Below are positions 1-64,000 of a stretch of 64,000 nucleotides of DNA, piece by piece. The translations under genes and the position numbers were made by a program. The notes below the pieces were generated by a model, which was not told where the DNA came from, ran no database searches, and worked only from the letters and a program-made list of their open reading frames with translations. The stretch's first letter is position 1; each line of letters starts with the position of its first letter. The DNA is taken from positions 92,755 to 156,754 of the forward strand of contig JAAXWS010000004.1 in NCBI GenBank assembly GCA_013334865.1, read 5' to 3'. The DNA comes from Chlorobiaceae bacterium (GTDB lineage Bacteria; Bacteroidota; Chlorobiia; Chlorobiales; Chlorobiaceae).

Positions 1-1178
1 CCGTAGACCGCCTCCTCGATCACCCCTTCGAGCGACATGACATCGATGCCCCGGGCGTTGAGCACGTTTTTCGGTGAATCTCCGGCGCTGTTGACCAGCA
101 GGGCGCGGCAATCCGCAAGCCTCTCGGCCAGCGCTTCCCAGCGGTCCCTGCCGCCTCCGGGAGGGGGGGCCTGGCGTGAGTCGACCAGCGCGCAGCTCCG
201 CGTCTGTTCGTCGAGCGCGTAGACCAGGAATCGGTCGGCTTCGCCGAGGTGCTGGTTGACGAGCACTCCCTCGATGCTGGCCACGGCGATGAACGGACGG
301 TGCTCCTCGGGGTTTTTCGGCAGGCGTGAGGCTTCGGCAAGTTTCTGCATGATCTCCTCGTTGTTGATCTCGCCGATGATGCCGACCGCGTCGGCGCGGC
401 AGCGGGCGCAGTGCTTCATCTGCGGCAGCAGCTTGCCGGCTTCTTCCTGGATCTCCTTCACCATTTCCGGATGCGGCTCGGGAATGTTCTCGAACACGGT
501 CTCGGTGGTGTTGTAGTAGGGCAGGCAGTTCAGGATGTCGGCACCCATGGAGGCCACCTGGCGGGCGACTTCGACCACATGGGTGTCGTTGATGCCCGGG
601 ATGATGATCGAGTTGACCTTGGCGGTCACGCCGAGCCTCTTGAGCTTCTGCAACGCCGCGAGCTGGTTTTCGAGCAGCAGCCGGGCACCCTCGATGTCGC
701 GGTACATGCGCTTCTGGTAGCGCACCCAGGCATAGATCTCGGCGCCGATCTGCGGGTCGATGGCGTTGATCGTCAGCGTGACATGGCTCACCTTGAGTTC
801 GGCAAGCTCGTCGATGTAGGGCAGCACGTCGAGGCCGTTGGTGGCGACGCAGAGCAGCATTTCAGGATAGTGCTCCCTGACGAGGCGCAGCGTCTCCATG
901 GTCTCCTCCGGGTTGGCGAAGGGGTCGCCGGGGCCGGCGATACCGACGACCGAGATGTTCGGGGAGAGCTTGAGCGCCCCTTCGAGATAGTGCAGCGCCT
1001 GCTTCGGCGAGAGCACCTTGCTGGTGACGCCGGGGCGGTTCTCGTTCATGCAGTCGAACTTCCGGTTGCAGTAGTTGCACTGGATGTTGCATTTCGGCGC
1101 GACCGGCAGGTGGATGCGTCCGAACTTGTGCCTCGACGAGTCGTTGAAACAGGGATGGTTCTGGATGTTGAGTGTCAT
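1..1178 (-). CDS. nifB: NifB, FeMo-cofactor biosynthesis radical SAM protein (3' end beyond window)
   Basis: NifB makes NifB-co, the 8Fe core of the nitrogenase cofactor, by SAM radical chemistry. The translation starts MTLNIQNHPCF and has the radical SAM motif CNIQCNYC (Cys at about 30, 34 and 37), then a conserved AGPGDPFANPEET stretch. After about residue 300 comes a NifX/NafY-like domain (FIAVASIEGVLVNQHLGEA) that probably holds the cofactor. ATG at 1178 is preceded by AGGGAG at a normal distance. It lies 14 bp after nifN, so it is the last visible gene of the nif operon. The reading frame is still open at base 1, so the C-terminus is missing from the window. Confidence 0.95.
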   Translation of the reverse strand, partial: MTLNIQNHPCFNDSSRHKFGRIHLPVAPKCNIQCNYCNRKFDCMNENRPGVTSKVLSPKQALHYLEGALKLSPNISVVGIAGPGDPFANPEETMETLRLVREHYPEMLLCVATNGLDVLPYIDELAELKVSHVTLTINAIDPQIGAEIYAWVRYQKRMYRDIEGARLLLENQLAALQKLKRLGVTAKVNSIIIPGINDTHVVEVARQVASMGADILNCLPYYNTTETVFENIPEPHPEMVKEIQEEAGKLLPQMKHCARCRADAVGIIGEINNEEIMQKLAEASRLPKNPEEHRPFIAVASIEGVLVNQHLGEADRFLVYALDEQTRSCALVDSRQAPPPGGGRDRWEALAERLADCRALLVNSAGDSPKNVLNARGIDVMSLEGVIEEAVY

Positions 1179-1192
1179 GGTGGTGTTCTCCC

Positions 1193-2566
1193 TTACATGT
1201 ACGTATAGCCGATTGGCGAAGAGTTCTGGCGTTGTTCGATGACCGTGTTGACGATTCGGTCGAAAAGCTCCTGGGTCCCCCGGTAGCCGATATGGTGCAG
1301 GCGCTGGCCGCCGAAGCGGTCGTGGATCGGGAAGCCGATCCTGAGGAGCGGCAGCTCGTGGCGCTTCGACATGGCGAATCCCTTGCTGTTGCCGATGAGG
1401 AGGTCCGGCTTGAGTTCGTCCGCCTCATGTTCGATGTCCACGAAGTCCACGCCTTCGCGGACCTTGATGCCGAGCTCGTCCAGTTCCGGGACAAGTTCCT
1501 GCAGACGCTTCTTCATCTGGCCGCTCTTGCCGCCCGAGGCGCAGAGCACCGGCACAACGCCGATCTCGCTCAGGAAGGCGGCCATGGAGATCACCAGGTC
1601 CTCTTCGCCGTAGAGGAACGCCCGCCTGCCGAAGACGTACTTGTGCCCGTCGGCGTAGGCGTCGACGAGGCGCCGGCGTTCGTCCTCGTAGAGCTCCGGC
1701 ATCGGCTTTTCGGTCAGCTGCTCCAGCGCCTCGAAAAACCGGTCGGTCGCCTTGATGCCGATGGGGAGCGGCAGGTGGATGCGTGGCACGCCGAAATGCT
1801 CTTCAAGGTAGCCGGCGGCAGACTTGCCGGACTCGAGCGTCGAGCCGAACTCGATGCTGGCCGATGCGCTGCCCGTGTCTTCGATGGCCCGCGCCGGGGT
1901 GCCTCCCGGAGGGATACGGTGGTACTCCGCCCAGGGGCCGCCGTCGAGCGTCTGCGAGTAGTCCGGCAGCAGCACGAAGGGCATGCCGAACGCGGTCAGT
2001 ATCTCTTTCATGTAGCGGATGTCTGCCGGAGAGATCATGCCGGGGAAGAGGTTCACCAGCTTCCTTTTCGGGCCCTCCGCGGCGAAGGTCTTCACGGCCG
2101 ACCGGACGGCAGCGTGGAAGCCGTCGATGTGCGTGCCGCTGTAGCTCGGCGTCGACGCGAAGATCATTGCCGGCAGCTGGCCCTCGCCGCCCATGATCGC
2201 TTCATACTCCTTCAGGATCATCGGCACGTCGTCGCCGATGGTCTCCGACAGGCAGGTGGTGGCGATGCCGATCACCTCCGGCTTGTACTGCTGCGAGACG
2301 TTCTTCAGGCCGAGCTTCAGGTTGTGGCTGCCGCCGAAGACGGCGGTTTCCTCGTTGAAGTTCGACGATGCGATATCGATCGGCTCCTTGTAGTGGCTGA
2401 TCAGGTAGCGCCTGATGTAGGTGGCGCACCCCTGTGATCCGTGCAGGAATGGCACGCACTTCTCGATGCCCCTGAAAGCCAGGCAGGCGCCCAGGGGGTT
2501 GCAGAGCTTGCAGGCGTTCTGCGTCGCGGTCTTGGCCGTTGCGGCCGATGCAGCTGGTTTGGTCAT
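1193..2566 (-). CDS. nifN: NifN, nitrogenase cofactor scaffold beta-like subunit
   Basis: NifN forms the NifEN scaffold with NifE, on which NifB-co matures. It is NifK-like, with N-terminal cysteines at about 19, 22, 28, 37 and 47 and the TTCLSETIGDD motif (Cys about 105). I chose ATG 2566, giving 457 aa, because it overlaps the nifE stop as ATGA and sits behind GGAGG. An upstream in-frame start would add 11 residues inside nifE. The ATGA overlap implies translational coupling of the two scaffold subunits. It is followed by nifB after 14 bp. Confidence 0.95.
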   Translation of the reverse strand: MTKPAASAATAKTATQNACKLCNPLGACLAFRGIEKCVPFLHGSQGCATYIRRYLISHYKEPIDIASSNFNEETAVFGGSHNLKLGLKNVSQQYKPEVIGIATTCLSETIGDDVPMILKEYEAIMGGEGQLPAMIFASTPSYSGTHIDGFHAAVRSAVKTFAAEGPKRKLVNLFPGMISPADIRYMKEILTAFGMPFVLLPDYSQTLDGGPWAEYHRIPPGGTPARAIEDTGSASASIEFGSTLESGKSAAGYLEEHFGVPRIHLPLPIGIKATDRFFEALEQLTEKPMPELYEDERRRLVDAYADGHKYVFGRRAFLYGEEDLVISMAAFLSEIGVVPVLCASGGKSGQMKKRLQELVPELDELGIKVREGVDFVDIEHEADELKPDLLIGNSKGFAMSKRHELPLLRIGFPIHDRFGGQRLHHIGYRGTQELFDRIVNTVIEQRQNSSPIGYTYM

Positions 2567-3930
2567 TTGAGGCCTCCTTTTCTCGGGGCGAACTGCCATA
2601 CGGGGCTCATCACCGATTCATAAACTTCCTTGGCAAAATTGTACATGCCGACGAATCCGGCCAGCGGGATCTTCCGCTCGTGGTTGTGGTCGCAGAAGCC
2701 GACGCCGAGCTTGAAGGCGATCGGGCGCTCCTTGACGCCGCCGATGAGCAGGTCGGCCTCCTTTTCGAGCACGAACTTGGAGAGCTCCACCGGGTTCGAG
2801 TCGTCGACGATCACCGTGCCCTCGTCGCACATCTCCTTCAGCCGGCGGTAGTCGTCCTTGTTGCCGGTCTGGGAGCCGGCGAGCACCACCGACATGCCGA
2901 CCGTGCGAAGCGCCTTGATGAGCGAGAAGGTCTTGAAGGCGCCGCCGACGTAGATCGCCGCCTTTTTGCCGGTCAGGGCGGCTTTGAACTTCTGCATCTC
3001 CGGATAGTATTTCCGGATCTCGTCGCGCACGATCTCCTTGGCCCTTTCCATGATCTCCGGCCTGTCGGGGAAGAGGGCCGCCACGTCGTAGAGCGACTTG
3101 GACATGTCTTCGAAACCGAAGTAGGAGACGCGGATGTAGGGGATCCCGTACTTCTCTTCCATATCCCTGGCCAGCGTGGTCATCGAGCCGGAGCACTGCA
3201 CCACGTTCAGGGTTGCGCCGTGCGAACGCCGTATGTCGTCGATCCTGCCGTCGCCGGTCATGGTGGCGACGACCTGGATGCCCATTTTCTCGTAATATTC
3301 CCGGATGATCCAGGCTTCCCCCGCGAGGTTGAACTCGCCGAGGATATTGATGCTGTAGTTGCTGATCCCCTCGGTCGAACCGGTGCCGATCAGTTTCATG
3401 AGGGCCGAGCAGGCGGCTTTGTAGCCATCCTTCTTGGTGCCCTTGAATCCTTCGGAATGCACCGGCATGACCGGGATTCCCTTTTCCTTTGCCACTTTCT
3501 TGCAGACGGCCTCGATATCGTCGCCGATCAGGCCGATGATGCAGGTCGAATAGATGAATGCCGCTTTCGGCTGGTACTGGTCGATCAGTTCGACGAGCGA
3601 GCGGTAGAGCTTTTTCTCTCCTCCGTAGATGACATCCATCTCCTGAAGGTCGGTCGAGAAGCTCAGGCGGTGCAGCTCCGGTCCCGAAGAGACGGCGCCG
3701 CGGATGTCCCAGGTGTAGGCCGCGCAGCCGATCGGCCCGTGGACGATGTGGATGGCGTCGGCGACAGGGTAGAGGACCACGCGGGAGCCGCAGAAGACGC
3801 AGGCACGCTGGCTGACGGAGCCGGAAAGGCTCGTCTTGTCGCAGGCGATCTCGACCTCGGGGCCGTCCTGCCTCTTTTCGTACACCTGGCCTTCCCTGCC
3901 CTCGAGGAGGGCGATGTTGTGCGTGTCCAT
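2563..3930 (-). CDS. nifE: NifE, nitrogenase cofactor scaffold alpha-like subunit
   Basis: NifE is the alpha-like half of the NifEN scaffold. The 455-aa protein has CVFC (Cys 44 and 47), HGPIGC (Cys 69) and STCIIGLIGDD (Cys 130), which are NifD-like cluster-binding positions. FSTDLQEMDVIYGGEKKL is a NifE/NifD family signature. It overlaps nifN by 4 bp and follows nifK after a 97-bp spacer holding a short 9-bp-period repeat. The start at 3930 has only a weak ribosome-binding site. Confidence 0.95.
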   Translation of the reverse strand: MDTHNIALLEGREGQVYEKRQDGPEVEIACDKTSLSGSVSQRACVFCGSRVVLYPVADAIHIVHGPIGCAAYTWDIRGAVSSGPELHRLSFSTDLQEMDVIYGGEKKLYRSLVELIDQYQPKAAFIYSTCIIGLIGDDIEAVCKKVAKEKGIPVMPVHSEGFKGTKKDGYKAACSALMKLIGTGSTEGISNYSINILGEFNLAGEAWIIREYYEKMGIQVVATMTGDGRIDDIRRSHGATLNVVQCSGSMTTLARDMEEKYGIPYIRVSYFGFEDMSKSLYDVAALFPDRPEIMERAKEIVRDEIRKYYPEMQKFKAALTGKKAAIYVGGAFKTFSLIKALRTVGMSVVLAGSQTGNKDDYRRLKEMCDEGTVIVDDSNPVELSKFVLEKEADLLIGGVKERPIAFKLGVGFCDHNHERKIPLAGFVGMYNFAKEVYESVMSPVWQFAPRKGGLK

Positions 3931-3987
3931 GGTTTACTCATTTTCAGTTTGTCAAGAGCCGGCCCCGGCAGCGCCGGGACCGCCCCT

Positions 3988-4026
3988 GTTGTCCTTTTCG
4001 TCCTTGATGTCCCTGAAGTCCCTTCT
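3988..4026. repeat. 9-bp-period GTCC repeat in the nifK-nifE spacer
   Basis: About four units of the form GTCCTTTTC, GTCCTTGAT, GTCCCTGAA and GTCCCTTCT lie just downstream of the nifK stop (minus strand). The same pattern recurs at 42941-43050 and 46071-46168, where two inverted copies can form a hairpin. Only one orientation is present here. Just before it (about 3960-3980) is a short GC-rich palindrome, CCCCGGC..GCCGGG. Confidence 0.6.
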
Positions 4027-4027
4027 C

Positions 4028-5407
4028 TTACATTACCAACTCGAACTTCTCCTCCAGCGCCGTGCGGTCCTGACGGTCCATGAGCACGCTGAGGATCTTT
4101 TCGACCAGCCTCAGGCCGCCCTTGTACCCGACGTTCGGGAAGTAGCTGTGGCCGATGCGGTCCAGGATCGGGAATCCGAACCTGACGAACGGGATGTCCT
4201 CGTCACGGGCGATGTACTTGCCGTAGGTGTTGCCGATGAGCAGGTCGACCGGTTCGTTCTTGATCCACTGGTGGAGCAGGAACATGTCGGCATTGAGCCC
4301 GTTCTTGAAGTTGGCGTATGGGGCACGCTCGAGGATCTCCTTCATGCGCTTCTCGAACCTCTGGCCGGGGGTGCCGCTGACGATGTGCACCGGCTTCATG
4401 TTCAGGTCGAGCAGGAATTCAGTAAGCGGGATCAGCTGGTCGGGGTCGCCGAACAGGGCCACCTTCTTGCCGTGGAAGTACTGCTCCATGTCGGCCATCA
4501 CGTCGACGAGGCGTCCGCGCTCGGCGGTGATCTCCGCAGGAACCTTCACGCCGGCCGCTTTGCTGAGCGACACGATGAAGCGGTCGGTCGCCGACAGGCC
4601 GATGGGCATGTCGATCGTCTCGAAGGGCACCTTGCACTTCTTGTCGAGCGCGATTGCCGCCGGTTCGGCGCTGATGCAGCCCAGGGCAATCGAGCACTTG
4701 CTGTCGCCGGTGCTCTTCAGCTCGTCGACGGTGACGCCCCCCTTCGGGTAGATCTCGTGCTTGCCGGTCTGCGGTGCGTCGAGTACGTCGGAGGTGTCCG
4801 GGAAGAGGACGATCTTGGTCCCCATGGCCTTGGCGATATCCTTGATTTCGCGCATGTCCGAGGGTTCCATCCATCCTGCGACGATGTTGATCTGCTCTTT
4901 CTTCTCGCCGGTCGATACGGCGAACTGCTCGGCCATGCCGGTCACCATGTTGGCGTAACCGGTGATGTGCGAACCGACGAAGCTCGGGGTGCTCGCATAG
5001 ATCACGTACTTGCCCGCAGGGATTTTGCCGTCGTCGCTGGCCTTCTTGGTGATCTGCTGCAAGTCGTCGCCGATGGTTTCGGACAGGCAGGTCGAGTGCA
5101 CCGCGATGATGTCGGGATCGTAGACCGAGAAGATGGTCTCGATGGACTGGAGCAGGTTGGCCTGGCCGCCGAACACCGAAGCGCCTTCGGTGAACGAGCT
5201 GGTTGCCGCCATGACCGGCTCCTTGTAGTGCCTGGTCAGGGTGCTGCGGTGGTAGGAGCAGCAGCCCTGCGAGCCGTGGCTGTGGGGCAGGCAGCCATGG
5301 ATGCCGAGCGCGGCGTACATGGCGCCGATCGGCTGGCAGGTCTTGGCCGGGTTGATCGTCAGACCTTCCCGCAGCATGACCTCTTTTGGTGTGTGTCGTA
5401 ATAACAT
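4028..5407 (-). CDS. nifK: Nitrogenase MoFe protein beta subunit NifK
   Basis: NifK is the beta subunit of dinitrogenase and shares the P-cluster with NifD. The P-cluster cysteines are visible at about 24 (AKTCQPIGA), 49/50 (GSQGCC) and 107 (HSTCLSETIGDD). At 459 aa it lacks the N-terminal extension of proteobacterial NifK, as in clostridial and green sulfur types. The ATG lies downstream of GGAGACC. It is 71 bp downstream of nifD and upstream of nifE, in the usual DKEN order. Confidence 0.97.
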   Translation of the reverse strand: MLLRHTPKEVMLREGLTINPAKTCQPIGAMYAALGIHGCLPHSHGSQGCCSYHRSTLTRHYKEPVMAATSSFTEGASVFGGQANLLQSIETIFSVYDPDIIAVHSTCLSETIGDDLQQITKKASDDGKIPAGKYVIYASTPSFVGSHITGYANMVTGMAEQFAVSTGEKKEQINIVAGWMEPSDMREIKDIAKAMGTKIVLFPDTSDVLDAPQTGKHEIYPKGGVTVDELKSTGDSKCSIALGCISAEPAAIALDKKCKVPFETIDMPIGLSATDRFIVSLSKAAGVKVPAEITAERGRLVDVMADMEQYFHGKKVALFGDPDQLIPLTEFLLDLNMKPVHIVSGTPGQRFEKRMKEILERAPYANFKNGLNADMFLLHQWIKNEPVDLLIGNTYGKYIARDEDIPFVRFGFPILDRIGHSYFPNVGYKGGLRLVEKILSVLMDRQDRTALEEKFELVM

Positions 5408-5478
5408 GATTCGATGGTCTCCTGTTTTGGATCACCGGACAGGTTTCCTGCCGGTGATCCCTGATTTTCATTCACTCC

Positions 5479-7107
5479 TTATGCGACGTAGCTGGCTTCC
5501 AGGGCCTCGGCGCCTTCCTTTTCCCACGGCGCCTTGATGAGCTTCCATACCGGGTTGTTGACCATGCGGTCGATATCCTTGTAGAAGTTCACCGCACCTT
5601 CAAAGCCGGTGTAGGGGCCGCCGTAGTCGTAGCTGTGGAGCTGCTTGAGCGGCACGCCCATCTTCTGGACCACATACTTCTCCTTGATGCCGGCGCAGAA
5701 GATGTCGGGCTTGTAGAGTTCGATCAGCTTTTCGGACTCGTAGTGGCTGACGTCGTCGACGACCAGCGACTTTTTGACCATCTGCTTCATCATGCCCTCG
5801 TAGCCGTTGATCTCCAGGCCCTTGGCCTTCAGCTCTTCCAGTTCGGCTTCGCTCTTCCTCGGGTTGTAGAGTTCAGGGTCGGCCGTAATCTTCAGCTCCT
5901 CGATGTTCTTGCTGTCGGCGTCGATCTTGATGCTCGGAAGCACTTCGCGGCCTTCGTAGTCGTCGCGGTGCGCGAACTCGTATCCTGCGGCCACGGTCGT
6001 CATGCCGAGCTCCGTGAAGAGGTCCTGGTAGTGGTGGGCGCGCGAGCCTCCGACGAAGAGCATGGCGGTCTTGCCCTCGGTCCTCGGACGGATCTCGTCG
6101 ATGATCGCCTTCACCTTCGGCATCTCCTCGGCAATCACCTCTTCGACGCGTGCCTTGAGCCCTGCGTCGCCGAAGTATTCGGCGATCTTGCGCAGCGACT
6201 TGGCGCTCGATTCGGCGCCGACGAAGTTGACCTTCATCCATGGAATACCGTATTTGGTCTCCATCATGTCGCCCATGTAGTTGATCGAGCGGTGGCAGAG
6301 GATGACGTTCAGGTCAGCCATGTGCGAGTTTTCGATCGCGCCGACCGTCGAGTTGCCGCTGAACGAGGCGACCAGCGTGATGCCGCACTTTTCGAACAGT
6401 CGCTCGATTTCGAAGGCGTCGCCGCCGATGTTGTACTCGCCGAGCAGGTTCAGCTTGAACTTGCCTTCCACAGGCGCGTTGTTGTTGCCGACCATGTGCT
6501 TGAACACGCCGTTGTTGGCGATGTGGTGGCCCGCCGACTGGCTGACGCCGCGGTAGCCTTCGCAGCTGAATCCGAACACGTTGCAGTCGCCGAGTTTCTC
6601 CTTCATCTCCCTGGCGGCGGCGTGGACGTCGTCGCCGATCAGGCCGACCGGGCAGGTCGAGAAGATGGCGATGGCCTTCGGGTGGAAGAGGTCATAGGCC
6701 TCCTGGATCGCCTGCTTCAGCTTCTTTTCGCCGCCGAAGACCACGTTCTCCTCCTGCATATCCGTCGAAAAGCAGTAGGGGATGAAGTTTTCGTCGGTCG
6801 GGCTTTCCGGCCTGGTCTGGTTGCGGCGCGTCAGCCAGCTGTAGAAGCTGCAGCCGATCGGGCCGTGCGTGATGTTCACGATGTCGCGGGTCGGCCCGAG
6901 GACCACACCCTTGCATCCGGCGTAGGAACAGCCGCGCTGCGTGATGATGCCCGGCACGGTACGGACGTTCGCCTGGACTTCAGGGATCGTCTCCGGGTCG
7001 TTGATCACGATCGACTTGCTGCGCTTCTTGGCAACCTTGGCCGGATACTTGTTGATCAGTTCCTCCTTGATGAGGGATGGATCTGGTAAATGTATTTTCG
7101 CCTGCAT
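5479..7107 (-). CDS. nifD: Nitrogenase MoFe protein alpha subunit NifD
   Basis: NifD holds FeMo-cofactor and part of the P-cluster. P-cluster cysteines are at about 60 (QRGCSYAGC), 86 (HGPIGC) and 152 (STCPVGLIGDD). The cofactor Cys lies in NVILCHRSINYMGD and the cofactor His in QLHSYDYGGPYTG. At 542 aa it is longer than proteobacterial NifD (about 480-490). The extra length lies mainly around residues 370-430, the charged stretch with KSEAELEELKAKG. This matches the insertion known from clostridial-type NifD and fits the nifI-containing operon class. Confidence 0.97.
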   Translation of the reverse strand: MQAKIHLPDPSLIKEELINKYPAKVAKKRSKSIVINDPETIPEVQANVRTVPGIITQRGCSYAGCKGVVLGPTRDIVNITHGPIGCSFYSWLTRRNQTRPESPTDENFIPYCFSTDMQEENVVFGGEKKLKQAIQEAYDLFHPKAIAIFSTCPVGLIGDDVHAAAREMKEKLGDCNVFGFSCEGYRGVSQSAGHHIANNGVFKHMVGNNNAPVEGKFKLNLLGEYNIGGDAFEIERLFEKCGITLVASFSGNSTVGAIENSHMADLNVILCHRSINYMGDMMETKYGIPWMKVNFVGAESSAKSLRKIAEYFGDAGLKARVEEVIAEEMPKVKAIIDEIRPRTEGKTAMLFVGGSRAHHYQDLFTELGMTTVAAGYEFAHRDDYEGREVLPSIKIDADSKNIEELKITADPELYNPRKSEAELEELKAKGLEINGYEGMMKQMVKKSLVVDDVSHYESEKLIELYKPDIFCAGIKEKYVVQKMGVPLKQLHSYDYGGPYTGFEGAVNFYKDIDRMVNNPVWKLIKAPWEKEGAEALEASYVA

Positions 7108-7145
7108 TGTGCTTCTCTCCGTTTACACCTTGATTGTTTCTCTCC

Positions 7146-7523
7146 TTAGTTCAGCGCTTCGTTGCCTTCCTCGCCGGTCCTGACCCTGATCGTATCGAGG
7201 ATCGGTGTGACGAAGATCTTGCCGTCGCCGGGCTTGCCTGTCTGGTTGGTCCTGATGATCGTGTCTATCGCCAGTTGGCACAGATCATCGGGGACGACCA
7301 CGGTCAGGATCCTCTTGGCTACGAGCCTCGGGGCGTTGCCAAGCTGGGCTATCGCCTCGGGGTGGCCGGCTTCGGCGCCCTGGAGAATGTCGAAGTGAAC
7401 CTGGCCCTTGCCGCGCCCCATCACCCTTCCCGTTGCCGTGAAGGCGGGGATGCCGGCATCGATGAGCGCTTTCTTGGTTTCGTTCACCTTGTTGATCCGG
7501 ATGACTGAAATGATCTCTTTCAT
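7146..7523 (-). CDS. nifI2: NifI2, nitrogenase-specific PII protein
   Basis: This 125-aa GlnB-family protein starts MKEIISVIRINKVNETKKAL. The glycine-rich T-loop-side region GRVMGRGKGQVHFDIL and the C-terminal GDGKIFVTPILDTIRVRTGE are PII features. Together with NifI1 it mediates ammonium-dependent switch-off of nitrogenase by binding NifDK, controlled by 2-oxoglutarate and ATP, as established in methanogens. The start codon overlaps the nifI1 stop as TGATG, so the two are coupled. It lies upstream of nifD. Confidence 0.93.
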   Translation of the reverse strand: MKEIISVIRINKVNETKKALIDAGIPAFTATGRVMGRGKGQVHFDILQGAEAGHPEAIAQLGNAPRLVAKRILTVVVPDDLCQLAIDTIIRTNQTGKPGDGKIFVTPILDTIRVRTGEEGNEALN

Positions 7524-7873
7524 CAGGCCTCCTTCGCTGCCAGCAGCGTTTCGCTTTCCTTGGTTCCGGAGCTGATGGTGTAGACCTCCTCGACGGCCGA
7601 AACGAAGATCTTGCCGTCGCCGAACTTGCCGTCACCGGTTTTTGCATGGTCCAGAATGGCCCGGATCACGAAATCCTTGTCGGCGTCGGGAACCACGACG
7701 AAGAGCATCTCCTTCGGGAGCTCGTCATAGACCACGTCGCCCACCCGCAGGCCGCGCTGCTTGCCTCGTCCGACCACCGAAATCTTGGTGACGGCCGGGT
7801 ATCCTGCGTCGAGCAGCCCCTGCATGACCTCGTGTACTTTTTCGGGCCTGACGATTGTTCTGATCATTAACAT
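7523..7873 (-). CDS. nifI1: NifI1, nitrogenase-specific PII protein
   Basis: This 116-aa PII-family protein is the partner of NifI2 and lies next to nifH, the normal nifH-nifI1-nifI2-nifD order. Visible family features are MIRTIVRPEKVHEV, VVGRGKQRGL and GDGKFGDGKIFVSAVEEVYTISSG. ATG 7873 is preceded by AGGAG; a second ATG lies two codons in. A hairpin-rich 101-bp spacer separates it from nifH and could lower downstream expression relative to nifH. Confidence 0.93.
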   Translation of the reverse strand: MLMIRTIVRPEKVHEVMQGLLDAGYPAVTKISVVGRGKQRGLRVGDVVYDELPKEMLFVVVPDADKDFVIRAILDHAKTGDGKFGDGKIFVSAVEEVYTISSGTKESETLLAAKEA

Positions 7874-7917
7874 GTGTGTGTTCTCCTGTTTCTTGTTTTC
7901 TGTTTTACTTTGCCACA

Positions 7918-7971
7918 GCCCCGTAGGGGCGTCCTATGGGTAGCGCAGGGTGCCGCGGAGCAAACCCTGGG
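7918..7971. repeat. REP-like double hairpin in the nifH-nifI1 spacer
   Basis: Two palindromes lie back to back: GCCCCGTAGGGGC (7918-7930), and CAGGGT...ACCCTGG (arms about 7946-7951 and 7964-7970). They are joined by GTCCTATGGGTAG. I recall this composite as a dispersed repeat in many bacterial genomes. It ends only 3 bp from the nifH stop. On the nif mRNA it would form a strong 3' structure behind nifH. Confidence 0.65.
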
Positions 7972-7974
7972 CGG

Positions 7975-8811
<837 letters not shown>

Positions 8812-8884
8812 TTAAGTTATCGTGTTTGCTTTTGTGAAATATTCAGGATGGTAGTTTGGATAGCCTGAATAATTAAGGTAATAG

Positions 8885-8902
8885 TTGCAATTCTTGTGCC
8901 AA
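8885..8902 (-). promoter_or_regulatory. Sigma-54 promoter of the nif operon
   Basis: On the minus strand the sequence reads TTGGCAC-AAGAA-TTGCAA. This is a complete match to the sigma-54 consensus TGGCAC-N5-TTGCA, with the -24 GG at 8900-8899 and the -12 GC at 8888-8887. Predicted transcription starts near 8875, leaving a leader of about 75 nt before nifH. NifA, encoded 3.2 kb away, is the likely activator. I found no exact TGT-N10-ACA NifA site in the next 200 bp. Confidence 0.9.
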
Positions 8903-9465
8903 GATAAGGTGGTGGTGCAGGATTATTTTTCATTGTGACGGTGGTTCTGTGATAAATGACTGAATTGCATGGTGTTAAACGCGGTGATCAAAAAACTGAG
9001 GATTGGCAGACTGGGTTAACGGGTGGTGGTTTTGCCTTGATAATCCAGGAATTATCCTACAGAAGGGTAGGAAATGGTTTGTTTCTACCCTTCTGTAGGA
9101 TTTTGTCCTTCATGGCGTTCATTTCATTTCCATGAAACAGCGGATGTGGAGCCGGGTGTTTCGCATTTGCTCATGGTTTTCCGGAAGGGACGTGAGGGTT
9201 TTCATCGTCGTGGATTTTCCGGGAGCCGGAAAAGGCACAAAAATGTAGGAAATTGCGTAAGCTGGTTTTTTGCACAGGAACCGGACGGAACCTGATGTTG
9301 TTGCAAAGTAAAAGCCCGGCAGCTTGAAGATGTTGTGGCTGATAATGGTATGCCGTTCAAGGCGAGCTAGCCCGGGAACAAGCATTTCAGATGCATCGTT
9401 CGGGGCTATCATTGCCTGCCTGAACCCGTTGTTTACAGCTCATTTTGTCAACCAATCCGGATCTC
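8903..9465. other. Intergenic region between the nifH promoter and the pentad-repeat gene
   Basis: I see no convincing gene here. Short open frames on both strands (9074-9295 plus, 9119-9412 minus) lack ribosome-binding sites and family features. The notable element is the 17-bp-arm inverted repeat at 9054-9101. Confidence 0.6.
9054..9101. promoter_or_regulatory. Perfect 17-bp inverted repeat upstream of nifH
   Basis: The arm ATCCTACAGAAGGGTAG (9054-9070) is repeated exactly as its reverse complement at 9085-9101, with a 14-bp AT-rich centre. The right arm runs into TTTT on the plus strand. It lies about 150 bp upstream of the nifH -24 element, a normal distance for an upstream activator site. 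A terminator is the alternative, but no plus-strand gene precedes it. Confidence 0.6.
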
Positions 9466-9786
9466 ATGAGAATGCACAGACATCGTAGGGTTCCCGTAGG
9501 TGCTGAACGCTATCGGTATTCGGCGGCTCTTGCCGGTAATGCCGGTAAAGGAATGCGAACTGGTAAAGCTGTTACCGCGGTGGCCGTCGGAGCATTGGCC
9601 GCAGGGGCACTCGCTATCGGAGCCCTCTCAGTCGGGGCTTTGGCTATCGGGAAGATGGTCGTAGGTCGAATCCTTGTCAGGCTGGCACGGATAGGGAGGC
9701 TGGAGATAGAGTCGCTGCATATCGGGAGGATCGAGGTTGCCGAATCTCCGGAAATTTCCTCCTCAGGCAGGGTGTCGAAGCCTTGA
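9466..9786 (+). CDS. Small pentad-repeat protein, function unknown
   Basis: The protein is about 106 aa from ATG 9466; TTG 9445 would add seven residues. The N-terminus is basic (MRMHRHRRVPVGAERYRY). From about residue 40 it runs as roughly eleven 5-residue units such as ALAIG, ALSVG, KMVVG, RILVR, LARIG, RLEIE and SLHIG. Positions 2 and 4 are hydrophobic, and a small or charged residue sits at position 5. The first units are Ala/Gly-rich and could enter a membrane; later ones are amphipathic. Such a period suggests a narrow beta-helix. The gene stops 6 bp before the converging kinase gene. No ribosome-binding site is evident and I assign no function. Confidence 0.55.
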   Translation: MRMHRHRRVPVGAERYRYSAALAGNAGKGMRTGKAVTAVAVGALAAGALAIGALSVGALAIGKMVVGRILVRLARIGRLEIESLHIGRIEVAESPEISSSGRVSKP

Positions 9787-9792
9787 GCGACG

Positions 9793-11781
9793 TCATGCGT
9801 TCGTCGGACTCGGAACCCATCGCAGCATGAGTTCGGAAAGTGACTTGATCGTGATCGGTTTAGAGGTGTAGTCGTTCATTCCGGCTTCCATGCACCGCCG
9901 GCGATCCTCCTCCATCGCGTTTGCCGTCATGGCGACGATAGGGGTTTTCGGGTCGAGCACGCCCTCCCAGCCGCTCCTGATCCGAATGGTGGCTTCGATG
10001 CCGTCCATGATCGGCATTTGCAGATCCATGAAGACCAGTTCGTAGTGTTGCGTTTTCATGCGGTCGATGGCATCGGCGCCATTGCGGGCAATATCCACAT
10101 CGAAACCTATTTTCCTGATCATTGCCGATGCTACCAGCTGGCTGCTCTGGTTGTCTTCAACCAGGAGGATCCGTCCGGTCTGCTTTTCCGCGCCGGCCTG
10201 TATCTGGAGGTTTTCAGCATGATGCATCACGGCATCCTGTGTGTTTTCCGGTATGCCGAAATCGATCGTGAAGCTGAACGTCGATCCTTCACCGATAAGG
10301 CTTTTCAGCTCGATTCTTCCGCCCATGAAGTTGACAAGCTTCGAGGCGATGGAGAGCCCGAGGCCAGTGCCGCTGGTCAGTCTCGTATTATCCTGCCCGA
10401 TCCGGGTGAATCGCTGGAACACTATCTGCTGCTTTTCTTCAGGGATGCCGATGCCGGTGTCATGAACAGATAGCCGCACTCTCGAACGATCGTTTCCGAT
10501 ATCGACGGCTTCCGCAGAGATCGAGATTCCTCCGGACTCTGTATACTTGAGAGCGTTCTGGACCAGGTTGATAAGTACCTGACGCAGGTAGACCGGGTGT
10601 CCGGCGAGCAGGTTCGGAATCGACGGATCGATGGTTTCGTTGAGTTCCAGGCCTTTGCCTTCAGTGCTGTTGCGCATCATGTCATGCAGTTCCCGTATCA
10701 GGGCACGCAGGTCGAAGACATTCGTTGCTTCATCGAGGATTCCTGATTCGATCCTGCTGAAGTCGAGGATATTGCTGATCAGGTCGAGCAGCAGCTTTGC
10801 GCTGTTGTGCGCTGTTTCGGCAAAACATCTCGATTCGCGGTCAAGGTTTGCGGCCAGCAGAAGTTCGCACATCCCGATGACGGTGTTCAGGGGGGTCCTG
10901 ATTTCGTGCGACATGTTCGCGACGAATTCGCTCTTCGACCTGCTTGCGCTTTCGGACTGGCTTCTGGCTTGCTTGAGCTCGATGACCAGCTGCCGCAGTT
11001 CCTCCTCCTTTTCTTCGACAAGCCGTTTTTCCGAAACAAGTTTTTCGTTGAGCTGGCGAGCCTGCTCAAGCGCTTTTTCGGTTTCCTGCATCTGCATTTT
11101 TTCCTTGAGCAGGAGCTCCTTGATGTCTGCGTTGAGTACCGTGATGATGTCGTTCAGTTCATCGATGGGGCGTCCGCTCGAAACAGGAGTGTACGGTGGG
11201 GTCAATGCCTCCTGTTCGTACATGAGCTGTCCGCAACGGGCGGCGAAATCGTCCAGTTCAGTAATCGAAAGCCCCATTTTCTCCGGTGGCCCGGTTTCTG
11301 GGGATTTCAATTCGCTGTTCAGTGATTCGAAAGCCTGGGAAAGGTCATCGACGAAGATGAAGCGCTGCTTTACATAACGGGCGAAAAGGCGGAGCGTGAT
11401 TCTCAGCAGCGGCGAGGAGCCGCAGATAATGGTGATTTCCGGGAAAGCGTTGTTCGTCCTGTTCGCCCGGTTAAGGGCGTTGGCATAGTGGATTCTGGTC
11501 TGGAGGGCGGGCTGGATGACGTCGGAGTAGTCGGCGATTCTTACATATCTGCAACCTGCGAGGTTGCCGCTCATGAAGATTTCGGGTAACGTGGCCATTG
11601 CCCGTTCAACGTCTTCCTGCTGTGCCAGACCGCCGATCGAAGTGAAGAAAAGTCTCCCGGGGATGACGCCGCTGACATAACGGAAGCCGGTATCCGGATT
11701 TTCGATCCGCCATTCCGGTCGAAACTTGATCCGGTCATAGCTGAAAAGATTATTGGGATCCGCATGCTTCGGAAGAACCAT
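9793..11781 (-). CDS. Hybrid sensor histidine kinase with C-terminal receiver
   Basis: A 662-aa cytosolic kinase with no membrane segments. Residues 1 to about 165 form a globular N-terminal domain I cannot name. About 215-280 is a long coiled coil, rich in Glu, Lys and Gln. HisKA follows with phosphoacceptor His 292 ([10 protein letters not shown]). The HATPase has [15 protein letters not shown] and GTGLGLSIA. The receiver starts about 537 (RILLVEDN), with phospho-Asp in [12 protein letters not shown]. It lies between nifH and nifA but has its own start, so a role in nitrogen regulation is only positional inference. Phosphate may pass intramolecularly to the receiver; no Hpt or separate output protein is adjacent. 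Confidence 0.9.
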
Positions 11782-11988
11782 ATGGTAACTGTGAAAATGT
11801 TTCGATCTTCTGGAGCAGCCTGACTAGCCTGCCCGGTGTCGATGTGCCATGGTTACGCCATGTCCTGCCAATATTTTATATGTATTTCCGAAAGATAGTA
11901 AAAGGAAGGTATATATACATTTTTTTTGTGTGTGCCCCGTTCGGCGCCGTGTGCGGGGTGGGGTGGGCGCCGAATCCGTCGGGCGCAA

Positions 11989-13617
11989 TCAGGATCGGAA
12001 CTTGCGGTAGTCGACGTTGAATTTTTTCATCCTCAGGCCCATGATCCTGTCGGAAAGGCCGAGTTGGGCCGCTGCCCGGGACATGTTACCCTTGGTGCGC
12101 TTCAGGGCCTCGATGATCATCTCCTTCTCGATGGCATCGAGTTTCTGCTGGAGCGATCCCGTGTAGGGCGTTCCGCTCGATTCTGCTGTCTGGAGCGACG
12201 GAGGGAGGTGGTAGCCGTGGATCACGTTGTCCTCGCTCAGGATAACCGCCCGCTCGATGCAGTTCTGCAACTCCCTCACGTTGCCGGGCCAGTGGTAGCG
12301 CATGAGCATGTCGATGGCCGTCGTGGAGATGCGCCGTACTCCCTTGTGGTTCAGTGAGTTGAACTTCTCGATGAAATAGTCGGCCAGCAGCATGATGTCG
12401 GTCTTCCTCTCTCGAAGCGGCGGAACGGTGATCGGGAAGATGTTCAGCCGGTAGTAGAGGTCTTCGCGGAACGCACCTTCGCGGATCTGATCCTCGAGGT
12501 TCCGGTTGGTGGCCGCGATGATGCGTACATCCGTCTTGATCGTCCTGGTGCCTCCGAGCCGTTCGAACTCCTTTTCCTGGATGATCCTCAACAGCTTGGC
12601 CTGTATCGCAATGCTCAGCTCGCCGACCTCGTCGAGGAAGATGGTGCCGCCGTCGGCAAGCTCGAAACGGCCCCTGCGCTGCGCTGCGGCTCCGGTGAAA
12701 GCTCCCCGCTCGTGGCCGAAGAGCTCGCTTTCGACGATGTTTTCGGGGAGTGCCGCACAGTTGAACTTGATGAACGACTTTCCGGCCCTGTGGCTTTTGA
12801 AGTGGATGGCGTTGGCGACAAGCTCCTTGCCTACGCCGCTTTCACCCAGGATCAGCGCCGTCGCATTGGTTCGGGAGATCTTGTCGATCATCCTGAAGAG
12901 CGAGAGTACGGGCTTGGTGTTGCCTATGATGTTGGCCGGCCTTTCGGTGTCTTCGAGTTCCCCGTCGAGCTCTTCCTCATCCGGGTGGAGGGCGACGGGG
13001 GCGGGGAGGCCGGCAGGAGTTTTCACGTTTGCCTGCTTTCCCTCGGCGGCGAGCTGCTTGAGCCTGACCGCCTGGGAGATCATGGCCGCGATGATCGACA
13101 GCAGGTCGACAAAGTACTGGAGGGTGTCCTTCCTGGCCTCCTCGACCTTGCTCCGTTTTGAGTTCCCCGATTCGGAAGGGGCCGATAGCCTGCGGTCAGC
13201 GCTCAGGGTGCCGATCACCTCGACGCCTGCCTTGATGGGTACGCAGATGAAGCAGAGCTCCTCTTTCTTCTCCCTGGATCGGGAGCCGGTCCTGTCGAGG
13301 AACAGCGGCTCCTCGTTGATCCTGGGGACGATGGCCGGCTTTCCGCTCTTCACCACCTTGCCGATGATCCCCTCGCCGATCCGGTAGCGTCCCCTCTGGC
13401 TTTCCGTTTCGGTCAGTCCGAACGATTCGTTGATGACGATTTCGCTGGTGTCCCGGTTCAGGATCGTGATCATGCCCCGAAGCATGTTCATGTGCTCCGA
13501 CAGGATGAACAGTACAAGCCGGAGGACCTTGCTGATGTCCTCTTCGTTGTTGACCGTCCTGCTCACTTCCGCGAGAAGGCTGATGCTGCTGTGTTCCTGC
13601 TGGTTGGTGATGAGCAT
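11989..13617 (-). CDS. nifA: NifA, sigma-54-dependent activator of nif genes
   Basis: The 542-aa protein has an N-terminal GAF domain (about 20-190), a linker, and an AAA+ sigma-54 activation domain (about 228-460). The AAA+ domain shows Walker A GESGVGKE (258-265), the sigma-54 contact loop GAFTGA (305-310) and Walker B GTIFLDE. A Fis-type helix-turn-helix forms the last 40 residues (NMSRAAAQLGLS). It starts 6 bp after nifV, so nifV-nifA form an operon. The linker lacks the paired cysteines of oxygen-sensitive alphaproteobacterial NifA, so redox control probably differs. Confidence 0.93.
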   Translation of the reverse strand: MLITNQQEHSSISLLAEVSRTVNNEEDISKVLRLVLFILSEHMNMLRGMITILNRDTSEIVINESFGLTETESQRGRYRIGEGIIGKVVKSGKPAIVPRINEEPLFLDRTGSRSREKKEELCFICVPIKAGVEVIGTLSADRRLSAPSESGNSKRSKVEEARKDTLQYFVDLLSIIAAMISQAVRLKQLAAEGKQANVKTPAGLPAPVALHPDEEELDGELEDTERPANIIGNTKPVLSLFRMIDKISRTNATALILGESGVGKELVANAIHFKSHRAGKSFIKFNCAALPENIVESELFGHERGAFTGAAAQRRGRFELADGGTIFLDEVGELSIAIQAKLLRIIQEKEFERLGGTRTIKTDVRIIAATNRNLEDQIREGAFREDLYYRLNIFPITVPPLRERKTDIMLLADYFIEKFNSLNHKGVRRISTTAIDMLMRYHWPGNVRELQNCIERAVILSEDNVIHGYHLPPSLQTAESSGTPYTGSLQQKLDAIEKEMIIEALKRTKGNMSRAAAQLGLSDRIMGLRMKKFNVDYRKFRS

Positions 13618-13623
13618 GACTGC

Positions 13624-14793
13624 TTAAGCTGATTGATTGCGTGTCTGGCGATATTGCCGGTGGATCTCGTCCAGCTCTTCCGCGCAAAGGGCGCGCTTCC
13701 GGCTCCCTGCCGCTTTCCGGACCAGTTCAAGCATGCCGAAGGCCTCCTCCCTCGTCAGCTGGACCCCCCGTTTCCGGAAATGTTCACTGATGGCGGCCGA
13801 TCCGGAATGCTTGCCGATCACCATTTCGAAGCTTTTCCTGCCGACCGTGGAGGGGAGGAACGGCTGGTAGGAGAGCGGCTCCTGCAGCAATGCGGCGCAG
13901 TGTATTCCAGATTCGTGCTCGAACGCCGATTTCCCGACGACCGGCTTCTGCTCCTGGATCGGCCGGCCTGATGCCGCCGAGACCGCTTCGCAGAGCACGG
14001 CGAGCATGGTCGTATCGAGCCTGCAGGCGGTTCCGTCATCAAGGGCGAGCGCCATGGCGAGCTCTTCGAGGGCGGCGTTTCCGGCCCGTTCCCCTAGGCC
14101 GGTCACCGAAACGCTCACGGCCTGGCATCCGGCCTTGAGGGCCGTGAAGGCATTGGCCGTGGCCATGCCCAGGTCGTTATGCGCATGGAACTCGAGGGGG
14201 AGTGTGGTACGGGAACGAAGGCCGGAGACCATCTCGACGATCGAAAGCGGCGTCGCCACGCCGACGGTATCCGCGATCCTTATCCGGTCTGCTCCTGCCG
14301 CTTCGGCATCTTCAACGAATCGTTCCAGGAGCGTTCTTTCCGCCCTGGTGGCATCCTGGCCGCCGACGCTCACGAATCTGAACAGGCTGCGGGCATGGCC
14401 GATCAGTTCATGCAGCTGAGCGCGGACCCATTCGTACTCCCTCTTCATGAGCCTGAGGTAGAGGGGAGAGATCGGGAAACTGATATGCACCGCCTCGGTG
14501 CCGCATGAAGCCGCAAGCTCGATATCGCTACGGTTTGCTCTCGACCAGGAGGTGAGCCTGGCGGGAAGGCCCATCGAGACGATCTCCCTTATTGCCTCGC
14601 GCTCCGAAGGACCGATGGCAGGGTAGCCCACCTCGATCTCATCGATCCCGGTCTCTGCGAGCAACCGCGCGATATGCCTTTTTTCATGATGGCTGAAGAC
14701 CACGCCGGGGGCCTGCTCCCCATCCCTGAGGGTCGTATCGATGATCCATGGGCCTGCAGAGGGCCCGGTAGGGATGTTTGCGCCGGGAGGCAT
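13624..14793 (-). CDS. nifV: Homocitrate synthase NifV
   Basis: NifV condenses acetyl-CoA and 2-oxoglutarate to homocitrate, the organic ligand of FeMo-cofactor. The 389-aa protein has the DRE-TIM signature DTTLRDGEQAPGV (18-30), the metal-binding HAHNDLGMA and the GLGERAGNA loop. ATG 14793 is the only good start; AAGGAACG lies about 25 nt upstream, rather far for a ribosome-binding site. Pairing with nifA supports nifV over isopropylmalate synthase, as does the length (LeuA is near 500 aa). Confidence 0.92.
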   Translation of the reverse strand: MPPGANIPTGPSAGPWIIDTTLRDGEQAPGVVFSHHEKRHIARLLAETGIDEIEVGYPAIGPSEREAIREIVSMGLPARLTSWSRANRSDIELAASCGTEAVHISFPISPLYLRLMKREYEWVRAQLHELIGHARSLFRFVSVGGQDATRAERTLLERFVEDAEAAGADRIRIADTVGVATPLSIVEMVSGLRSRTTLPLEFHAHNDLGMATANAFTALKAGCQAVSVSVTGLGERAGNAALEELAMALALDDGTACRLDTTMLAVLCEAVSAASGRPIQEQKPVVGKSAFEHESGIHCAALLQEPLSYQPFLPSTVGRKSFEMVIGKHSGSAAISEHFRKRGVQLTREEAFGMLELVRKAAGSRKRALCAEELDEIHRQYRQTRNQSA

Positions 14794-14851
14794 CGGGGAT
14801 ATTCGGTTTTATGCGTTCCTTGTATATTAATTAAGGGTAATATAAAAAATA

Positions 14852-14868
14852 TCCTAATAAATTTAGGA
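14852..14868. promoter_or_regulatory. 17-bp palindrome upstream of nifVA, candidate operator
   Basis: TCCTAA-TAAAT-TTAGGA is a perfect 6-bp-arm palindrome in an AT-rich stretch about 60 bp upstream of nifV. Its place suggests a regulator site controlling nifV-nifA transcription; the regulator is unknown. Confidence 0.4.
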
Positions 14869-14988
14869 AAATAAACTATTGCGGCTGTTGAAAACAGACG
14901 AAAGCGTAGTAAGCGCAATCAGGATGCATTGGTTTCCCGGTTTCATCACTGCTCTTCATTGCTGCCTGGGCATGGGTCTGTGGGGAGG

Positions 14989-15510
14989 TCAGGTTGCCGA
15001 AACGCCGATGAAGGGGAGCTCACGGTACCTTTCCCCCTCGTCGAGGCCATAGCCGACGACGAAAAGGTCCGGTATCGTGAAACCGGTGAAATCGATGCAG
15101 GCACTGATTTTCCTGCAGGAGGGCTTGTCGAGCAGGCTGCAGATTTTCAGCGAGGCGGGAGCGAGACGGCGGAGTTCGGCCGTTATGCGGGAGACGGTCA
15201 GGCCGGTATCGACGATATCTTCGACCATGAGTACATGGCTGCCCGCAATGTTGATGTCGTACTCCAGCGACACGCTGCCCGAGGAGCTCCTGCGACCGCC
15301 ATAGCTCGAGGCCCTGATGAATTCGAGTCGGCAGGGCCGGCCGATGTTCCGGATGAGGTCGGCCGTGAAGATAACGCCTCCCTTGAGCACGCAGAGCACC
15401 ACGATTTCCGGGACTTCGGCATACTCGGCCGTGATGGCCGCGCCCAGCTCGGCGACGCGGTTGCGGATGCTATCGGCGGAGATGAGCTCTCGGATGCGAT
15501 CATTTTTCAC
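14989..15510 (-). CDS. hpt: Hypoxanthine phosphoribosyltransferase
   Basis: The enzyme salvages hypoxanthine or guanine with PRPP to IMP or GMP. The PRPP motif is HVLMVEDIVDTGLT, and CVLKGGVIFTADL is the family's N-terminal loop. I prefer the GTG start at 15510 (VKNDRIREL, 173 aa) with AGGA upstream. A longer frame from 15609 would add 33 residues that do not look like the family. It converges on nothing and precedes nifV by about 195 bp on the same strand. Confidence 0.9.
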   Translation of the reverse strand: MKNDRIRELISADSIRNRVAELGAAITAEYAEVPEIVVLCVLKGGVIFTADLIRNIGRPCRLEFIRASSYGGRRSSSGSVSLEYDINIAGSHVLMVEDIVDTGLTVSRITAELRRLAPASLKICSLLDKPSCRKISACIDFTGFTIPDLFVVGYGLDEGERYRELPFIGVSAT

Positions 15511-15695
15511 GGAATACGGTTCCTGGAAAGAAGTATTGCAATGCCCATATCCAAGAGGCAATGCCATTGATCGATGGCCCTGTAGGCTGAAAGGGACGTC
15601 CCCCTGCAAAATCCAGTCTATGTTCTCTCAACAGAAGATGTGGCTGTATGGGAAGGGACCTCATTCATTATGTTGATATGGCATGATGACAGAAA

Positions 15696-16469
15696 TCAAA
15701 GAGAACGGATATCCTCGATAAAGCTATATCCAATGCCGCTGGCGGTCTCGATCGGATTATGGCCACAGGTATCCTTGATTTTACGGCGCAGTCGGTTAAC
15801 CAGCGATTCGAGAGCGCGGTGGCCGTATTCGTTATTCAAATACTCAAGGCATTTCAGCAGTTCCTGCCGGGTTGCCACTTCCTGACTGACTGATGCCAGC
15901 AGTGAGATGAAGTCCCGCTCTTTTGGGGTTAGCTTGATTTTCTTCCCGTCAGGGGTTACAAGAAGCCATTTGCCCGGTATAAACGACCAGTTCGCACTCC
16001 TCACTATTTCCGGACGGCTCTCTACTTCAGGAACCTTGCTATTTCCTGTCAACGATTCAGGTGAGATGTCAGGTGGCAGTCTTCTCAGGAGATTGTCGAT
16101 CGTGGCTTCCAGTTCCCGGATATTGACCGGTTTGACCATGAATACATCAGCCCCCGCCTGATAACCGGAAAGTTTATCATCCAGCTTTGAGCGTGCGGTG
16201 AGAATGATGATCCTCATATCCGTATTTGCTCGCAAGTACTCTGTCAGCACAAGCCCGTTCTGGTCTGGAAGGCCGATATCAATGATTGCTATCTTGAATG
16301 TATTCGCTGTCAACTGCTGATAGAGTTCAAGTGCCGACCCTACTCCGGCAACCTCGTATCCTTTGAGCGTCAAATACTTGACGAGGCTTTCGCGAAGGTC
16401 GGTGTCATCCTCAGCTATGATCAGTCTGGTGACTGAGGTGCTTGGTTTGGAGGCATTTTGATGGTTCAC
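15696..16469 (-). CDS. OmpR-family response regulator
   Basis: The 257-aa protein has a receiver with the acidic pair EDD at 20-22, phospho-Asp 64 (IIDIGLPDQNG) and Lys 113 (MVKPVN). The C-terminal winged helix (KIKLTPKERDFISLLA, LVNRLRRKIKD) resembles OmpR/PhoB types. It lies 56 bp downstream of the large kinase on the same strand, its likely partner. The sequence is visibly more AT-rich than the nif genes. Confidence 0.9.
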   Translation of the reverse strand: MNHQNASKPSTSVTRLIIAEDDTDLRESLVKYLTLKGYEVAGVGSALELYQQLTANTFKIAIIDIGLPDQNGLVLTEYLRANTDMRIIILTARSKLDDKLSGYQAGADVFMVKPVNIRELEATIDNLLRRLPPDISPESLTGNSKVPEVESRPEIVRSANWSFIPGKWLLVTPDGKKIKLTPKERDFISLLASVSQEVATRQELLKCLEYLNNEYGHRALESLVNRLRRKIKDTCGHNPIETASGIGYSFIEDIRSL

Positions 16470-16525
16470 GGCACCAGTATTGACATTAATGGTCTGTTAC
16501 GTGGGTCTTGCATTACGCAACTTCG

Positions 16526-18982
16526 TCATGATTCAGTGAAAAAGCCGGAAAGCGGCAGACGGACAGTTGCCGCTATCCCATCTTCTCCGTTTTCGAGGGC
16601 GACCGAGCCGTTATGCTGCTCGATAATCTCGCGTACAAGCCAGAGGCCGATTCCTGCTCCGCTGGTATTGTTGCTTGATTTTCCACGAATGTATTTCCCG
16701 AATAGCAGATCACACTCTTCCTTTCCCATTTGACCTTTGTTGAATATCCTTATCACTAAACCATGATCTTCTTTGAGCGTCATAATGTTGACCGGTGTAT
16801 TTGCGGGCGAATATTTCTGGGCGTTATCCAGAAGATTGAAAAACGCTGTTTTCAAATACTGCGCATCCCCGAAGACTTGATCATCCTCCAGTCCGTCATT
16901 ATAGTTGAAGATTCTTTCCGGCCAGATCGTGCGGATATCTTCGATTTGTGAAGATATCAATAGTTTGATCGGGACGTGACGAAATTCGGCTTTTGTCTTG
17001 GGATCGTAAAGTCGGCCCCGTCCGAGCGATATATCCATAACCTCCACTAGGCGATGAACCGCCCGCCTCATCTTGTTCAACTCGACGCTATTGTTGATCT
17101 GGTGGAGGGAGTTCTGGAGTTCGAGAATATCCAGGTTGGTGCTGATAACCGCCAGCGGGGTCCGATATTCATGAGATATCATAGTCAGGAAGCGGTGTTG
17201 CAACTCCCCGGCCTGCCGTTCAGCTTCCAGCGCCGCCCTGAGCCGGGTTTCTCGTAATTCGAGTTCAGTGGACAACGATTCGATAAACGCAGTACTTGAT
17301 AGATTGTCCCGGTTTGCTTGCCTGTCGGCAAGCTCTTCGGCTCTGGGTGTTGTTTCGGTATGGCCCGGATCTGCATCCGTTGCTGTCGATCCAGACATCT
17401 CCCCTGCATAAATGGGAAGGGTGACGGTAAATTTGCTGCCCTTGCCAATATGGCTATCCACATCTATGTAACCCTTGTGTTGTTTGACGATGCCCATCAC
17501 TGAAGACAGCCCCAGACCCGATTTCAACTCCGAGTGTCTTGTGGTGAAAAATGGCTCGAAAATGAACGGCAGAATATCAGGAGAAACGCCTGTTCCCGTG
17601 TCGCTCACGACAAGCTCTACGTAACGGCCAACCAGAACTCCTTTTGTCTCTGTTTGATCCTTATCATAATCGACCAGCTTGGTTTCTATCGTTATGGTGC
17701 CTCCCTCGGGCATCGCATCCTGGGCGTTGGTTGCGAGATTCATTACAACCTGCCTGATTTTAGCAGAATCGCCATGGACAAGCGGCAAATCTCCAACAGT
17801 CCAGAAACAGATGTTAATGTCATCCCTGAGAAAACCCCGAAGCAGGGGTTCACATTTCTTGACCTCACCATTCAGATCAATGGGCCTGAACTCGTGGGAT
17901 TGAAGCTGGTTGAGGTCGAGAAGCTGGTTAAGCAGATCTTTCGCCCTTAATGCGGCTCCCGAGACGGTACCCAGCAAGGTTCTCTGTTCGTCACTGTTTA
18001 TGACGAGATTCGGATCCTTGAGATATTCCGTGTATTCGATAATCGGTTTAAGGGCATGGTTGAGCTGATTGGCGATGCCGGTTGCGATGCGTCCTATGGA
18101 TTCCCTTTTCTGAGATACGAACAGATTGCGCTCAAACTCAAGTTGCTTACGTTCGTTTTTAAGCCTCTCCGTCACGTCGCGCGTAATGCCTACGACACCC
18201 GTAACATGTCCAGCTCTGTTGCGAACCAGGGAGACCATTACCTCCGACTGGAATACCGAGCCGTCTTTTCGCAATTCGTCAAATCCGTAGATGCCGGAAC
18301 TTATCGCGTTTTCATCACCGTCCTCGATGGCCTTGATCCGTGTCTGGAGTTCAATTGCCGCTCTCTGTGCCGATTCGGGTGTCAATACATCAAATAATCC
18401 GAGCTGAAGCATCTCATTTTGTGTTCGGCCGCAGATTCTGGTTACCGACGGCGAGCTGTATGTATACTTCCCGGTGTGAAGATCATATGCCCAAAGAAGA
18501 TCAATGGAGTTGTCCGAAATCAGTCGAAAGAGTTCGTCTTTCTCCTGGAGTTCCTTCTCGTGGCCGTTAATGGTACTGCCCTCCATTGCGAAGTTTGACG
18601 GGGGCCGGTCCTGAGGCTCGTGACTTGGTGTTTCCGCCAGTGTCCCAATGACTTTGGCGACTTTTCCGTCGCGGACAAAAGGAGTCACCGTAACATATAT
18701 CTGGATGGCTTCGCCTGTTTTTGTTTTCGCCATAAGATTTCTGCTCAACGGGTTTCCCAGTTCCATGCACTCGGAAATCACCAGCTCGAAATCCTGAAAA
18801 TCGTGTTTTGAAAGAAGTGAGAGCAGCAGATCTGAAGACGAATCAACGGGCAATTCTCCAGGGTCATACCCCAGGATGGTGTAAAGCTCATCGGAAACAT
18901 CCAGTATCTCCCTATCGACATCCAGTATAAATGACGCCGTATGCACACACTCTGTAAGGGCCGGTATTGATGTCTTACTCAT
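16526..18982 (-). CDS. Double-module PAS sensor histidine kinase
   Basis: An 818-aa cytosolic protein with two PAS domains (about 15-120 and 148-275). The first kinase module follows (about 290-525): GIANQLNHALKPI stands where related kinases have GIAH, so Asn 305 replaces the phosphoacceptor His. Its HATPase is intact (NLATNAQDAM, DTGTGV, SGLGLSSV). After a linker and coiled coil (about 565-600) a second module has His 604 (ISHEYRTPL) and a HATPase with NLLDNAQKYSP and GAGIGLWL. No membrane segments are present. It pairs with the response regulator downstream. The first module may be a regulatory pseudokinase. Confidence 0.88.
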   Translation of the reverse strand: MSKTSIPALTECVHTASFILDVDREILDVSDELYTILGYDPGELPVDSSSDLLLSLLSKHDFQDFELVISECMELGNPLSRNLMAKTKTGEAIQIYVTVTPFVRDGKVAKVIGTLAETPSHEPQDRPPSNFAMEGSTINGHEKELQEKDELFRLISDNSIDLLWAYDLHTGKYTYSSPSVTRICGRTQNEMLQLGLFDVLTPESAQRAAIELQTRIKAIEDGDENAISSGIYGFDELRKDGSVFQSEVMVSLVRNRAGHVTGVVGITRDVTERLKNERKQLEFERNLFVSQKRESIGRIATGIANQLNHALKPIIEYTEYLKDPNLVINSDEQRTLLGTVSGAALRAKDLLNQLLDLNQLQSHEFRPIDLNGEVKKCEPLLRGFLRDDINICFWTVGDLPLVHGDSAKIRQVVMNLATNAQDAMPEGGTITIETKLVDYDKDQTETKGVLVGRYVELVVSDTGTGVSPDILPFIFEPFFTTRHSELKSGLGLSSVMGIVKQHKGYIDVDSHIGKGSKFTVTLPIYAGEMSGSTATDADPGHTETTPRAEELADRQANRDNLSSTAFIESLSTELELRETRLRAALEAERQAGELQHRFLTMISHEYRTPLAVISTNLDILELQNSLHQINNSVELNKMRRAVHRLVEVMDISLGRGRLYDPKTKAEFRHVPIKLLISSQIEDIRTIWPERIFNYNDGLEDDQVFGDAQYLKTAFFNLLDNAQKYSPANTPVNIMTLKEDHGLVIRIFNKGQMGKEECDLLFGKYIRGKSSNNTSGAGIGLWLVREIIEQHNGSVALENGEDGIAATVRLPLSGFFTES

Positions 18983-19311
18983 GAGAACGGTTTGGCTTCT
19001 TGAAAGGAGTCAAGCCTTTCGGCAAGACGGGAGACGGTAATGATAAGTGCGGATCCTGGAGATCCGGGATCATGGATTCATAGTTTGACCGGCGCGTTTG
19101 TGTCGCGAAAGGCCGGTAAAAATCATACAGCTTGTACGTGAATACAATATGTAAAATTTTAGAAAAAAAGCCGTTGTGATAAATGATTTTATCAATGGTG
19201 GGGATGGTACAAGGAGTGGCCGTTATCCAATGAATTCGGGGGTCTTACGTAAATTTGGTATGGATGTGCTTGCGGCGGGATGTTACATTTGCCTGTTGTT
19301 GCCGGCAGGAA
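18983..19311. other. Intergenic region upstream of the double-module kinase
   Basis: No coding signal is seen. It is AT-rich around 19130-19200 and holds one palindrome (19177-19194). Promoters for the kinase-regulator pair must lie here. Confidence 0.6.
19177..19194. promoter_or_regulatory. TGATAAA-N4-TTTATCA palindrome, candidate operator
   Basis: A perfect 7-bp-arm palindrome with a 4-bp spacer lies about 200 bp upstream of the kinase gene. Its general form recalls CRP/FNR-type sites, but the core is not a clean match to TTGAT-N4-ATCAA. Confidence 0.3.
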
Positions 19312-19605
19312 TCAGGATGCCCCGATTTTGATCTCCAGCCATGCGTCGAACCTGTGCATCCCTGTTTTTAAGAACTGGATATGATGATTTGCACCTTTTT
19401 TGCTTACGATTTCACACAGGACCCCCCCGTCAAGTTCCAGGATTATGCCAGGATTCATGGCGCTACTCGGTTCCAGCAATACGCACCATTCCTTGTTTTT
19501 GGTCATGGCAGGTCTGATGAATTTTATGTGCAGGCGTTTCTGTTGCCTGCATGCAATGATCTGCCCCTTGAAAAACTCGCCGTATTTAATTGCCCTGAAC
19601 CACAT
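19312..19605 (-). CDS. Small protein, weak resemblance to the core of QueA
   Basis: The 97-aa ORF starts 4 bp after the cytochrome c stop and is probably co-transcribed. The stretch WCVLLEPSSAMNPGIILEL, followed by a strand ending HHIQFLKTG, resembles the W-x-x-L-x-x-P...G-x-x-x-x-F pattern in the middle of QueA (tRNA queuosine ribosyltransferase-isomerase). The catalytic parts of QueA are absent. It could be a stand-alone beta-barrel domain, a decayed fragment or an unrelated protein. I give it no function. Confidence 0.5.
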   Translation of the reverse strand: MWFRAIKYGEFFKGQIIACRQQKRLHIKFIRPAMTKNKEWCVLLEPSSAMNPGIILELDGGVLCEIVSKKGANHHIQFLKTGMHRFDAWLEIKIGAS

Positions 19606-19609
19606 CGTA

Positions 19610-20014
19610 TTATTTTATCATTTTGACCATATACCGTACGGCAGAAGATATTTCCTCATCCGAGAGATCAGGAGTTCCGCCTCTCGGCGGCATGGAGCCT
19701 GCCTTGCCCTCCAACCCGTTGATGGCGTTATTGACCATGTTCTGCATGCCTTTGGCTATCCGATTTTCCCATGCATCCTTATCTCCGATTCTTGGGGCTC
19801 CCCCGATTCCATGGCCATGGCAGCCTTCACATTTTGATTCAAATATTTCTTTGCCTGCAGCTGTTCTCAATTGCCCGGTATTATCTGTTGCCATTGCATC
19901 GCCGCAACCAGGTGTTAACCTCATATCGGCTTCGGGGATGTTCATCTGCCCGCAAGCACCAAGAAGAAGCGAAACGATACTGATTGCCGATAACTTGAAT
20001 TTTTTGTAACTCAT
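19610..20014 (-). CDS. Lipoprotein c-type cytochrome, class I (c5/c-555-like)
   Basis: The 134-aa protein has a signal peptide ending in the lipobox LLLGAC (Cys 21), so it should be anchored on the periplasmic side of a membrane. One haem site, CEGCH, lies about residues 62-66, and the likely axial Met is in SMPPRGG. DEEISSAVRYMVKMIK is the usual C-terminal helix. The start ATG overlaps the stop of the upstream small ORF as ATGA, showing coupling. A monohaem electron carrier is clear; its partner is not. Confidence 0.88.
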   Translation of the reverse strand: MSYKKFKLSAISIVSLLLGACGQMNIPEADMRLTPGCGDAMATDNTGQLRTAAGKEIFESKCEGCHGHGIGGAPRIGDKDAWENRIAKGMQNMVNNAINGLEGKAGSMPPRGGTPDLSDEEISSAVRYMVKMIK

Positions 20015-20301
20015 GACAATTGATCTGTTTTTTTGAGAATAAGATCTTCGAAGAATATCTTTTGCCCTGAATATTCAATTTCGTTTCCCGTTCTGAGGGC
20101 TTCGGCGAAGTCAGCGTTGTTCAATGCTTGATTTTTGTTTGGTATATCCCGGGGGTATTGAAAGATTTTTTCGATATACAGGACCTGTGTCTGGTTTGTG
20201 GATAATGAACTGCGAAAACGTTTTCGATCCCGATTTGCTATATCAATGATAAGCGTTGATGGTCTGCAAAGACAACCTATAAGTGCATACAATATTCCCA
20301 C
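20011..20301 (-). CDS. Small orphan protein upstream of cytochrome c
   Basis: The ORF is 96 aa from GTG 20301 behind GAGGA and stays open up to about 20343. It overlaps the cytochrome start by ATGA, which supports it being real. CRPSTLIIDIANRDRKRFRSSL followed by acidic strands faintly recalls the N-terminal domain of YcgR-type c-di-GMP effectors, but no PilZ motif is present. It abuts the transposase remnant, so the 5' end of a longer gene may have been lost. Confidence 0.45.
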   Translation of the reverse strand: MGILYALIGCLCRPSTLIIDIANRDRKRFRSSLSTNQTQVLYIEKIFQYPRDIPNKNQALNNADFAEALRTGNEIEYSGQKIFFEDLILKKTDQLS

Positions 20302-20373
20302 ATTATCCTCATCTGTAAGCTCGTTTACCAGACGATCAACCTACATATTCCTTGCATCCGGTTTGTTTGTGGT

Positions 20374-20843
20374 GAGATGCGATATCTTATCGATTCATCG
20401 ACGCAGGGCAGATTGATGTCGGGAAACGTCCCGACCTGACTGGTGGTGGCCTGGTACGTTCGATGGGGCGATGGTCCATTGTCAAGTCCGTCAGGGGCCG
20501 GCCTCCAAGGGAGTACCAAAACCATTCCGCTGATCCAAGGATCCTTGGGAAAGGTGACTTCGTCGATAGTTTGCTTCAGCATGCGGATCAACGCACCATG
20601 GACATACTTGCGATGGAAGAAAGAGTTGTGGTCGCTGAAAGAGCGTTGATTGAGATGTGTGAACTTCAGTCTGTGTCCGTCGATCTTTTGAAATCAGGAG
20701 CAAGGCGACGGGAAATGTCTTTGATCAGGAGGGTGCTGGCGACAAGGATGGTAGTGGAATTGGGGCTTACGCTGGCCGAGACGGCAAGGATTTTAGGGAT
20801 TTCAATTTCCGGAGTGGCGGAGATTATCCGGAGGATGAGGTGA
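20374..20843 (+). pseudogene. Remnant of a REP-associated tyrosine transposase (RAYT)
   Basis: The open frame begins right after a TGA and contains RPDLTGGGLVRSMGRWS, then DPRILGKGDFVDSLLQHAD, then a helix-turn-helix-like end (LGLTLAETARILGISISGVAEII). This is the C-terminal half of the Y1-type transposase family linked to REP palindromes. The N-terminal catalytic HUH and Tyr region is missing, so it is inactive. No intact start exists; the ATG at 20463 lies inside the family homology. It marks a rearrangement point next to the AT-rich islet. Confidence 0.75.
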
Positions 20844-21043
20844 TGTTATGCTTGAGGAAGTGAAAGAAATGAATGTCGTCCCCTTTTTCTCCGGGCGGTG
20901 GATGCCGGAGCTTTTTGTTTTTCAGGAACGTAACGCCTCCTGTGGCGGGTTAGTGTTCAGGTCCGGGTGTGTTCCGGTGGCGCAGGTGTCGCCATGTTTT
21001 CCAGTCACGGCTGTTTCGAGATATCATGACGGAGGGCAAGCCA

Positions 21044-22231
21044 ATGAGGCCGACGATTACGATTCTTGCCGTCAATACCGGCTCTTCGAGCATCAAGTTC
21101 TCCCTCTACGAAAGCGGGGCGGTCGAGGAGCTGCTGTTTTCAGGGAGCCTGACCAGGATCGGGCTCAGGGACGGACGGTTTTCCGTTACGGATCCTGAGG
21201 GGCGCTTCATCGATTGCCGCCGCCTCGAAACCGCCGACCATGCCGAGGCATGCCGGATCGTATTTTCATGGATCAGAACCCATGGGCCTGGTATGCCCGA
21301 TGCGGTCGGCCACCGGATCGTCCACGGCGGGCCCCGCCATTCAGCACCGGAGATGGTATCTGTCGAACTGCTCGCCTCCATCGCCGAACTCGTCCCCTAT
21401 GCACCCGAACACCTCCCCCAGGCGCTGAACGCCTTGCGGCAAGCCGCGTGGACGTTCCCGGGCGTGTTCCAGGTCGCCTGCTTCGACACGGCTTTCCACA
21501 TGTCCATGCCGCCTGTCGCGAGGCTGTATGCGCTTCCCGAGCCCTACCGCAGCGCGGGGGTGCAGCGATACGGTTTTCACGGCCTCTCCTATGAGTATAT
21601 CCTCGGAGAGCTGACGGCTCTACGCGACCGGCTGGCAAGGAGAGGCCGCATCATTATCGCCCATCTCGGCCACGGCGCCAGCATGGTGGCCGTTCGCGAT
21701 GGCCGGAGCATCGAGACGACGATGGGGTTCTCCCCGGCGGGAGGCCTGGTCATGGGTACCAGGACCGGAGACCTTGACCCCGGCGTTCTCCTGTTCCTCC
21801 TGCATGAGGGGCACCTTTCCGTCGATGGGCTCAGGGATCTGGTCAACCGCAGGTCGGGGATGCTTGGGGTTTCGGGCACAAGCGACGACATGCGGGACCT
21901 GCTTGAGGCTGAATCAAGCGAAAAGGCCGCCCGCCAGGCCGTGGAGCTTTTCTGCTACCAGGCACGCAAGCATGCGGGTTCGCTCGCGGCGGTACTCGGC
22001 GGCGTCGACATGCTGGTATTCACAGGGGGGATCGGAGAACATGCCCCCGAGGTCCGGTGGCGCATCTGTTCCGGACTCGAGCACCTCGGCATCCGTATCG
22101 ATTCCGACAGGAACCGGGAGAACAGTTCAATCATTTCGCACGATTCATCCTCCGTCATCGTCAGAATCATGAAAACCAACGAAGAGCTGACCATCGTCCG
22201 CCAGACGAGGCGTCTCCTCGAAGCTCGTTGA
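21044..22231 (+). CDS. ackA: Acetate kinase
   Basis: The enzyme interconverts acetyl phosphate plus ADP with acetate plus ATP. The 395-aa protein begins [22 protein letters not shown], the family N-terminal signature. It also shows [33 protein letters not shown]-like AHLGHGASM, and [12 protein letters not shown] chose ATG 21044 because GGAGGG lies 7 nt upstream; in-frame ATG 21026 lacks such a site. It is followed after 53 bp by phosphoketolase, which makes its substrate. Confidence 0.96.
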
Positions 22232-22284
22232 GGCATGCCCTGCCTCTTCGAAGGTCCCCGTCAACCGAATCCGAAGGTGCATTC

Positions 22285-24672
22285 ATGGAAACGACTATCG
22301 CAGAATTTCCCCTCTCCCCGAAAGAGCTCGAGCTGATGAACGCATGGTGGCGTGCGGCCAACTACCTTTCGGTGGGCCAGATCTACCTGATGGACAACCC
22401 ACTCCTGCAGCAGCCCCTGCGTCCGGAGCATGTCAAGCCCCGGCTTCTCGGCCACTGGGGGACGACCCCGGGGCTGAACTTCATCTATGTGCACCTGAAC
22501 CGGATCATCCGCCAGCGCGACCTCGACATCGTCTACATTGCCGGACCGGGACATGGCGGCCCGGCGCTGGTCGCCAACGTCTGGCTTGAGGGCACCTACA
22601 GCGAGTACTATCCCGATGTCTCCTTCGACGAGGCCGGGATGCGGCGGCTGTTCCGGCAGTTCTCCTTCCCCGGAGGCATACCGAGCCATGTCGCGCCGGA
22701 GACCCCCGGATCGATCCACGAGGGCGGGGAGCTCGGCTACGCGCTTTCGCACGCCTACGGCGCGGTGTTCGACAACCCCGGGCTGGTCACGGCGTGCGTG
22801 ATCGGGGACGGAGAGGCGGAGACCGGGCCTTTGGCCACTGCATGGCACGGCAACAAGTTCCTGAACCCGAAGCGGGATGGGGCGGTACTGCCGATCCTGC
22901 ACCTTAACGGCTACAAGATCGCCAATCCGACCGTACTGGCGAGGATTCCCCATGACGAGCTCGAAAGCCTCATGACCGGTTATGGCTACCGGCCGTATTT
23001 CGTGGAAGGGCATGACCCGGAGTCGATGCACCAGGCGATGGCCGCCACGTTCGACCGCTGCTTCGACGAGATCACGGAGATCCAGCGTCAGGCGCGTGAG
23101 GGCGGTGAGCCCGGAAGGCCCCGCTGGCCGATGATCGTGCTCCGCTCGCCCAAGGGGTGGAGCGGTCCGAAGGAGGTCGACGGCAAGCCGGCCGAAGGGA
23201 GCTGGCGGTCGCACCAGGTGCCGTTCAGCGAAGTGAGGAGCAACTCCGGTCACCTGAAGCTGCTCGAGTCCTGGATGAAGAGCTACCGGCCCGAGGAGCT
23301 GTTCACTCCGGAAGGGGCGCTGCTTCCCGAGCTCCGTGCGCTGGCCCCGAAAGGAAAGCGCCGCATGGGCGACAACCCCCACGCCAACGGCGGCCTGCTG
23401 CTCAGGGCGCTCCGCATGCCCGATTTCAGGGATTATGCGGTTGAACTGCCGTCACCCGGTTCAGTGGAAGCCGAGACCCCGAAGCCGATGGCCCGTTTTC
23501 TGCGTGACGTGATGAAGCTGAACGAACAGAGTGCCAACTTCCGGGTGTTCGGCCCGGACGAGACGGCGTCGAACCGGCTCGGCGAGCTTTTCGAGGAGAC
23601 TGACCGGAGCTGGATGGCTGAACGCCTGCCGGGCGACGACCACCTTTCACCTGACGGCAGGGTCATGGAGATCCTCTCCGAGCATACCTGCCAGGGGTGG
23701 CTCGAAGGCTACCTGCTGACCGGACGCCATGGCTTCTTCTCCTGCTACGAGGCCTTCATCCACATTGTCGACTCGATGTTCAACCAGCACGCCAAGTGGC
23801 TCAAGGTGACCGACAGCGAGATTCCCTGGCGCCGCCCCATCGCCTCGCTGAACTACTTCCTCACCTCCCACGTCTGGCGGCAGGACCACAACGGCTTCTC
23901 GCACCAGGATCCCGGCTTCATCGACCATGTGGTCAACAAGAAGGCCGAGGTGATCAGAGTCTACCTGCCACCGGACGCCAATACGCTCCTGTCGGTCACC
24001 GACCACTGCCTCAGGTCGCGCAACTACATCAACGTGATCGTGGCCGGCAAGCAGCCGGCATGGCAGTGGCTTGACATGGAGTCAGCCGTCCGGCACTGCA
24101 GCTCCGGGATAGGAATCTGGGAGTGGGCTTCGAACGACCGGGACGATGGCGATCCCGATGTCGTCATGGCTTGTGCCGGCGACGTGCCGACGCTCGAGAC
24201 ACTGGCCGCAGTGCAGATCCTCCGCCGCCACGCCCCGGATCTCAAGATCCGCGTGGTCAACGTGGTTGACCTCATGACCCTGCAGCCGAAGGAGGAGCAC
24301 CCGCACGGGCTCGACGACAGGGAGTTCGACGACCTGTTCACCACCGACCGGCCGGTCATCTTCGCCTATCACGGCTACCCGTGGCTGATCCACCGGCTCA
24401 CCTACCGGCGGACCAACCACAGGAACCTGCACGTCCGCGGATACAAGGAGGAGGGGACCACCACCACGCCCTTCGACATGGTGGTGATGAACGACCTCGA
24501 CCGGTTCCACCTGGTGGCCGACGTGGCCGACCGGGTGCCGAAGCTGGCGCACCGTGCAGCCTACCTGAAGCAGTTCGTGCGCGACCGGCTCATCGAGCAC
24601 AGGGAGTACATCCGGACCTATGGTGAAGACATGCCGGAGATCCGCGACTGGAAGTGGGCGCAGGGGGCGTGA
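22285..24672 (+). CDS. xfp: Xylulose-5-phosphate/fructose-6-phosphate phosphoketolase
   Basis: A TPP enzyme that cleaves xylulose 5-phosphate or fructose 6-phosphate with phosphate to acetyl phosphate plus a sugar phosphate. The 795-aa length is normal. Visible motifs include [51 protein letters not shown], and the TPP-binding GDGEAETGP. The C-terminal region has [11 protein letters not shown]. The pair with ackA gives ATP and acetate from pentose or hexose phosphates. ATG 22285 gives the family N-terminus ([19 protein letters not shown]). Confidence 0.96.
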
Positions 24673-24693
24673 GGGTATATGGTTTTAGGGGAA

Positions 24694-24715
24694 GGGCAGG
24701 CTCGGGGGCCTGCCC
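24694..24715 (+). terminator. Hairpin after ackA-xfp
   Basis: GGGCAGGC-N6-GCCTGCCC lies 22 bp after the xfp stop and before the converging DUF4136 gene. There is no T-tract, so it may be a REP-type structure that blocks 3' decay rather than an intrinsic terminator. Confidence 0.45.
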
Positions 24716-24739
24716 CTGCAACGTTACATGTCGCAGATG

Positions 24740-25327
24740 TCACCTCGAAACAGGCGGGAACCTGGCGAGCACCCTGCCGACGACCGTGTCGATCTCCTTG
24801 TGCATGTCGTCCGGCGAGCCGTAATCCCTCAGGATGCCGCTGGCGACGCCGCGCCAGGCCAGGTCGTCGCTTTTCGTGTCGATGACGTCGATGATGAGCG
24901 TCCCCTCCTCGTAATAGGTGTAGGTCGGGTAGGGTGCGTACCAGAAGGCGGAGTATCCGGGTCCCCAGTGGCGGTGGCCCCGGTAATAGGCGAAGCCCAC
25001 AGCCGGCTGGCTGACGGCGACCCGATCCCTCATTCCCGCATGGGCAGTGACCGTGAAGTCGACCGGGCCGGTCTCTTTCTGCACGAAGCCTTTCCAGCTG
25101 AGTTCGCGGTTCACCGCCGCCTTGACATGCTTGAAGATCAGCGGGTTCTTCGCCAGCACGTCGTCGTCGACACCCGAAGCGCCTTCTCCAGCCCAGCGGT
25201 AGGTCTTGTAGGTGCCGAACGGCATGCTCCGGTCGTAGTCGCTGACGATCGAGTAGGATGAGCACCCCGCCAGCATCAGTAAAAGCAGCAACGCGGCCAT
25301 CGCGCCTGCCCAGGATCTGGTTTTCAT
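24740..25327 (-). CDS. DUF4136 lipoprotein
   Basis: The 195-aa protein has a signal peptide and lipobox (LMLAGCSSY, Cys 22). DYDRSMPFGTYKTYRW and the later DLAWRGVASGIL, with a conserved C-terminal helix DDMHKEIDTVVGRVLARFPP, fit the DUF4136 family. A Tyr/Trp-rich segment (about 110-140) is typical. Its function is unknown; it is probably an outer-membrane or periplasmic lipoprotein. It is monocistronic and converges on xfp. Confidence 0.85.
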   Translation of the reverse strand: MKTRSWAGAMAALLLLLMLAGCSSYSIVSDYDRSMPFGTYKTYRWAGEGASGVDDDVLAKNPLIFKHVKAAVNRELSWKGFVQKETGPVDFTVTAHAGMRDRVAVSQPAVGFAYYRGHRHWGPGYSAFWYAPYPTYTYYEEGTLIIDVIDTKSDDLAWRGVASGILRDYGSPDDMHKEIDTVVGRVLARFPPVSR

Positions 25328-25501
25328 GGCGTAACCTCCGGTATGGTTTTGTTATCCGATATATCGGTAATTTACAGGTTTGACGTCGGACGTGGAAAGA
25401 TCCTGCGATTGCACGGTTTCCATGACTCGGTAATCAGTGGTATGGCGTTCCGGGTTTACGTATCTTCCAAGTAAACCATCGCATCAACACCTATCCCCAG
25501 C

Positions 25502-26626
25502 ATGAAGAAAGAGCGTCACGGAAAGCAGGTCTGGCCGATCGATCGCGGCCGTATCGAAGCGGCCGCAAAGGTGCTGAAAAACCGGACAAAGACGATCGGC
25601 CAGCCTCCGGGCACGCTGATCCATGTCGGCGAACGCCAGGTGGAGCATCCGGTCATCACGATGATCGCCTACGATGCGGCCGGGGTGACCGTGAAGACCC
25701 TTGAGGCCCTTGAGGAGTGCCAGCCGTTCCGCGACAGCGGGAAGGTGGTGTGGGTCAACATCGATGGCCTGCACGATATCGAACTGATCGCCCGGGCGGG
25801 CGAACTGTTCGGCATCGAGCCGCTCACGCTCGAGGATATCCTGCATACCGGCCAGCGGGCCAAGGTCGAGGATTTCGACCGGTATCTCTACCTGGTGCTG
25901 CAGATGCTCGAATTCGAGGGAGACGGCGCCGCGGTCACCAGGGAACAGCTCAGCGTCATCCTGGCCGACGGCCTCGTTGTCACCTTCCAGGAGAAGCCCG
26001 GCGACATGTTCGACGCGGTGCGCCAGCGGATCGGCAACTCTGCCACCAGGGTACGGCGGTTCAGGGCGGACTTCCTCGCCTATGCGCTCGTCGACGCGGT
26101 CGTCGACCACTGCCTGTCGATGCTCGAACAGATCGAAACCACCATCGACCGGCTCGAGGAGGGGGTGCTGGAGCAATACGACCGCGACGCCTTCGAGTCC
26201 ATCTACAGCCTGAAGCGGGAGCTGATCATCCTGCGCAAGTCGGTCTGGCCGTTGCGCGAAGCGGTAGGGAGCCTCATGCGTGATGATTTCAAGGTGATCG
26301 GCCAGACCGTCGGGCCCTATTTCAGGGACGTCTACGACCATATCATCCTGGTCATCGACACGGTGGAGGTGTTCCGCGATATCGTAAACGGCATGCAGGA
26401 GACCTACCTGGCCGTGGTCAACAACCGGATGAACGAGGTGATGAAGTTCCTGACCATGATCGCCACGATCTTCATGCCGCTGTCGTTCATCGCCGGGCTC
26501 TACGGCATGAACTTCCACTACATGCCTGAGCTGGAGTGGCGCTGGGGCTATTTCGCCGTGCTCGGGCTGATGGGGGCGATCGTCCTCTTCATGGTCCGCT
26601 TCTACCGTTCGAGGAAGTGGTTCTGA
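25502..26626 (+). CDS. corA: CorA-family magnesium/cobalt transporter
   Basis: The 374-aa protein has a large cytosolic alpha/beta N-domain and a long helix, ending in two membrane segments. The signature GMN occurs in AGLYGMNFHYMPE (about 335-347), and basic residues (FYRSRKWF) close the C-terminus. It should form the pentameric divalent-cation channel of the inner membrane. The start ATG 25502 has no strong ribosome-binding site. It ends 13 bp before the converging hisF, with no terminator between them. Confidence 0.94.
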   Translation: MKKERHGKQVWPIDRGRIEAAAKVLKNRTKTIGQPPGTLIHVGERQVEHPVITMIAYDAAGVTVKTLEALEECQPFRDSGKVVWVNIDGLHDIELIARAGELFGIEPLTLEDILHTGQRAKVEDFDRYLYLVLQMLEFEGDGAAVTREQLSVILADGLVVTFQEKPGDMFDAVRQRIGNSATRVRRFRADFLAYALVDAVVDHCLSMLEQIETTIDRLEEGVLEQYDRDAFESIYSLKRELIILRKSVWPLREAVGSLMRDDFKVIGQTVGPYFRDVYDHIILVIDTVEVFRDIVNGMQETYLAVVNNRMNEVMKFLTMIATIFMPLSFIAGLYGMNFHYMPELEWRWGYFAVLGLMGAIVLFMVRFYRSRKWF

Positions 26627-26639
26627 GCCGTGTCACGCG

Positions 26640-27395
26640 TTACAGCCTGACGGCGATGCCGCGCTCTCGCAGGTACTGTTTGGCTTCCCTGACGGAGTGC
26701 TGGCGGAAGTGGAAAATCGATGCGGCGAGGGCGGCATCGGCATGGCCCTTCGTGAACCCGTCGTAGAGGTGTTCGAGGTTTCCTGCGCCTCCCGAGGCGA
26801 TGACGGGAATATGCACCGAGGTCGAGATCCTGCTGAGGATTTCGTTGTCGTATCCCTCCCTGGTGCCATCGCGGTCCATGCTGGTCAGCAGGATCTCGCC
26901 GGCGCCCAGTTCCTGGACCCGTTGGGCCCACTCGACCGCCTCGATCCCCGTCGAATTTTTTCCCGAATGGGTGTGGACGATGTACCTGCCATCGACCTTC
27001 TTGACATCGATGGCGACGACCACCGCCTGGGATCCGAACTTTTCGGCGATACGGGAGATCAGCTCCGGCTCATTGACGGCCGCAGTGTTTACCGATACCT
27101 TGTCGGCACCGTGCAGGAAAGCGTCGCGCGCCCTTTCCACTGAGCTGATGCCGCCGCCCACCGTCAGCGGGATGAAGACCTCTCCGGAAACTTTGAGCAC
27201 CTCTTCGAGTGTTGTCCTTCGGGACTCGAGTGATGCCGAAATGTCGAGGAACACGAGCTCGTCGGCCATCTCGCTGTTGTAGAACCTCGCCTGTTCGAGT
27301 ATGGACCCTGCGTCCCTCAAACCTTCGAAATTGATACCCTTGACGACACGCCCGTCGCGGACGTCAAGGCACGGGATGATCCTTTTGGCTAGCAC
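26640..27395 (-). CDS. hisF: Imidazole glycerol phosphate synthase cyclase subunit HisF
   Basis: HisF with HisH converts PRFAR and glutamine-derived ammonia to imidazole glycerol phosphate and AICAR. The 251-aa TIM barrel has [14 protein letters not shown] (catalytic Asp about 11), [11 protein letters not shown] (Asp about 130), the phosphate loop GGGISSVE, and [13 protein letters not shown]. No other his gene is adjacent, so the pathway is dispersed in this genome. Confidence 0.97.
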
Positions 27396-27582
27396 GATCG
27401 CTTTTCGGTATTCATTGGTGGTAGATTCTCGAACGCATGAATGTACGACAATATTCCCTTAAATATAACCCGTTTTCCCTTTGCCGGCGGTAACCGGTTT
27501 GTTACCTGATAACCCATTATTATCTTATATTCCTGCCTGCATTTCCTTTGCCTCTCATCAAGCAGACTAAACAAGAACGACG

Positions 27583-27909
27583 ATGAAATTTCCTGTTTGC
27601 GATTACGCCGAATCGGAAGAGGGCTTCTATTCCCAGTGCGCGAGCTGTCCAATCGATTGCAAGAACCCCGGGTGCGCCCTTGACGATCTGGGTGACGGTA
27701 CCTACCAGTTTTCGGGGACGACGCCGCATGGTGGCGTCAGGGCCGTGTTCTATTTCAAGAACGACGCCGGTGACCAGGTCTCCAAGCAGGAGGCCGAGCA
27801 TGTCGAAGTCCACGAACTCGACGAACAAGGCGATACGATCTCGATCCTGTACGGCATGGTCGACCCCGAAGGCATGATCTACCTGAAAAAGTCGGATCAC
27901 GGCAACTGA
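27583..27909 (+). CDS. Cys-rich small protein upstream of ferredoxin-NADP reductase
   Basis: I do not recognise this 108-aa protein. Five cysteines cluster at residues 6, 19, 22, 26 and 31 (CDYAESEEGFYSQCASCPIDC then NPGC), which suggests a metal or Fe-S site. The rest is an acidic beta-rich domain without further Cys. It precedes the FNR gene by 41 bp on the same strand, probably in one operon. A redox partner or accessory role is inference only. Confidence 0.7.
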   Translation: MKFPVCDYAESEEGFYSQCASCPIDCKNPGCALDDLGDGTYQFSGTTPHGGVRAVFYFKNDAGDQVSKQEAEHVEVHELDEQGDTISILYGMVDPEGMIYLKKSDHGN

Positions 27910-27929
27910 GCCCCCGGCGACCCGGTTAA

Positions 27930-29000
<1,071 letters not shown>

Positions 29001-29006
29001 CGACCG

Positions 29007-29918
29007 ATGGACTCAACCATTTCGACGAAACCTTCCGCGCTCCAGGCCTGGCTTCTGGCCATAAGGCCGAAAACCCTCCCTGCGGGCGCCGTGCCGATCA
29101 TCCTCGCTTCGGCCATGGCGGCTGCCGACGGCGGATTCCGCCTGTTTCCGGCCCTGGTCGCCCTGGTCTGCGCGCTGGGCATCCAGATCGCCACCAACTT
29201 CATCAACGAGATCTACGATTTCAGGAAAGGGGCGGACACCAGCGAGCGGCTCGGACCTACCAGGACCGTGGCCGCCGGCATCATCACCGAAAAGACCATG
29301 ATCCGCGTGTCGGCTGCCCTGGGGATCTCCGTGTTCCTGCTGGGCCTCTACCTTGTCGCGATCGGGGGGTGGCCGATCCTGCTCATCGGCCTGCTGTCGC
29401 TCCTGTTCGCCTGGGCCTATACCGGAGGTCCCTGGCCAATCGCCTATTCCGGCCTTGGGGATCTGTTCGTTTTCATCTTCTTCGGCCTCGTTGCCGTTGG
29501 CGGGACCTATTACGTCCAGTCCCTCTCGCTTCCGGCACCGGTGCTGGTCGCCGCCGCCGCACCCGGCGCCTTTTCGGTCAACATCCTGCTGGTCAACAAC
29601 ATCCGTGACATCGACACCGACCGCAAGGTCGGCAAGATGACCCTTCCGGCACGCATCGGCGCATCGCGCGCCAGGATGCTCTACGTCCTGCTGACGGTGC
29701 TCGCCTATGCGGTGCCGCTCTTCATGGTCCGTTCCGGTTACTCCGCCTGGTGCCTCCTGTCGCTGTTGAGCCTTCCGCTCGCCATCGGCATGGTCCGCAA
29801 GCTCTACGGCTCCGAGGGGCGCGCCCTGAATCAGGTCCTTGCCGGTACTGGCAAGGTGCTGACCGTCCACGGCCTGCTGTTCTCGGCCGGCCTGCTCGTC
29901 AAACTCTTCATTCCGTAA
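29007..29918 (+). CDS. menA: 1,4-dihydroxy-2-naphthoate polyprenyltransferase MenA
   Basis: MenA prenylates DHNA in the membrane during menaquinone synthesis; menaquinone is the quinone of green sulfur bacterial electron transfer. The 303-aa protein has about eight or nine hydrophobic segments, an N-terminal RPKTLPAGAVPI, a first prenyl-diphosphate site NFINEIYDFRKGADT, and a second NNIRDIDTDRKVGK. It is tightly packed between FNR (6 bp) and aguB (4 bp). Confidence 0.95.
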   Translation: MDSTISTKPSALQAWLLAIRPKTLPAGAVPIILASAMAAADGGFRLFPALVALVCALGIQIATNFINEIYDFRKGADTSERLGPTRTVAAGIITEKTMIRVSAALGISVFLLGLYLVAIGGWPILLIGLLSLLFAWAYTGGPWPIAYSGLGDLFVFIFFGLVAVGGTYYVQSLSLPAPVLVAAAAPGAFSVNILLVNNIRDIDTDRKVGKMTLPARIGASRARMLYVLLTVLAYAVPLFMVRSGYSAWCLLSLLSLPLAIGMVRKLYGSEGRALNQVLAGTGKVLTVHGLLFSAGLLVKLFIP

Positions 29919-29922
29919 ATCC

Positions 29923-30798
29923 ATGCATTCCGATTCCGTCCGCCTCGCGCTCGTGCAGATGACCTGCAGCGAAAACCCGGCAGAAAACCTTGAAAAGGCT
30001 GCAGCCCGCATCAGGGAGGCCGCTGCCGGCGGTGCCCGCATCGTCTGCCTCCAGGAGCTGTTCACGACCCTGTACTTCTGCCAGGCCGAGGAGTACGGCC
30101 CGTTTGCGTATGCCGAGCCGATCCCCGGCCCGTCGACGGCCCTCCTGCAGGAGCTTGCCCGGGAACTTGAGGTGGTGATCGTAGCCTCGATGTTCGAGGC
30201 GAGGGCCAAGGGGCTCTACCACAACACCGCAGCGGTGATCGACGCCGACGGCAGCTACCTCGGCAAGTACCGGAAGATGCATATACCCGACGACCCCGGG
30301 TTCTACGAGAAGTTCTATTTCACTCCGGGCGACCTCGGCTACAAGGTGTTCCGCACCCGCTATGCGAACATCGGTGTGCTTATCTGCTGGGACCAGTGGT
30401 ATCCCGAGGCCGCCAGGCTGACCGCCCTGCACGGCGCCGACATCCTCTTCTACCCGACCGCGATCGGATGGGCAGCCTCTGAGGATTCCGCCGAGGTCAG
30501 GGCGGCGCAGCGGCAGGCTTGGAAGACCGTGCAGCTCGGCCATGCGGTGTCGAACGGCGTCTTCGTCGCAGCGGCAAACCGTGCAGGGACCGAAGGGGAG
30601 CTCGAGTTCTGGGGCAACAGCTTCGTCTCCGATCCGTTCGGGCAGGTCGTGGCTGAGGCCGCCCACTCCGACGAGCAGATCCTCATGGCAGACTGCGACC
30701 TGTCCCGCATCGCCTTCTACCGATCGCACTGGCCATTCATGCGTGACCGCCGTGTCGACTCTTTCGGCGACCTGACCCGACGCTGGATCGACGAATAA
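29923..30798 (+). CDS. aguB: N-carbamoylputrescine amidase
   Basis: AguB hydrolyses N-carbamoylputrescine to putrescine, CO2 and ammonia. The nitrilase triad is visible: Glu in CLQELFTTLYF, Lys in KYRKMHIPDDPGFYEKFYF, and Cys in VLICWDQWYPEAAR. The 291-aa length is normal. AguA, which makes the substrate, lies two genes downstream, so this operon carries agmatine-to-putrescine conversion. Confidence 0.95.
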   Translation: MHSDSVRLALVQMTCSENPAENLEKAAARIREAAAGGARIVCLQELFTTLYFCQAEEYGPFAYAEPIPGPSTALLQELARELEVVIVASMFEARAKGLYHNTAAVIDADGSYLGKYRKMHIPDDPGFYEKFYFTPGDLGYKVFRTRYANIGVLICWDQWYPEAARLTALHGADILFYPTAIGWAASEDSAEVRAAQRQAWKTVQLGHAVSNGVFVAAANRAGTEGELEFWGNSFVSDPFGQVVAEAAHSDEQILMADCDLSRIAFYRSHWPFMRDRRVDSFGDLTRRWIDE

Positions 30799-30810
30799 CC
30801 CCTGACGAGT

Positions 30811-32061
30811 ATGAACCCTTACGGCCTCCTCGTCCTCGGTACGCTCCTGGTGACCTTCGTCCTGAAGCTCGCCGCAGACCTGCTCAACCTCGGGGCGGCT
30901 TCTCCCGATATCCCGGAACCGTTCCGCGGGGTGTACGAACCCGAGGCCTACCGTCGCTCGCAGGAGTACCTCCGGGCCAACACCCGGTTCTCGCTCGTGG
31001 ATGCCTCGGTCGACCTCATCCTGTTGCTCTTCTTCTGGTTCTCCGGCGGCTTCAACCTCCTGGACCAGTCCATCCGCAGCCTGGGTTTCGGTACGGTGCC
31101 CACCGGCGTGCTCTTCACGGGCGCGCTGCTGTTGCTGCAGTCTGTCGTCGGCCTGCCGTTCAAGCTCTACAGGACCTTCGTGCTCGAAGAGCGGTTCGGT
31201 TTCAACAAGACCACTCCGCGTGTCTTCGCGGCCGACCTCGTGAAGTCCCTCGGGCTGGCCGTGGCGCTCGGTACGCCGGTGCTCGGCGTCATCATCCGGT
31301 TCTTCGAGATCGGCGGGCCGCTGGCCTGGCTTTGGGCCTGGGCTGGCGTGACCCTTTTCAGCCTGCTCCTGCAGTATGTCGCGCCGAGCGTGATCATGCC
31401 GATGTTCAACAAGTTCGTTCCCCTCGAGGAGGGCGAGCTCAGGGAGGCCATTACCCGGTACGCCTCGTCGGTCCGTTTCCCGCTGGCCGGTATCTACGTC
31501 ATCGACGGGTCGAAGCGCTCCTCGAAAGCCAACGCATTCTTCACCGGTTTCGGCCGGAACAAGCGGATCGCCCTGTTCGACACCCTGATTGCCAACCATA
31601 CCAGGGAGGAACTGGTAGCCGTGCTTGCGCATGAAATCGGCCACTTCAGGAAGCGGCATATCCTCATCTCGATGCTGCTCAGCATGCTGAACCTCGGCAT
31701 GGTGTTCTTCCTGCTCTCACGGTTCATGAACAACCGGCAGCTCTTCGACGCCTTTTTCATGCAAGAGACCTCGGTCTATGGCAGCCTGCTCTTCTTCATG
31801 CTGCTCTACAGCCCCGTTGAGTTCATCATCTCGATCCTCCTTCAGCTGCTCTCGAGGCGGCATGAATTCCAGGCGGACCACTTCGCCGTCGCCACCTATG
31901 CCGACGGCCGGGCGCTCTCCGATGCCCTCAAGAAGCTTTCGAGGTCGAACCTGTCGAACCTCACCCCGCATCCGTTCTACGTGTTCCTGAACTATTCGCA
32001 TCCGCCGGTGCTTCAACGCATCAGGCGCATCGAGGCCGGGACCGCACGGAATCCATCATAA
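30811..32061 (+). CDS. M48-family (Ste24-like) membrane metallopeptidase
   Basis: The 416-aa integral membrane protein has several hydrophobic segments and the zinc motif HEIGH at about residues 273-277 (VLAHEIGHFRKRH). The third-ligand region is HEFQADHFAVATYADG. The N-terminal region (YEPEAYRRSQEYLRANTRFSL) is typical of CAAX-protease-type Ste24 homologues. Bacterial members act in membrane protein quality control. It sits between aguB and aguA with short gaps (12 and 27 bp). A role in polyamine metabolism is not implied. Confidence 0.92.
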   Translation: MNPYGLLVLGTLLVTFVLKLAADLLNLGAASPDIPEPFRGVYEPEAYRRSQEYLRANTRFSLVDASVDLILLLFFWFSGGFNLLDQSIRSLGFGTVPTGVLFTGALLLLQSVVGLPFKLYRTFVLEERFGFNKTTPRVFAADLVKSLGLAVALGTPVLGVIIRFFEIGGPLAWLWAWAGVTLFSLLLQYVAPSVIMPMFNKFVPLEEGELREAITRYASSVRFPLAGIYVIDGSKRSSKANAFFTGFGRNKRIALFDTLIANHTREELVAVLAHEIGHFRKRHILISMLLSMLNLGMVFFLLSRFMNNRQLFDAFFMQETSVYGSLLFFMLLYSPVEFIISILLQLLSRRHEFQADHFAVATYADGRALSDALKKLSRSNLSNLTPHPFYVFLNYSHPPVLQRIRRIEAGTARNPS

Positions 32062-32088
32062 CCGTCATAGATCCAAGAAGGAGTACCG

Positions 32089-33132
32089 ATGTCCGAAACC
32101 AGATATTTCATGCCCCCGGAATGGGCGCCGCACAGCTCGACCTGGCTCTCCTGGCCGCACAAGCTCGAGTCCTGGCCTGGCAAATTCGAGCCTGTGCCGG
32201 CCGTGTTCGCCGAGCTCGCCTTCCAGCTCAGCCGTTCCGAGAATGTCAACATCAACGTCCTCGACGAAGCGATGGAGGCCGAGGCCCGGGCGCTGCTGAA
32301 AGAGAGGGATCCTGAAGGGCGATTCTCGAGCCGGGTGCATTTCCACCGGATCCGCACCAACGACGCCTGGTGCCGCGACCATGGCCCGAACTACGTTTTC
32401 CGTGATCTGGACGGCTGTCGCGACAGGGTGATCCTCGACTGGGATTACAACGCCTGGGGCGGCAAGTATGAGCCCTACGACGACGACGATGCCGTACCTG
32501 CAAGGGTTGCCGAAATCCAGGGGCTGCCCCGCATCGCACCCGGCATGGTGCTTGAAGGCGGGGCTATCGACGTCAACGGCAACGGGCTGCTGCTGACCAC
32601 CGAGGCCTGCCTGCTGAACCCGAACCGCAACCCTTCGCTGAGCCGGGAGGAGATCGAGGAGCGGCTCGGCAGGTATCTTGGCATCCGGAAGGTGCTCTGG
32701 CTCGGCGACGGTATCGTCGGGGACGACACTGATGGCCATGTCGACGACATGACCCGCTTCGTCGGCGAATCGACCGTGGTGACAGTCGTTGAGGAGGATC
32801 CTTCGGATGAAAACTACGAACTGCTCCAGGAGAACCTTCACCGGCTGGAGGGATTCACCGGCCTTGACGGACGCCCGCTCGAGATCGTGCACCTGCCCAT
32901 GCCCGAGCCGGTTTTCTACGACGGCGAGCGCCTGCCGGCCAGCTACGCCAACTTCTACATTGCCAACACCTCAGTGCTCGTACCCACCTACCGCTGCCCG
33001 CGTGACCGACAGGCCATCGATGTGCTGCAGCGGTGCTTCCCCGGCCGGGAGGTCGTCGGCATCGACTGCAGCGACCTTATCTGGGGCCTGGGCGCCATCC
33101 ACTGCGTTACGCATGAGGAGCCGGCGCTGTAG
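32089..33132 (+). CDS. aguA: Agmatine deiminase
   Basis: AguA converts agmatine to N-carbamoylputrescine. The 347-aa guanidine-modifying enzyme shows WCRDHGPNYV, DDTDGHVDDMTRF, and the nucleophile Cys near the end (GLGAIHCVTHEEP). AAGGAG lies 8 nt before ATG 32089. It ends the plus-strand operon; the next 945 bp have no protein gene. Confidence 0.96.
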   Translation: MSETRYFMPPEWAPHSSTWLSWPHKLESWPGKFEPVPAVFAELAFQLSRSENVNINVLDEAMEAEARALLKERDPEGRFSSRVHFHRIRTNDAWCRDHGPNYVFRDLDGCRDRVILDWDYNAWGGKYEPYDDDDAVPARVAEIQGLPRIAPGMVLEGGAIDVNGNGLLLTTEACLLNPNRNPSLSREEIEERLGRYLGIRKVLWLGDGIVGDDTDGHVDDMTRFVGESTVVTVVEEDPSDENYELLQENLHRLEGFTGLDGRPLEIVHLPMPEPVFYDGERLPASYANFYIANTSVLVPTYRCPRDRQAIDVLQRCFPGREVVGIDCSDLIWGLGAIHCVTHEEPAL

Positions 33133-33139
33133 CCGCTCT

Positions 33140-33178
33140 TGTCTCATATTTGTTGAAAATATGTCTCATGTTGAGGCA
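33140..33178. promoter_or_regulatory. TGTCTCA half-sites upstream of RNA unit 1
   Basis: TGTCTCA occurs at 33140-33146 and 33162-33168. The second copy is followed after 3 bp by TGAGGCA (33172-33178), forming an imperfect palindrome. They lie about 140-180 bp upstream of the sigma-54-like element of the first RNA unit. The same heptamer occurs twice upstream of the second unit, so an activator site is likely. Confidence 0.4.
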
Positions 33179-33319
33179 AATTTTCTCAAAAACGGGACAC
33201 TTGTCTAAGCTTGATATGAAGCTTTGGGCCGTCTCATGCTTTCCTATGATTTCTGGAAAATATTTATAAGTGATTCTATAATAATCGAATAGCGTGGCTC
33301 CGGGAAGATGTTCTTTGTT

Positions 33320-33336
33320 ATGGCACGCTTCTTGTA
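33320..33336 (+). promoter_or_regulatory. Sigma-54-like promoter of RNA unit 1
   Basis: ATGGCACGCTTCTTGTA matches TGGCAC-N5-TTGCA except for T in place of C in the -12 GC. Fourteen bases (TGGCAYGCTTCTTG) are shared with the second unit at 33755 although the flanks differ. The predicted start, about 12 nt downstream, coincides with the first base of the RNA's closing stem (33347). A weak sigma-70 reading with 15-bp spacing is the alternative. Confidence 0.5.
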
Positions 33337-33346
33337 TTACTATTTT

Positions 33347-33574
33347 CGGTCTGCACAGGAAAGTTTCGCGAAAGCGAGGCGGGCCAGGTGAAATGGGGGA
33401 CACCTGGCTTTTTCCTGCAGGCCGATATGTTATGCCGAAGCCTTCTCTGGCGACGGAAAACAGATGGATTAGGGGCCCCAAGGGCTCAGACAGAGATGCC
33501 TCACGAAAGTGAGGTGGGGCAGGTGAAATGGGGGACACCTGTCCGCAAAAAAAGCAGCGAAAGCTGCTTTTTTT
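33347..33574 (+). ncRNA. Structured RNA unit 1 (Chlorobi-1-like 3' half)
   Basis: Part A (33347-33424, 78 nt): a long closing stem, CGGTCTGCA-CA-GGAAA with TTTCCTGCAGGCCG, encloses a small GAAA-loop hairpin and a hairpin GGCCAGGTG/CACCTGGC with loop AAATGGGGGA. Part B has a hairpin CCTCAC-GAAA-GTGAGG (33499-33514), a second GGTG/CACC hairpin with the identical loop (33517-33544), and an intrinsic terminator GCAGC-GAAA-GCTGC-T7 (33547-33574). Two stem-loops plus terminator is how I remember the published Chlorobi-1 RNA motif. No ORF with coding character lies here. Parts A and B could be one 228-nt transcript or separate RNAs. Confidence 0.7.
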
Positions 33575-33617
33575 GTTTTCCTGCTGAGATCCACTCCGTT
33601 ATCAGGGTGATACGTTG

Positions 33618-33644
33618 TGTCTCAATGTGGATGGCTTTGTCTCA
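33618..33644. promoter_or_regulatory. TGTCTCA half-sites upstream of RNA unit 2
   Basis: TGTCTCA occurs at 33618-33624 and 33638-33644, 20 bp apart, against 22 bp upstream of unit 1. They are about 110-135 bp upstream of the second sigma-54-like promoter, a usual enhancer distance. Confidence 0.4.
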
Positions 33645-33753
33645 CGTTCTGGTACCAGGACGCCTCATGATGTTTACCCGGATGTGGGGCGTTATCCTGA
33701 TATCTTGTTTATTTACAATTGATCGGCGGGCTTGTTGTTGTTTGTCTGTGGTG

Positions 33754-33770
33754 TTGGCATGCTTCTTGAC
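33754..33770 (+). promoter_or_regulatory. Sigma-54-like promoter of RNA unit 2
   Basis: TTGGCATGCTTCTTGAC keeps the -24 TTGGCA and the TTG of the -12 box. The spacing to the RNA (13 bp from TTG to the closing stem) is identical to unit 1. The base after TTG departs from the consensus C, as in unit 1. Confidence 0.5.
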
Positions 33771-33780
33771 AGAATATTAT

Positions 33781-34049
33781 TGGTCTGCACAGGATGGCTT
33801 CGCGAAAGCGGGCAGGTCGGGTGAAATGGGGGACACCCGACCTTTATCCTGCAGGCCACTTCGTGTGATGAGGTGTGTTGCAGTGTGTGCATAGACGTGG
33901 TTATGGTTATGATTCGATGAAGATCCGGGGCCCCGATGTCAAGAGCGGCACGTGATTGATCAGAGATGCAAGGAGTTCCGCGCAAGCGGAGCGGACAGGT
34001 GAAATGGGGGACACCTGTTCAACAAAAAAGCGGCTCAGGCCGCTTTTTT
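33781..34049 (+). ncRNA. Structured RNA unit 2, paralogue of unit 1
   Basis: Part A' (33781-33858, again 78 nt): the closing stem TGGTCTGCA-CA-GGAT with ATCCTGCAGGCCA encloses CGC-GAAA-GCG and a hairpin GGTCGGGTG/CACCCGACC with loop AAATGGGGGA. Part B' has TCCGC-GCAA-GCGGA (33977-33990), GGACAGGTG/CACCTGTTC with the same loop (33993-34020), and the terminator GCGGC-TCAG-GCCGC-T6. Stem sequences differ from unit 1 while pairing is kept; the ten loop bases are invariant in all four hairpins. GGGGCCCC and CAGAGATGC in the A-B linker are also shared with unit 1. Confidence 0.7.
34024..34049. terminator. Bidirectional terminator of RNA unit 2 and mdh
   Basis: A6-GCGGC-TCAG-GCCGC-T6 reads as an intrinsic terminator on both strands. 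It ends RNA unit 2 on the plus strand and lies 28 bp past the mdh stop on the minus strand. Confidence 0.85.
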
Positions 34050-34077
34050 GTTGTTATGTCGTTCCGTTCTGTGACGG

Positions 34078-35073
<996 letters not shown>

Positions 35074-35077
35074 TCAT

Positions 35078-35118
35078 AAAAAAAAGCAAGCCGGCCTTGC
35101 AGGAAGGACGGCTTGCTT
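35078..35118 (-). terminator. Intrinsic terminator of rplU-rpmA
   Basis: On the minus strand AAGCAAGCCG pairs with CGGCTTGCTT around a 14-nt centre, followed by at least seven T. It lies 34 bp after the rpmA stop. Confidence 0.9.
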
Positions 35119-35151
35119 GAAAATCAGGAAAAAAACATGTCGGGACGGGCG

Positions 35152-35406
35152 TCAGTCCGGAATGATGTCCACATGCTTCTTGTTGCTGCGTCCGTTCCTG
35201 AACTTGACCGTGCCATCGACGAGGGCGAAGATGGTGTGGTCCCTGCCGATGCCGGCGTTGTCGCCCGGCTTGATCACCGTGCCGCGCTGGCGGAGAATGA
35301 TGGTGCCGGCGTTGACGGCGGAACCTCCGGCGGCCTTGACGCCGAGGTATTTCGGGTTGCTGTCGCGGCCGTTCTTCGTGGAACCGCCACCTTTTTTATG
35401 AGCCAT
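35152..35406 (-). CDS. rpmA: Ribosomal protein L27
   Basis: An 84-aa 50S subunit protein near the peptidyl transferase centre. It starts [24 protein letters not shown] and contains [25 protein letters not shown], both diagnostic. There is no N-terminal pre-extension of the Firmicutes type. It lies 36 bp downstream of rplU, the usual pair. Confidence 0.98.
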
Positions 35407-35442
35407 AGCTAAAAAGAATTAGTGTTGTGAATCTCTGGTCGG

Positions 35443-35736
35443 TCAGATGGACACCACTTCGACCTGGGTCATGTGCTGGCGGTGGCCGTTCCTCTTCTGG
35501 AAGCGCTTGCGGCGGTTCTTCCTGAACACGACGACCTTCTCGTCCCTGACGTGCTCGAGCACCTTGACCTTGACCGTGCCGGCCGGCTGCAGCGAGGACT
35601 GTGCCTGATCAACGTGCATGAGGGGCTTCACTTCAATAACATCGCCGGCGACGGCATTCTGCCTGGGTACGAACAGCTTGTCGCCCTGCTTTACCAGATA
35701 CTGTTTGTCGGAAATAACGATCAGCGCCTGCATCAT
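35443..35736 (-). CDS. rplU: Ribosomal protein L21
   Basis: A 50S subunit protein of about 97 aa with YLVKQGDKLFVPR, AGDVIEVKPL, and the C-terminal FRKNRRKRFQKRNGHRQHMTQVEV. Two tandem ATG codons (35736 and 35733) are possible starts; the TTG two codons upstream is less likely. No clear ribosome-binding site decides between them. It is the first gene of rplU-rpmA. Confidence 0.96.
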   Translation of the reverse strand: MMQALIVISDKQYLVKQGDKLFVPRQNAVAGDVIEVKPLMHVDQAQSSLQPAGTVKVKVLEHVRDEKVVVFRKNRRKRFQKRNGHRQHMTQVEVVSI

Positions 35737-35843
35737 AGTCAATAGTTTGGTGATAAAGAGCTTGAATATAAGGGAAGTTCTCCACTTTTCAAAAAAGTGG
35801 GAGCGTCATTTGCAAGCGAGCCGTGCCGGGTGACCGGAAAAGC

Positions 35844-36281
35844 TCAGAGCTGGAAAAAGGTGACGGCCAGCACGATGCCGAACATGGTCAGCGATATCGT
35901 GAAAAGCTTGTACCAGGAGGAGAACCGGGCGGTGTCGCAGGGGTAGGTGATCGGCTGGATCTTTTTTACGATGTAACCCAAGGTCAGGGCGACCTGCAGG
36001 AGGAGGAGCACGATCTTCACGACGACCCAGAGGGTCCATCCGTGGTAAAAGTGAGCCAGGAGGAGTCCCGATACCAGCACCGAGACGACCGCGACGTCGG
36101 CAACCTTCGTTTCGAGACCGATGTACCGCATCAGCAGCCCCTTGTACTCCTTCGCCTTATCCCCATCGCCCGTCATGCCGGGTTCGAGCGTCTTCAGCAG
36201 GAACATAGAGGCGAAGATGGTTCCGGACCAGGCGGCGAAGCCGGTGATGTGCACCAGACGCAGGATGGCGTGGAGGTCCAT
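35844..36281 (-). CDS. Four-helix membrane protein, CopD/HemJ-like
   Basis: The 145-aa protein has four hydrophobic segments (about 5-30, 60-80, 83-105 and 122-145). An N-terminal LRLVHITGFAAWSGTIFASMFLL places a His in the first helix, and further His occur (AHFYHG), as in CopD and HemJ-type haem or copper membrane proteins. Its substrate is not clear. It stands alone between rplU and the divergent mutS. Confidence 0.7.
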   Translation of the reverse strand: MDLHAILRLVHITGFAAWSGTIFASMFLLKTLEPGMTGDGDKAKEYKGLLMRYIGLETKVADVAVVSVLVSGLLLAHFYHGWTLWVVVKIVLLLLQVALTLGYIVKKIQPITYPCDTARFSSWYKLFTISLTMFGIVLAVTFFQL

Positions 36282-36452
36282 GGGCGGAAGGCGTTTTACG
36301 GTTTTGTGACGACCACGGTAAGATATCGACTCGGCAGCGGCTTGTCAAGCGCTGTTGTCCTGGACGGTGTTTGCTTTTTTTGCCGGGCTGATTTAGCTTG
36401 ACCTTTCCCTGCAAGCCCGACGCTACGCTAATTCTAATCCGAAGAAGTGGAT

Positions 36453-39092
36453 ATGCCCACCCCTGACGCTGAAGCCCGCAAACGGGAGGCGACCCCGATG
36501 ATGCGCCAGTACCTGGAGGTCAAGGATCGCTATCCCGACTTCCTTCTGCTTTTCCGCGTGGGGGATTTCTACGAGACCTTCTACGACGATGCGATCTCGG
36601 TCTCGACGGCGCTGAACATCGTGCTGACGCGCAGGTCGAACGGCGGCGCCGCCGAGGTGCAGATGGCCGGCTTCCCGCACCATGCCAGCGAAGGCTATAT
36701 CGCCAAGCTCGTCAAGAAGGGGTTCAAGGTCGCGGTGTGCGACCAGGTCGAAGACCCCGCGCTCGCCAAGGGGATCGTGCGGCGGGAGATCACCGACATC
36801 GTCACCCCCGGCATTACCTACAGCGACAAGATCCTCGACGACCGCCACAACAACTACCTCTGCGCCGTTGCCGTACTCAAGCGCGGCCGGGAGCGGGTGG
36901 CCGGTGTCGCCTACGTGGACGTCACCACAGCCGAGTTCCGCATGGCCGAGCTGCCTCCGGAAGGGCTGAAGGACTTCCTGCAGTCGCTCCATCCCGCCGA
37001 GATCCTCATCTCAACGAAGGAGCGCGACCTGAAGGAGCTCCTGCGCAAAAGCCTCTACGCCGAAGCGCTCTTCACCGAGCTCGAGGAGTGGATGTTCTCC
37101 GAAGAGCAGGCCTCGAGGGTGCTGGCAGGCCATTTCAAAACCCACTCCATGAAGGGTTTCGGCATCGAGGGCGCCGAGGCCGGGATGGTCGCTGCCGGCG
37201 TGGTGCTGCAGTACCTGGAGGAGACAAGGCAGGGGAGCCTGCAGTACCTCGCCCGCATCTCCAGGGTCGAGAGCTCCGACACCATGACGCTCGACCTCCA
37301 GACACGGCGGAACCTGGAGATCATCTCCTCGATGCAGGACGGCACCCTGAACGGCAGCCTGCTCGAGGTGCTCGACAGGACCCGGAACGCGATGGGCGCA
37401 AGGCTGGTCAGGCGCTGGCTGCTGCATCCCCTGAAGCGGGTCGAAACCATCACCGCAAGGCACGATGCGGTCGAAGAGATGGTCGAGGACTCCCGCCTGC
37501 GCGACGGGCTCCAGCAGCTCCTTTCCGGCGTGATCGACCTCGAACGGGCCCTGTCGAGGGTCGCCACCTTCCGGGCAATGCCCCGCGAGGTGCGCATGCT
37601 CGGCTCGTCGCTCGCCATGATCCCCCGGGTCAGGACGCTGCTTGCCGATGCCGCATCATCGAGGCTCAGGCAGCTCGTCCTTGAGCTCGAGGAGCTTCCC
37701 GAACTGGCGGGATCGATCGAGCGGGCGCTCGATCCCGAGGCAACCGGCACGCTCCGCGACGGCGGCTACATCAGGAGCGGCTACAATGCCGAGCTCGACG
37801 AGCTCCGGGCCATCTCCTCCGGGGCCCGCGACCGCCTGCTCGAGATCCAGCAGGAGGAGCGCCGCAAGACCTCCATCTCCACGCTGAAGGTGCAGTACAA
37901 TAAGGTGTTCGGCTACTACATCGAGGTCAGCCGGGCCAACAGCGACAAGGTGCCCGGCTACTACGAGAAGAAGCAGACCCTCGTCAACGCCGAGCGCTAC
38001 ACCATTCCCGACCTGAAGGAGTACGAGGAGAAGATCCTGACGGCCGAGGAGAAGAGCCTCCTCCTCGAGCACCAGCTCTTCCACGAGCTCTGCGCCGCGG
38101 CCGCATCGTGCGCCGCCTCGATCCAGAAGAGCGCCGCCGCGCTGGCTGAGCTGGACTGCCTTGCCTCGTTCGCCTGGTGCGCCGCCGAGTACCGCTACTG
38201 CAGGCCGGTCATGACCTCCCGGCCCGAGCTCTCCATCAAGGGAGGGCGCCATCCGGTACTCGAACGGATTCTGGGGGTCGATGAACCTTATGTGTCCAAC
38301 GACTGCGAGATCGGCGAAAAGCAGCAGCTCATCATCGTCACCGGTCCCAACATGGCCGGCAAGAGCTCGTTCCTCCGCCAGGCCGGCCTGATCGTGCTGC
38401 TCGCCCAGGTCGGCAGCTTCGTGCCCGCAGACGAGGCCGAGATCGGGATCGTGGACCGGATCTTCACCAGGGTGGGCGCATCGGACAACCTGACCTCCGG
38501 CGAGAGCACCTTCCTGGTCGAGATGAACGAGGCGGCCAGCATCCTGAACAACGCCACCTCGCAGAGCCTCCTGCTCTTCGACGAGATCGGCAGGGGCACC
38601 AGCACCTTCGACGGCATGTCGATCGCCTGGTCGATGAGCGAGTACATCCACGACCGCCTCCGTGCGCGCACCCTCTTCGCCACCCACTACCACGAGCTCG
38701 CCGAGCTCGAGGAACGCCTCGAACGGGTGGTCAACTTCAACGCCACGGTGGTGGAGACGGCCGACACGGTCATCTTCCTGCGCAAGATCGTCCGCGGCTC
38801 CTCCGACAACAGCTACGGCATCGAGGTGGCAAAGATGGCCGGCATGCCTGCCGAGGTGATCTCGAGGGCGCGGCAGATCCTTGCCGGCATGGAGAAGCGG
38901 GAGATCGAGGTGCCGGTTTCGCGGCCGGTGGTGCCGCCCGTCCAGGCCCGGCAGATTTCGCTGTTTGCGGAGGAGGAGAGCCTCCTTCGCAATGCGGTCT
39001 CGGCCATCGACATCAACTCCCTCACGCCGCTCGATGCCCTCATGGAGCTGAAGCGGCTGCAGGATATCGCGCTCGGCCGCACCGCGCCGTGA
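36453..39092 (+). CDS. mutS: DNA mismatch repair protein MutS
   Basis: MutS recognises mismatches and recruits MutL. The protein is about 879 aa. The mismatch-binding motif is visible as [14 protein letters not shown] near residue 30. The ATPase has Walker [14 protein letters not shown], a conserved [16 protein letters not shown] loop, and Walker [20 protein letters not shown] 36453 is preferred; GTG 36447, two codons upstream, is possible. The stop overlaps the next gene as TGATG. Confidence 0.97.
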
Positions 39093-40537
39093 TGGTCATG
39101 GCCTCCACGCAAAAAGAGCTTTCGGTGCTGCTGGTGTTCGTCCAGGCCTCCAGCGGCGTGGATGGGGCGGCATCGCTCGACGCCGGCGACTCGAAAGGGC
39201 TGCTCTCCCTCTTGAAGGACCGGGCCCTGAGCGGCGTGATCAAGCGTGCCCAGTTCGCCATCCCTCCGCTGTCGCTCATGCTCCTCGCCTCGGTCGATGT
39301 GCCCGGGGTCAGGCAGGAGTTCTGCGACCTGCGCTTCGACCGCCTGCCGCTCGAACGGCACTGGGACCTGGTCGGCATCGGCGTCCAGACCGGCGCCGCC
39401 CGTCCCGCGTTCGAGCTCGCCGCCCGGTTCCGTGCCCGGGGGACGAAGGTCGTGCTCGGCGGCCCCTACGTCACGATCTTCCCCGAGCGCTGCCGCGAGC
39501 ACGCCGACGTGCTTGCGATCGGCGAGGCCGACGACCTCTGGAAAGAGCTGCTCGAAGACCTCCGGGCGGGGCAGCTGAGGCCCGAATATCGCCAGGGAGT
39601 CTTTCCCGACCTGTCGCAGGAGCGTCCTGTCAGCAAATCGATGCTCGACATCGGCAGCTACTTCACCACCAATGTCGTCCAGACCACGAGGGGCTGCCCG
39701 TTCAGCTGCGACTTCTGCAGCGTGCACGTCATGAACGGTCACCGGCTGCGCCACCGTCCGGTCGACGCCGTCGTCAGGGAGGTCGAGCGATTCCTCGAAC
39801 AGGACCGTCGCATCTTCTTCTTCCTCGACGACACGGTCAACGCCGATGATGCCTATGCCGGGGAGCTCTTCTCGAGGCTTGCGCCACTGAAGATCAGCTG
39901 GGTCGGGCAGGCCACCACGGCGCTCGGCGAGAATCCGGCCCTGCTCGAAACCTTCGCCCGCTCGGGCTGCGGCGCCCTCCTGGTCGGCATCGAGAGCCTC
40001 GCCGACGAGAGCAACCACGCCCACCACAAGTTCCACAACCCGGCGACACGGCAGTCGCGGTGCATCAAGGCCATCCGCGAGGCCGGCATCTGCGTCTACG
40101 GGAGCTTCATCTACGGACTCGACGGCGATACGGGCGCCATGGCTTCGACGATCGAGGAGTTCATTGAGGAGACCGGCATCGACGTGCCAGGCATCAACCT
40201 CCTCCGCCCGATTCCCGGCACAGGGGTCTTCGACCGACTCGCCGGGGAGGGGCGCCTGCTGCACGACCGCGACGACCACGAGGCCTTCAGGTTCTCATGG
40301 GCCCAGGAGATGCTCTACCTGCCGAAGCAGATGAGCCTCGAGGAGTTCGTGCCCAGCTACACCGGCCTCACCTCGAGGGTCTTCACCCTGAAGCACGCCG
40401 TCCGCCGTGCCATGAACGCCCCGACGCTCCGCTCGGCGGTGCTGATGTTCAACTCCCTGTATGTGCACATGTACGGTCTTTCACGCCGCGATCTGCTGAA
40501 GCAGCTCGCAGGAATGGGGTCAGGTCTTGTATTTTAG
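39092..40537 (+). CDS. B12-binding-type radical SAM protein, BchE/BchQ/BchR-like
   Basis: The protein is about 481 aa. The N-terminal Rossmann-like region (GTKVVLGGPYVTIFPERC, DVLAIGEADD) resembles the cobalamin-binding domain of BchE-type enzymes but lacks DxHxxG. The radical SAM site CPFSCDFC is at about 202-209. GVIESLADES-like VGIESLADESN follows. In this phylum such proteins include bacteriochlorophyll methyltransferases and the BchE cyclase, so a pigment role is plausible but unproven. The start overlaps the mutS stop (TGATG). The last residues, and the stop, are encoded by a 64-bp palindrome, so the native C-terminus may have been replaced. Confidence 0.85.
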   Translation: MVMASTQKELSVLLVFVQASSGVDGAASLDAGDSKGLLSLLKDRALSGVIKRAQFAIPPLSLMLLASVDVPGVRQEFCDLRFDRLPLERHWDLVGIGVQTGAARPAFELAARFRARGTKVVLGGPYVTIFPERCREHADVLAIGEADDLWKELLEDLRAGQLRPEYRQGVFPDLSQERPVSKSMLDIGSYFTTNVVQTTRGCPFSCDFCSVHVMNGHRLRHRPVDAVVREVERFLEQDRRIFFFLDDTVNADDAYAGELFSRLAPLKISWVGQATTALGENPALLETFARSGCGALLVGIESLADESNHAHHKFHNPATRQSRCIKAIREAGICVYGSFIYGLDGDTGAMASTIEEFIEETGIDVPGINLLRPIPGTGVFDRLAGEGRLLHDRDDHEAFRFSWAQEMLYLPKQMSLEEFVPSYTGLTSRVFTLKHAVRRAMNAPTLRSAVLMFNSLYVHMYGLSRRDLLKQLAGMGSGLVF

Positions 40538-40578
40538 CATTTTGGGAGCAAAATGCTAAAATACAAGACCTGACCCCA
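40515..40578. repeat. Perfect 30-bp-arm palindrome (REP/MITE-like)
   Basis: Arms 40515-40544 and 40549-40578 are exact reverse complements around GGAG. They begin TGGGGTCAGGTCTTGTATTT. The stop codon TAG (40535-40537) of the radical SAM gene lies inside the left arm. The palindrome ends 12 bp before the converging ABC gene stop. GGGGTCAGGTCTTG-type ends are, as I recall, common on mobile REP-like elements. Confidence 0.85.
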
Positions 40579-40590
40579 GAGCGGGAGTTT

Positions 40591-42348
40591 TCAATTGAAT
40601 GCGCTGATCTCCTCCTCGAGCAGCTGCTGCGTGTAGAGGTCGGCGTAGTACCTGCCGTTTTCCAGCAGCTCTTCGTGGGTGCCGCTTTCGGCGATCACGC
40701 CTTCATGCAGCAAGATGATCCGGTCGCAGTTCCGTACGGTCGATATGCGGTGGCTGATCAGCACAACGGTCGTTTCGGGCAGCTTTTCGAGCAGTCCGTC
40801 GAAAATCCTTGCTTCGGTGGCAGTGTCCACCGCCGACAGGGCATCGTCGAGCACCAGGACCGGCGGGTTCCAGCACAGGGCCCTGGCGATGCATGCCCGC
40901 TGCTTCTGGCCCCCCGAAAGGTTGATTCCCTTCTCCCCGAGCATCGTGTCGAACCCTTCGGGAAACACCACCACGTCGTCGTACAGCATGGCGATCCTGC
41001 TCGCTTCTATCACATCCAGCCCTTCGTCGCCGCCCCGTCCGAAGTCGATGTTATGGCGGATGGTGTCGGAAAAGAGGAAGTTCGTCTGAGGGACGAAACC
41101 CAGGCCTCGCCTGAGGTTCGACAGGGGGATCCGCCTGATGTCCCTGCCGCCGATCGTGATGCGCCCTTCACCCGGATCATACATCCTGGCCATAAGGTTG
41201 ACGAGGGTCGATTTGCCCGATCCGGTCGCGCCGACGATGGCGACTTTCGTGCCCGGCTCGATCGAGAAGGAGATGCGGTTCAGGACTGACTTTTCCGGCT
41301 GCGAAGGATAGCTGAAGCTCACCCCGTCGAACACGATCTCCCCCGAGGGGACCCCTTCCTCAGCGCCCCCGGGCTGCACGGCCTCGTCGGTCACCTCTGG
41401 CTTCGTGTCGAAGATCTCCCTGAGGCGGGTCTGGGCTGCCGAGGCCTTCTGGACGATGTTGGTCACCCAGCCGATCGAGATCATCGGCCAGCTGAGCATG
41501 GCTACATAGATGACGAACTGTGCTATGCCCCCTACGGTCATGGTGCCGTTCATCACGTTGAGTCCTCCCGCCCACACGACGGGGATGAGCGACAGGGCGG
41601 TCAGGGCGGTCAGGAATGCCATGAACCGTGCCTGTATCCTCGTGAGCACAAGATTGTTGTCGAAGTACTCCCGGTTCAGCGCCTCGAAGCGTCCGACCTC
41701 GATCGATTCCCGGTTGTAGTTCCTGACGATGCGGATGCCCGAGATGTTCTCCTGCACGAGGTTCGTGATCGACGCATAGTTCTCCTGGATCCTCCTGGAT
41801 CGGTTCTGTATGGAAACGCCGGTCCTGTAGACCGACCAGCTGAGCAGCGGAGCCGGCAGGAGCGCCAGCAGGGTCAGGGAAGGGGAGATGGCGATCATGG
41901 CCCCGATGGCGAAGATGAGGCGGAAGAGGGTATTGATCGAATACATGATTCCGGGGCCGAGGAAATCCCTGACGGCGTTCAGGTCGTTGGTACCCCTCGA
42001 GATCAGTTCGCCGGAGCCGGTACGGTCATAGAAGCTCGTCGAAAGGGTCTGCAGGTGGGCGTAGTAGTCGTTCTTGAGGTCGTACTCGATTTTCCTGGAG
42101 GTTACGATGATCAGCTGGCGGACGAGGTAGAGGGTGATGCCGCTGAGCGCGGCGAACAGGAGGTAGAGGGCGGCTTTGCCGAGGATGGCCTGGAGCTCGA
42201 ACTTCCTGCCCATGAGGTCGATGGCGTCTCCGAGGAAACGGGGTGCCGCAACGGCGAAGAAGTTGGTGGCGATGACGCAGACGACTCCCCAAGCCAGGGT
42301 CTTCCTGTATCGAAGCAGATAGGGCTTGAGGGCGACCAGATTTTTCAT
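40591..42348 (-). CDS. ABC exporter half-transporter (MdlB/MsbA-like)
   Basis: The 585-aa protein has an N-terminal six-helix membrane domain (about 1-310) and a C-terminal ATPase with Walker A GATGSGKST, signature LSGGQKQR, and Walker B VLVLDDALSAVD. Asp stands where the catalytic Glu is usual, as in the degenerate subunit of heterodimeric exporters. I chose ATG 42348, preceded by AAAGGACG; an upstream ORF start would add 27 residues that overlap the divergent gene. No partner half is adjacent. Confidence 0.9.
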   Translation of the reverse strand: MKNLVALKPYLLRYRKTLAWGVVCVIATNFFAVAAPRFLGDAIDLMGRKFELQAILGKAALYLLFAALSGITLYLVRQLIIVTSRKIEYDLKNDYYAHLQTLSTSFYDRTGSGELISRGTNDLNAVRDFLGPGIMYSINTLFRLIFAIGAMIAISPSLTLLALLPAPLLSWSVYRTGVSIQNRSRRIQENYASITNLVQENISGIRIVRNYNRESIEVGRFEALNREYFDNNLVLTRIQARFMAFLTALTALSLIPVVWAGGLNVMNGTMTVGGIAQFVIYVAMLSWPMISIGWVTNIVQKASAAQTRLREIFDTKPEVTDEAVQPGGAEEGVPSGEIVFDGVSFSYPSQPEKSVLNRISFSIEPGTKVAIVGATGSGKSTLVNLMARMYDPGEGRITIGGRDIRRIPLSNLRRGLGFVPQTNFLFSDTIRHNIDFGRGGDEGLDVIEASRIAMLYDDVVVFPEGFDTMLGEKGINLSGGQKQRACIARALCWNPPVLVLDDALSAVDTATEARIFDGLLEKLPETTVVLISHRISTVRNCDRIILLHEGVIAESGTHEELLENGRYYADLYTQQLLEEEISAFN

Positions 42349-42413
42349 TCGTCCTTTTTTGAATTGTGGATTGTAATGTATAATAAGATGAAACAAAACA
42401 AAACCAACCTCCC

Positions 42414-42818
42414 ATGGCTTTCGAGTCAAGCAAGAGCTACTATTCGATCGGGGAAGTGAGCCGTATTTCCGGCATCCCGGCCTACCTGTTGCGCTATTGG
42501 GAGGAGTTCTTCAGCGAACTCGCCCCGGCCAGGGATACCCGCGGCAACCGCAGGTACACCAATCGCGACATCGCCATGGTGCTGAACATCAAGGAGCTGG
42601 TATACGAGAAGGGCTACAAGCTCAACAAGGCGAGCCAGCTTGTCGGCAAGGGTGCAGCCGTCGACGACGGGGCCGACCACAAGACCAACGAGATCCTCAA
42701 GCTGCAAAAGCAGATCGGCCGCGAGCAGAAGGAGTTCGAGATCACCGACGAACGCCGGCGGATGCTGCTGCGCGAAATCAAGATCGAGATCGAGGATCTC
42801 CTGCAGCTGCTGGGATAG
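42414..42818 (+). CDS. MerR-family transcriptional regulator
   Basis: The 134-aa protein has an N-terminal MerR winged helix (YYSIGEVSRISGIPAYLLRYWEE), then NRRYTNRDIAMVLNIKELVYEKGY, and a C-terminal coiled coil (about 95-134) for dimerisation. There is no ligand-binding domain. It is divergent from the ABC exporter and may control it. The stop TAG is the first unit of a 7-bp repeat array. Confidence 0.9.
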   Translation: MAFESSKSYYSIGEVSRISGIPAYLLRYWEEFFSELAPARDTRGNRRYTNRDIAMVLNIKELVYEKGYKLNKASQLVGKGAAVDDGADHKTNEILKLQKQIGREQKEFEITDERRRMLLREIKIEIEDLLQLLG

Positions 42819-42867
42819 TTGATAGTTGATAGTTGATAGTTGATAGTTGATAGTTGATAGTTGATAA
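42814..42867 (+). repeat. Heptamer array GATAGTT, about 7 units
   Basis: GATAGTT is repeated head to tail about seven times with no variation, ending GATAATGG. The array supplies the stop codon of the MerR-type gene. The same heptamer forms arrays at 53713 and 54049. Confidence 0.95.
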
Positions 42868-42940
42868 TGGGGAGTCCTGGGCGAACGCACCGGTAGGATC
42901 ACGGCTGTCATGCCGGTGCCGGGGTGAGCGGGTGAAAGGC

Positions 42941-43050
42941 AAAGGACTCAACGGACATAAGGAGCCGTAAGGAAGAAGAGGAAGATCTTTCTGCGAAGAA
43001 CGGTCTTCTTTTTTTTATCCCTGATGTCCTTGCTGCCCCTTGAGTCCTTT
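42941..43050. repeat. Inverted pair of 9-bp-period repeats upstream of the fmoA terminator
   Basis: AAAGGACTCAA (42941-42951) and its exact reverse complement TTGAGTCCTTT (43040-43050) flank a T8-containing stretch. Neighbouring GTCC-type units match the arrays at 3988 and 46071. A smaller hairpin GAAGA...TCTTC-T8 (42981-43016) inside it could terminate the MerR-type transcript. Confidence 0.6.
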
Positions 43051-43063
43051 CTTCGCCACCCAT

Positions 43064-43099
43064 AAAACAGAAAGACCGGCAGATGCCGGTCTTTCTCGT
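43064..43099 (-). terminator. Terminator of fmoA
   Basis: AGAAAGACCGGCA and TGCCGGTCTTTCT form a perfect 13-bp stem with a 2-nt loop about 20 bp past the fmoA stop, followed on the minus strand by GTTTT. It can work in both directions. Confidence 0.8.
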
Positions 43100-43116
43100 T
43101 ATTATGCTCTTTTCGA

Positions 43117-44217
43117 TTACTGTGCGTACAGGATTTCGAACTGGCCAACGCCGCCCTTGCAGACGTGCTCGACCCAGCGGGAGTAGGCCCCGCCGCTCCA
43201 GCGATACTCTTCCAGGTTCTGCGAACGGAACTGGGGAGCTGCATAGCGAACCTTGTAACCCTTCGGAAGCACGAGCTTCAGCTGGGCATCGACGCGGAAG
43301 TCGTTGAACTTGCCGACCATGCCGTGGTGGACCAGCGGGATGAGCGGGTGGTTCAGGATCCTGCGGAGACCGCCGCCGGCATCCACCGAAACGCCCGGGA
43401 ATTCGCCGTCGACCTTGACTTCGATACCCTGCGAGTCGGAACGGAATCCTGCCTCGACCTGTGCAGGCCTGTTGAGCTTGTCGGCCGGGAAGAGCTCAGC
43501 CCAGCGGGAGATGGAGTCTACCATACCCGAACCGCCGTGCGAGAAACGCCACCTGGAGACACCGACCGGGCCTTTTTCGCCGCTCTGCGTGCCGATGCTG
43601 TTGACTTCGATCTTGGAGATCCTCTGACCACCCTCGTTCAGTGCGGTGAAGGCGGGGCCGATGAACCAGAAGTCGCGGATCCAGTCGTTGAATGCGCCTG
43701 TGCTCTGGACGGCTTTCACGGTGCCTTCCCAGGTGTCGATAAGGTCGTTGTTGTCGAGCGGGACTTTCATGAGGATGTCGTGGAACTGACGGCCCTGCAT
43801 GTAGATGGGATTCGGGACGTTGCGTCGGACCGCGTCGGACCTGTAGTAGAACATGTTCACGACGGAGCCTTCGAAGGAGAACGAATGGCTGAAGTCGCCG
43901 ACGGAGACGGTACCTTCACCTACGGAGATCCTCCTCTCCTTGGTCTCATTGGCGATGTCGGCTTCGATGGTCAGCTTGTTCTTGGTGCTGTCGACGATCG
44001 ATTCGATCACAGCCGAGATCCTGACGAAGCCTTTTGCCGGGTCAAGCGGTTTGACATTCAGCTTGACGTTGCAATCCGCAGGAAGCAGGGGACTTGCAGG
44101 AGGGACATTAACCTTAGCCCGGGCTTTTACCTTTCCCCAGGAGCTGGATCCGCCCTCGAGTACGATTTCATAATCGGAATGGGCGGTCGTCGTGTCGGTT
44201 GAGCCGAAAAGAGCCAT
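43117..44217 (-). CDS. fmoA: Fenna-Matthews-Olson bacteriochlorophyll a protein
   Basis: FMO carries excitation energy from the chlorosome baseplate to the reaction centre; it is a trimer holding seven or eight BChl a per subunit. The 366-aa length and the N-terminus MALFGSTDTTTAHSDYEIVL agree with what I remember of Chlorobaculum FMO. The Mg-ligand histidines are in QGRQFHDILM and HPLIPLVHHGMVGK. It is monocistronic with its own terminator, as expected for a highly expressed antenna protein. This gene fixes the organism as a green sulfur bacterium. Confidence 0.99.
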   Translation of the reverse strand: MALFGSTDTTTAHSDYEIVLEGGSSSWGKVKARAKVNVPPASPLLPADCNVKLNVKPLDPAKGFVRISAVIESIVDSTKNKLTIEADIANETKERRISVGEGTVSVGDFSHSFSFEGSVVNMFYYRSDAVRRNVPNPIYMQGRQFHDILMKVPLDNNDLIDTWEGTVKAVQSTGAFNDWIRDFWFIGPAFTALNEGGQRISKIEVNSIGTQSGEKGPVGVSRWRFSHGGSGMVDSISRWAELFPADKLNRPAQVEAGFRSDSQGIEVKVDGEFPGVSVDAGGGLRRILNHPLIPLVHHGMVGKFNDFRVDAQLKLVLPKGYKVRYAAPQFRSQNLEEYRWSGGAYSRWVEHVCKGGVGQFEILYAQ

Positions 44218-44455
44218 AATGATTCTCCTTTTTCTGGTGGCGTTTAAAATGGTATTATCAGGAAAAACACACGGTTGCTTCCTGTTAAATAACAGCTTGT
44301 AACAAATTTAAAGAATAAATATTAATAAATAAAGAAATTTTGCCTCTTTCCGGTCCTCTGCACGACCTTCGTCATACCCATCCGGGGATGTCTGGAGGGG
44401 TGCCGGAAAGTCATCCCGGAAGCCGTTTTACTCCCGGCCAGAACCCTGCCCCGAC

Positions 44456-46069
44456 ATGAACCGGACATCTTTTCCTGCATCTCTTCAGCGCATCGTCTTG
44501 CCCCTCATGAGCGGGATCCTCCTCGGCATCTCGTTCCCTACCTGGCCCTCCGTGCACCTCGAGCCACTGGCCTGGGTCGCCCTGGTGCCGTTCCTGCTTA
44601 CTGCCGGGCATGACGAACCCTTCGCGCCATATTTCAGGAAAGCCTGGCTGGCGACCCTCGCCTTCTGCGTCATCTCCCTCTGGTGGGTCTGCCTGGCAAC
44701 CCTGACCGGCGGCCTCCTGACCATCTTTGTCCAGTCGCTGTTCTCGACCGTCCCGTTCACCCTATTCTACCTTTTCAGGCGCCGGGCCGGCTACCGCTTC
44801 GCCCTGTTCTCGCTACCCTTCCTCTGGACCGGCTGGGAGTGGGCCTACATGCAGCAGGACCTTTCGCTCGGGTGGCTGACCCTCGGCAACTCGCAGGCGA
44901 ACCTGCTCTGGATGGTCCAGTATGCCGATGTCACCGGGGTATGGGGAGTCAGCTTCTGGGTTGTGGCGTTCAACGTGCTTGCGGTGCAACTCGTGCGCGA
45001 GCGGGAGCGCTTCGGAACAGCAGTCCGCATAGCCGTGGCCATGGCGGCCATGGTGGCCGCGCCGCTCGGCTATGCGTGGCATGCCTTCAGCGGGGCCGCA
45101 GGGCAGGATGGGGTGCGCACCGTGAAGGTGGCCCTGGTGCAGCCTGACATCGATCCGCATGAAAAGTGGGGAGGGCTCGGTGCAGACGAGACGATGTCGA
45201 GGCTGTTACGCCTGACCGGCAGGAGCCTCGTGACCGACCGGGCCGACCTGGTGGTGTGGCCCGAAACGGCCATCCCGTTCTACATCCGCGATCCGGAGAA
45301 CGGGGTCTACATGAGAGCCGTCAGGCGTTCGCTGGAACAATGGAAAACCCCGCTCCTGACCGGCTTCCCGGACGCCGAGCGCCAGCCGCGCGCCCTCGCC
45401 TCGAGGGATGCCGAAGCTGCCGTCCCGGACGCCTCCTCCGGCCGTCCCTTCGCAGCCTACAACGCGTCGATGCTCCTGCATCCGGGAGAAGACGGGTTGC
45501 AGATCTACCGCAAGATGCGGCTCGTCCCGTTCGGCGAGCGGGTCCCCTACTCGGAATACCTGCCTTGGCTCGAGCGCATGAGCTTCTCGATGTCGGGGAT
45601 CACCAGCTGGCAGCAGGGGCGGGAGGCTACGGTCATGACGGTTCGCCGTTCCGGCGGGGATTCGTTCCGGATCGCCAACATCATCTGCTACGAATCCATA
45701 TTTCCCGATCTGGTCTCCCGGTTCGTGTCTGGCGGGGCGCAGCTGGTCACGCTGGTGACCAATGACGGCTGGTACGGTACCTCCTACGGGCCGTGGCAGC
45801 ATGCGGCCATCGGCAGGCTGCGCTGCATCGAGAACCGCCGGGCGATGGTCCGCTGCGCGAATACCGGCGTGACGCTTGCCTACGACCGATTCGGACGGAC
45901 CATTGCGGAGATCCCCTGGTGGCAGGGCGCCGTGCTCGTCACCGAGGTGCCCCTCGAAGAGGGCCTGACCTTCTACACGAAATACCCGGACCTCTTTCCG
46001 AAAGCGTGCCTCGGGATCGGGGGATTGCTGGCGGTGGCGGGAGTTTTACGGAGGAGAAAGGTTTTGTAA
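44456..46069 (+). CDS. lnt: Apolipoprotein N-acyltransferase
   Basis: Lnt adds the third acyl chain to the N-terminal Cys of outer-membrane lipoproteins. The 537-aa protein has about six N-terminal membrane segments (to about residue 210), then a periplasmic nitrilase domain. The triad is Glu in VVWPETAIPFY, Lys in IYRKMRLVPFGERVPY, and Cys in NIICYESIFPD. A last membrane segment lies near the C-terminus. It is consistent with the lipoproteins seen elsewhere in the window. Confidence 0.95.
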   Translation: MNRTSFPASLQRIVLPLMSGILLGISFPTWPSVHLEPLAWVALVPFLLTAGHDEPFAPYFRKAWLATLAFCVISLWWVCLATLTGGLLTIFVQSLFSTVPFTLFYLFRRRAGYRFALFSLPFLWTGWEWAYMQQDLSLGWLTLGNSQANLLWMVQYADVTGVWGVSFWVVAFNVLAVQLVRERERFGTAVRIAVAMAAMVAAPLGYAWHAFSGAAGQDGVRTVKVALVQPDIDPHEKWGGLGADETMSRLLRLTGRSLVTDRADLVVWPETAIPFYIRDPENGVYMRAVRRSLEQWKTPLLTGFPDAERQPRALASRDAEAAVPDASSGRPFAAYNASMLLHPGEDGLQIYRKMRLVPFGERVPYSEYLPWLERMSFSMSGITSWQQGREATVMTVRRSGGDSFRIANIICYESIFPDLVSRFVSGGAQLVTLVTNDGWYGTSYGPWQHAAIGRLRCIENRRAMVRCANTGVTLAYDRFGRTIAEIPWWQGAVLVTEVPLEEGLTFYTKYPDLFPKACLGIGGLLAVAGVLRRRKVL

Positions 46070-46070
46070 G

Positions 46071-46168
46071 AAGGGACCTCAAGGACAGCAGGGAATTCAG
46101 GGACAACTGTGTTAAAGAGGTGCTTTTTTGTCCTTGGTGTCCTTTACGTCCCTGTTGTCCTTTTCTTA
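46071..46168. repeat. Inverted 9-bp-period repeats between lnt and the sigma-54 activator
   Basis: AAGGACAGCAGGGA (46081-46094) pairs with TCCCTGTTGTCCTT (46149-46162) with one mismatch. Both sides consist of GTCC(C/T)T-type nonamers. The right copy includes the stop codon of the activator gene. The structure probably ends both convergent transcripts. Confidence 0.6.
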
Positions 46169-47296
46169 TAAACCGTACTCCTTGATCTTGCGGTACAATG
46201 TCCGCTCGTTGATGCCCAGCGCATGTGCCGTCTTCCTCTTGTTTCCTCCGAATTTTGTCAAAGTGACGGCGATGGTGCGCTTTTCGAGCTCTTCAAGGGG
46301 CAGGGTCGGCTCAGCGGCCGGGGAAGGGGGGCTTTGCGTCATGGGCTCGGTCACCTGCGGTTCCGGCAGAAGGAGCTGCGGGGATTGCAGCCGGTTCGTG
46401 AGCAGCAGCTGCTGGAGCAACTGCCTGATCTCGCCCATCTCCTGCCTGAGCTGGATGAGGCTGCCGTAGATGAGGCTCAGCTCATTGCTCTCCGTCCTTG
46501 CCGGGTCGTGGACCAGGCTCTTGTGCCGGCTGCGCTGCACGAGGTGCCTTTCGAGGATGTCCGGGGTGACCTGGCGGCCCCGTTCCAGGATCAGCAGCGA
46601 CTCGACCAGGTTCCTCAGCTCCCGGACGTTGCCGGGCCACGGATAGCGCAGCAGCAGCTCGGTCGCTTCGGGGTTGAAGCCTTCGAAGGCGATGGAGTGC
46701 TTGCGTTCGAAGCCATGGATGAAATGTTCGGCGAGCAGCAGGATGTCGCCCCCTCGCTCCCGTAACGGCGGGATCTGGAGCTCCACGCTGCGCAGGCGGT
46801 AATAGAGGTCTTCGCGGAAATTGCCCTCGGCCACCGCCTGATGGAGGTTCCTGTTGGTCGCCGCGACGATACGGGTGTCGGTACAGACCGTTTCTGACGC
46901 TCCGACCCGCTGGAACTCTCCCGCCTCGATGACCCGCAGGAGCTTGACCTGGGTCTCCAGGGGCGTCTCACCGATCTCGTCGAGGAAGATCGTGCCCCGG
47001 TCCGCACTTTCGAAATAGCCTTTCCTTGCCTGGATGGCGCCAGTGAAAGCACCCCTCTCGTGGCCGAAAAGCTCCGACTCGAGGATGCCGGACGGGATCG
47101 CACCGCAGTTGACCGGGATGAAGCTCTTCGACGCCCGGCGGCTGTGTTCGTGGATGAATCGCGCCAGCACCTCCTTGCCCGACCCGGTCTCCCCGGTGAT
47201 GAGCACCGTGACGTCGGCCGACGCGACCTGCAGGGCGAGCTCCTTGAGCCGGAGGATGCCCGGGGATCTGCCGAGAATGTCGAATCCCCGGTTCAT
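46166..47296 (-). CDS. Sigma-54-dependent activator without sensory domain
   Basis: The 376-aa protein starts almost directly with the AAA+ domain: Walker A GETGSGKE (about 36-43), HERGAFTGA with the sigma-54 contact loop, GTIFLDE, and the arginine-finger region. A linker with a Gln/Leu-rich helix follows (about 270-305). A Fis-type HTH ends the protein (KRKTAHALGINERTLYRKIKEYGL). No receiver, GAF or PAS domain precedes it, as in PspF, so an external partner may control it. It lies 34 bp after the SPOR-domain gene. It is a candidate activator for the sigma-54-like RNA promoters, by inference only. Confidence 0.9.
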   Translation of the reverse strand: MNRGFDILGRSPGILRLKELALQVASADVTVLITGETGSGKEVLARFIHEHSRRASKSFIPVNCGAIPSGILESELFGHERGAFTGAIQARKGYFESADRGTIFLDEIGETPLETQVKLLRVIEAGEFQRVGASETVCTDTRIVAATNRNLHQAVAEGNFREDLYYRLRSVELQIPPLRERGGDILLLAEHFIHGFERKHSIAFEGFNPEATELLLRYPWPGNVRELRNLVESLLILERGRQVTPDILERHLVQRSRHKSLVHDPARTESNELSLIYGSLIQLRQEMGEIRQLLQQLLLTNRLQSPQLLLPEPQVTEPMTQSPPSPAAEPTLPLEELEKRTIAVTLTKFGGNKRKTAHALGINERTLYRKIKEYGL

Positions 47297-47330
47297 GAGG
47301 GTAGGGCGTGACGGAGTTGCAGGCTGCTGG

Positions 47331-48176
47331 TCATTGCTGGTCGGTCACCACGAATGATTCGATGGGCAGCGAATGCCTGAATGCGCCCGCCTCCTCCCTG
47401 GTTGCGAACGTCCTCTTCAGCCTGACCTTGTAGACACCGTTGATCACGACCACCTTGGCCTGGGCGCTTGGCGCGAGCTGTGCGGCGAGCTGGTCGGCGT
47501 TGGCTGCGCTGTCGAAGCTTCCGAACTGCAGGGTGTAGGTGCTACCGGTTACCGGTTTCGAGGCCGCGGGAGCTGGCGTTCTGGCGTTTGCCGGTGCCGT
47601 CGGCTGGGCTGCGGTGGCAGGTTTCGGCGAAGGGGCCTTCGGCGCTTTCGCAACCGAGTCGGCCTTTCTGGCTGCTGTCGCGGCAGGAGATTCCAAAACC
47701 GGGGAGGCAGGCTTGAGCGGGGTCGGTGCGGATGCTTGACGGGATACCGTATCCGGCTTCCTGGCAGCGATTGCAGGTGCATTCGTCGCGGAGAGCGGTG
47801 AACTGGCAGTGCCTGGTTTCGGGGCGTTCATGACCGGTTTCGCCGTCGCGGCCAGCGACCGGTCGTATGCGGCGAGCCTCGAACGGCTGATGTCGTCGAG
47901 CTGCGGGTCCGGATACTCCGAAAGCTGCTTCCGGTAGAGGCTTGCGGCTTTCGGCCCGTCTTCGCTCAGCAGGGCGTCGACGAGGGTCTTCTCCGAAGGT
48001 TTTGTCACCTTGTGGCGGATATTTTCCAGCAAATAAACCTTATCTTCCCTCACATCCTTCACGATTTCGGATGCATAGGAGCTCCTGGCGGCTTCCGCTC
48101 CGAAGCTGCCCGAAGAACAGAGCAGGCTGCCTGAAACGAGGATGATCGGGAGCAGTGGGTTGCGTGCCTGTAGCAT
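47331..48176 (-). CDS. Exported SPOR-domain protein
   Basis: From ATG 48176 the protein is 281 aa with a signal peptide (NPLLPIILVSGSLLCSSGSFGAEA). A helical region and a long Ala/Pro/Lys/Ser-rich linker (about 115-205) follow. The C-terminal SPOR domain (YTLQFGSFDSAANADQLAAQL...INGVYKVRLKRTFATREEA) binds denuded septal peptidoglycan. A longer ORF would start 24 residues earlier but would bury the signal peptide. It acts in the periplasm, perhaps at division sites. Confidence 0.85.
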   Translation of the reverse strand: MLQARNPLLPIILVSGSLLCSSGSFGAEAARSSYASEIVKDVREDKVYLLENIRHKVTKPSEKTLVDALLSEDGPKAASLYRKQLSEYPDPQLDDISRSRLAAYDRSLAATAKPVMNAPKPGTASSPLSATNAPAIAARKPDTVSRQASAPTPLKPASPVLESPAATAARKADSVAKAPKAPSPKPATAAQPTAPANARTPAPAASKPVTGSTYTLQFGSFDSAANADQLAAQLAPSAQAKVVVINGVYKVRLKRTFATREEAGAFRHSLPIESFVVTDQQ

Positions 48177-48286
48177 GAATCTGCGGGTCAGGGATTGGAT
48201 GAAAACGGCGTTGAACCACCGCCGTCCCATGGACGGGACCATCTCCAAATATGGGAAAATTATTACTATAAAATCAATTGCATTCT

Positions 48287-49147
48287 ATGCTTCACGTTTC
48301 GGTCAAGGCCTGTGCGAAGATCAATCTCGGCCTGCTCATCACCGGGCGCCGCCCCGACGGATACCACACCCTCGAAACGGTCTTCGCCCCGATCGAGTGG
48401 CACGATACGCTCGACTTCACGCCCGGCGACAGCATCTCCATGAGCTGCTCGAACCTCGATCTCCCGTCGGACGATTCGAATCTCTGCGTGAGGGCGGCCA
48501 AGGCGCTGCGCGATCATGCCGGCATCAATGCCGGGGTTCGTATCGGCCTGGTCAAGCAGGTGCCCTTCGGTGCCGGCCTCGGCGGAGGCAGCAGCGACGC
48601 CGCCGCGACCCTGCGGGTGCTCAACGGGCTCTGGGGCGTCAATGCCTCCTCGGCCGACCTGCATCGTCTCGCCGTGAAGCTCGGCGCCGACGTCCCCTAT
48701 TTCCTCGAGATGAAGGGCCTCGCCTATGCGGCTGGCATCGGCGAGGAGCTCGAAGACCTTTCGCTGACGCTGCCGTACCACGTGGTGACCGTTTTCCCCG
48801 AGGTTCAGGTGCCGACCGTCTGGGCATACAGGAACTTCCGGCCGAGGTTCGACCGTCCGGTGCCGGACCTGAAGGGGCTCGTGGCGAGGCTGTGCAAAGA
48901 CCGCGACACGGGGGTGCTGGAGGTGTTCGAGAACGATTTCTCCCCGGTGGTGTTCGAACACTACCCGGTCGTACGCGAGGTCCGCGACGGGCTGGCCGCT
49001 TCGGGCGCGGCTTTCGTGTCGCTGTCGGGCAGCGGCTCGGCCGTCTATGCCCTCTTCGATGATGCCGCCGCCGCGCAGGCTGCTGCGGATCGGATGCAGG
49101 CTTTCGGCCGGGTGAATGTCACGCCGGCCGGCTTCCGCATGGAATAG
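48287..49147 (+). CDS. ispE: 4-diphosphocytidyl-2-C-methyl-D-erythritol kinase IspE
   Basis: IspE phosphorylates CDP-ME in the MEP isoprenoid pathway, needed for carotenoids, quinones and chlorophyll tails. The 286-aa GHMP kinase shows KACAKINLGL, PDGYHTLETVF, and the ATP loop VPFGAGLGGGSSDAAATL. LSGSGSAVYALF is the third GHMP motif. It is divergent from the SPOR gene. ispF lies 3 kb further on. Confidence 0.97.
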   Translation: MLHVSVKACAKINLGLLITGRRPDGYHTLETVFAPIEWHDTLDFTPGDSISMSCSNLDLPSDDSNLCVRAAKALRDHAGINAGVRIGLVKQVPFGAGLGGGSSDAAATLRVLNGLWGVNASSADLHRLAVKLGADVPYFLEMKGLAYAAGIGEELEDLSLTLPYHVVTVFPEVQVPTVWAYRNFRPRFDRPVPDLKGLVARLCKDRDTGVLEVFENDFSPVVFEHYPVVREVRDGLAASGAAFVSLSGSGSAVYALFDDAAAAQAAADRMQAFGRVNVTPAGFRME

Positions 49148-49169
49148 CCGCCGATACCTTTCCGCAGCG

Positions 49170-50030
49170 TCAGCCTTTCCGCCGCCTGCCGATGATGTTG
49201 TCCAGTTCGGAGGAGAAGAGCTTCAGGTCCTCGTCGAGGAAGTGTGATGAGTGGAGGCGCGCCCGCTTCACCTCAGAATAGTCGATTACCGCGTCCATCG
49301 AGTGCTCGCCGAACATCGGCGCCGTCGCTGCCAGCGTTCCGTCAGGCCCGGTGACCGTCGAGTTGCCCCAGTAGGTGAAGCTGTCCTCGCTCCCCACCCG
49401 GTTGACGCAGGCGACGTAGCAGCTGAAGAGGAAGGCGTTCGTGCTCGCGATGGTCTGCCATTGCGACACGATGGCCGGAGTGCCGCTCCCCGGCGAAAGC
49501 CTCAGCGGGCTCGACATGAGCACCAGCAGCAGCTTCGCCCCCTGGTGGGCCAGCAGGTAGGGCACCGAGACATGCCAGAAATCCTCGCAGATGGCCACAC
49601 CGATCCTGCCGAGCCTCCTCGAATCAACCGCCTCGACCTTCTGACCCGCCGAGAAGTACCGGAGTTCCTCGAACATCCCGTAGGTCGGCAGGTAGGTTTT
49701 CCGGTGCACGCTCCTCGAAATCCCGTCCTCGAACATGAATGCCGAGTTGTAGACCCCGTAGTCGTCGCTCAGCTCGATCCCTCCGCACACGATGCAGATG
49801 TGCCGGCTCAGCTCGCGCAGCGGGTCGAGCCTCGGGTCGTCGATGTGCATCGCCATGTCCTGTGCTGCATCCTGAACGTTGTATCCGGTCAGCGACAGCT
49901 CGGGGAACGCGATCGCCTGGACGCCGTCCCTGACGGCCAGTTCGATGGCCGCGACGTGACGGGCGAGGTTCTCGTCGAAGTTTGCCAGGGTGCAGTCGCT
50001 CTGCACGACGCGTAGGGTTGACTTGGGCAT
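49170..50030 (-). CDS. Carbon-nitrogen hydrolase (nitrilase superfamily)
   Basis: The 286-aa enzyme has the triad Glu in AFPELSLTGYNVQD, Lys in HRKTYLPTYGMFEE, and Cys in VAICEDFWH. It resembles the glutaminase domain of NAD synthetase but has no synthetase domain, so it is a stand-alone amidase of unknown substrate. It starts 12 bp after the purine permease gene, suggesting a role with an imported N-containing compound. Confidence 0.88.
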   Translation of the reverse strand: MPKSTLRVVQSDCTLANFDENLARHVAAIELAVRDGVQAIAFPELSLTGYNVQDAAQDMAMHIDDPRLDPLRELSRHICIVCGGIELSDDYGVYNSAFMFEDGISRSVHRKTYLPTYGMFEELRYFSAGQKVEAVDSRRLGRIGVAICEDFWHVSVPYLLAHQGAKLLLVLMSSPLRLSPGSGTPAIVSQWQTIASTNAFLFSCYVACVNRVGSEDSFTYWGNSTVTGPDGTLAATAPMFGEHSMDAVIDYSEVKRARLHSSHFLDEDLKLFSSELDNIIGRRRKG

Positions 50031-50042
50031 CGTTGTCCGGTC

Positions 50043-51344
50043 TTAGTGGTAAGGGTAGAAGAGGTAGAAGGTCAGCGACAGGGCGGCCAGCGCGGCCATG
50101 CCCCCCTTGATCTCGCGGAACCTGCCCGACAGTGCCTTGAAGAGCACCCAGCTGATGAAGCCCGTGGTGATGCCGACGCCGATGTTGAAGGTGAAAAGCA
50201 TCATGGTTATGGTCAGGAACGCCGGCATCAGCTCGGTGTAGTCGGAGAAGTCGAGCTTTCCCACCGATTCGAGCATGAACATGCCGACCACGACCAGCAC
50301 CGGCCCGTAGGCCTGGGGTGGCACGATGGTGAGGAGCGGCGAGAAGAAGAGGGCGAGGGCGAACAGGGCCGCAACGACGAGGGCCGTGAAGCCGCTTCTG
50401 CCTCCCTGCTCGATGCCGGCCGCCGATTCGATGAACGCACCGGCGGTCGTGGTGCCGACGAGGGCTGCCACGATGGTCGTCAGGGCGTCGACGAGCATCG
50501 GCTTCCCGATCTCGGGAAGGTTGCCGTTTTCATCAAGCAGTCCGGCCCTTGCGGAAAGCCCGATGAGGGTGCCCATGGTGTCGACGAAATCCATGACCAG
50601 CACGCTCGTCACCACCCCGATGAAGCCCCAGTTGAGCGCACCCGCGACGTCTAGCTTCAGGAAGATCGGCGCGGGGGAGGGCGGCAGGCTGAAAAGGCTA
50701 GAGGGGAGAGGGGTAAGGCCGGTCGCGATCATGAGCAGGGTGGTCACCGCCATGCCGATGAAGAACGCCCCGGTGATCCGTCTCGCCAGCAGGCCTGCCG
50801 TCAGGCAAAGCCCGAAGATGGCGCAAAGGACCGATGGTGTGGTGATGTCCGCGAGCTTTACCGGGGCATCGGGCACCCCCATCGCGATCACCCCCATGCT
50901 GTTCAGGCCCAGGAACGCCAGGAAGAGGCCGATGCCGGTAGAGAAACTGTGCTTGAGCGACGGCGGGATCGCCTCGGCCATCCAGCGCCGGAGCCCGGTG
51001 AGCGTGATGACCGTGAAAAGTACGCCGCTGACCATGATCGCCCCGAGGGCGGTCTGCCAGGAGAAGCCGAGTATCTTCACCACCGTGTAGGCGATGAAAG
51101 CGTTCTCCCCCATGTAGGGCGCTACCGCGAACGGGCGCTTCGCATAGACGGCCATGAGCAGCGTACCGAAGATTGCCGTCAGGATGGTCGCGGTCATCGA
51201 GGCGCCCCGGGGGATGCCGGCGGCTTCGAGGATGGCCGGGTTGACGACGATGATGTAGGAGAGCGTGAAGAAGGTGGTCACTCCCGCAACGATCTCCTGA
51301 CGGTAGCCGGTCCGTAGCCGGTCGAATTCGAAGAAGGTTCGCAT
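50043..51344 (-). CDS. AzgA-type purine permease (NCS2 family)
   Basis: The 433-aa membrane protein has about 12-14 hydrophobic segments. Family stretches include EIVAGVTTFFTLSYIIVVNPAIL, APYMGENAFIAYTVV, GIGLFLAFLGL, and DFVDTMGTLIGLSA. It should import adenine, guanine or hypoxanthine with protons. I chose ATG 51344 (MRTFFEFDRLRTGYR); the longer frame upstream is noise. It heads an operon with the nitrilase-type hydrolase. hpt elsewhere in the window could salvage the base. Confidence 0.92.
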   Translation of the reverse strand: MRTFFEFDRLRTGYRQEIVAGVTTFFTLSYIIVVNPAILEAAGIPRGASMTATILTAIFGTLLMAVYAKRPFAVAPYMGENAFIAYTVVKILGFSWQTALGAIMVSGVLFTVITLTGLRRWMAEAIPPSLKHSFSTGIGLFLAFLGLNSMGVIAMGVPDAPVKLADITTPSVLCAIFGLCLTAGLLARRITGAFFIGMAVTTLLMIATGLTPLPSSLFSLPPSPAPIFLKLDVAGALNWGFIGVVTSVLVMDFVDTMGTLIGLSARAGLLDENGNLPEIGKPMLVDALTTIVAALVGTTTAGAFIESAAGIEQGGRSGFTALVVAALFALALFFSPLLTIVPPQAYGPVLVVVGMFMLESVGKLDFSDYTELMPAFLTITMMLFTFNIGVGITTGFISWVLFKALSGRFREIKGGMAALAALSLTFYLFYPYH

Positions 51345-51565
51345 TGGCGGCGCTTGATGGGCACAAGATCTTTTCCTGTTGGAAAATAAGCATATCGCCG
51401 CAGGAAACCGCATGTCCGTCAGGCCATGAATCCTGGCCATCCGCACCCAAAAAAACAAAAAAAAGGGTTTTGCGAGTTGGCGGATTTCTTTCGGTTGTTT
51501 ATATTGGACCAAATAAATCCTATTTAAAGGAAACTCCAAACCAACAAAAGACAAGGAGCTATCAC

Positions 51566-52156
51566 ATGGGCGTGCTCGTAGGCCGCAAGGCACCAGATTT
51601 CAACGCACCGGCAGTCGTCAACGGTTCGACATTCGTCGACGAATGCAGGCTTTCCGATTTCCGCGGCAAGTATGTCGTGCTCTTCTTCTATCCCCTCGAC
51701 TTCACCTTCGTCTGCCCGACCGAGCTGCACGCCTTCCAGGAGAAGCTCGAAGAGTTCAGGAAGAAGAACGTCGAAGTGCTCGGCTGTTCGGTCGACTCCA
51801 AGTTCTCGCACTTTGCCTGGCTCAACACCCCTCGCAGCAAGGGCGGCATCCAGGGTGTGACCTATCCGCTCATCTCCGACATCAACAAGACCATCGCCAA
51901 AGATTACGATGTCCTCACTGAGGGTGACAACGGCGTGGCGCTGCGGGGTCTGTTCCTCATTGACCGCGAGGGTGTGGTGAAGCATCAGGTGGTCAACGAC
52001 CTCGGCCTCGGCAGGAACATCGACGAGGTGCTCAGGCTGGTCGATGCGCTGCAGTTCACCGAAGAGTTCGGAGAAGTCTGCCCGGCCAACTGGAACAAGG
52101 GCGACAAGACCATGAAGCCGACCGACGAGGGCCTGAAGGAGTACTTTGGGGAGTGA
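51566..52156 (+). CDS. Typical 2-Cys peroxiredoxin
   Basis: The 196-aa thiol peroxidase reduces H2O2 and organic peroxides. The peroxidatic Cys 50 is in PLDFTFVCPTE and the resolving Cys in EFGEVCPANW near residue 170. GGL/YF structures have become a C-terminal GLKEYFGE. AAGGAG lies 8 nt before ATG 51566. It is transcribed alone and ends at a strong terminator. Confidence 0.96.
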   Translation: MGVLVGRKAPDFNAPAVVNGSTFVDECRLSDFRGKYVVLFFYPLDFTFVCPTELHAFQEKLEEFRKKNVEVLGCSVDSKFSHFAWLNTPRSKGGIQGVTYPLISDINKTIAKDYDVLTEGDNGVALRGLFLIDREGVVKHQVVNDLGLGRNIDEVLRLVDALQFTEEFGEVCPANWNKGDKTMKPTDEGLKEYFGE

Positions 52157-52208
52157 AAAGTAACAAGTGACGGGTGGTTCGTCACGCATGGCTTGAGGTT
52201 GGAAACAG

Positions 52209-52254
52209 CAAGAGCTCTCCTGCAAGGTTGTATCGCGGGAGAGCTCTTTTTTTG
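52209..52254 (+). terminator. Terminator of the peroxiredoxin gene
   Basis: AAGAGCTCTCC and GGGAGAGCTCTT form an 11-bp stem around a 16-nt loop, followed by at least six T, 53 bp after the stop. Confidence 0.85.
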
Positions 52255-52301
52255 TTTCTCCTGACTCCGGTCTGAAGGCCAGGCCGGCGGGATGGGCTGT
52301 T

Positions 52302-52775
52302 TTACCGCTTTTCGATGATGCACACCGCGTGGGCGCAGGCGCCCTCTTCGCGACCGATGTAGCCGAGTTTTTCGTTGGTGGTCGCCTTGACCGAAACGGT
52401 GCTGATCTCCATATCGAGGCAGCGTGCGATGTTGCGGCGCATCTCCTGGATGTACGGGGCGATCTTCGGCGCTTCGAGCAGCAGCATCACGTCGACGTTC
52501 ACCGGCTTGTACCCCTCCTTCTCGAGCAGGCGGCCCACATGCTTCAGCAGGATCATGCTGTCGATATCCTTGAAATCCGGGCTGGTGTTCGGGAAGTGCA
52601 GGCCGATGTCGCCGAGCGCCGCGGCGCCGAGGAGCGCGTCGCTGACGGCGTGTAGCAGCACGTCCGCGTCGCTGTGGCCGTCAAGGCCGGTCGGTGAGGG
52701 GATTTCTACGCCGCCGATGACCAGTTTTCGGCCTTCGGCGAACGGATGGACGTCGATTCCTATTCCAATGCGCAT
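52302..52775 (-). CDS. ispF: 2-C-methyl-D-erythritol 2,4-cyclodiphosphate synthase IspF
   Basis: IspF cyclises CDP-ME 2-phosphate in the MEP pathway. The 157-aa protein has the zinc ligands in GIDVHPF and [21 protein letters not shown], plus [22 protein letters not shown]. It is not fused to IspD. It converges with the peroxiredoxin gene. Confidence 0.98.
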
Positions 52776-52957
52776 GCGGTAATGGGGTTTTATTGTTTGA
52801 GTCGTGTGGTGTCAAAGATAGGACAATTCCTGTAATTTAGGAACCTTGGGCAGCGCGATCCAACTGTAACGGGGGATTGGCGGTTTCGCGATCAGGACGT
52901 GTATTATCCCCGACCCCGAAACCGTTTTCCCCCTACCCGACGAACGGCAATGTGAGC

Positions 52958-53719
52958 ATGGATTTCGAACGACTACAGCGTTTTTTCTGGATCTGCGCCG
53001 GCACTCCGGTGGAGGTCATCGAGAAATACCCCACCGAACATGCCAAGTTCCTCGGCATCGGTGCGACCTCTTCTTCACGGCCCTGTTTGCCGGCCTCTCG
53101 CGAGGCTACGCCCTCTATTTCGTCTTTTCGGGCAGTCCTGCGGTCTGGTTCGCCGCCCCTTTCTTCGGCATTCTGTGGGGCCTCGCCATCTTCAACATCG
53201 ACCGCTACATCGTTTCGAGCATCAAGAAGACCTCGAAGGGGGTGAAGCAGTTCTACCAGGCCTCGCCCCGGCTCGTGCTGGCCATCCTCATCGCCCGCCC
53301 CCTCGAACTCAAGATTTTCGGCAAGGAGATCCGTGACAAGCTCAAGGAGCGCTACCTCTCCGACCAGAAGGCAAGTATCGTTAAAGTCCAGGAGCCGTTC
53401 AGGGAGAAGTATGCGCTCGAAATCTTGCCGGTCGCGAAGTATCAGTCCGAATACGACGAGCTCGGCAGGGAAGCCCGCCGTTCATCACCCTCCTGTTCAT
53501 CGCCTTCGAGTGCGCCCCGCTCATCGTCAGCTCCTTTCCGACGCCGGCCTTTCCGACGTGGATGTCCAGGAAATGGAGTCGCGCATCATCGCCCAGATCA
53601 CCAACACCGAGTTCCTCAACCGAGACCGTATCATCCGCCAGTATCGGGCGTTCGGCTCAACGGGTGCCTGGAAATACCGCAAGCGCACGCTGGGGTATAG
53701 AAAGGGGGGAGGTAGTTGA
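52958..53719 (+). pseudogene. Broken DUF4407 membrane protein gene
   Basis: The first frame reads MDFERLQRFFWICAGTPVEVIEKY up to GIGAT. Near 53070 homology continues in another frame (FFTALFAGLSRGYALYFVF, then WGLAIFNIDRYIVSSIKK, then RPLELKIFGKEI). Near 53480 a further shift and an apparent deletion join REA to PFITLLFIAFECAP, and a third occurs near 53550. The segments match the DUF4407 family (membrane segments and a D-R motif), but most of its central coiled coil is missing. The last frame ends at a stop inside the heptamer array. Three breaks make a single sequencing error unlikely. Confidence 0.75.
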
Positions 53720-53928
53720 TAGTTGATAGTTGATAGTTGATAGTTGATAGTTGATAGTTGATAGTTGATAGTGGATAGTTGATAGTTGATAGTGGATAGT
53801 GGATAGTTGATAGTGGATAGTTGATAGTGGATAGTGGATAGTGGATAGTGGATAGTGGATAGTGGATAGTGGATAGTGGATAGTGGATAGTGGATAGTGG
53901 ATAGTGGATAGTGGATAGTGGATAGTGG
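53713..53928 (+). repeat. Long heptamer array TAGTTGA/TAGTGGA, about 31 units
   Basis: A head-to-tail 7-bp array of about 216 bp. The first eight or so units are TAGTTGA, the middle mixes both variants, and the last 15 or so are almost all TAGTGGA. This suggests stepwise expansion of a mutated unit. It supplies the stop codon of the broken DUF4407 frame. On the opposite strand it reads as an artefactual STINYQL/STIHYPL protein. Confidence 0.97.
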
Positions 53929-54016
53929 AAAACAATGTTGAGCGGCGAGGGGGCGGCTGATATGTGGACCTGCCGTTCGTCAGCCACTTCGGGCACGGAA
54001 CGACGTACCCCTGCAA

Positions 54017-54044
54017 CAAAAATGCCGCCCACCCGGGACGGCAT
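54017..54044 (-). terminator. Terminator downstream of pyrD
   Basis: On the minus strand ATGCCGTCCC...GGGCGGCAT, with one unpaired base, is followed by T5, just past the short heptamer array that ends pyrD. Bases 53929-54016 between the arrays hold nothing else I can identify. Confidence 0.65.
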
Positions 54045-54048
54045 ATTA

Positions 54049-54083
54049 ACTATCAACTGTCAACTATCAACTATCAACTAATA
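54049..54083 (-). repeat. Short heptamer array at the pyrD 3' end, opposite orientation
   Basis: About four to five units of TAGTTGA on the minus strand (one variant, TGACAGT). They encode the last residues VDS and the TGA stop of pyrD. The orientation relative to the gene is the same as at 42814 and 53713. Confidence 0.9.
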
Positions 54084-55011
54084 GGCTTCCCACATAATCC
54101 CTGAATGCGGGGGCGGTCGGGCGGGAGAAGTATTCTTCGATTGCGATCGCGATCTTTTCGCCGATGTCGGGGTAGACGAAGTTCATGGTCCCGATCTGGA
54201 TGGCGCTGGCTCCCACGAGCAGGAACTCCATGGCGTCCTCGAAGCTGGCTATGCCGCCCATGCCCACCACCGGGATCTTCACGGCATTGGCGACCTCCCA
54301 TACCTTTGCCAAGGCGATCGGCTTGATCGCCGGGCCTGAGAGCCCTCCGGTGACGTTCTTCAGCAGCGGTTTGCGGGTGCGGTAGTCAACCGCCATGCCC
54401 ACCACGGTGTTGATCAGCGAGACCGAATCGGCTCCGGCCTCCTCCGCAGCCAGCGCGATGGTGCTGATCGAGGTGACGTTCGGGGTGAGCTTCACCATCA
54501 GGTGGCGCCCGGTGATGGCGCGCAGGGTCGAGACGATCTCCCTGGTCGCGTCGGGGCTGACCCCCATGATCATGCACTCCCCCTTCACGTTCGGGCAGGA
54601 GAGGTTCAGTTCGTAGGCGGCGATCCCCTCCAGCCGGTCGAGCCGCTCGACCACCTGGCAGTAGTCGTCGATCGATCTTCCCGCGATGTTCACGATCACC
54701 CGGGTGTCGAGCTTCTGCAGGAACGGCACCTTGTCGGTGACGAACCTGTCGAGGCCCACGTTGGCGAGGCCGATGGCGTTGATCATGCCGCACGACGTTT
54801 CTGCGATGCGCTGCGGCGGGTTCCCGATGCGGGGTTCCGGCGAGATGGCCTTGGTGACCAGGCCACCGATCCTTCCGAGGTCGCAGAGGCCTGAAAGCTC
54901 CTCGCCGTAGGAGACGGTCCCTGAGGCGAGCATGACGGGCGACCTGAGGTCGAGCCCCCTGCCGAGGCTGACGGCGGCAGGGGAGTTCGCTGTTGACGGT
55001 GATGAAGCCAT
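54067..55011 (-). CDS. pyrD: Dihydroorotate dehydrogenase, class 1B
   Basis: PyrD oxidises dihydroorotate to orotate in pyrimidine synthesis. The 314-aa FMN protein has SPVMLASGTVSYGEE, the catalytic Cys in YELNLSCPNVKGE (class 1B, which uses PyrK), VKLTPNV, and the phosphate-binding GMGGI. ATG 55011 gives the family start; a longer frame would overlap glgP. It follows glgP by 17 bp. The last residues and stop derive from a heptamer repeat. Confidence 0.94.
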   Translation of the reverse strand: MASSPSTANSPAAVSLGRGLDLRSPVMLASGTVSYGEELSGLCDLGRIGGLVTKAISPEPRIGNPPQRIAETSCGMINAIGLANVGLDRFVTDKVPFLQKLDTRVIVNIAGRSIDDYCQVVERLDRLEGIAAYELNLSCPNVKGECMIMGVSPDATREIVSTLRAITGRHLMVKLTPNVTSISTIALAAEEAGADSVSLINTVVGMAVDYRTRKPLLKNVTGGLSGPAIKPIALAKVWEVANAVKIPVVGMGGIASFEDAMEFLLVGASAIQIGTMNFVYPDIGEKIAIAIEEYFSRPTAPAFRDYVGSLLVDS

Positions 55012-55028
55012 GTTGCGTTTCGTTGGGC

Positions 55029-57149
55029 TCAGACTCGCGGTTCCTTGAGGTAGTAGCGGAGGGTGTACTCCTTGACCATGCGGTCGGTGTTGTAGACCGG
55101 AGCGATCGAGGCGATGGCATGTCGCACGTTCTTCAGCCAGCGGACCGGGATGTTGTGCTCGTTCCGTTCGTAGAAGGTGGGGATGATCTGGTGCTCGAGT
55201 ACCTCGTAAAGCTTCGAGGCGTCCTGGCGGTACTGCTCGTCGTAGTTGTCGCTCTCCTCGCCGCTGCCGATCGACCAGCCGTTGGTGCCGTTGTAGGCTT
55301 CGCACCACCAGCCGTCCATGATGCTCAGGTTCAGGCCGCCGTGCAGCACCGTTTTCTGGCCCGAAGTGCCGCTTGCCTCCATGGGCCTGACCGGGTTGTT
55401 CAGCCAGACGTCGACGCCCGAGATGAGCCGCTTGGCCACGCCGATGTTGTAGTTCTCGAGGAAGATCACCTTGCCCTGGAACTGTGGACGCCTCGAGAAC
55501 TCCACGATCTGGCGGATGTACTCCTTGCCGGCGTCGTCGTGCGGGTGTGCCTTGCCGGCAAAGATGAGCTGGACCGGCATCGACTGGCTGTTGATGATCG
55601 TGTTCAGGCGGTCAAGGTCCTGGAAGATGAGGGGCGCGCGCTTGTATGTCGCGAACCTGCGGGCGAAGCCGATGGTCAGCACGTCCGGCGAGAGCGAGCT
55701 CTTCACCGACCTTGAAGAGTCGGCCGGCTTGTACGGCGTGTACAGGTGCTGGTGGTACAGCTGGTTCGACAGGTAACGCGAGATGTAGTCGATCAGGTTT
55801 CGCTTCAGCCGGTACCGCATGCACCAGAGGTCGTGGTCGCTGACCTTCGAGAGCACCTCTTCGGCAGATTCCCTTGAGGAGAAGAGGTTTTCGATGGAGT
55901 CGGTATGGTTCTTCCAGAAGCGCTCGGTGAAACCGCTGCTCCAGCTCCTGGTGTGGATGCCGTTGGTTATGTGGCCGATCGGTACCTGCTTCGGATCGTC
56001 GGTCGAGTAAAGGTGTTTCCACATCTCCCTCGAAACCTCGCCGTGCAGCTTCGAAACGCCGTTGGCGCACCTGGAGAGCCGCAATGCGAGGACGGTCATG
56101 GTGAAGAGCCCCGAAGTGTTGTTCGGGTCTTCCGAACCGAGTTTCATGAGCTCCTCAAAGTCGATGCCGCACTGGGTGAGGTACTTGTCGAAGGTATAGT
56201 GCATCATGTCCCTCGAGAAACGGTCGTGGCCGGCCGGTACCGGGGTGTGCGTGGTGAAGACGCACTGCTCCTTGACCTTCTCCAGCGCTTTCGTGAGTTT
56301 GACTCCTTTGGCAAGCTGCTGCTTCAGCAGCTCGATCGTGAGGAACGCCGAGTGCCCCTCGTTCATGTGGTAGACGGCCGGGGTAAGCCCCAGGGCTTCG
56401 AGCAGCTTGACGCCACCGATGCCGAGCAGGAGCTCCTGGTTGATCCTCATGTTCTGGTCGCCGCCGTAGACCCTGGAGCAGATTTCGCGGTAGTGGGACT
56501 CGTTTGCCGGGATGTTGGTGTCGAGCAGGTAGAGGTTCGACCGGCCGGCCTTGAGGAGCCACGCCTGTGCGTAAACCGTGCTCTGCGCGATGGTGACCTC
56601 GATGATCAGGTCCTTGCCGTCCCTGGTGGTGACCTTCTCGATCGGCAGGCTTTCAGGGTACTGCAGCGGGTAGTCCTCGATCTGCCAGCCGTCGTGGTTC
56701 AGGTACTGGCGGAAGTATCCCTCCTTGTAGAAGAGCGAGATGCCGATGAAGTTGATGCCGAGGTCGCTGGCAGACTTGAGGTGGTCGCCGGCGAGGATGC
56801 CGAGGCCGCCCGAATAGATGCGCAGGCTCTCGTGGATGCCAAATTCGGCGCTGAAGTAGGCTACCGGGTTGGCGACGATTTCGGGGGCATGGTTGGTCGC
56901 CCAGGTATTGGTGCTCCCCATGTAGTCGTCGAAGCGCTGCTTGACGAGGGAGATGCGGTGCCCGAACTCACATTCGCAGCGGGCTTCGAGCTCGTCGGTC
57001 GATATATGCCTGAGCAGTTCGACCGGGTTGTGGTTGACACGTTCCCAAAGGAGGGGGGAGAGGCTTTTGAACAGATCCTTGGCTTCGGTGTCCCATGACC
57101 ACCAGAGGTTGCGGGAAAGCTTCTTGACGGCGCTGGTATTTTTAGACAT
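55029..57149 (-). CDS. glgP: Alpha-glucan (glycogen) phosphorylase
   Basis: GlgP releases glucose 1-phosphate from glycogen, the storage polymer of green sulfur bacteria. The protein is about 706 aa. It has the bacterial short-type N-terminal region (SRNLWWSWDTEAKDLFKSLSP), YFSAEFGIHESLRIYSGGLG, FTTHTPVPAGHD, and the PLP Lys in EASGTSGQK. I chose ATG 57149 (MSKNTSAVKKL) over an earlier frame start. It may feed the phosphoketolase route through hexose phosphates. Confidence 0.95.
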   Translation of the reverse strand: MSKNTSAVKKLSRNLWWSWDTEAKDLFKSLSPLLWERVNHNPVELLRHISTDELEARCECEFGHRISLVKQRFDDYMGSTNTWATNHAPEIVANPVAYFSAEFGIHESLRIYSGGLGILAGDHLKSASDLGINFIGISLFYKEGYFRQYLNHDGWQIEDYPLQYPESLPIEKVTTRDGKDLIIEVTIAQSTVYAQAWLLKAGRSNLYLLDTNIPANESHYREICSRVYGGDQNMRINQELLLGIGGVKLLEALGLTPAVYHMNEGHSAFLTIELLKQQLAKGVKLTKALEKVKEQCVFTTHTPVPAGHDRFSRDMMHYTFDKYLTQCGIDFEELMKLGSEDPNNTSGLFTMTVLALRLSRCANGVSKLHGEVSREMWKHLYSTDDPKQVPIGHITNGIHTRSWSSGFTERFWKNHTDSIENLFSSRESAEEVLSKVSDHDLWCMRYRLKRNLIDYISRYLSNQLYHQHLYTPYKPADSSRSVKSSLSPDVLTIGFARRFATYKRAPLIFQDLDRLNTIINSQSMPVQLIFAGKAHPHDDAGKEYIRQIVEFSRRPQFQGKVIFLENYNIGVAKRLISGVDVWLNNPVRPMEASGTSGQKTVLHGGLNLSIMDGWWCEAYNGTNGWSIGSGEESDNYDEQYRQDASKLYEVLEHQIIPTFYERNEHNIPVRWLKNVRHAIASIAPVYNTDRMVKEYTLRYYLKEPRV

Positions 57150-57336
57150 TATGTTGGTATATGGATTTGAAGAGCGCATCCCATGGCGCAGGTTCATAAA
57201 AACGCAGTATCTTTCTGTCGGCAGCCTTGTTAAGTAGGCAAGGCACGCACAGGCGGGGCTCTGCTGGCAAAATGCCTGTTCCCCGCTTCGACATCTTGAT
57301 AATTTAAGGCTTTATAGCCGTAAAACCTCGATCCCT

Positions 57337-58215
57337 GTGTCGATTGACAAGAAAGTAAGGATCGCACACCTATCCGATCTGCACCTGACGGGCAGGAACG
57401 ACCTCAGGCAGATCGAGCGGCTCGACAGGATCCTGGCCGAGATCGTCCGTAAGGAGTATGACCATCTCGTGCTGACCGGTGACCTTATCGACACGGCAAA
57501 CCCCGACGACTTGCTCGTGGTCCGCGACGCGCTCACGAGGAACGGACTGTTCGAACTGGGCCGGACGACCGTGCTGCCCGGAAACCACGACCTCATCAAC
57601 CTCGAGGAGGAACTGCGTTTCTACCATGCCCTGAACCCGGACGACAGCGGCCGCCGGCGAAGGGTGGTGGAGCGGCTCGAACGCTTCTGCACCGTGTTCC
57701 GGCCACTGATCGCCGATGTTGGCGACCCGAACGTGGGATATCCGCTGGTCAAGGTACTGCACTTCGGGGGAATCGGGATCGCCCTGGTCGCCAGCAGCTC
57801 AGTGCTTCCCTGGTCGGGCTCAGACAACCCGCTCGGCGCCCGCGGGTACGTCTCGCCATCAGCCATGCAGGCCCTGGGCGGCAGGGAGGTGGCCGAGGCG
57901 CTTGCCGGCAGTTTCGTGATCGGGCTTTGCCACCACGCCTATCGGGTCTACGGAACCGATGCCCTGATCGACCAGGCCTTCGACTGGACCATGGAGTTCA
58001 AGAACCGGGACGAGTACCTCAGGGCGATGAGGTCGCTCGGGGCACGAGTGGTCATGCATGGCCATTTTCACCGCTTCCAGATGTACCATGCCGACGGGCT
58101 CACCTTCGTCAACGGCGGCAGCTTCCGCTACGTCCCCGACCGCTACGGAGAGCTGGTCATCGACCACAAGGGCCACTGGTCGCACCGTTTCCTCCGCATC
58201 GGCGAAAACGGGTAG
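57337..58215 (+). CDS. Calcineurin-like metallophosphoesterase
   Basis: The 292-aa protein has the metal-binding blocks HLSDLHLTG (about 10-18), LTGDLIDTANPDD, PGNHDLIN, LCHHAYR, and VVMHGHFHRFQ. The substrate is unknown; cAMP, nucleotide or lipid phosphates are known for the family. It starts with GTG and no strong ribosome-binding site. It is divergent from glgP and ends at a shared hairpin. Confidence 0.88.
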   Translation: MSIDKKVRIAHLSDLHLTGRNDLRQIERLDRILAEIVRKEYDHLVLTGDLIDTANPDDLLVVRDALTRNGLFELGRTTVLPGNHDLINLEEELRFYHALNPDDSGRRRRVVERLERFCTVFRPLIADVGDPNVGYPLVKVLHFGGIGIALVASSSVLPWSGSDNPLGARGYVSPSAMQALGGREVAEALAGSFVIGLCHHAYRVYGTDALIDQAFDWTMEFKNRDEYLRAMRSLGARVVMHGHFHRFQMYHADGLTFVNGGSFRYVPDRYGELVIDHKGHWSHRFLRIGENG

Positions 58216-58231
58216 GCGCCGTTTAAACAGC

Positions 58232-58259
58232 GAAGCCTGACGAAAATTCGTCAGGCTTC
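58232..58259. terminator. Hairpin between metallophosphoesterase and rubrerythrin-like genes
   Basis: GAAGCCTGACGAA and TTCGTCAGGCTTC form a perfect 13-bp stem with a 2-nt loop, between two convergent stops. There is no T-tract, but the position suits a bidirectional end. Confidence 0.6.
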
Positions 58260-58286
58260 GGGATGGGTCAAGCTTGCTGGCAACGT

Positions 58287-58772
58287 TCAGGCGCCCTTCA
58301 CTGCCCGTATGTCGTTCTCCTTCATGTACTCGCGGATGCGACGGGCATGGTTCTGGTCCTCGCTGGCCAGCTGCTTGAAGATGTCTCCGGCGAGGGAACC
58401 GCTGTCGCTCTCCATGAACTCCTGGAAATGGGCTTCGCCGGCCGACATCTCGATCTTCAGCGCCAGGTTGAATGCCTCCTGCCGGGAGCAGGGCGCCGCC
58501 GCGAAGCGTTCTGCCTCTCCGGCGATGAGCGCGTTGTTCGCCCTGAGCGCCTCAAGGTCCTTCGACAGCAGGTTCTCCGGGAAGAAGGCAAGTGGCTGCG
58601 GCAGCTTCTTCTCCTGCTGGAGCAGGGCTGCGTGGCTGCGCTCCTCCATGGCAAGCTGCCACCAGAAATCCTCATCCTCCTCGAAGTGGTCGTTGAAGAG
58701 GGTGTAGAGCCTGGCGAGGTTCAGTTCGAGCTGTATCGATTCGTCGAGAAGTGTTGCGAGGGTCGGTGCCAT
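58287..58772 (-). CDS. Rubrerythrin/ferritin-like diiron protein
   Basis: A 161-aa four-helix protein with metal-ligand patterns: Glu in DESIQLELNLARLY, EERSHA (ExxH) in helix two, Glu in EMSAGEAHF, and SEDQNHARRI (ExxxxH) in helix four. There is no rubredoxin domain. It may act in oxidative stress defence or iron handling. ATG 58772 is preferred; a longer frame carries 61 unlikely residues. Confidence 0.8.
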   Translation of the reverse strand: MAPTLATLLDESIQLELNLARLYTLFNDHFEEDEDFWWQLAMEERSHAALLQQEKKLPQPLAFFPENLLSKDLEALRANNALIAGEAERFAAAPCSRQEAFNLALKIEMSAGEAHFQEFMESDSGSLAGDIFKQLASEDQNHARRIREYMKENDIRAVKGA

Positions 58773-58948
58773 TGGGTGAACTGGTGGATAGGTGGATGGA
58801 AGTCTGAAAAGATAACGAACCGGGGGTTCTGAGAGAAATAAAGCAAATACCGGTGAAGATCGTTTCCGAGGGGCAGGATGGCGAGACGCGTGACGAGTGT
58901 TGCCGGTTCGGTGCTTACAGCGAGTCTGGCGGCTGGAGCAGAACCGTA

Positions 58949-58969
58949 GGGGCACGGCGTGCCGTGCCC
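58949..58969. repeat. REP-like GC hairpin
   Basis: GGGCACGGC-GT-GCCGTGCCC, preceded by CGTAGG, is a strong palindrome of a type I recall as dispersed in many genomes. It lies just beyond the carB terminator. Confidence 0.5.
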
Positions 58970-58972
58970 AAT

Positions 58973-59002
58973 AAAAAAGCGGACCGTCTGGTCCGCTTTT
59001 TT
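58973..59002 (-). terminator. Terminator of the carB C-terminal-half gene
   Basis: A6-GCGGACC-GTCT-GGTCCGC-T6 is an intrinsic terminator in both directions, 66 bp past the carB stop. Confidence 0.9.
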
Positions 59003-59068
59003 ATGATATCAAATCATCGATTTCGAAGAGGAGCACGCGTCACGTGTTACGCGTCACGTGTCTCGTCT

Positions 59069-60925
<1,857 letters not shown>

Positions 60926-61009
60926 GCGGTGTCGTATGGTAAAAACTTTGAAATTCGACCGTCCTGAAAGGTAACATTTAGGCGCCGTTCAAAAAAATCC
61001 GAGAAGTAT

Positions 61010-61047
61010 AAAAAAAAGCGCCTCCAAGTCAAAGCTCCGAAGCGCTT
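61010..61047 (-). terminator. Terminator-like hairpin in the carB leader (candidate attenuator)
   Basis: On the minus strand AAGCGCTTC pairs with GAGGCGCTT (9 bp, one G-U) around a 14-nt loop, directly followed by T8. It lies 85-120 nt upstream of carB on the carB strand, with no minus-strand gene before it that needs termination. Confidence 0.6.
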
Positions 61048-61085
61048 GAATATGGCTCTTCGGCAAGCGGGGAAAGGGCGCCCGA

Positions 61086-61142
61086 GTCGGGAAGTTTTTT
61101 TACATTACAGGGATTTCATGTAACTTCCCGACCTGAAACACC
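61086..61142 (+). promoter_or_regulatory. Inverted repeat in the ribBA leader
   Basis: GTCGGGAAGT (61086-61095) and ACTTCCCGAC (61133-61142), plus inner TACAT/ATGTA separated by a T5 bulge, form a long imperfect hairpin about 50 nt before ribBA. It does not match the FMN riboswitch core as I know it. It could be an operator or a leader structure. Confidence 0.45.
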
Positions 61143-61193
61143 CCGGCCCGGATGGCAGTCCGGACGGACCGCAAAGCACCTACACCTACCAGG

Positions 61194-62474
61194 ATGAGCA
61201 AACAGCGTTTCGACTCCATAGAGTCGGCCATAGAGGATATCCGGAACGGCAAGCTGGTCATCGTCGTGGACGACGAGGACCGCGAGGACGAAGGCGATTT
61301 CATCGCCGCGGCCGAGCACGTGACCCCGGAGATGGTGAACTTCATCACCAAGGAGGCCCGCGGCCTGCTCTGCGTCGCCATTCCCATGCAGCGAGCCAGG
61401 GAGCTGCAGCTCGAACCGATGGTCCAGCGCAATACCTCGCAGCACGAAACCAACTTCACGGTTTCCATCGACGCCATCGCCGAAGGGGTGACCACCGGCA
61501 TCTCGGCCTACGACCGGTACATGACCCTCAAGATGATCGCCGACCCGTCCTGCACGGCCGACGACTTCTCGAGGCCCGGCCACATCTTCCCGCTCCGCGC
61601 CATGGACGGCGGCGTGCTCAGGCGCGTCGGCCACACCGAGGCCGCCGTGGACCTCGCCCGCCTCGCCGGATGCCAGCCAGCGGGCCTGCTTTGCGAGATC
61701 CTGCACGACGACGGCAGCATGGCTCGCCTACCCGAGCTCCTGAAGCTGAAAGAGAAGCTCGGCATGAAGCTCATCACCATCAAGGACCTTGTCGCCTACC
61801 GTATGCAGCAGTCCAAGCTGGTGCAGCGCGCCGTCGAATCGAAGCTCCCCACGGCGCACGGCGAGTTCAGGCTCATCGCCTACGAATCCTTCATCGACCA
61901 GCAGAACCACATGGCCTTCGTCAAGGGCGACGTCGAGGACGGCGAGCCCGTGCTCGTCAGGGTGCACTCGCAGTGCGCCACCGGCGACACCTTCGGCTCC
62001 CTGCGCTGCGACTGCGGCAACCAGCTCGCCACCGCCCTGCGGATGATCGAGAAGGAGGGACGGGGCGTGCTTGTCTATCTCATGCAGGAGGGGCGTGGCA
62101 TCGGCCTGGTCAACAAGCTCAAGGCCTACAACCTCCAGGACGAGGGGCTCGACACGGTCGAAGCCAACGAGAAGCTCGGCTTCAAGGCCGACCTCCGCGA
62201 CTACGGCATCGGCGCCCAGATCCTCCAGGACCTCGGCATCAGGAAGATGAAGCTCCTGACCAACAACCCCAAGAAGATCGTCGGCCTCGAAGGCTACGGC
62301 CTCGAAATCGTCGAACGCATGCCGCTCGAGATCGAGCCGAACGACGTCAACCGCCAGTACCTCCAGACCAAGCGCGACAAGCTCGGGCACATCATCGAAT
62401 CGGTCACCGGCAACGACCGGCTCCGGTTCGAACAGCTCGCCGATGAAAAGTTGAACCAGCACAAACAACCGTAA
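61194..62474 (+). CDS. ribBA: Bifunctional DHBP synthase/GTP cyclohydrolase II
   Basis: RibBA makes 3,4-dihydroxy-2-butanone 4-phosphate (N-terminal RibB) and opens GTP (C-terminal RibA) in riboflavin synthesis. RibB motifs are [13 protein letters not shown] and RPGHIFPL. RibA has the zinc site [15 protein letters not shown] and [10 protein letters not shown]. From ATG 61194 the protein is 426 aa; ATG 61152 would add 14 residues not typical of the family. glyA follows after 16 bp. Confidence 0.96.
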
Positions 62475-62490
62475 AGAAGAAGGACGCACG

Positions 62491-63813
62491 ATGAAGCACG
62501 ATATCCTGAAAATGCAGGACCCTGAAGTCTTCGCATCGATCACCGGGGAAGTCAGGCGCCAGACCGAGACCCTCGAGCTGATCGCCTCGGAGAACTTCAC
62601 CAGCAGGGCCGTCATGGAGGCCTGCGGATCGGTGATGACCAACAAATACGCCGAGGGCTACCCCGGCAAGCGCTACTACGGCGGCTGCGAATACGTCGAC
62701 ATCGCCGAGAACCTCGCCCGCGACCGCGCCAGGCAGCTCTTCGGCTGCGAATACGTCAACGTGCAGCCCCACTCAGGCTCCAGCGCCAACATGGCCGTGC
62801 TCTTCTCCGTGCTCAAGCCGGGCGACCCGATCATGGGCCTCGACCTCTCCCACGGCGGCCACCTCACCCACGGCAGCTCGGTCAACTTCTCCGGCCAGCT
62901 CTTCAATGCCCACTCCTACGGCGTCGACCGTGAGACCGGCATCATCGACATGAACAAGGTCGAGGAGATGGCCCTGCAGGTCCGCCCGAAACTCATCATC
63001 GCCGGCGCCAGCGCCTACTCCCAGGGCTTCGACCTCAAGGCCTTCCGCCAGATCGCCGACAAGGTCGGTGCGCTCCTCATGGCCGACGTCGCCCACCCGG
63101 CGGGCCTCATGGCCGCAGGCGTCCTGCCGAACCCGATGGAGCACTGCCACTTCGTGACCACCACCACCCACAAGACCCTCCGTGGCCCGCGCGGCGGCAT
63201 GATCATGATGGGCAAGGACTTCGAGAACCCGCTCGGCATCACCATCAAGACCAAGACCGGCTCACGCGTCAAGATGATGTCCGAGGTGATGGACGCCGAG
63301 GTCATGCCCGGCATCCAGGGCGGCCCGCTCATGCACATCATCGCCGGCAAGGCCGTCGCCTTCGGCGAAGCGCTGCAGCCCTCCTTCAAGGTCTACGCGC
63401 AGCAGGTCAAGGACAACGCCGCAGCCATGGCAGCGCAATTCATCGGCCTCGGCTACCACATCGTCAGCGGCGGCACGAAGAACCACCTCATGCTGCTCGA
63501 CCTCCGCAACAAGGAGGTCACCGGCAAGGTCGCCGAGAACCTCCTGCACGAGGCAGGCATCACGGTCAACAAGAACATGGTGCCCTTCGACGACAAGTCG
63601 CCGTTCGTCACCAGCGGCATCCGCGTCGGCACCCCGGCCATGACCACCCGCGGCATGAAGGTCGCCGAGAGCGAGAAGATCGCCGGGTTCATCGACCGCG
63701 TCATCTCCTCGGCCAACGCTGCCAACGTTGCCGACGTCTGCCGTCAGGTCAGGGCAGAAGTCCGCGAGCTCTGCCTCAGCTTCCCTCTCGACGGCTACGG
63801 CCCGCTCATCTGA
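62491..63813 (+). CDS. glyA: Serine hydroxymethyltransferase
   Basis: GlyA interconverts serine and glycine with tetrahydrofolate. The 440-aa PLP enzyme has [36 protein letters not shown], the PLP Lys in [14 protein letters not shown], and a complete C-terminus. AAGAAGGA precedes the ATG. It is downstream of ribBA, perhaps linked through folate and purine metabolism (both start from GTP), and ends at an intrinsic terminator. Confidence 0.98.
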
Positions 63814-63834
63814 GAAGCGCACGGCATCAAACAG

Positions 63835-63868
63835 AAAAGGCCGGCACCCCGAAGGTGGCCGGCCTTTT
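63835..63868 (+). terminator. Terminator of ribBA-glyA
   Basis: AAAAGGCCGGC and GCCGGCCTTTT form an 11-bp stem around a 12-nt loop, 21 bp after the glyA stop. Bases 63870-64000 after it hold no gene I can support. Confidence 0.9.
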
Positions 63869-64000
63869 GCTTTGCGAACCTGCCTCCAAGCTGATGACGC
63901 TGGAGCTTCTCGAGTCGCATTTCAATGTTCAGCATTCCAGAAGAACGCTCCATCGCATGCTACCGAAGCTTCTTGAGCATCAGACGGCAATCGAGAACGC

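Follow-up and report, generated by a model that had tools for sequence, protein, structure and literature searches.

In the window, by which we mean the whole 64,000-nucleotide stretch of DNA analysed here, a tandem array of Chlorobi-1-type structured RNA units lies between an aguA-like gene and mdh; it is predicted to be transcribed from sigma-54 promoters as two RNAs. The reading that we prefer, at a probability of about 0.45, is that two tandem Chlorobi-1 RNAs are driven by sigma-54, with likely enhancers upstream and a terminator at the end of each, and that both RNAs show the heptamer UGGGGGA twice, likely capturing an RNA-binding partner. What the sequence itself shows is four homologous cores of P2 and P3 with invariant loops, a terminator hairpin after two of them, and boxes of the -24/-12 type whose position ahead of the units is much the same across the Chlorobiaceae.

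The earlier note had described four hairpins with an invariant loop, AAATGGGGGA, in the aguA-mdh spacer, in the order A-B-A'-B', each A being exactly 78 nt long and each B consisting of two stem-loops followed by a terminator. All of this was recovered: every copy was located at exact positions (Table 1), both A units (A1 and A2) have that length, and B1 and B2 fit the description by structure. The loop-bearing stems, of 9-10 bp each, differ in their letters among the four copies. The aguA-like ORF matches NCBIfam NF010070 (E 2.7e-91) and TIGR03380 (E 1.2e-86), in both cases under the curated cut-off. A generic terminator scan did not list the B1 and B2 terminator hairpins, probably because the stem drawn by the scan swallows the A/U run. 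The predicted transcripts fold at z -8.2 (33347-33576) and z -4.7 (33781-34050), and none of 200 shuffles was as low in either case. A palindrome, GGGGCCCC, stands upstream of B1 (33472-33479) and again upstream of B2 (33927-33934); it could pair with the G-rich loop or with itself.

Table 1. Features of the aguA-mdh spacer and the sigma-54-related features discussed in the text (window positions unless a contig is given)
Feature	Position	Strand	Remarks
aguA-like gene, agmatine deiminase family	32089..33132	+	Upstream neighbour, same strand as the RNAs
TGTCTCA half-site before A1	33140..33146	+	Motif enrichment
Dyad TGTCTCATGTTGAGGCA before A1	33162..33178	+	Enhancer-like
Sigma-54-type -24/-12 box TGGCACGCTTCTTGTA	33321..33336	+	Score 13.5/15.5, shuffle p 0.01; -12 C is T
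A1 unit, 78 nt	33347..33424	+	Chlorobi-1 paralog closed by outer stem P1
A1 helices	P1 33346-33355 with 33416-33425; P2 33363-33380; P3 33381-33410		Loop 33391-33400
B1, Chlorobi-1 RNA	33493..33559	+	P2 33497-33516, P3 33517-33544, loop 33526-33535
B1 intrinsic terminator, hairpin and U-run	33545..33576	+	Assigned by structure
TGTCTCA half-site before A2	33618..33624	+	Motif enrichment
TGTCTCA half-site before A2	33638..33644	+	Motif enrichment
Sigma-54-type box TGGCATGCTTCTTGAC	33755..33770	+	Score 12.5/15.5, shuffle p 0.075 alone; -12 C is A
A2 unit, 78 nt	33781..33858	+	Chlorobi-1 paralog closed by P1
A2 helices	P1 33781-33789 with 33850-33858; P2 33799-33812; P3 33814-33843		Loop 33824-33833
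B2, Chlorobi-1 RNA	33970..34035	+	P2 33975-33992, P3 33993-34020, loop 34002-34011
B2 intrinsic terminator, hairpin and U-run	34021..34052	+	Assigned by structure
Loop copies AAATGGGGGA	33391-33400, 33526-33535, 33824-33833, 34002-34011	+	Sequence match
mdh, malate dehydrogenase	34078..35010	-	Convergent neighbour; TIGR01763 above cut-off
Perfect sigma-54 box	8886..8901	-	About 87 nt upstream of nifH (7975-8799); C30:101640-101655
NifA-type activator	11989-13617		TIGR01817 just below cut-off
Receiver-less sigma-54 activator	46166-47296	-	Only AAA+ and Fis HTH domains; lnt and an ispE-like ORF close by
Candidate receiver-type activator (response regulator)	G000 contig 26, 166768-168207		Adjoins csmH

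The proposal that the B part is Chlorobi-1 RNA was borne out by the Rfam model RF01696, which scores B1 at 64.2 and B2 at 57.5 bits, both over the gathering score of 50. The A part, which had been taken for a linked element not described before, matches the same model in the search of one genome, at 32.3 bits for A1 (E 3.8e-7) and 28.3 bits for A2 (E 8.7e-6), below the gathering score, and has an outer stem, P1, in addition. We therefore class the A units as homologous Chlorobi-1 paralogs under the family cut-off and do not call them members. Since A and B match one covariance model, the four units are considered, on sequence evidence, to share one ancestry, each having a capped P2 followed directly by P3 with its G-rich loop. 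Genome-wide, the same search gave a fifth copy on another contig (41.7 bits) and five more rows at 11-14 bits. In the main text of the discovery paper (Weinberg et al. 2010, PMC2864571) the name Chlorobi-1 occurs once, in a table whose row reads "Y n n, Chlorobi", so that this part of the paper gives no promoter, array or locus, and a search of the literature naming Chlorobi-1 or RF01696 found nothing further. Among the titles and abstract openings listed for sigma-54 together with green sulfur bacteria or chlorosomes, or for C. tepidum, the RNA is unreported. A 2025 survey of sigma-54 mentions Chlorobiia once, for nitrogen fixation, and does not contain the terms "small RNA" or "sRNA".

Among 394 genomes drawn from the phylum, 63 have an RF01696 match at E <=0.01 and 37 have one over the family cut-off; matches of at least 24 bits are confined to the window's own order. 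Eleven genomes outside the order have weaker matches, three of which were examined (L076, L077, L080), the weak matches of G032 and G106 being left out. The weak matches L076-L079 proved to be CRISPR repeats of the type CCCCACGCCCGTGGGG and were dropped, as were L080, which is without the loop, and three Chlorobium matches that are apparently coding (L044, L089, L097). Among named genomes, 29 stretches contain the exact core pattern, under the titles Chlorobi, Chlorobiota, Chlorobiaceae, Chlorobium or Pelodictyon. The arrangement aguA-array-mdh, with the units on the aguA strand, was found at 25 of the 55 loci checked, the other 30 being second loci, deeper relatives or loci cut by a contig end, such as L057. 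Arrays hold one to four units, with a repeat period of 226 nt in L082 and 234 nt in L090; the tandem duplication, which the earlier note had also thought undescribed, is common at this locus in relatives. Each of six array-bearing genomes of the genus has a second Chlorobi-1-like copy elsewhere (L081, L051, L054, L058, L062, L064), with the loop GTGGGGGAA and without a sigma-54 box. A third type of copy, likewise without the box, occurs in Chlorobium (L056, L085, L087), two of these copies (L056, L085) lying near what reads, from the ORFs, as a umuC gene.

The core is conserved. Of 95 matches of at least 27.7 bits, 83 were checked, and 82 of them keep TGGGGG (78 as TGGGGGA), a count to be taken as an upper view because the covariance model favours the consensus; the sole exception is on contig 1 of G264. 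The loop pattern served to remove 9 false candidates out of 106 before the promoter and pairing tests. Over 92 distinct units, which were chosen for TGGGGG, 88% of the P3 cells are paired; sliding the partner by 1-2 columns lowers this share to 27-46%. The stems vary with their pairing kept and the loop constant, in relatives as in the window. P2 is capped mainly by GAAA, GCAA, GCCA or GCCC-type loops.

Why should such a loop be kept? We favour capture of a partner because the loop has outlived changes of promoter type, of neighbourhood and of stem letters, its sequence being unchanged in other families. Two familiar RNA-binding proteins, CsrA (PF02599) and Hfq (PF17209), gave no match at E up to 1 in this genome, which is 98% complete, and a CsrA sponge of the CsrB/RsmZ type and an Hfq-dependent antisense RNA were rejected on these grounds. 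Mimicry of a Shine-Dalgarno sequence was set aside as well, the loop pairing with a typical anti-SD tail at -8.4 kcal/mol and a full SD at -16.5, and a link to RRM proteins was dropped since the two Chlorobi-RRM leaders of the same genome lack UGGGGGA. These leaders (RF01697; L101, L102) precede genes for RRM-like proteins. For rRNA, considered as another partner, a motif scan gave no match in the sequences scanned. Should the partner be a protein, the loop would lead to a post-transcriptional regulator in a genome that gave no match to CsrA or Hfq.

A tentative alternative, almost as likely as partner capture, keeps the same sigma-54 sibling RNAs and makes UGGGGGA an antisense seed for C-rich mRNA segments (UCCCCCA), as in Qrr. 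The loop has the look of a seed, being short, exposed and constant while the stems vary, and its full complement pairs with it at -15.5 kcal/mol; the sigma-54-dependent sRNAs Qrr and Pxr are described as post-transcriptional or developmental regulators. Against it, TCCCCCA occurs at 1 of 376 gene starts in a 464-kb sample of this genome (rank 38 among 42 heptamers of the same composition) and at 3 of 341 starts in a 400-kb Chlorobium sample (rank 16 of 42), in a weak test whose starts were guessed and which a small regulon would escape; no Hfq was found either. A broad antisense seed was rejected, the loop complement not being enriched at gene starts in this small test.

In both readings, partner capture and seed, the RNAs would come from sigma-54-type promoters. 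Units were scored with the sigma-54 consensus TGGCAYR-N4-TTGCW over the 60 nt upstream of P2, with weights set after the pattern had been seen. The 97 units were grouped by hand into 61 promoter-bearing units of Chlorobiaceae, 10 of B type, 6 at second loci, 3 at the umuC locus and 16 from deeper relatives, one more being too near a contig end; both L050 units were set by hand as B-type, although one has a partial box (11.5). In the promoter-bearing group 60 of 61 units reach at least 12.5 of 15.5, L048 being the exception, compared with none of the B-type, second-locus and umuC-locus units and 1 of the 16 deeper ones (3 of 16 in a wider, 90-nt scan); as background, two 400-kb samples were drawn on for 6000 random 60-nt windows each, and 2.0% of these windows reach the score in either sample. 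The -12 element of the 60 boxes is TTGC (33), TTGT (21), TTGA (4), GTGC (1) or CTGC (1), with GC at -13/-12 in 35 of them. The two boxes of the window are themselves degenerate at this place, with TTGT (GT) and TTGA (GA), and the A2 box is not significant alone. Counting from -12, the predicted starts are 33347 and 33781, that is, the first base of each 78-nt A unit, which agrees with the two transcription units, with two loops each, that the earlier note had started near 33346 and 33780. As B1 and B2 have no box of their own, A and B of each pair are predicted to be transcribed together, the two RNAs being about 230 and 270 nt long.

The genome encodes one RpoN. A sigma-54 box is expected upstream of nifH, and the perfect one found there (Table 1) may serve as a positive control for boxes of this kind in the genome. 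A stricter pattern, TGGCAYNNNNNTTGCW, has 4 matches genome-wide, the nifH box among them, against 2 for its reversed control. Another perfect box (L140; G000 contig 31, 77365-77380, minus strand) precedes, by about 100 nt, ORFs whose reading suggests a small heat-shock protein and DnaK. The nifH gene belongs to a nif cluster on the minus strand of the window (5479-14793) with nifD, nifH, a nifA-type regulator and nifV.

It is improbable that these are ordinary Chlorobi-1 copies read by the housekeeping sigma factor, their likeness to -24/-12 elements being incidental. A permissive TTG..TAnnnT-type pattern does stand upstream of 12 of 16 deeper units, a count made without a control, sigma-54 boxes are rare in those units, and the spacer from box to start is often A+T-rich. 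However, 60 of the 61 promoter-bearing units have the box at a distance of 15-30 nt ahead of P2, with the TTGC counted above, and internal B copies do not have it; moreover, the only sigma-70-like match on the plus strand of the spacer is at 33254-33282, with 2 on both strands against 0.9 expected.

Enhancer-like motifs were counted in the regions upstream of 61 boxes, namely the 60 of the promoter-bearing group and that of one deeper unit. The most enriched heptamer is TGTCTCA: with its complement TGAGACA it occurs 42 times in 13.1 kb upstream of the 61 boxes, or 3.2 per kb, against 0.020 per kb in this genome and 0.033 in one Chlorobium (400-kb samples), more than 90-fold denser, an enrichment that is descriptive, the loci being related and the motif having been found in the same data. 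It is present in 23 of the 61 regions, and 37 of the 42 copies lie 100-200 nt before the -12 element. In the 64 kb of the window the motif occurs only four times, A1 and A2 each having two of these copies upstream. These sites are likely enhancers for the promoters of the array. The dyad before A1 is the only match in the genome to TGTCTCAN{2,5}TGAGRC (TGTCTCA-N-TGAGRC); the terminator scan, however, lists it too, as a terminator-like hairpin 30 nt downstream of aguA, so that its role might instead be to end transcription of that gene. In two Chlorobium copies at another locus the box is accompanied by TGATTCA/TTGAATC, noticed by eye, in place of TGTCTCA. A sigma-54-type promoter together with a likely private enhancer would say how a Chlorobi-1 RNA is switched.

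Five sigma-54 activators are encoded in the genome, two of them within the window. We infer that the best candidate for the array is the response regulator encoded next to csmH. It has orthologs, at 69-80% identity, in all five other array-bearing genomes of the genus, whereas the best match in the 15 genus genomes without the array (3 of them under 90% complete) does not exceed 47%. In a tree of NifA covering 20 of the 21 genus genomes, the six array-bearing genomes form one side of a branch (99), so that this match counts as one event and not six. Relatives of the regulator at 53-60% identity occur in Prosthecochloris and Chlorobium among the best 120 matches; the relative in an array-bearing Chlorobium sample (L174), at 55%, has no csmH beside it. 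An ortholog of NifA is present in 21 of 21 genus genomes, whether or not they carry the array; its distribution therefore does not follow that of the array, although NifA may still be the activator. The L136 type of activator was rejected: of the 21 genomes, 11 encode one at 60% identity or more, six of these lack the array, and array-bearing G153 has none. Array-bearing genomes encode a mean of 6.5 activators (32 genomes) and those without the array 4.7 (39), a comparison that ignores kinship and in which array status was read by hand, G102, with a umuC-locus copy only, being counted as without. Promoter and likely enhancer together leave these five activators as a short list for testing and would make a regulated circuit of an unknown conserved RNA. 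Elsewhere in the window, an Lnt RNA (RF01711, 72.9 bits; 44259-44318, plus strand) lies upstream of the lnt gene (44456-46069), the placement that the family name predicts.

The gene csmH encodes chlorosome envelope protein H (NCBIfam TIGR03058; L232 and L227) and lies directly upstream of the candidate activator in all six genomes, as judged by a shared repeat and by reading. In two Chlorobium genomes, an extra sigma-54-type Chlorobi-1 copy stands about 320 nt upstream of a small gene (L084, L088). The small protein of L084, the only copy searched, has close matches named chlorosome envelope protein B by some sources, passes the Pfam cut-off for Phasin_2 marginally and matches nothing in NCBIfam. 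These two neighbourhoods, one of an activator with csmH and one of a csmB-like gene, make the chlorosome link a lead, not proof. A light-harvesting circuit can be drawn from it, doubtful as it is, in which the csmH-linked regulator would act on sigma-54 at TGTCTCA and the multi-loop RNAs would be decoys titrating a putative UGGGGGA-binding protein, thereby setting chlorosome output; if true, it would run in bacteria without CsrA or Hfq.

The outer stem P1 has 10 pairs in A1 and 9 in A2. A units beginning with GGTCTG were found in four relatives (L053, L057, L061, L063), and in the first A unit of each a terminator hairpin lies inside a P1-like helix, after P3 and before the 3' strand of that helix; this hairpin is missing from both A1 and A2. 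As the hairpin is kept in these relatives, the linkage of A to B looks like the result of the loss of the A terminator hairpin and not like a separate element. Because TTTTT comes immediately after its P3, A1 might itself terminate. Of 13 distinct units from deeper relatives in the order, 10 have at least 5 outer pairs immediately flanking P2 and P3 and 6 have at least 6, the corresponding shares among 156 mismatched flank pairs being 26% and 12%; the letters of these helices differ from unit to unit, so that it is the pairing that is kept and not the sequence. For the outer stem of Chlorobium units, values below 0.05 are only scattered (L021, L085, L086), as expected from the number of tests. 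The outer stem would correct the Chlorobi-1 family model and helps to recognise deeper relatives. That the inverted ends of the A units, GGTCTGCA..TGCAGGCC, are instead the terminal repeats of a small mobile element is hardly credible, even though an inverted repeat of 7-13 bp flanks A units in five genomes (that of the window and the four relatives), for the A units of this genome are found only in the aguA-mdh spacer, the repeat begins at the predicted transcription start, and deeper relatives have the outer stem in the same place with other letters.

For the two sigma-54-driven RNAs that we prefer, the following course of events may be proposed. A two-component signal would switch an NtrC-type activator, which would bind TGTCTCA 100-200 bp upstream and open the complex of RpoN with RNA polymerase. 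The terminator of A would have been lost in this genome, so that A and B are made as one RNA, and the additional copies would give a higher dosage and more loops on each transcript. The loops might then titrate one conserved partner, more probably a protein than many mRNAs; this last step is the least certain.

Decoys such as CsrB/RsmZ and CrcZ carry several identical exposed sites per RNA, by which they titrate an RNA-binding protein, and the array would work like them, with the difference that its loop is UGGGGGA, where the CsrA-type motif is A(N)GGA, and that the genome has no CsrA or Hfq match. With the Chlorobi-1 family itself, B1 and B2 share P2, P3, the loop and the terminator, and P1 is the part that the RF01696 model does not have. 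The Pxr RNA of myxobacteria, in the portion of PMC5568312 drawn on here, resembles the array in being a multi-stem-loop sRNA with an apparent sigma-54 promoter and a fixed intergenic locus, with tandem paralogs in Cystobacter; it is taken to have a different sequence, adjoins the gene of a sigma-54 response regulator and acts in development. The Qrr sRNAs of Vibrio are distal genes in 4-5 copies, according to a table of PMC4211561, and no kinship of sequence or structure with the array is claimed. As the relevant part of PMC10162802 describes them, under LuxO/SypG, they have sigma-54 promoters, upstream enhancer sites for the activator and sibling copies, much as is proposed for the array, and the SypG site given there, TTCTCANNNTGMDWN, resembles TGTCTCA-N3-TGAGACA.
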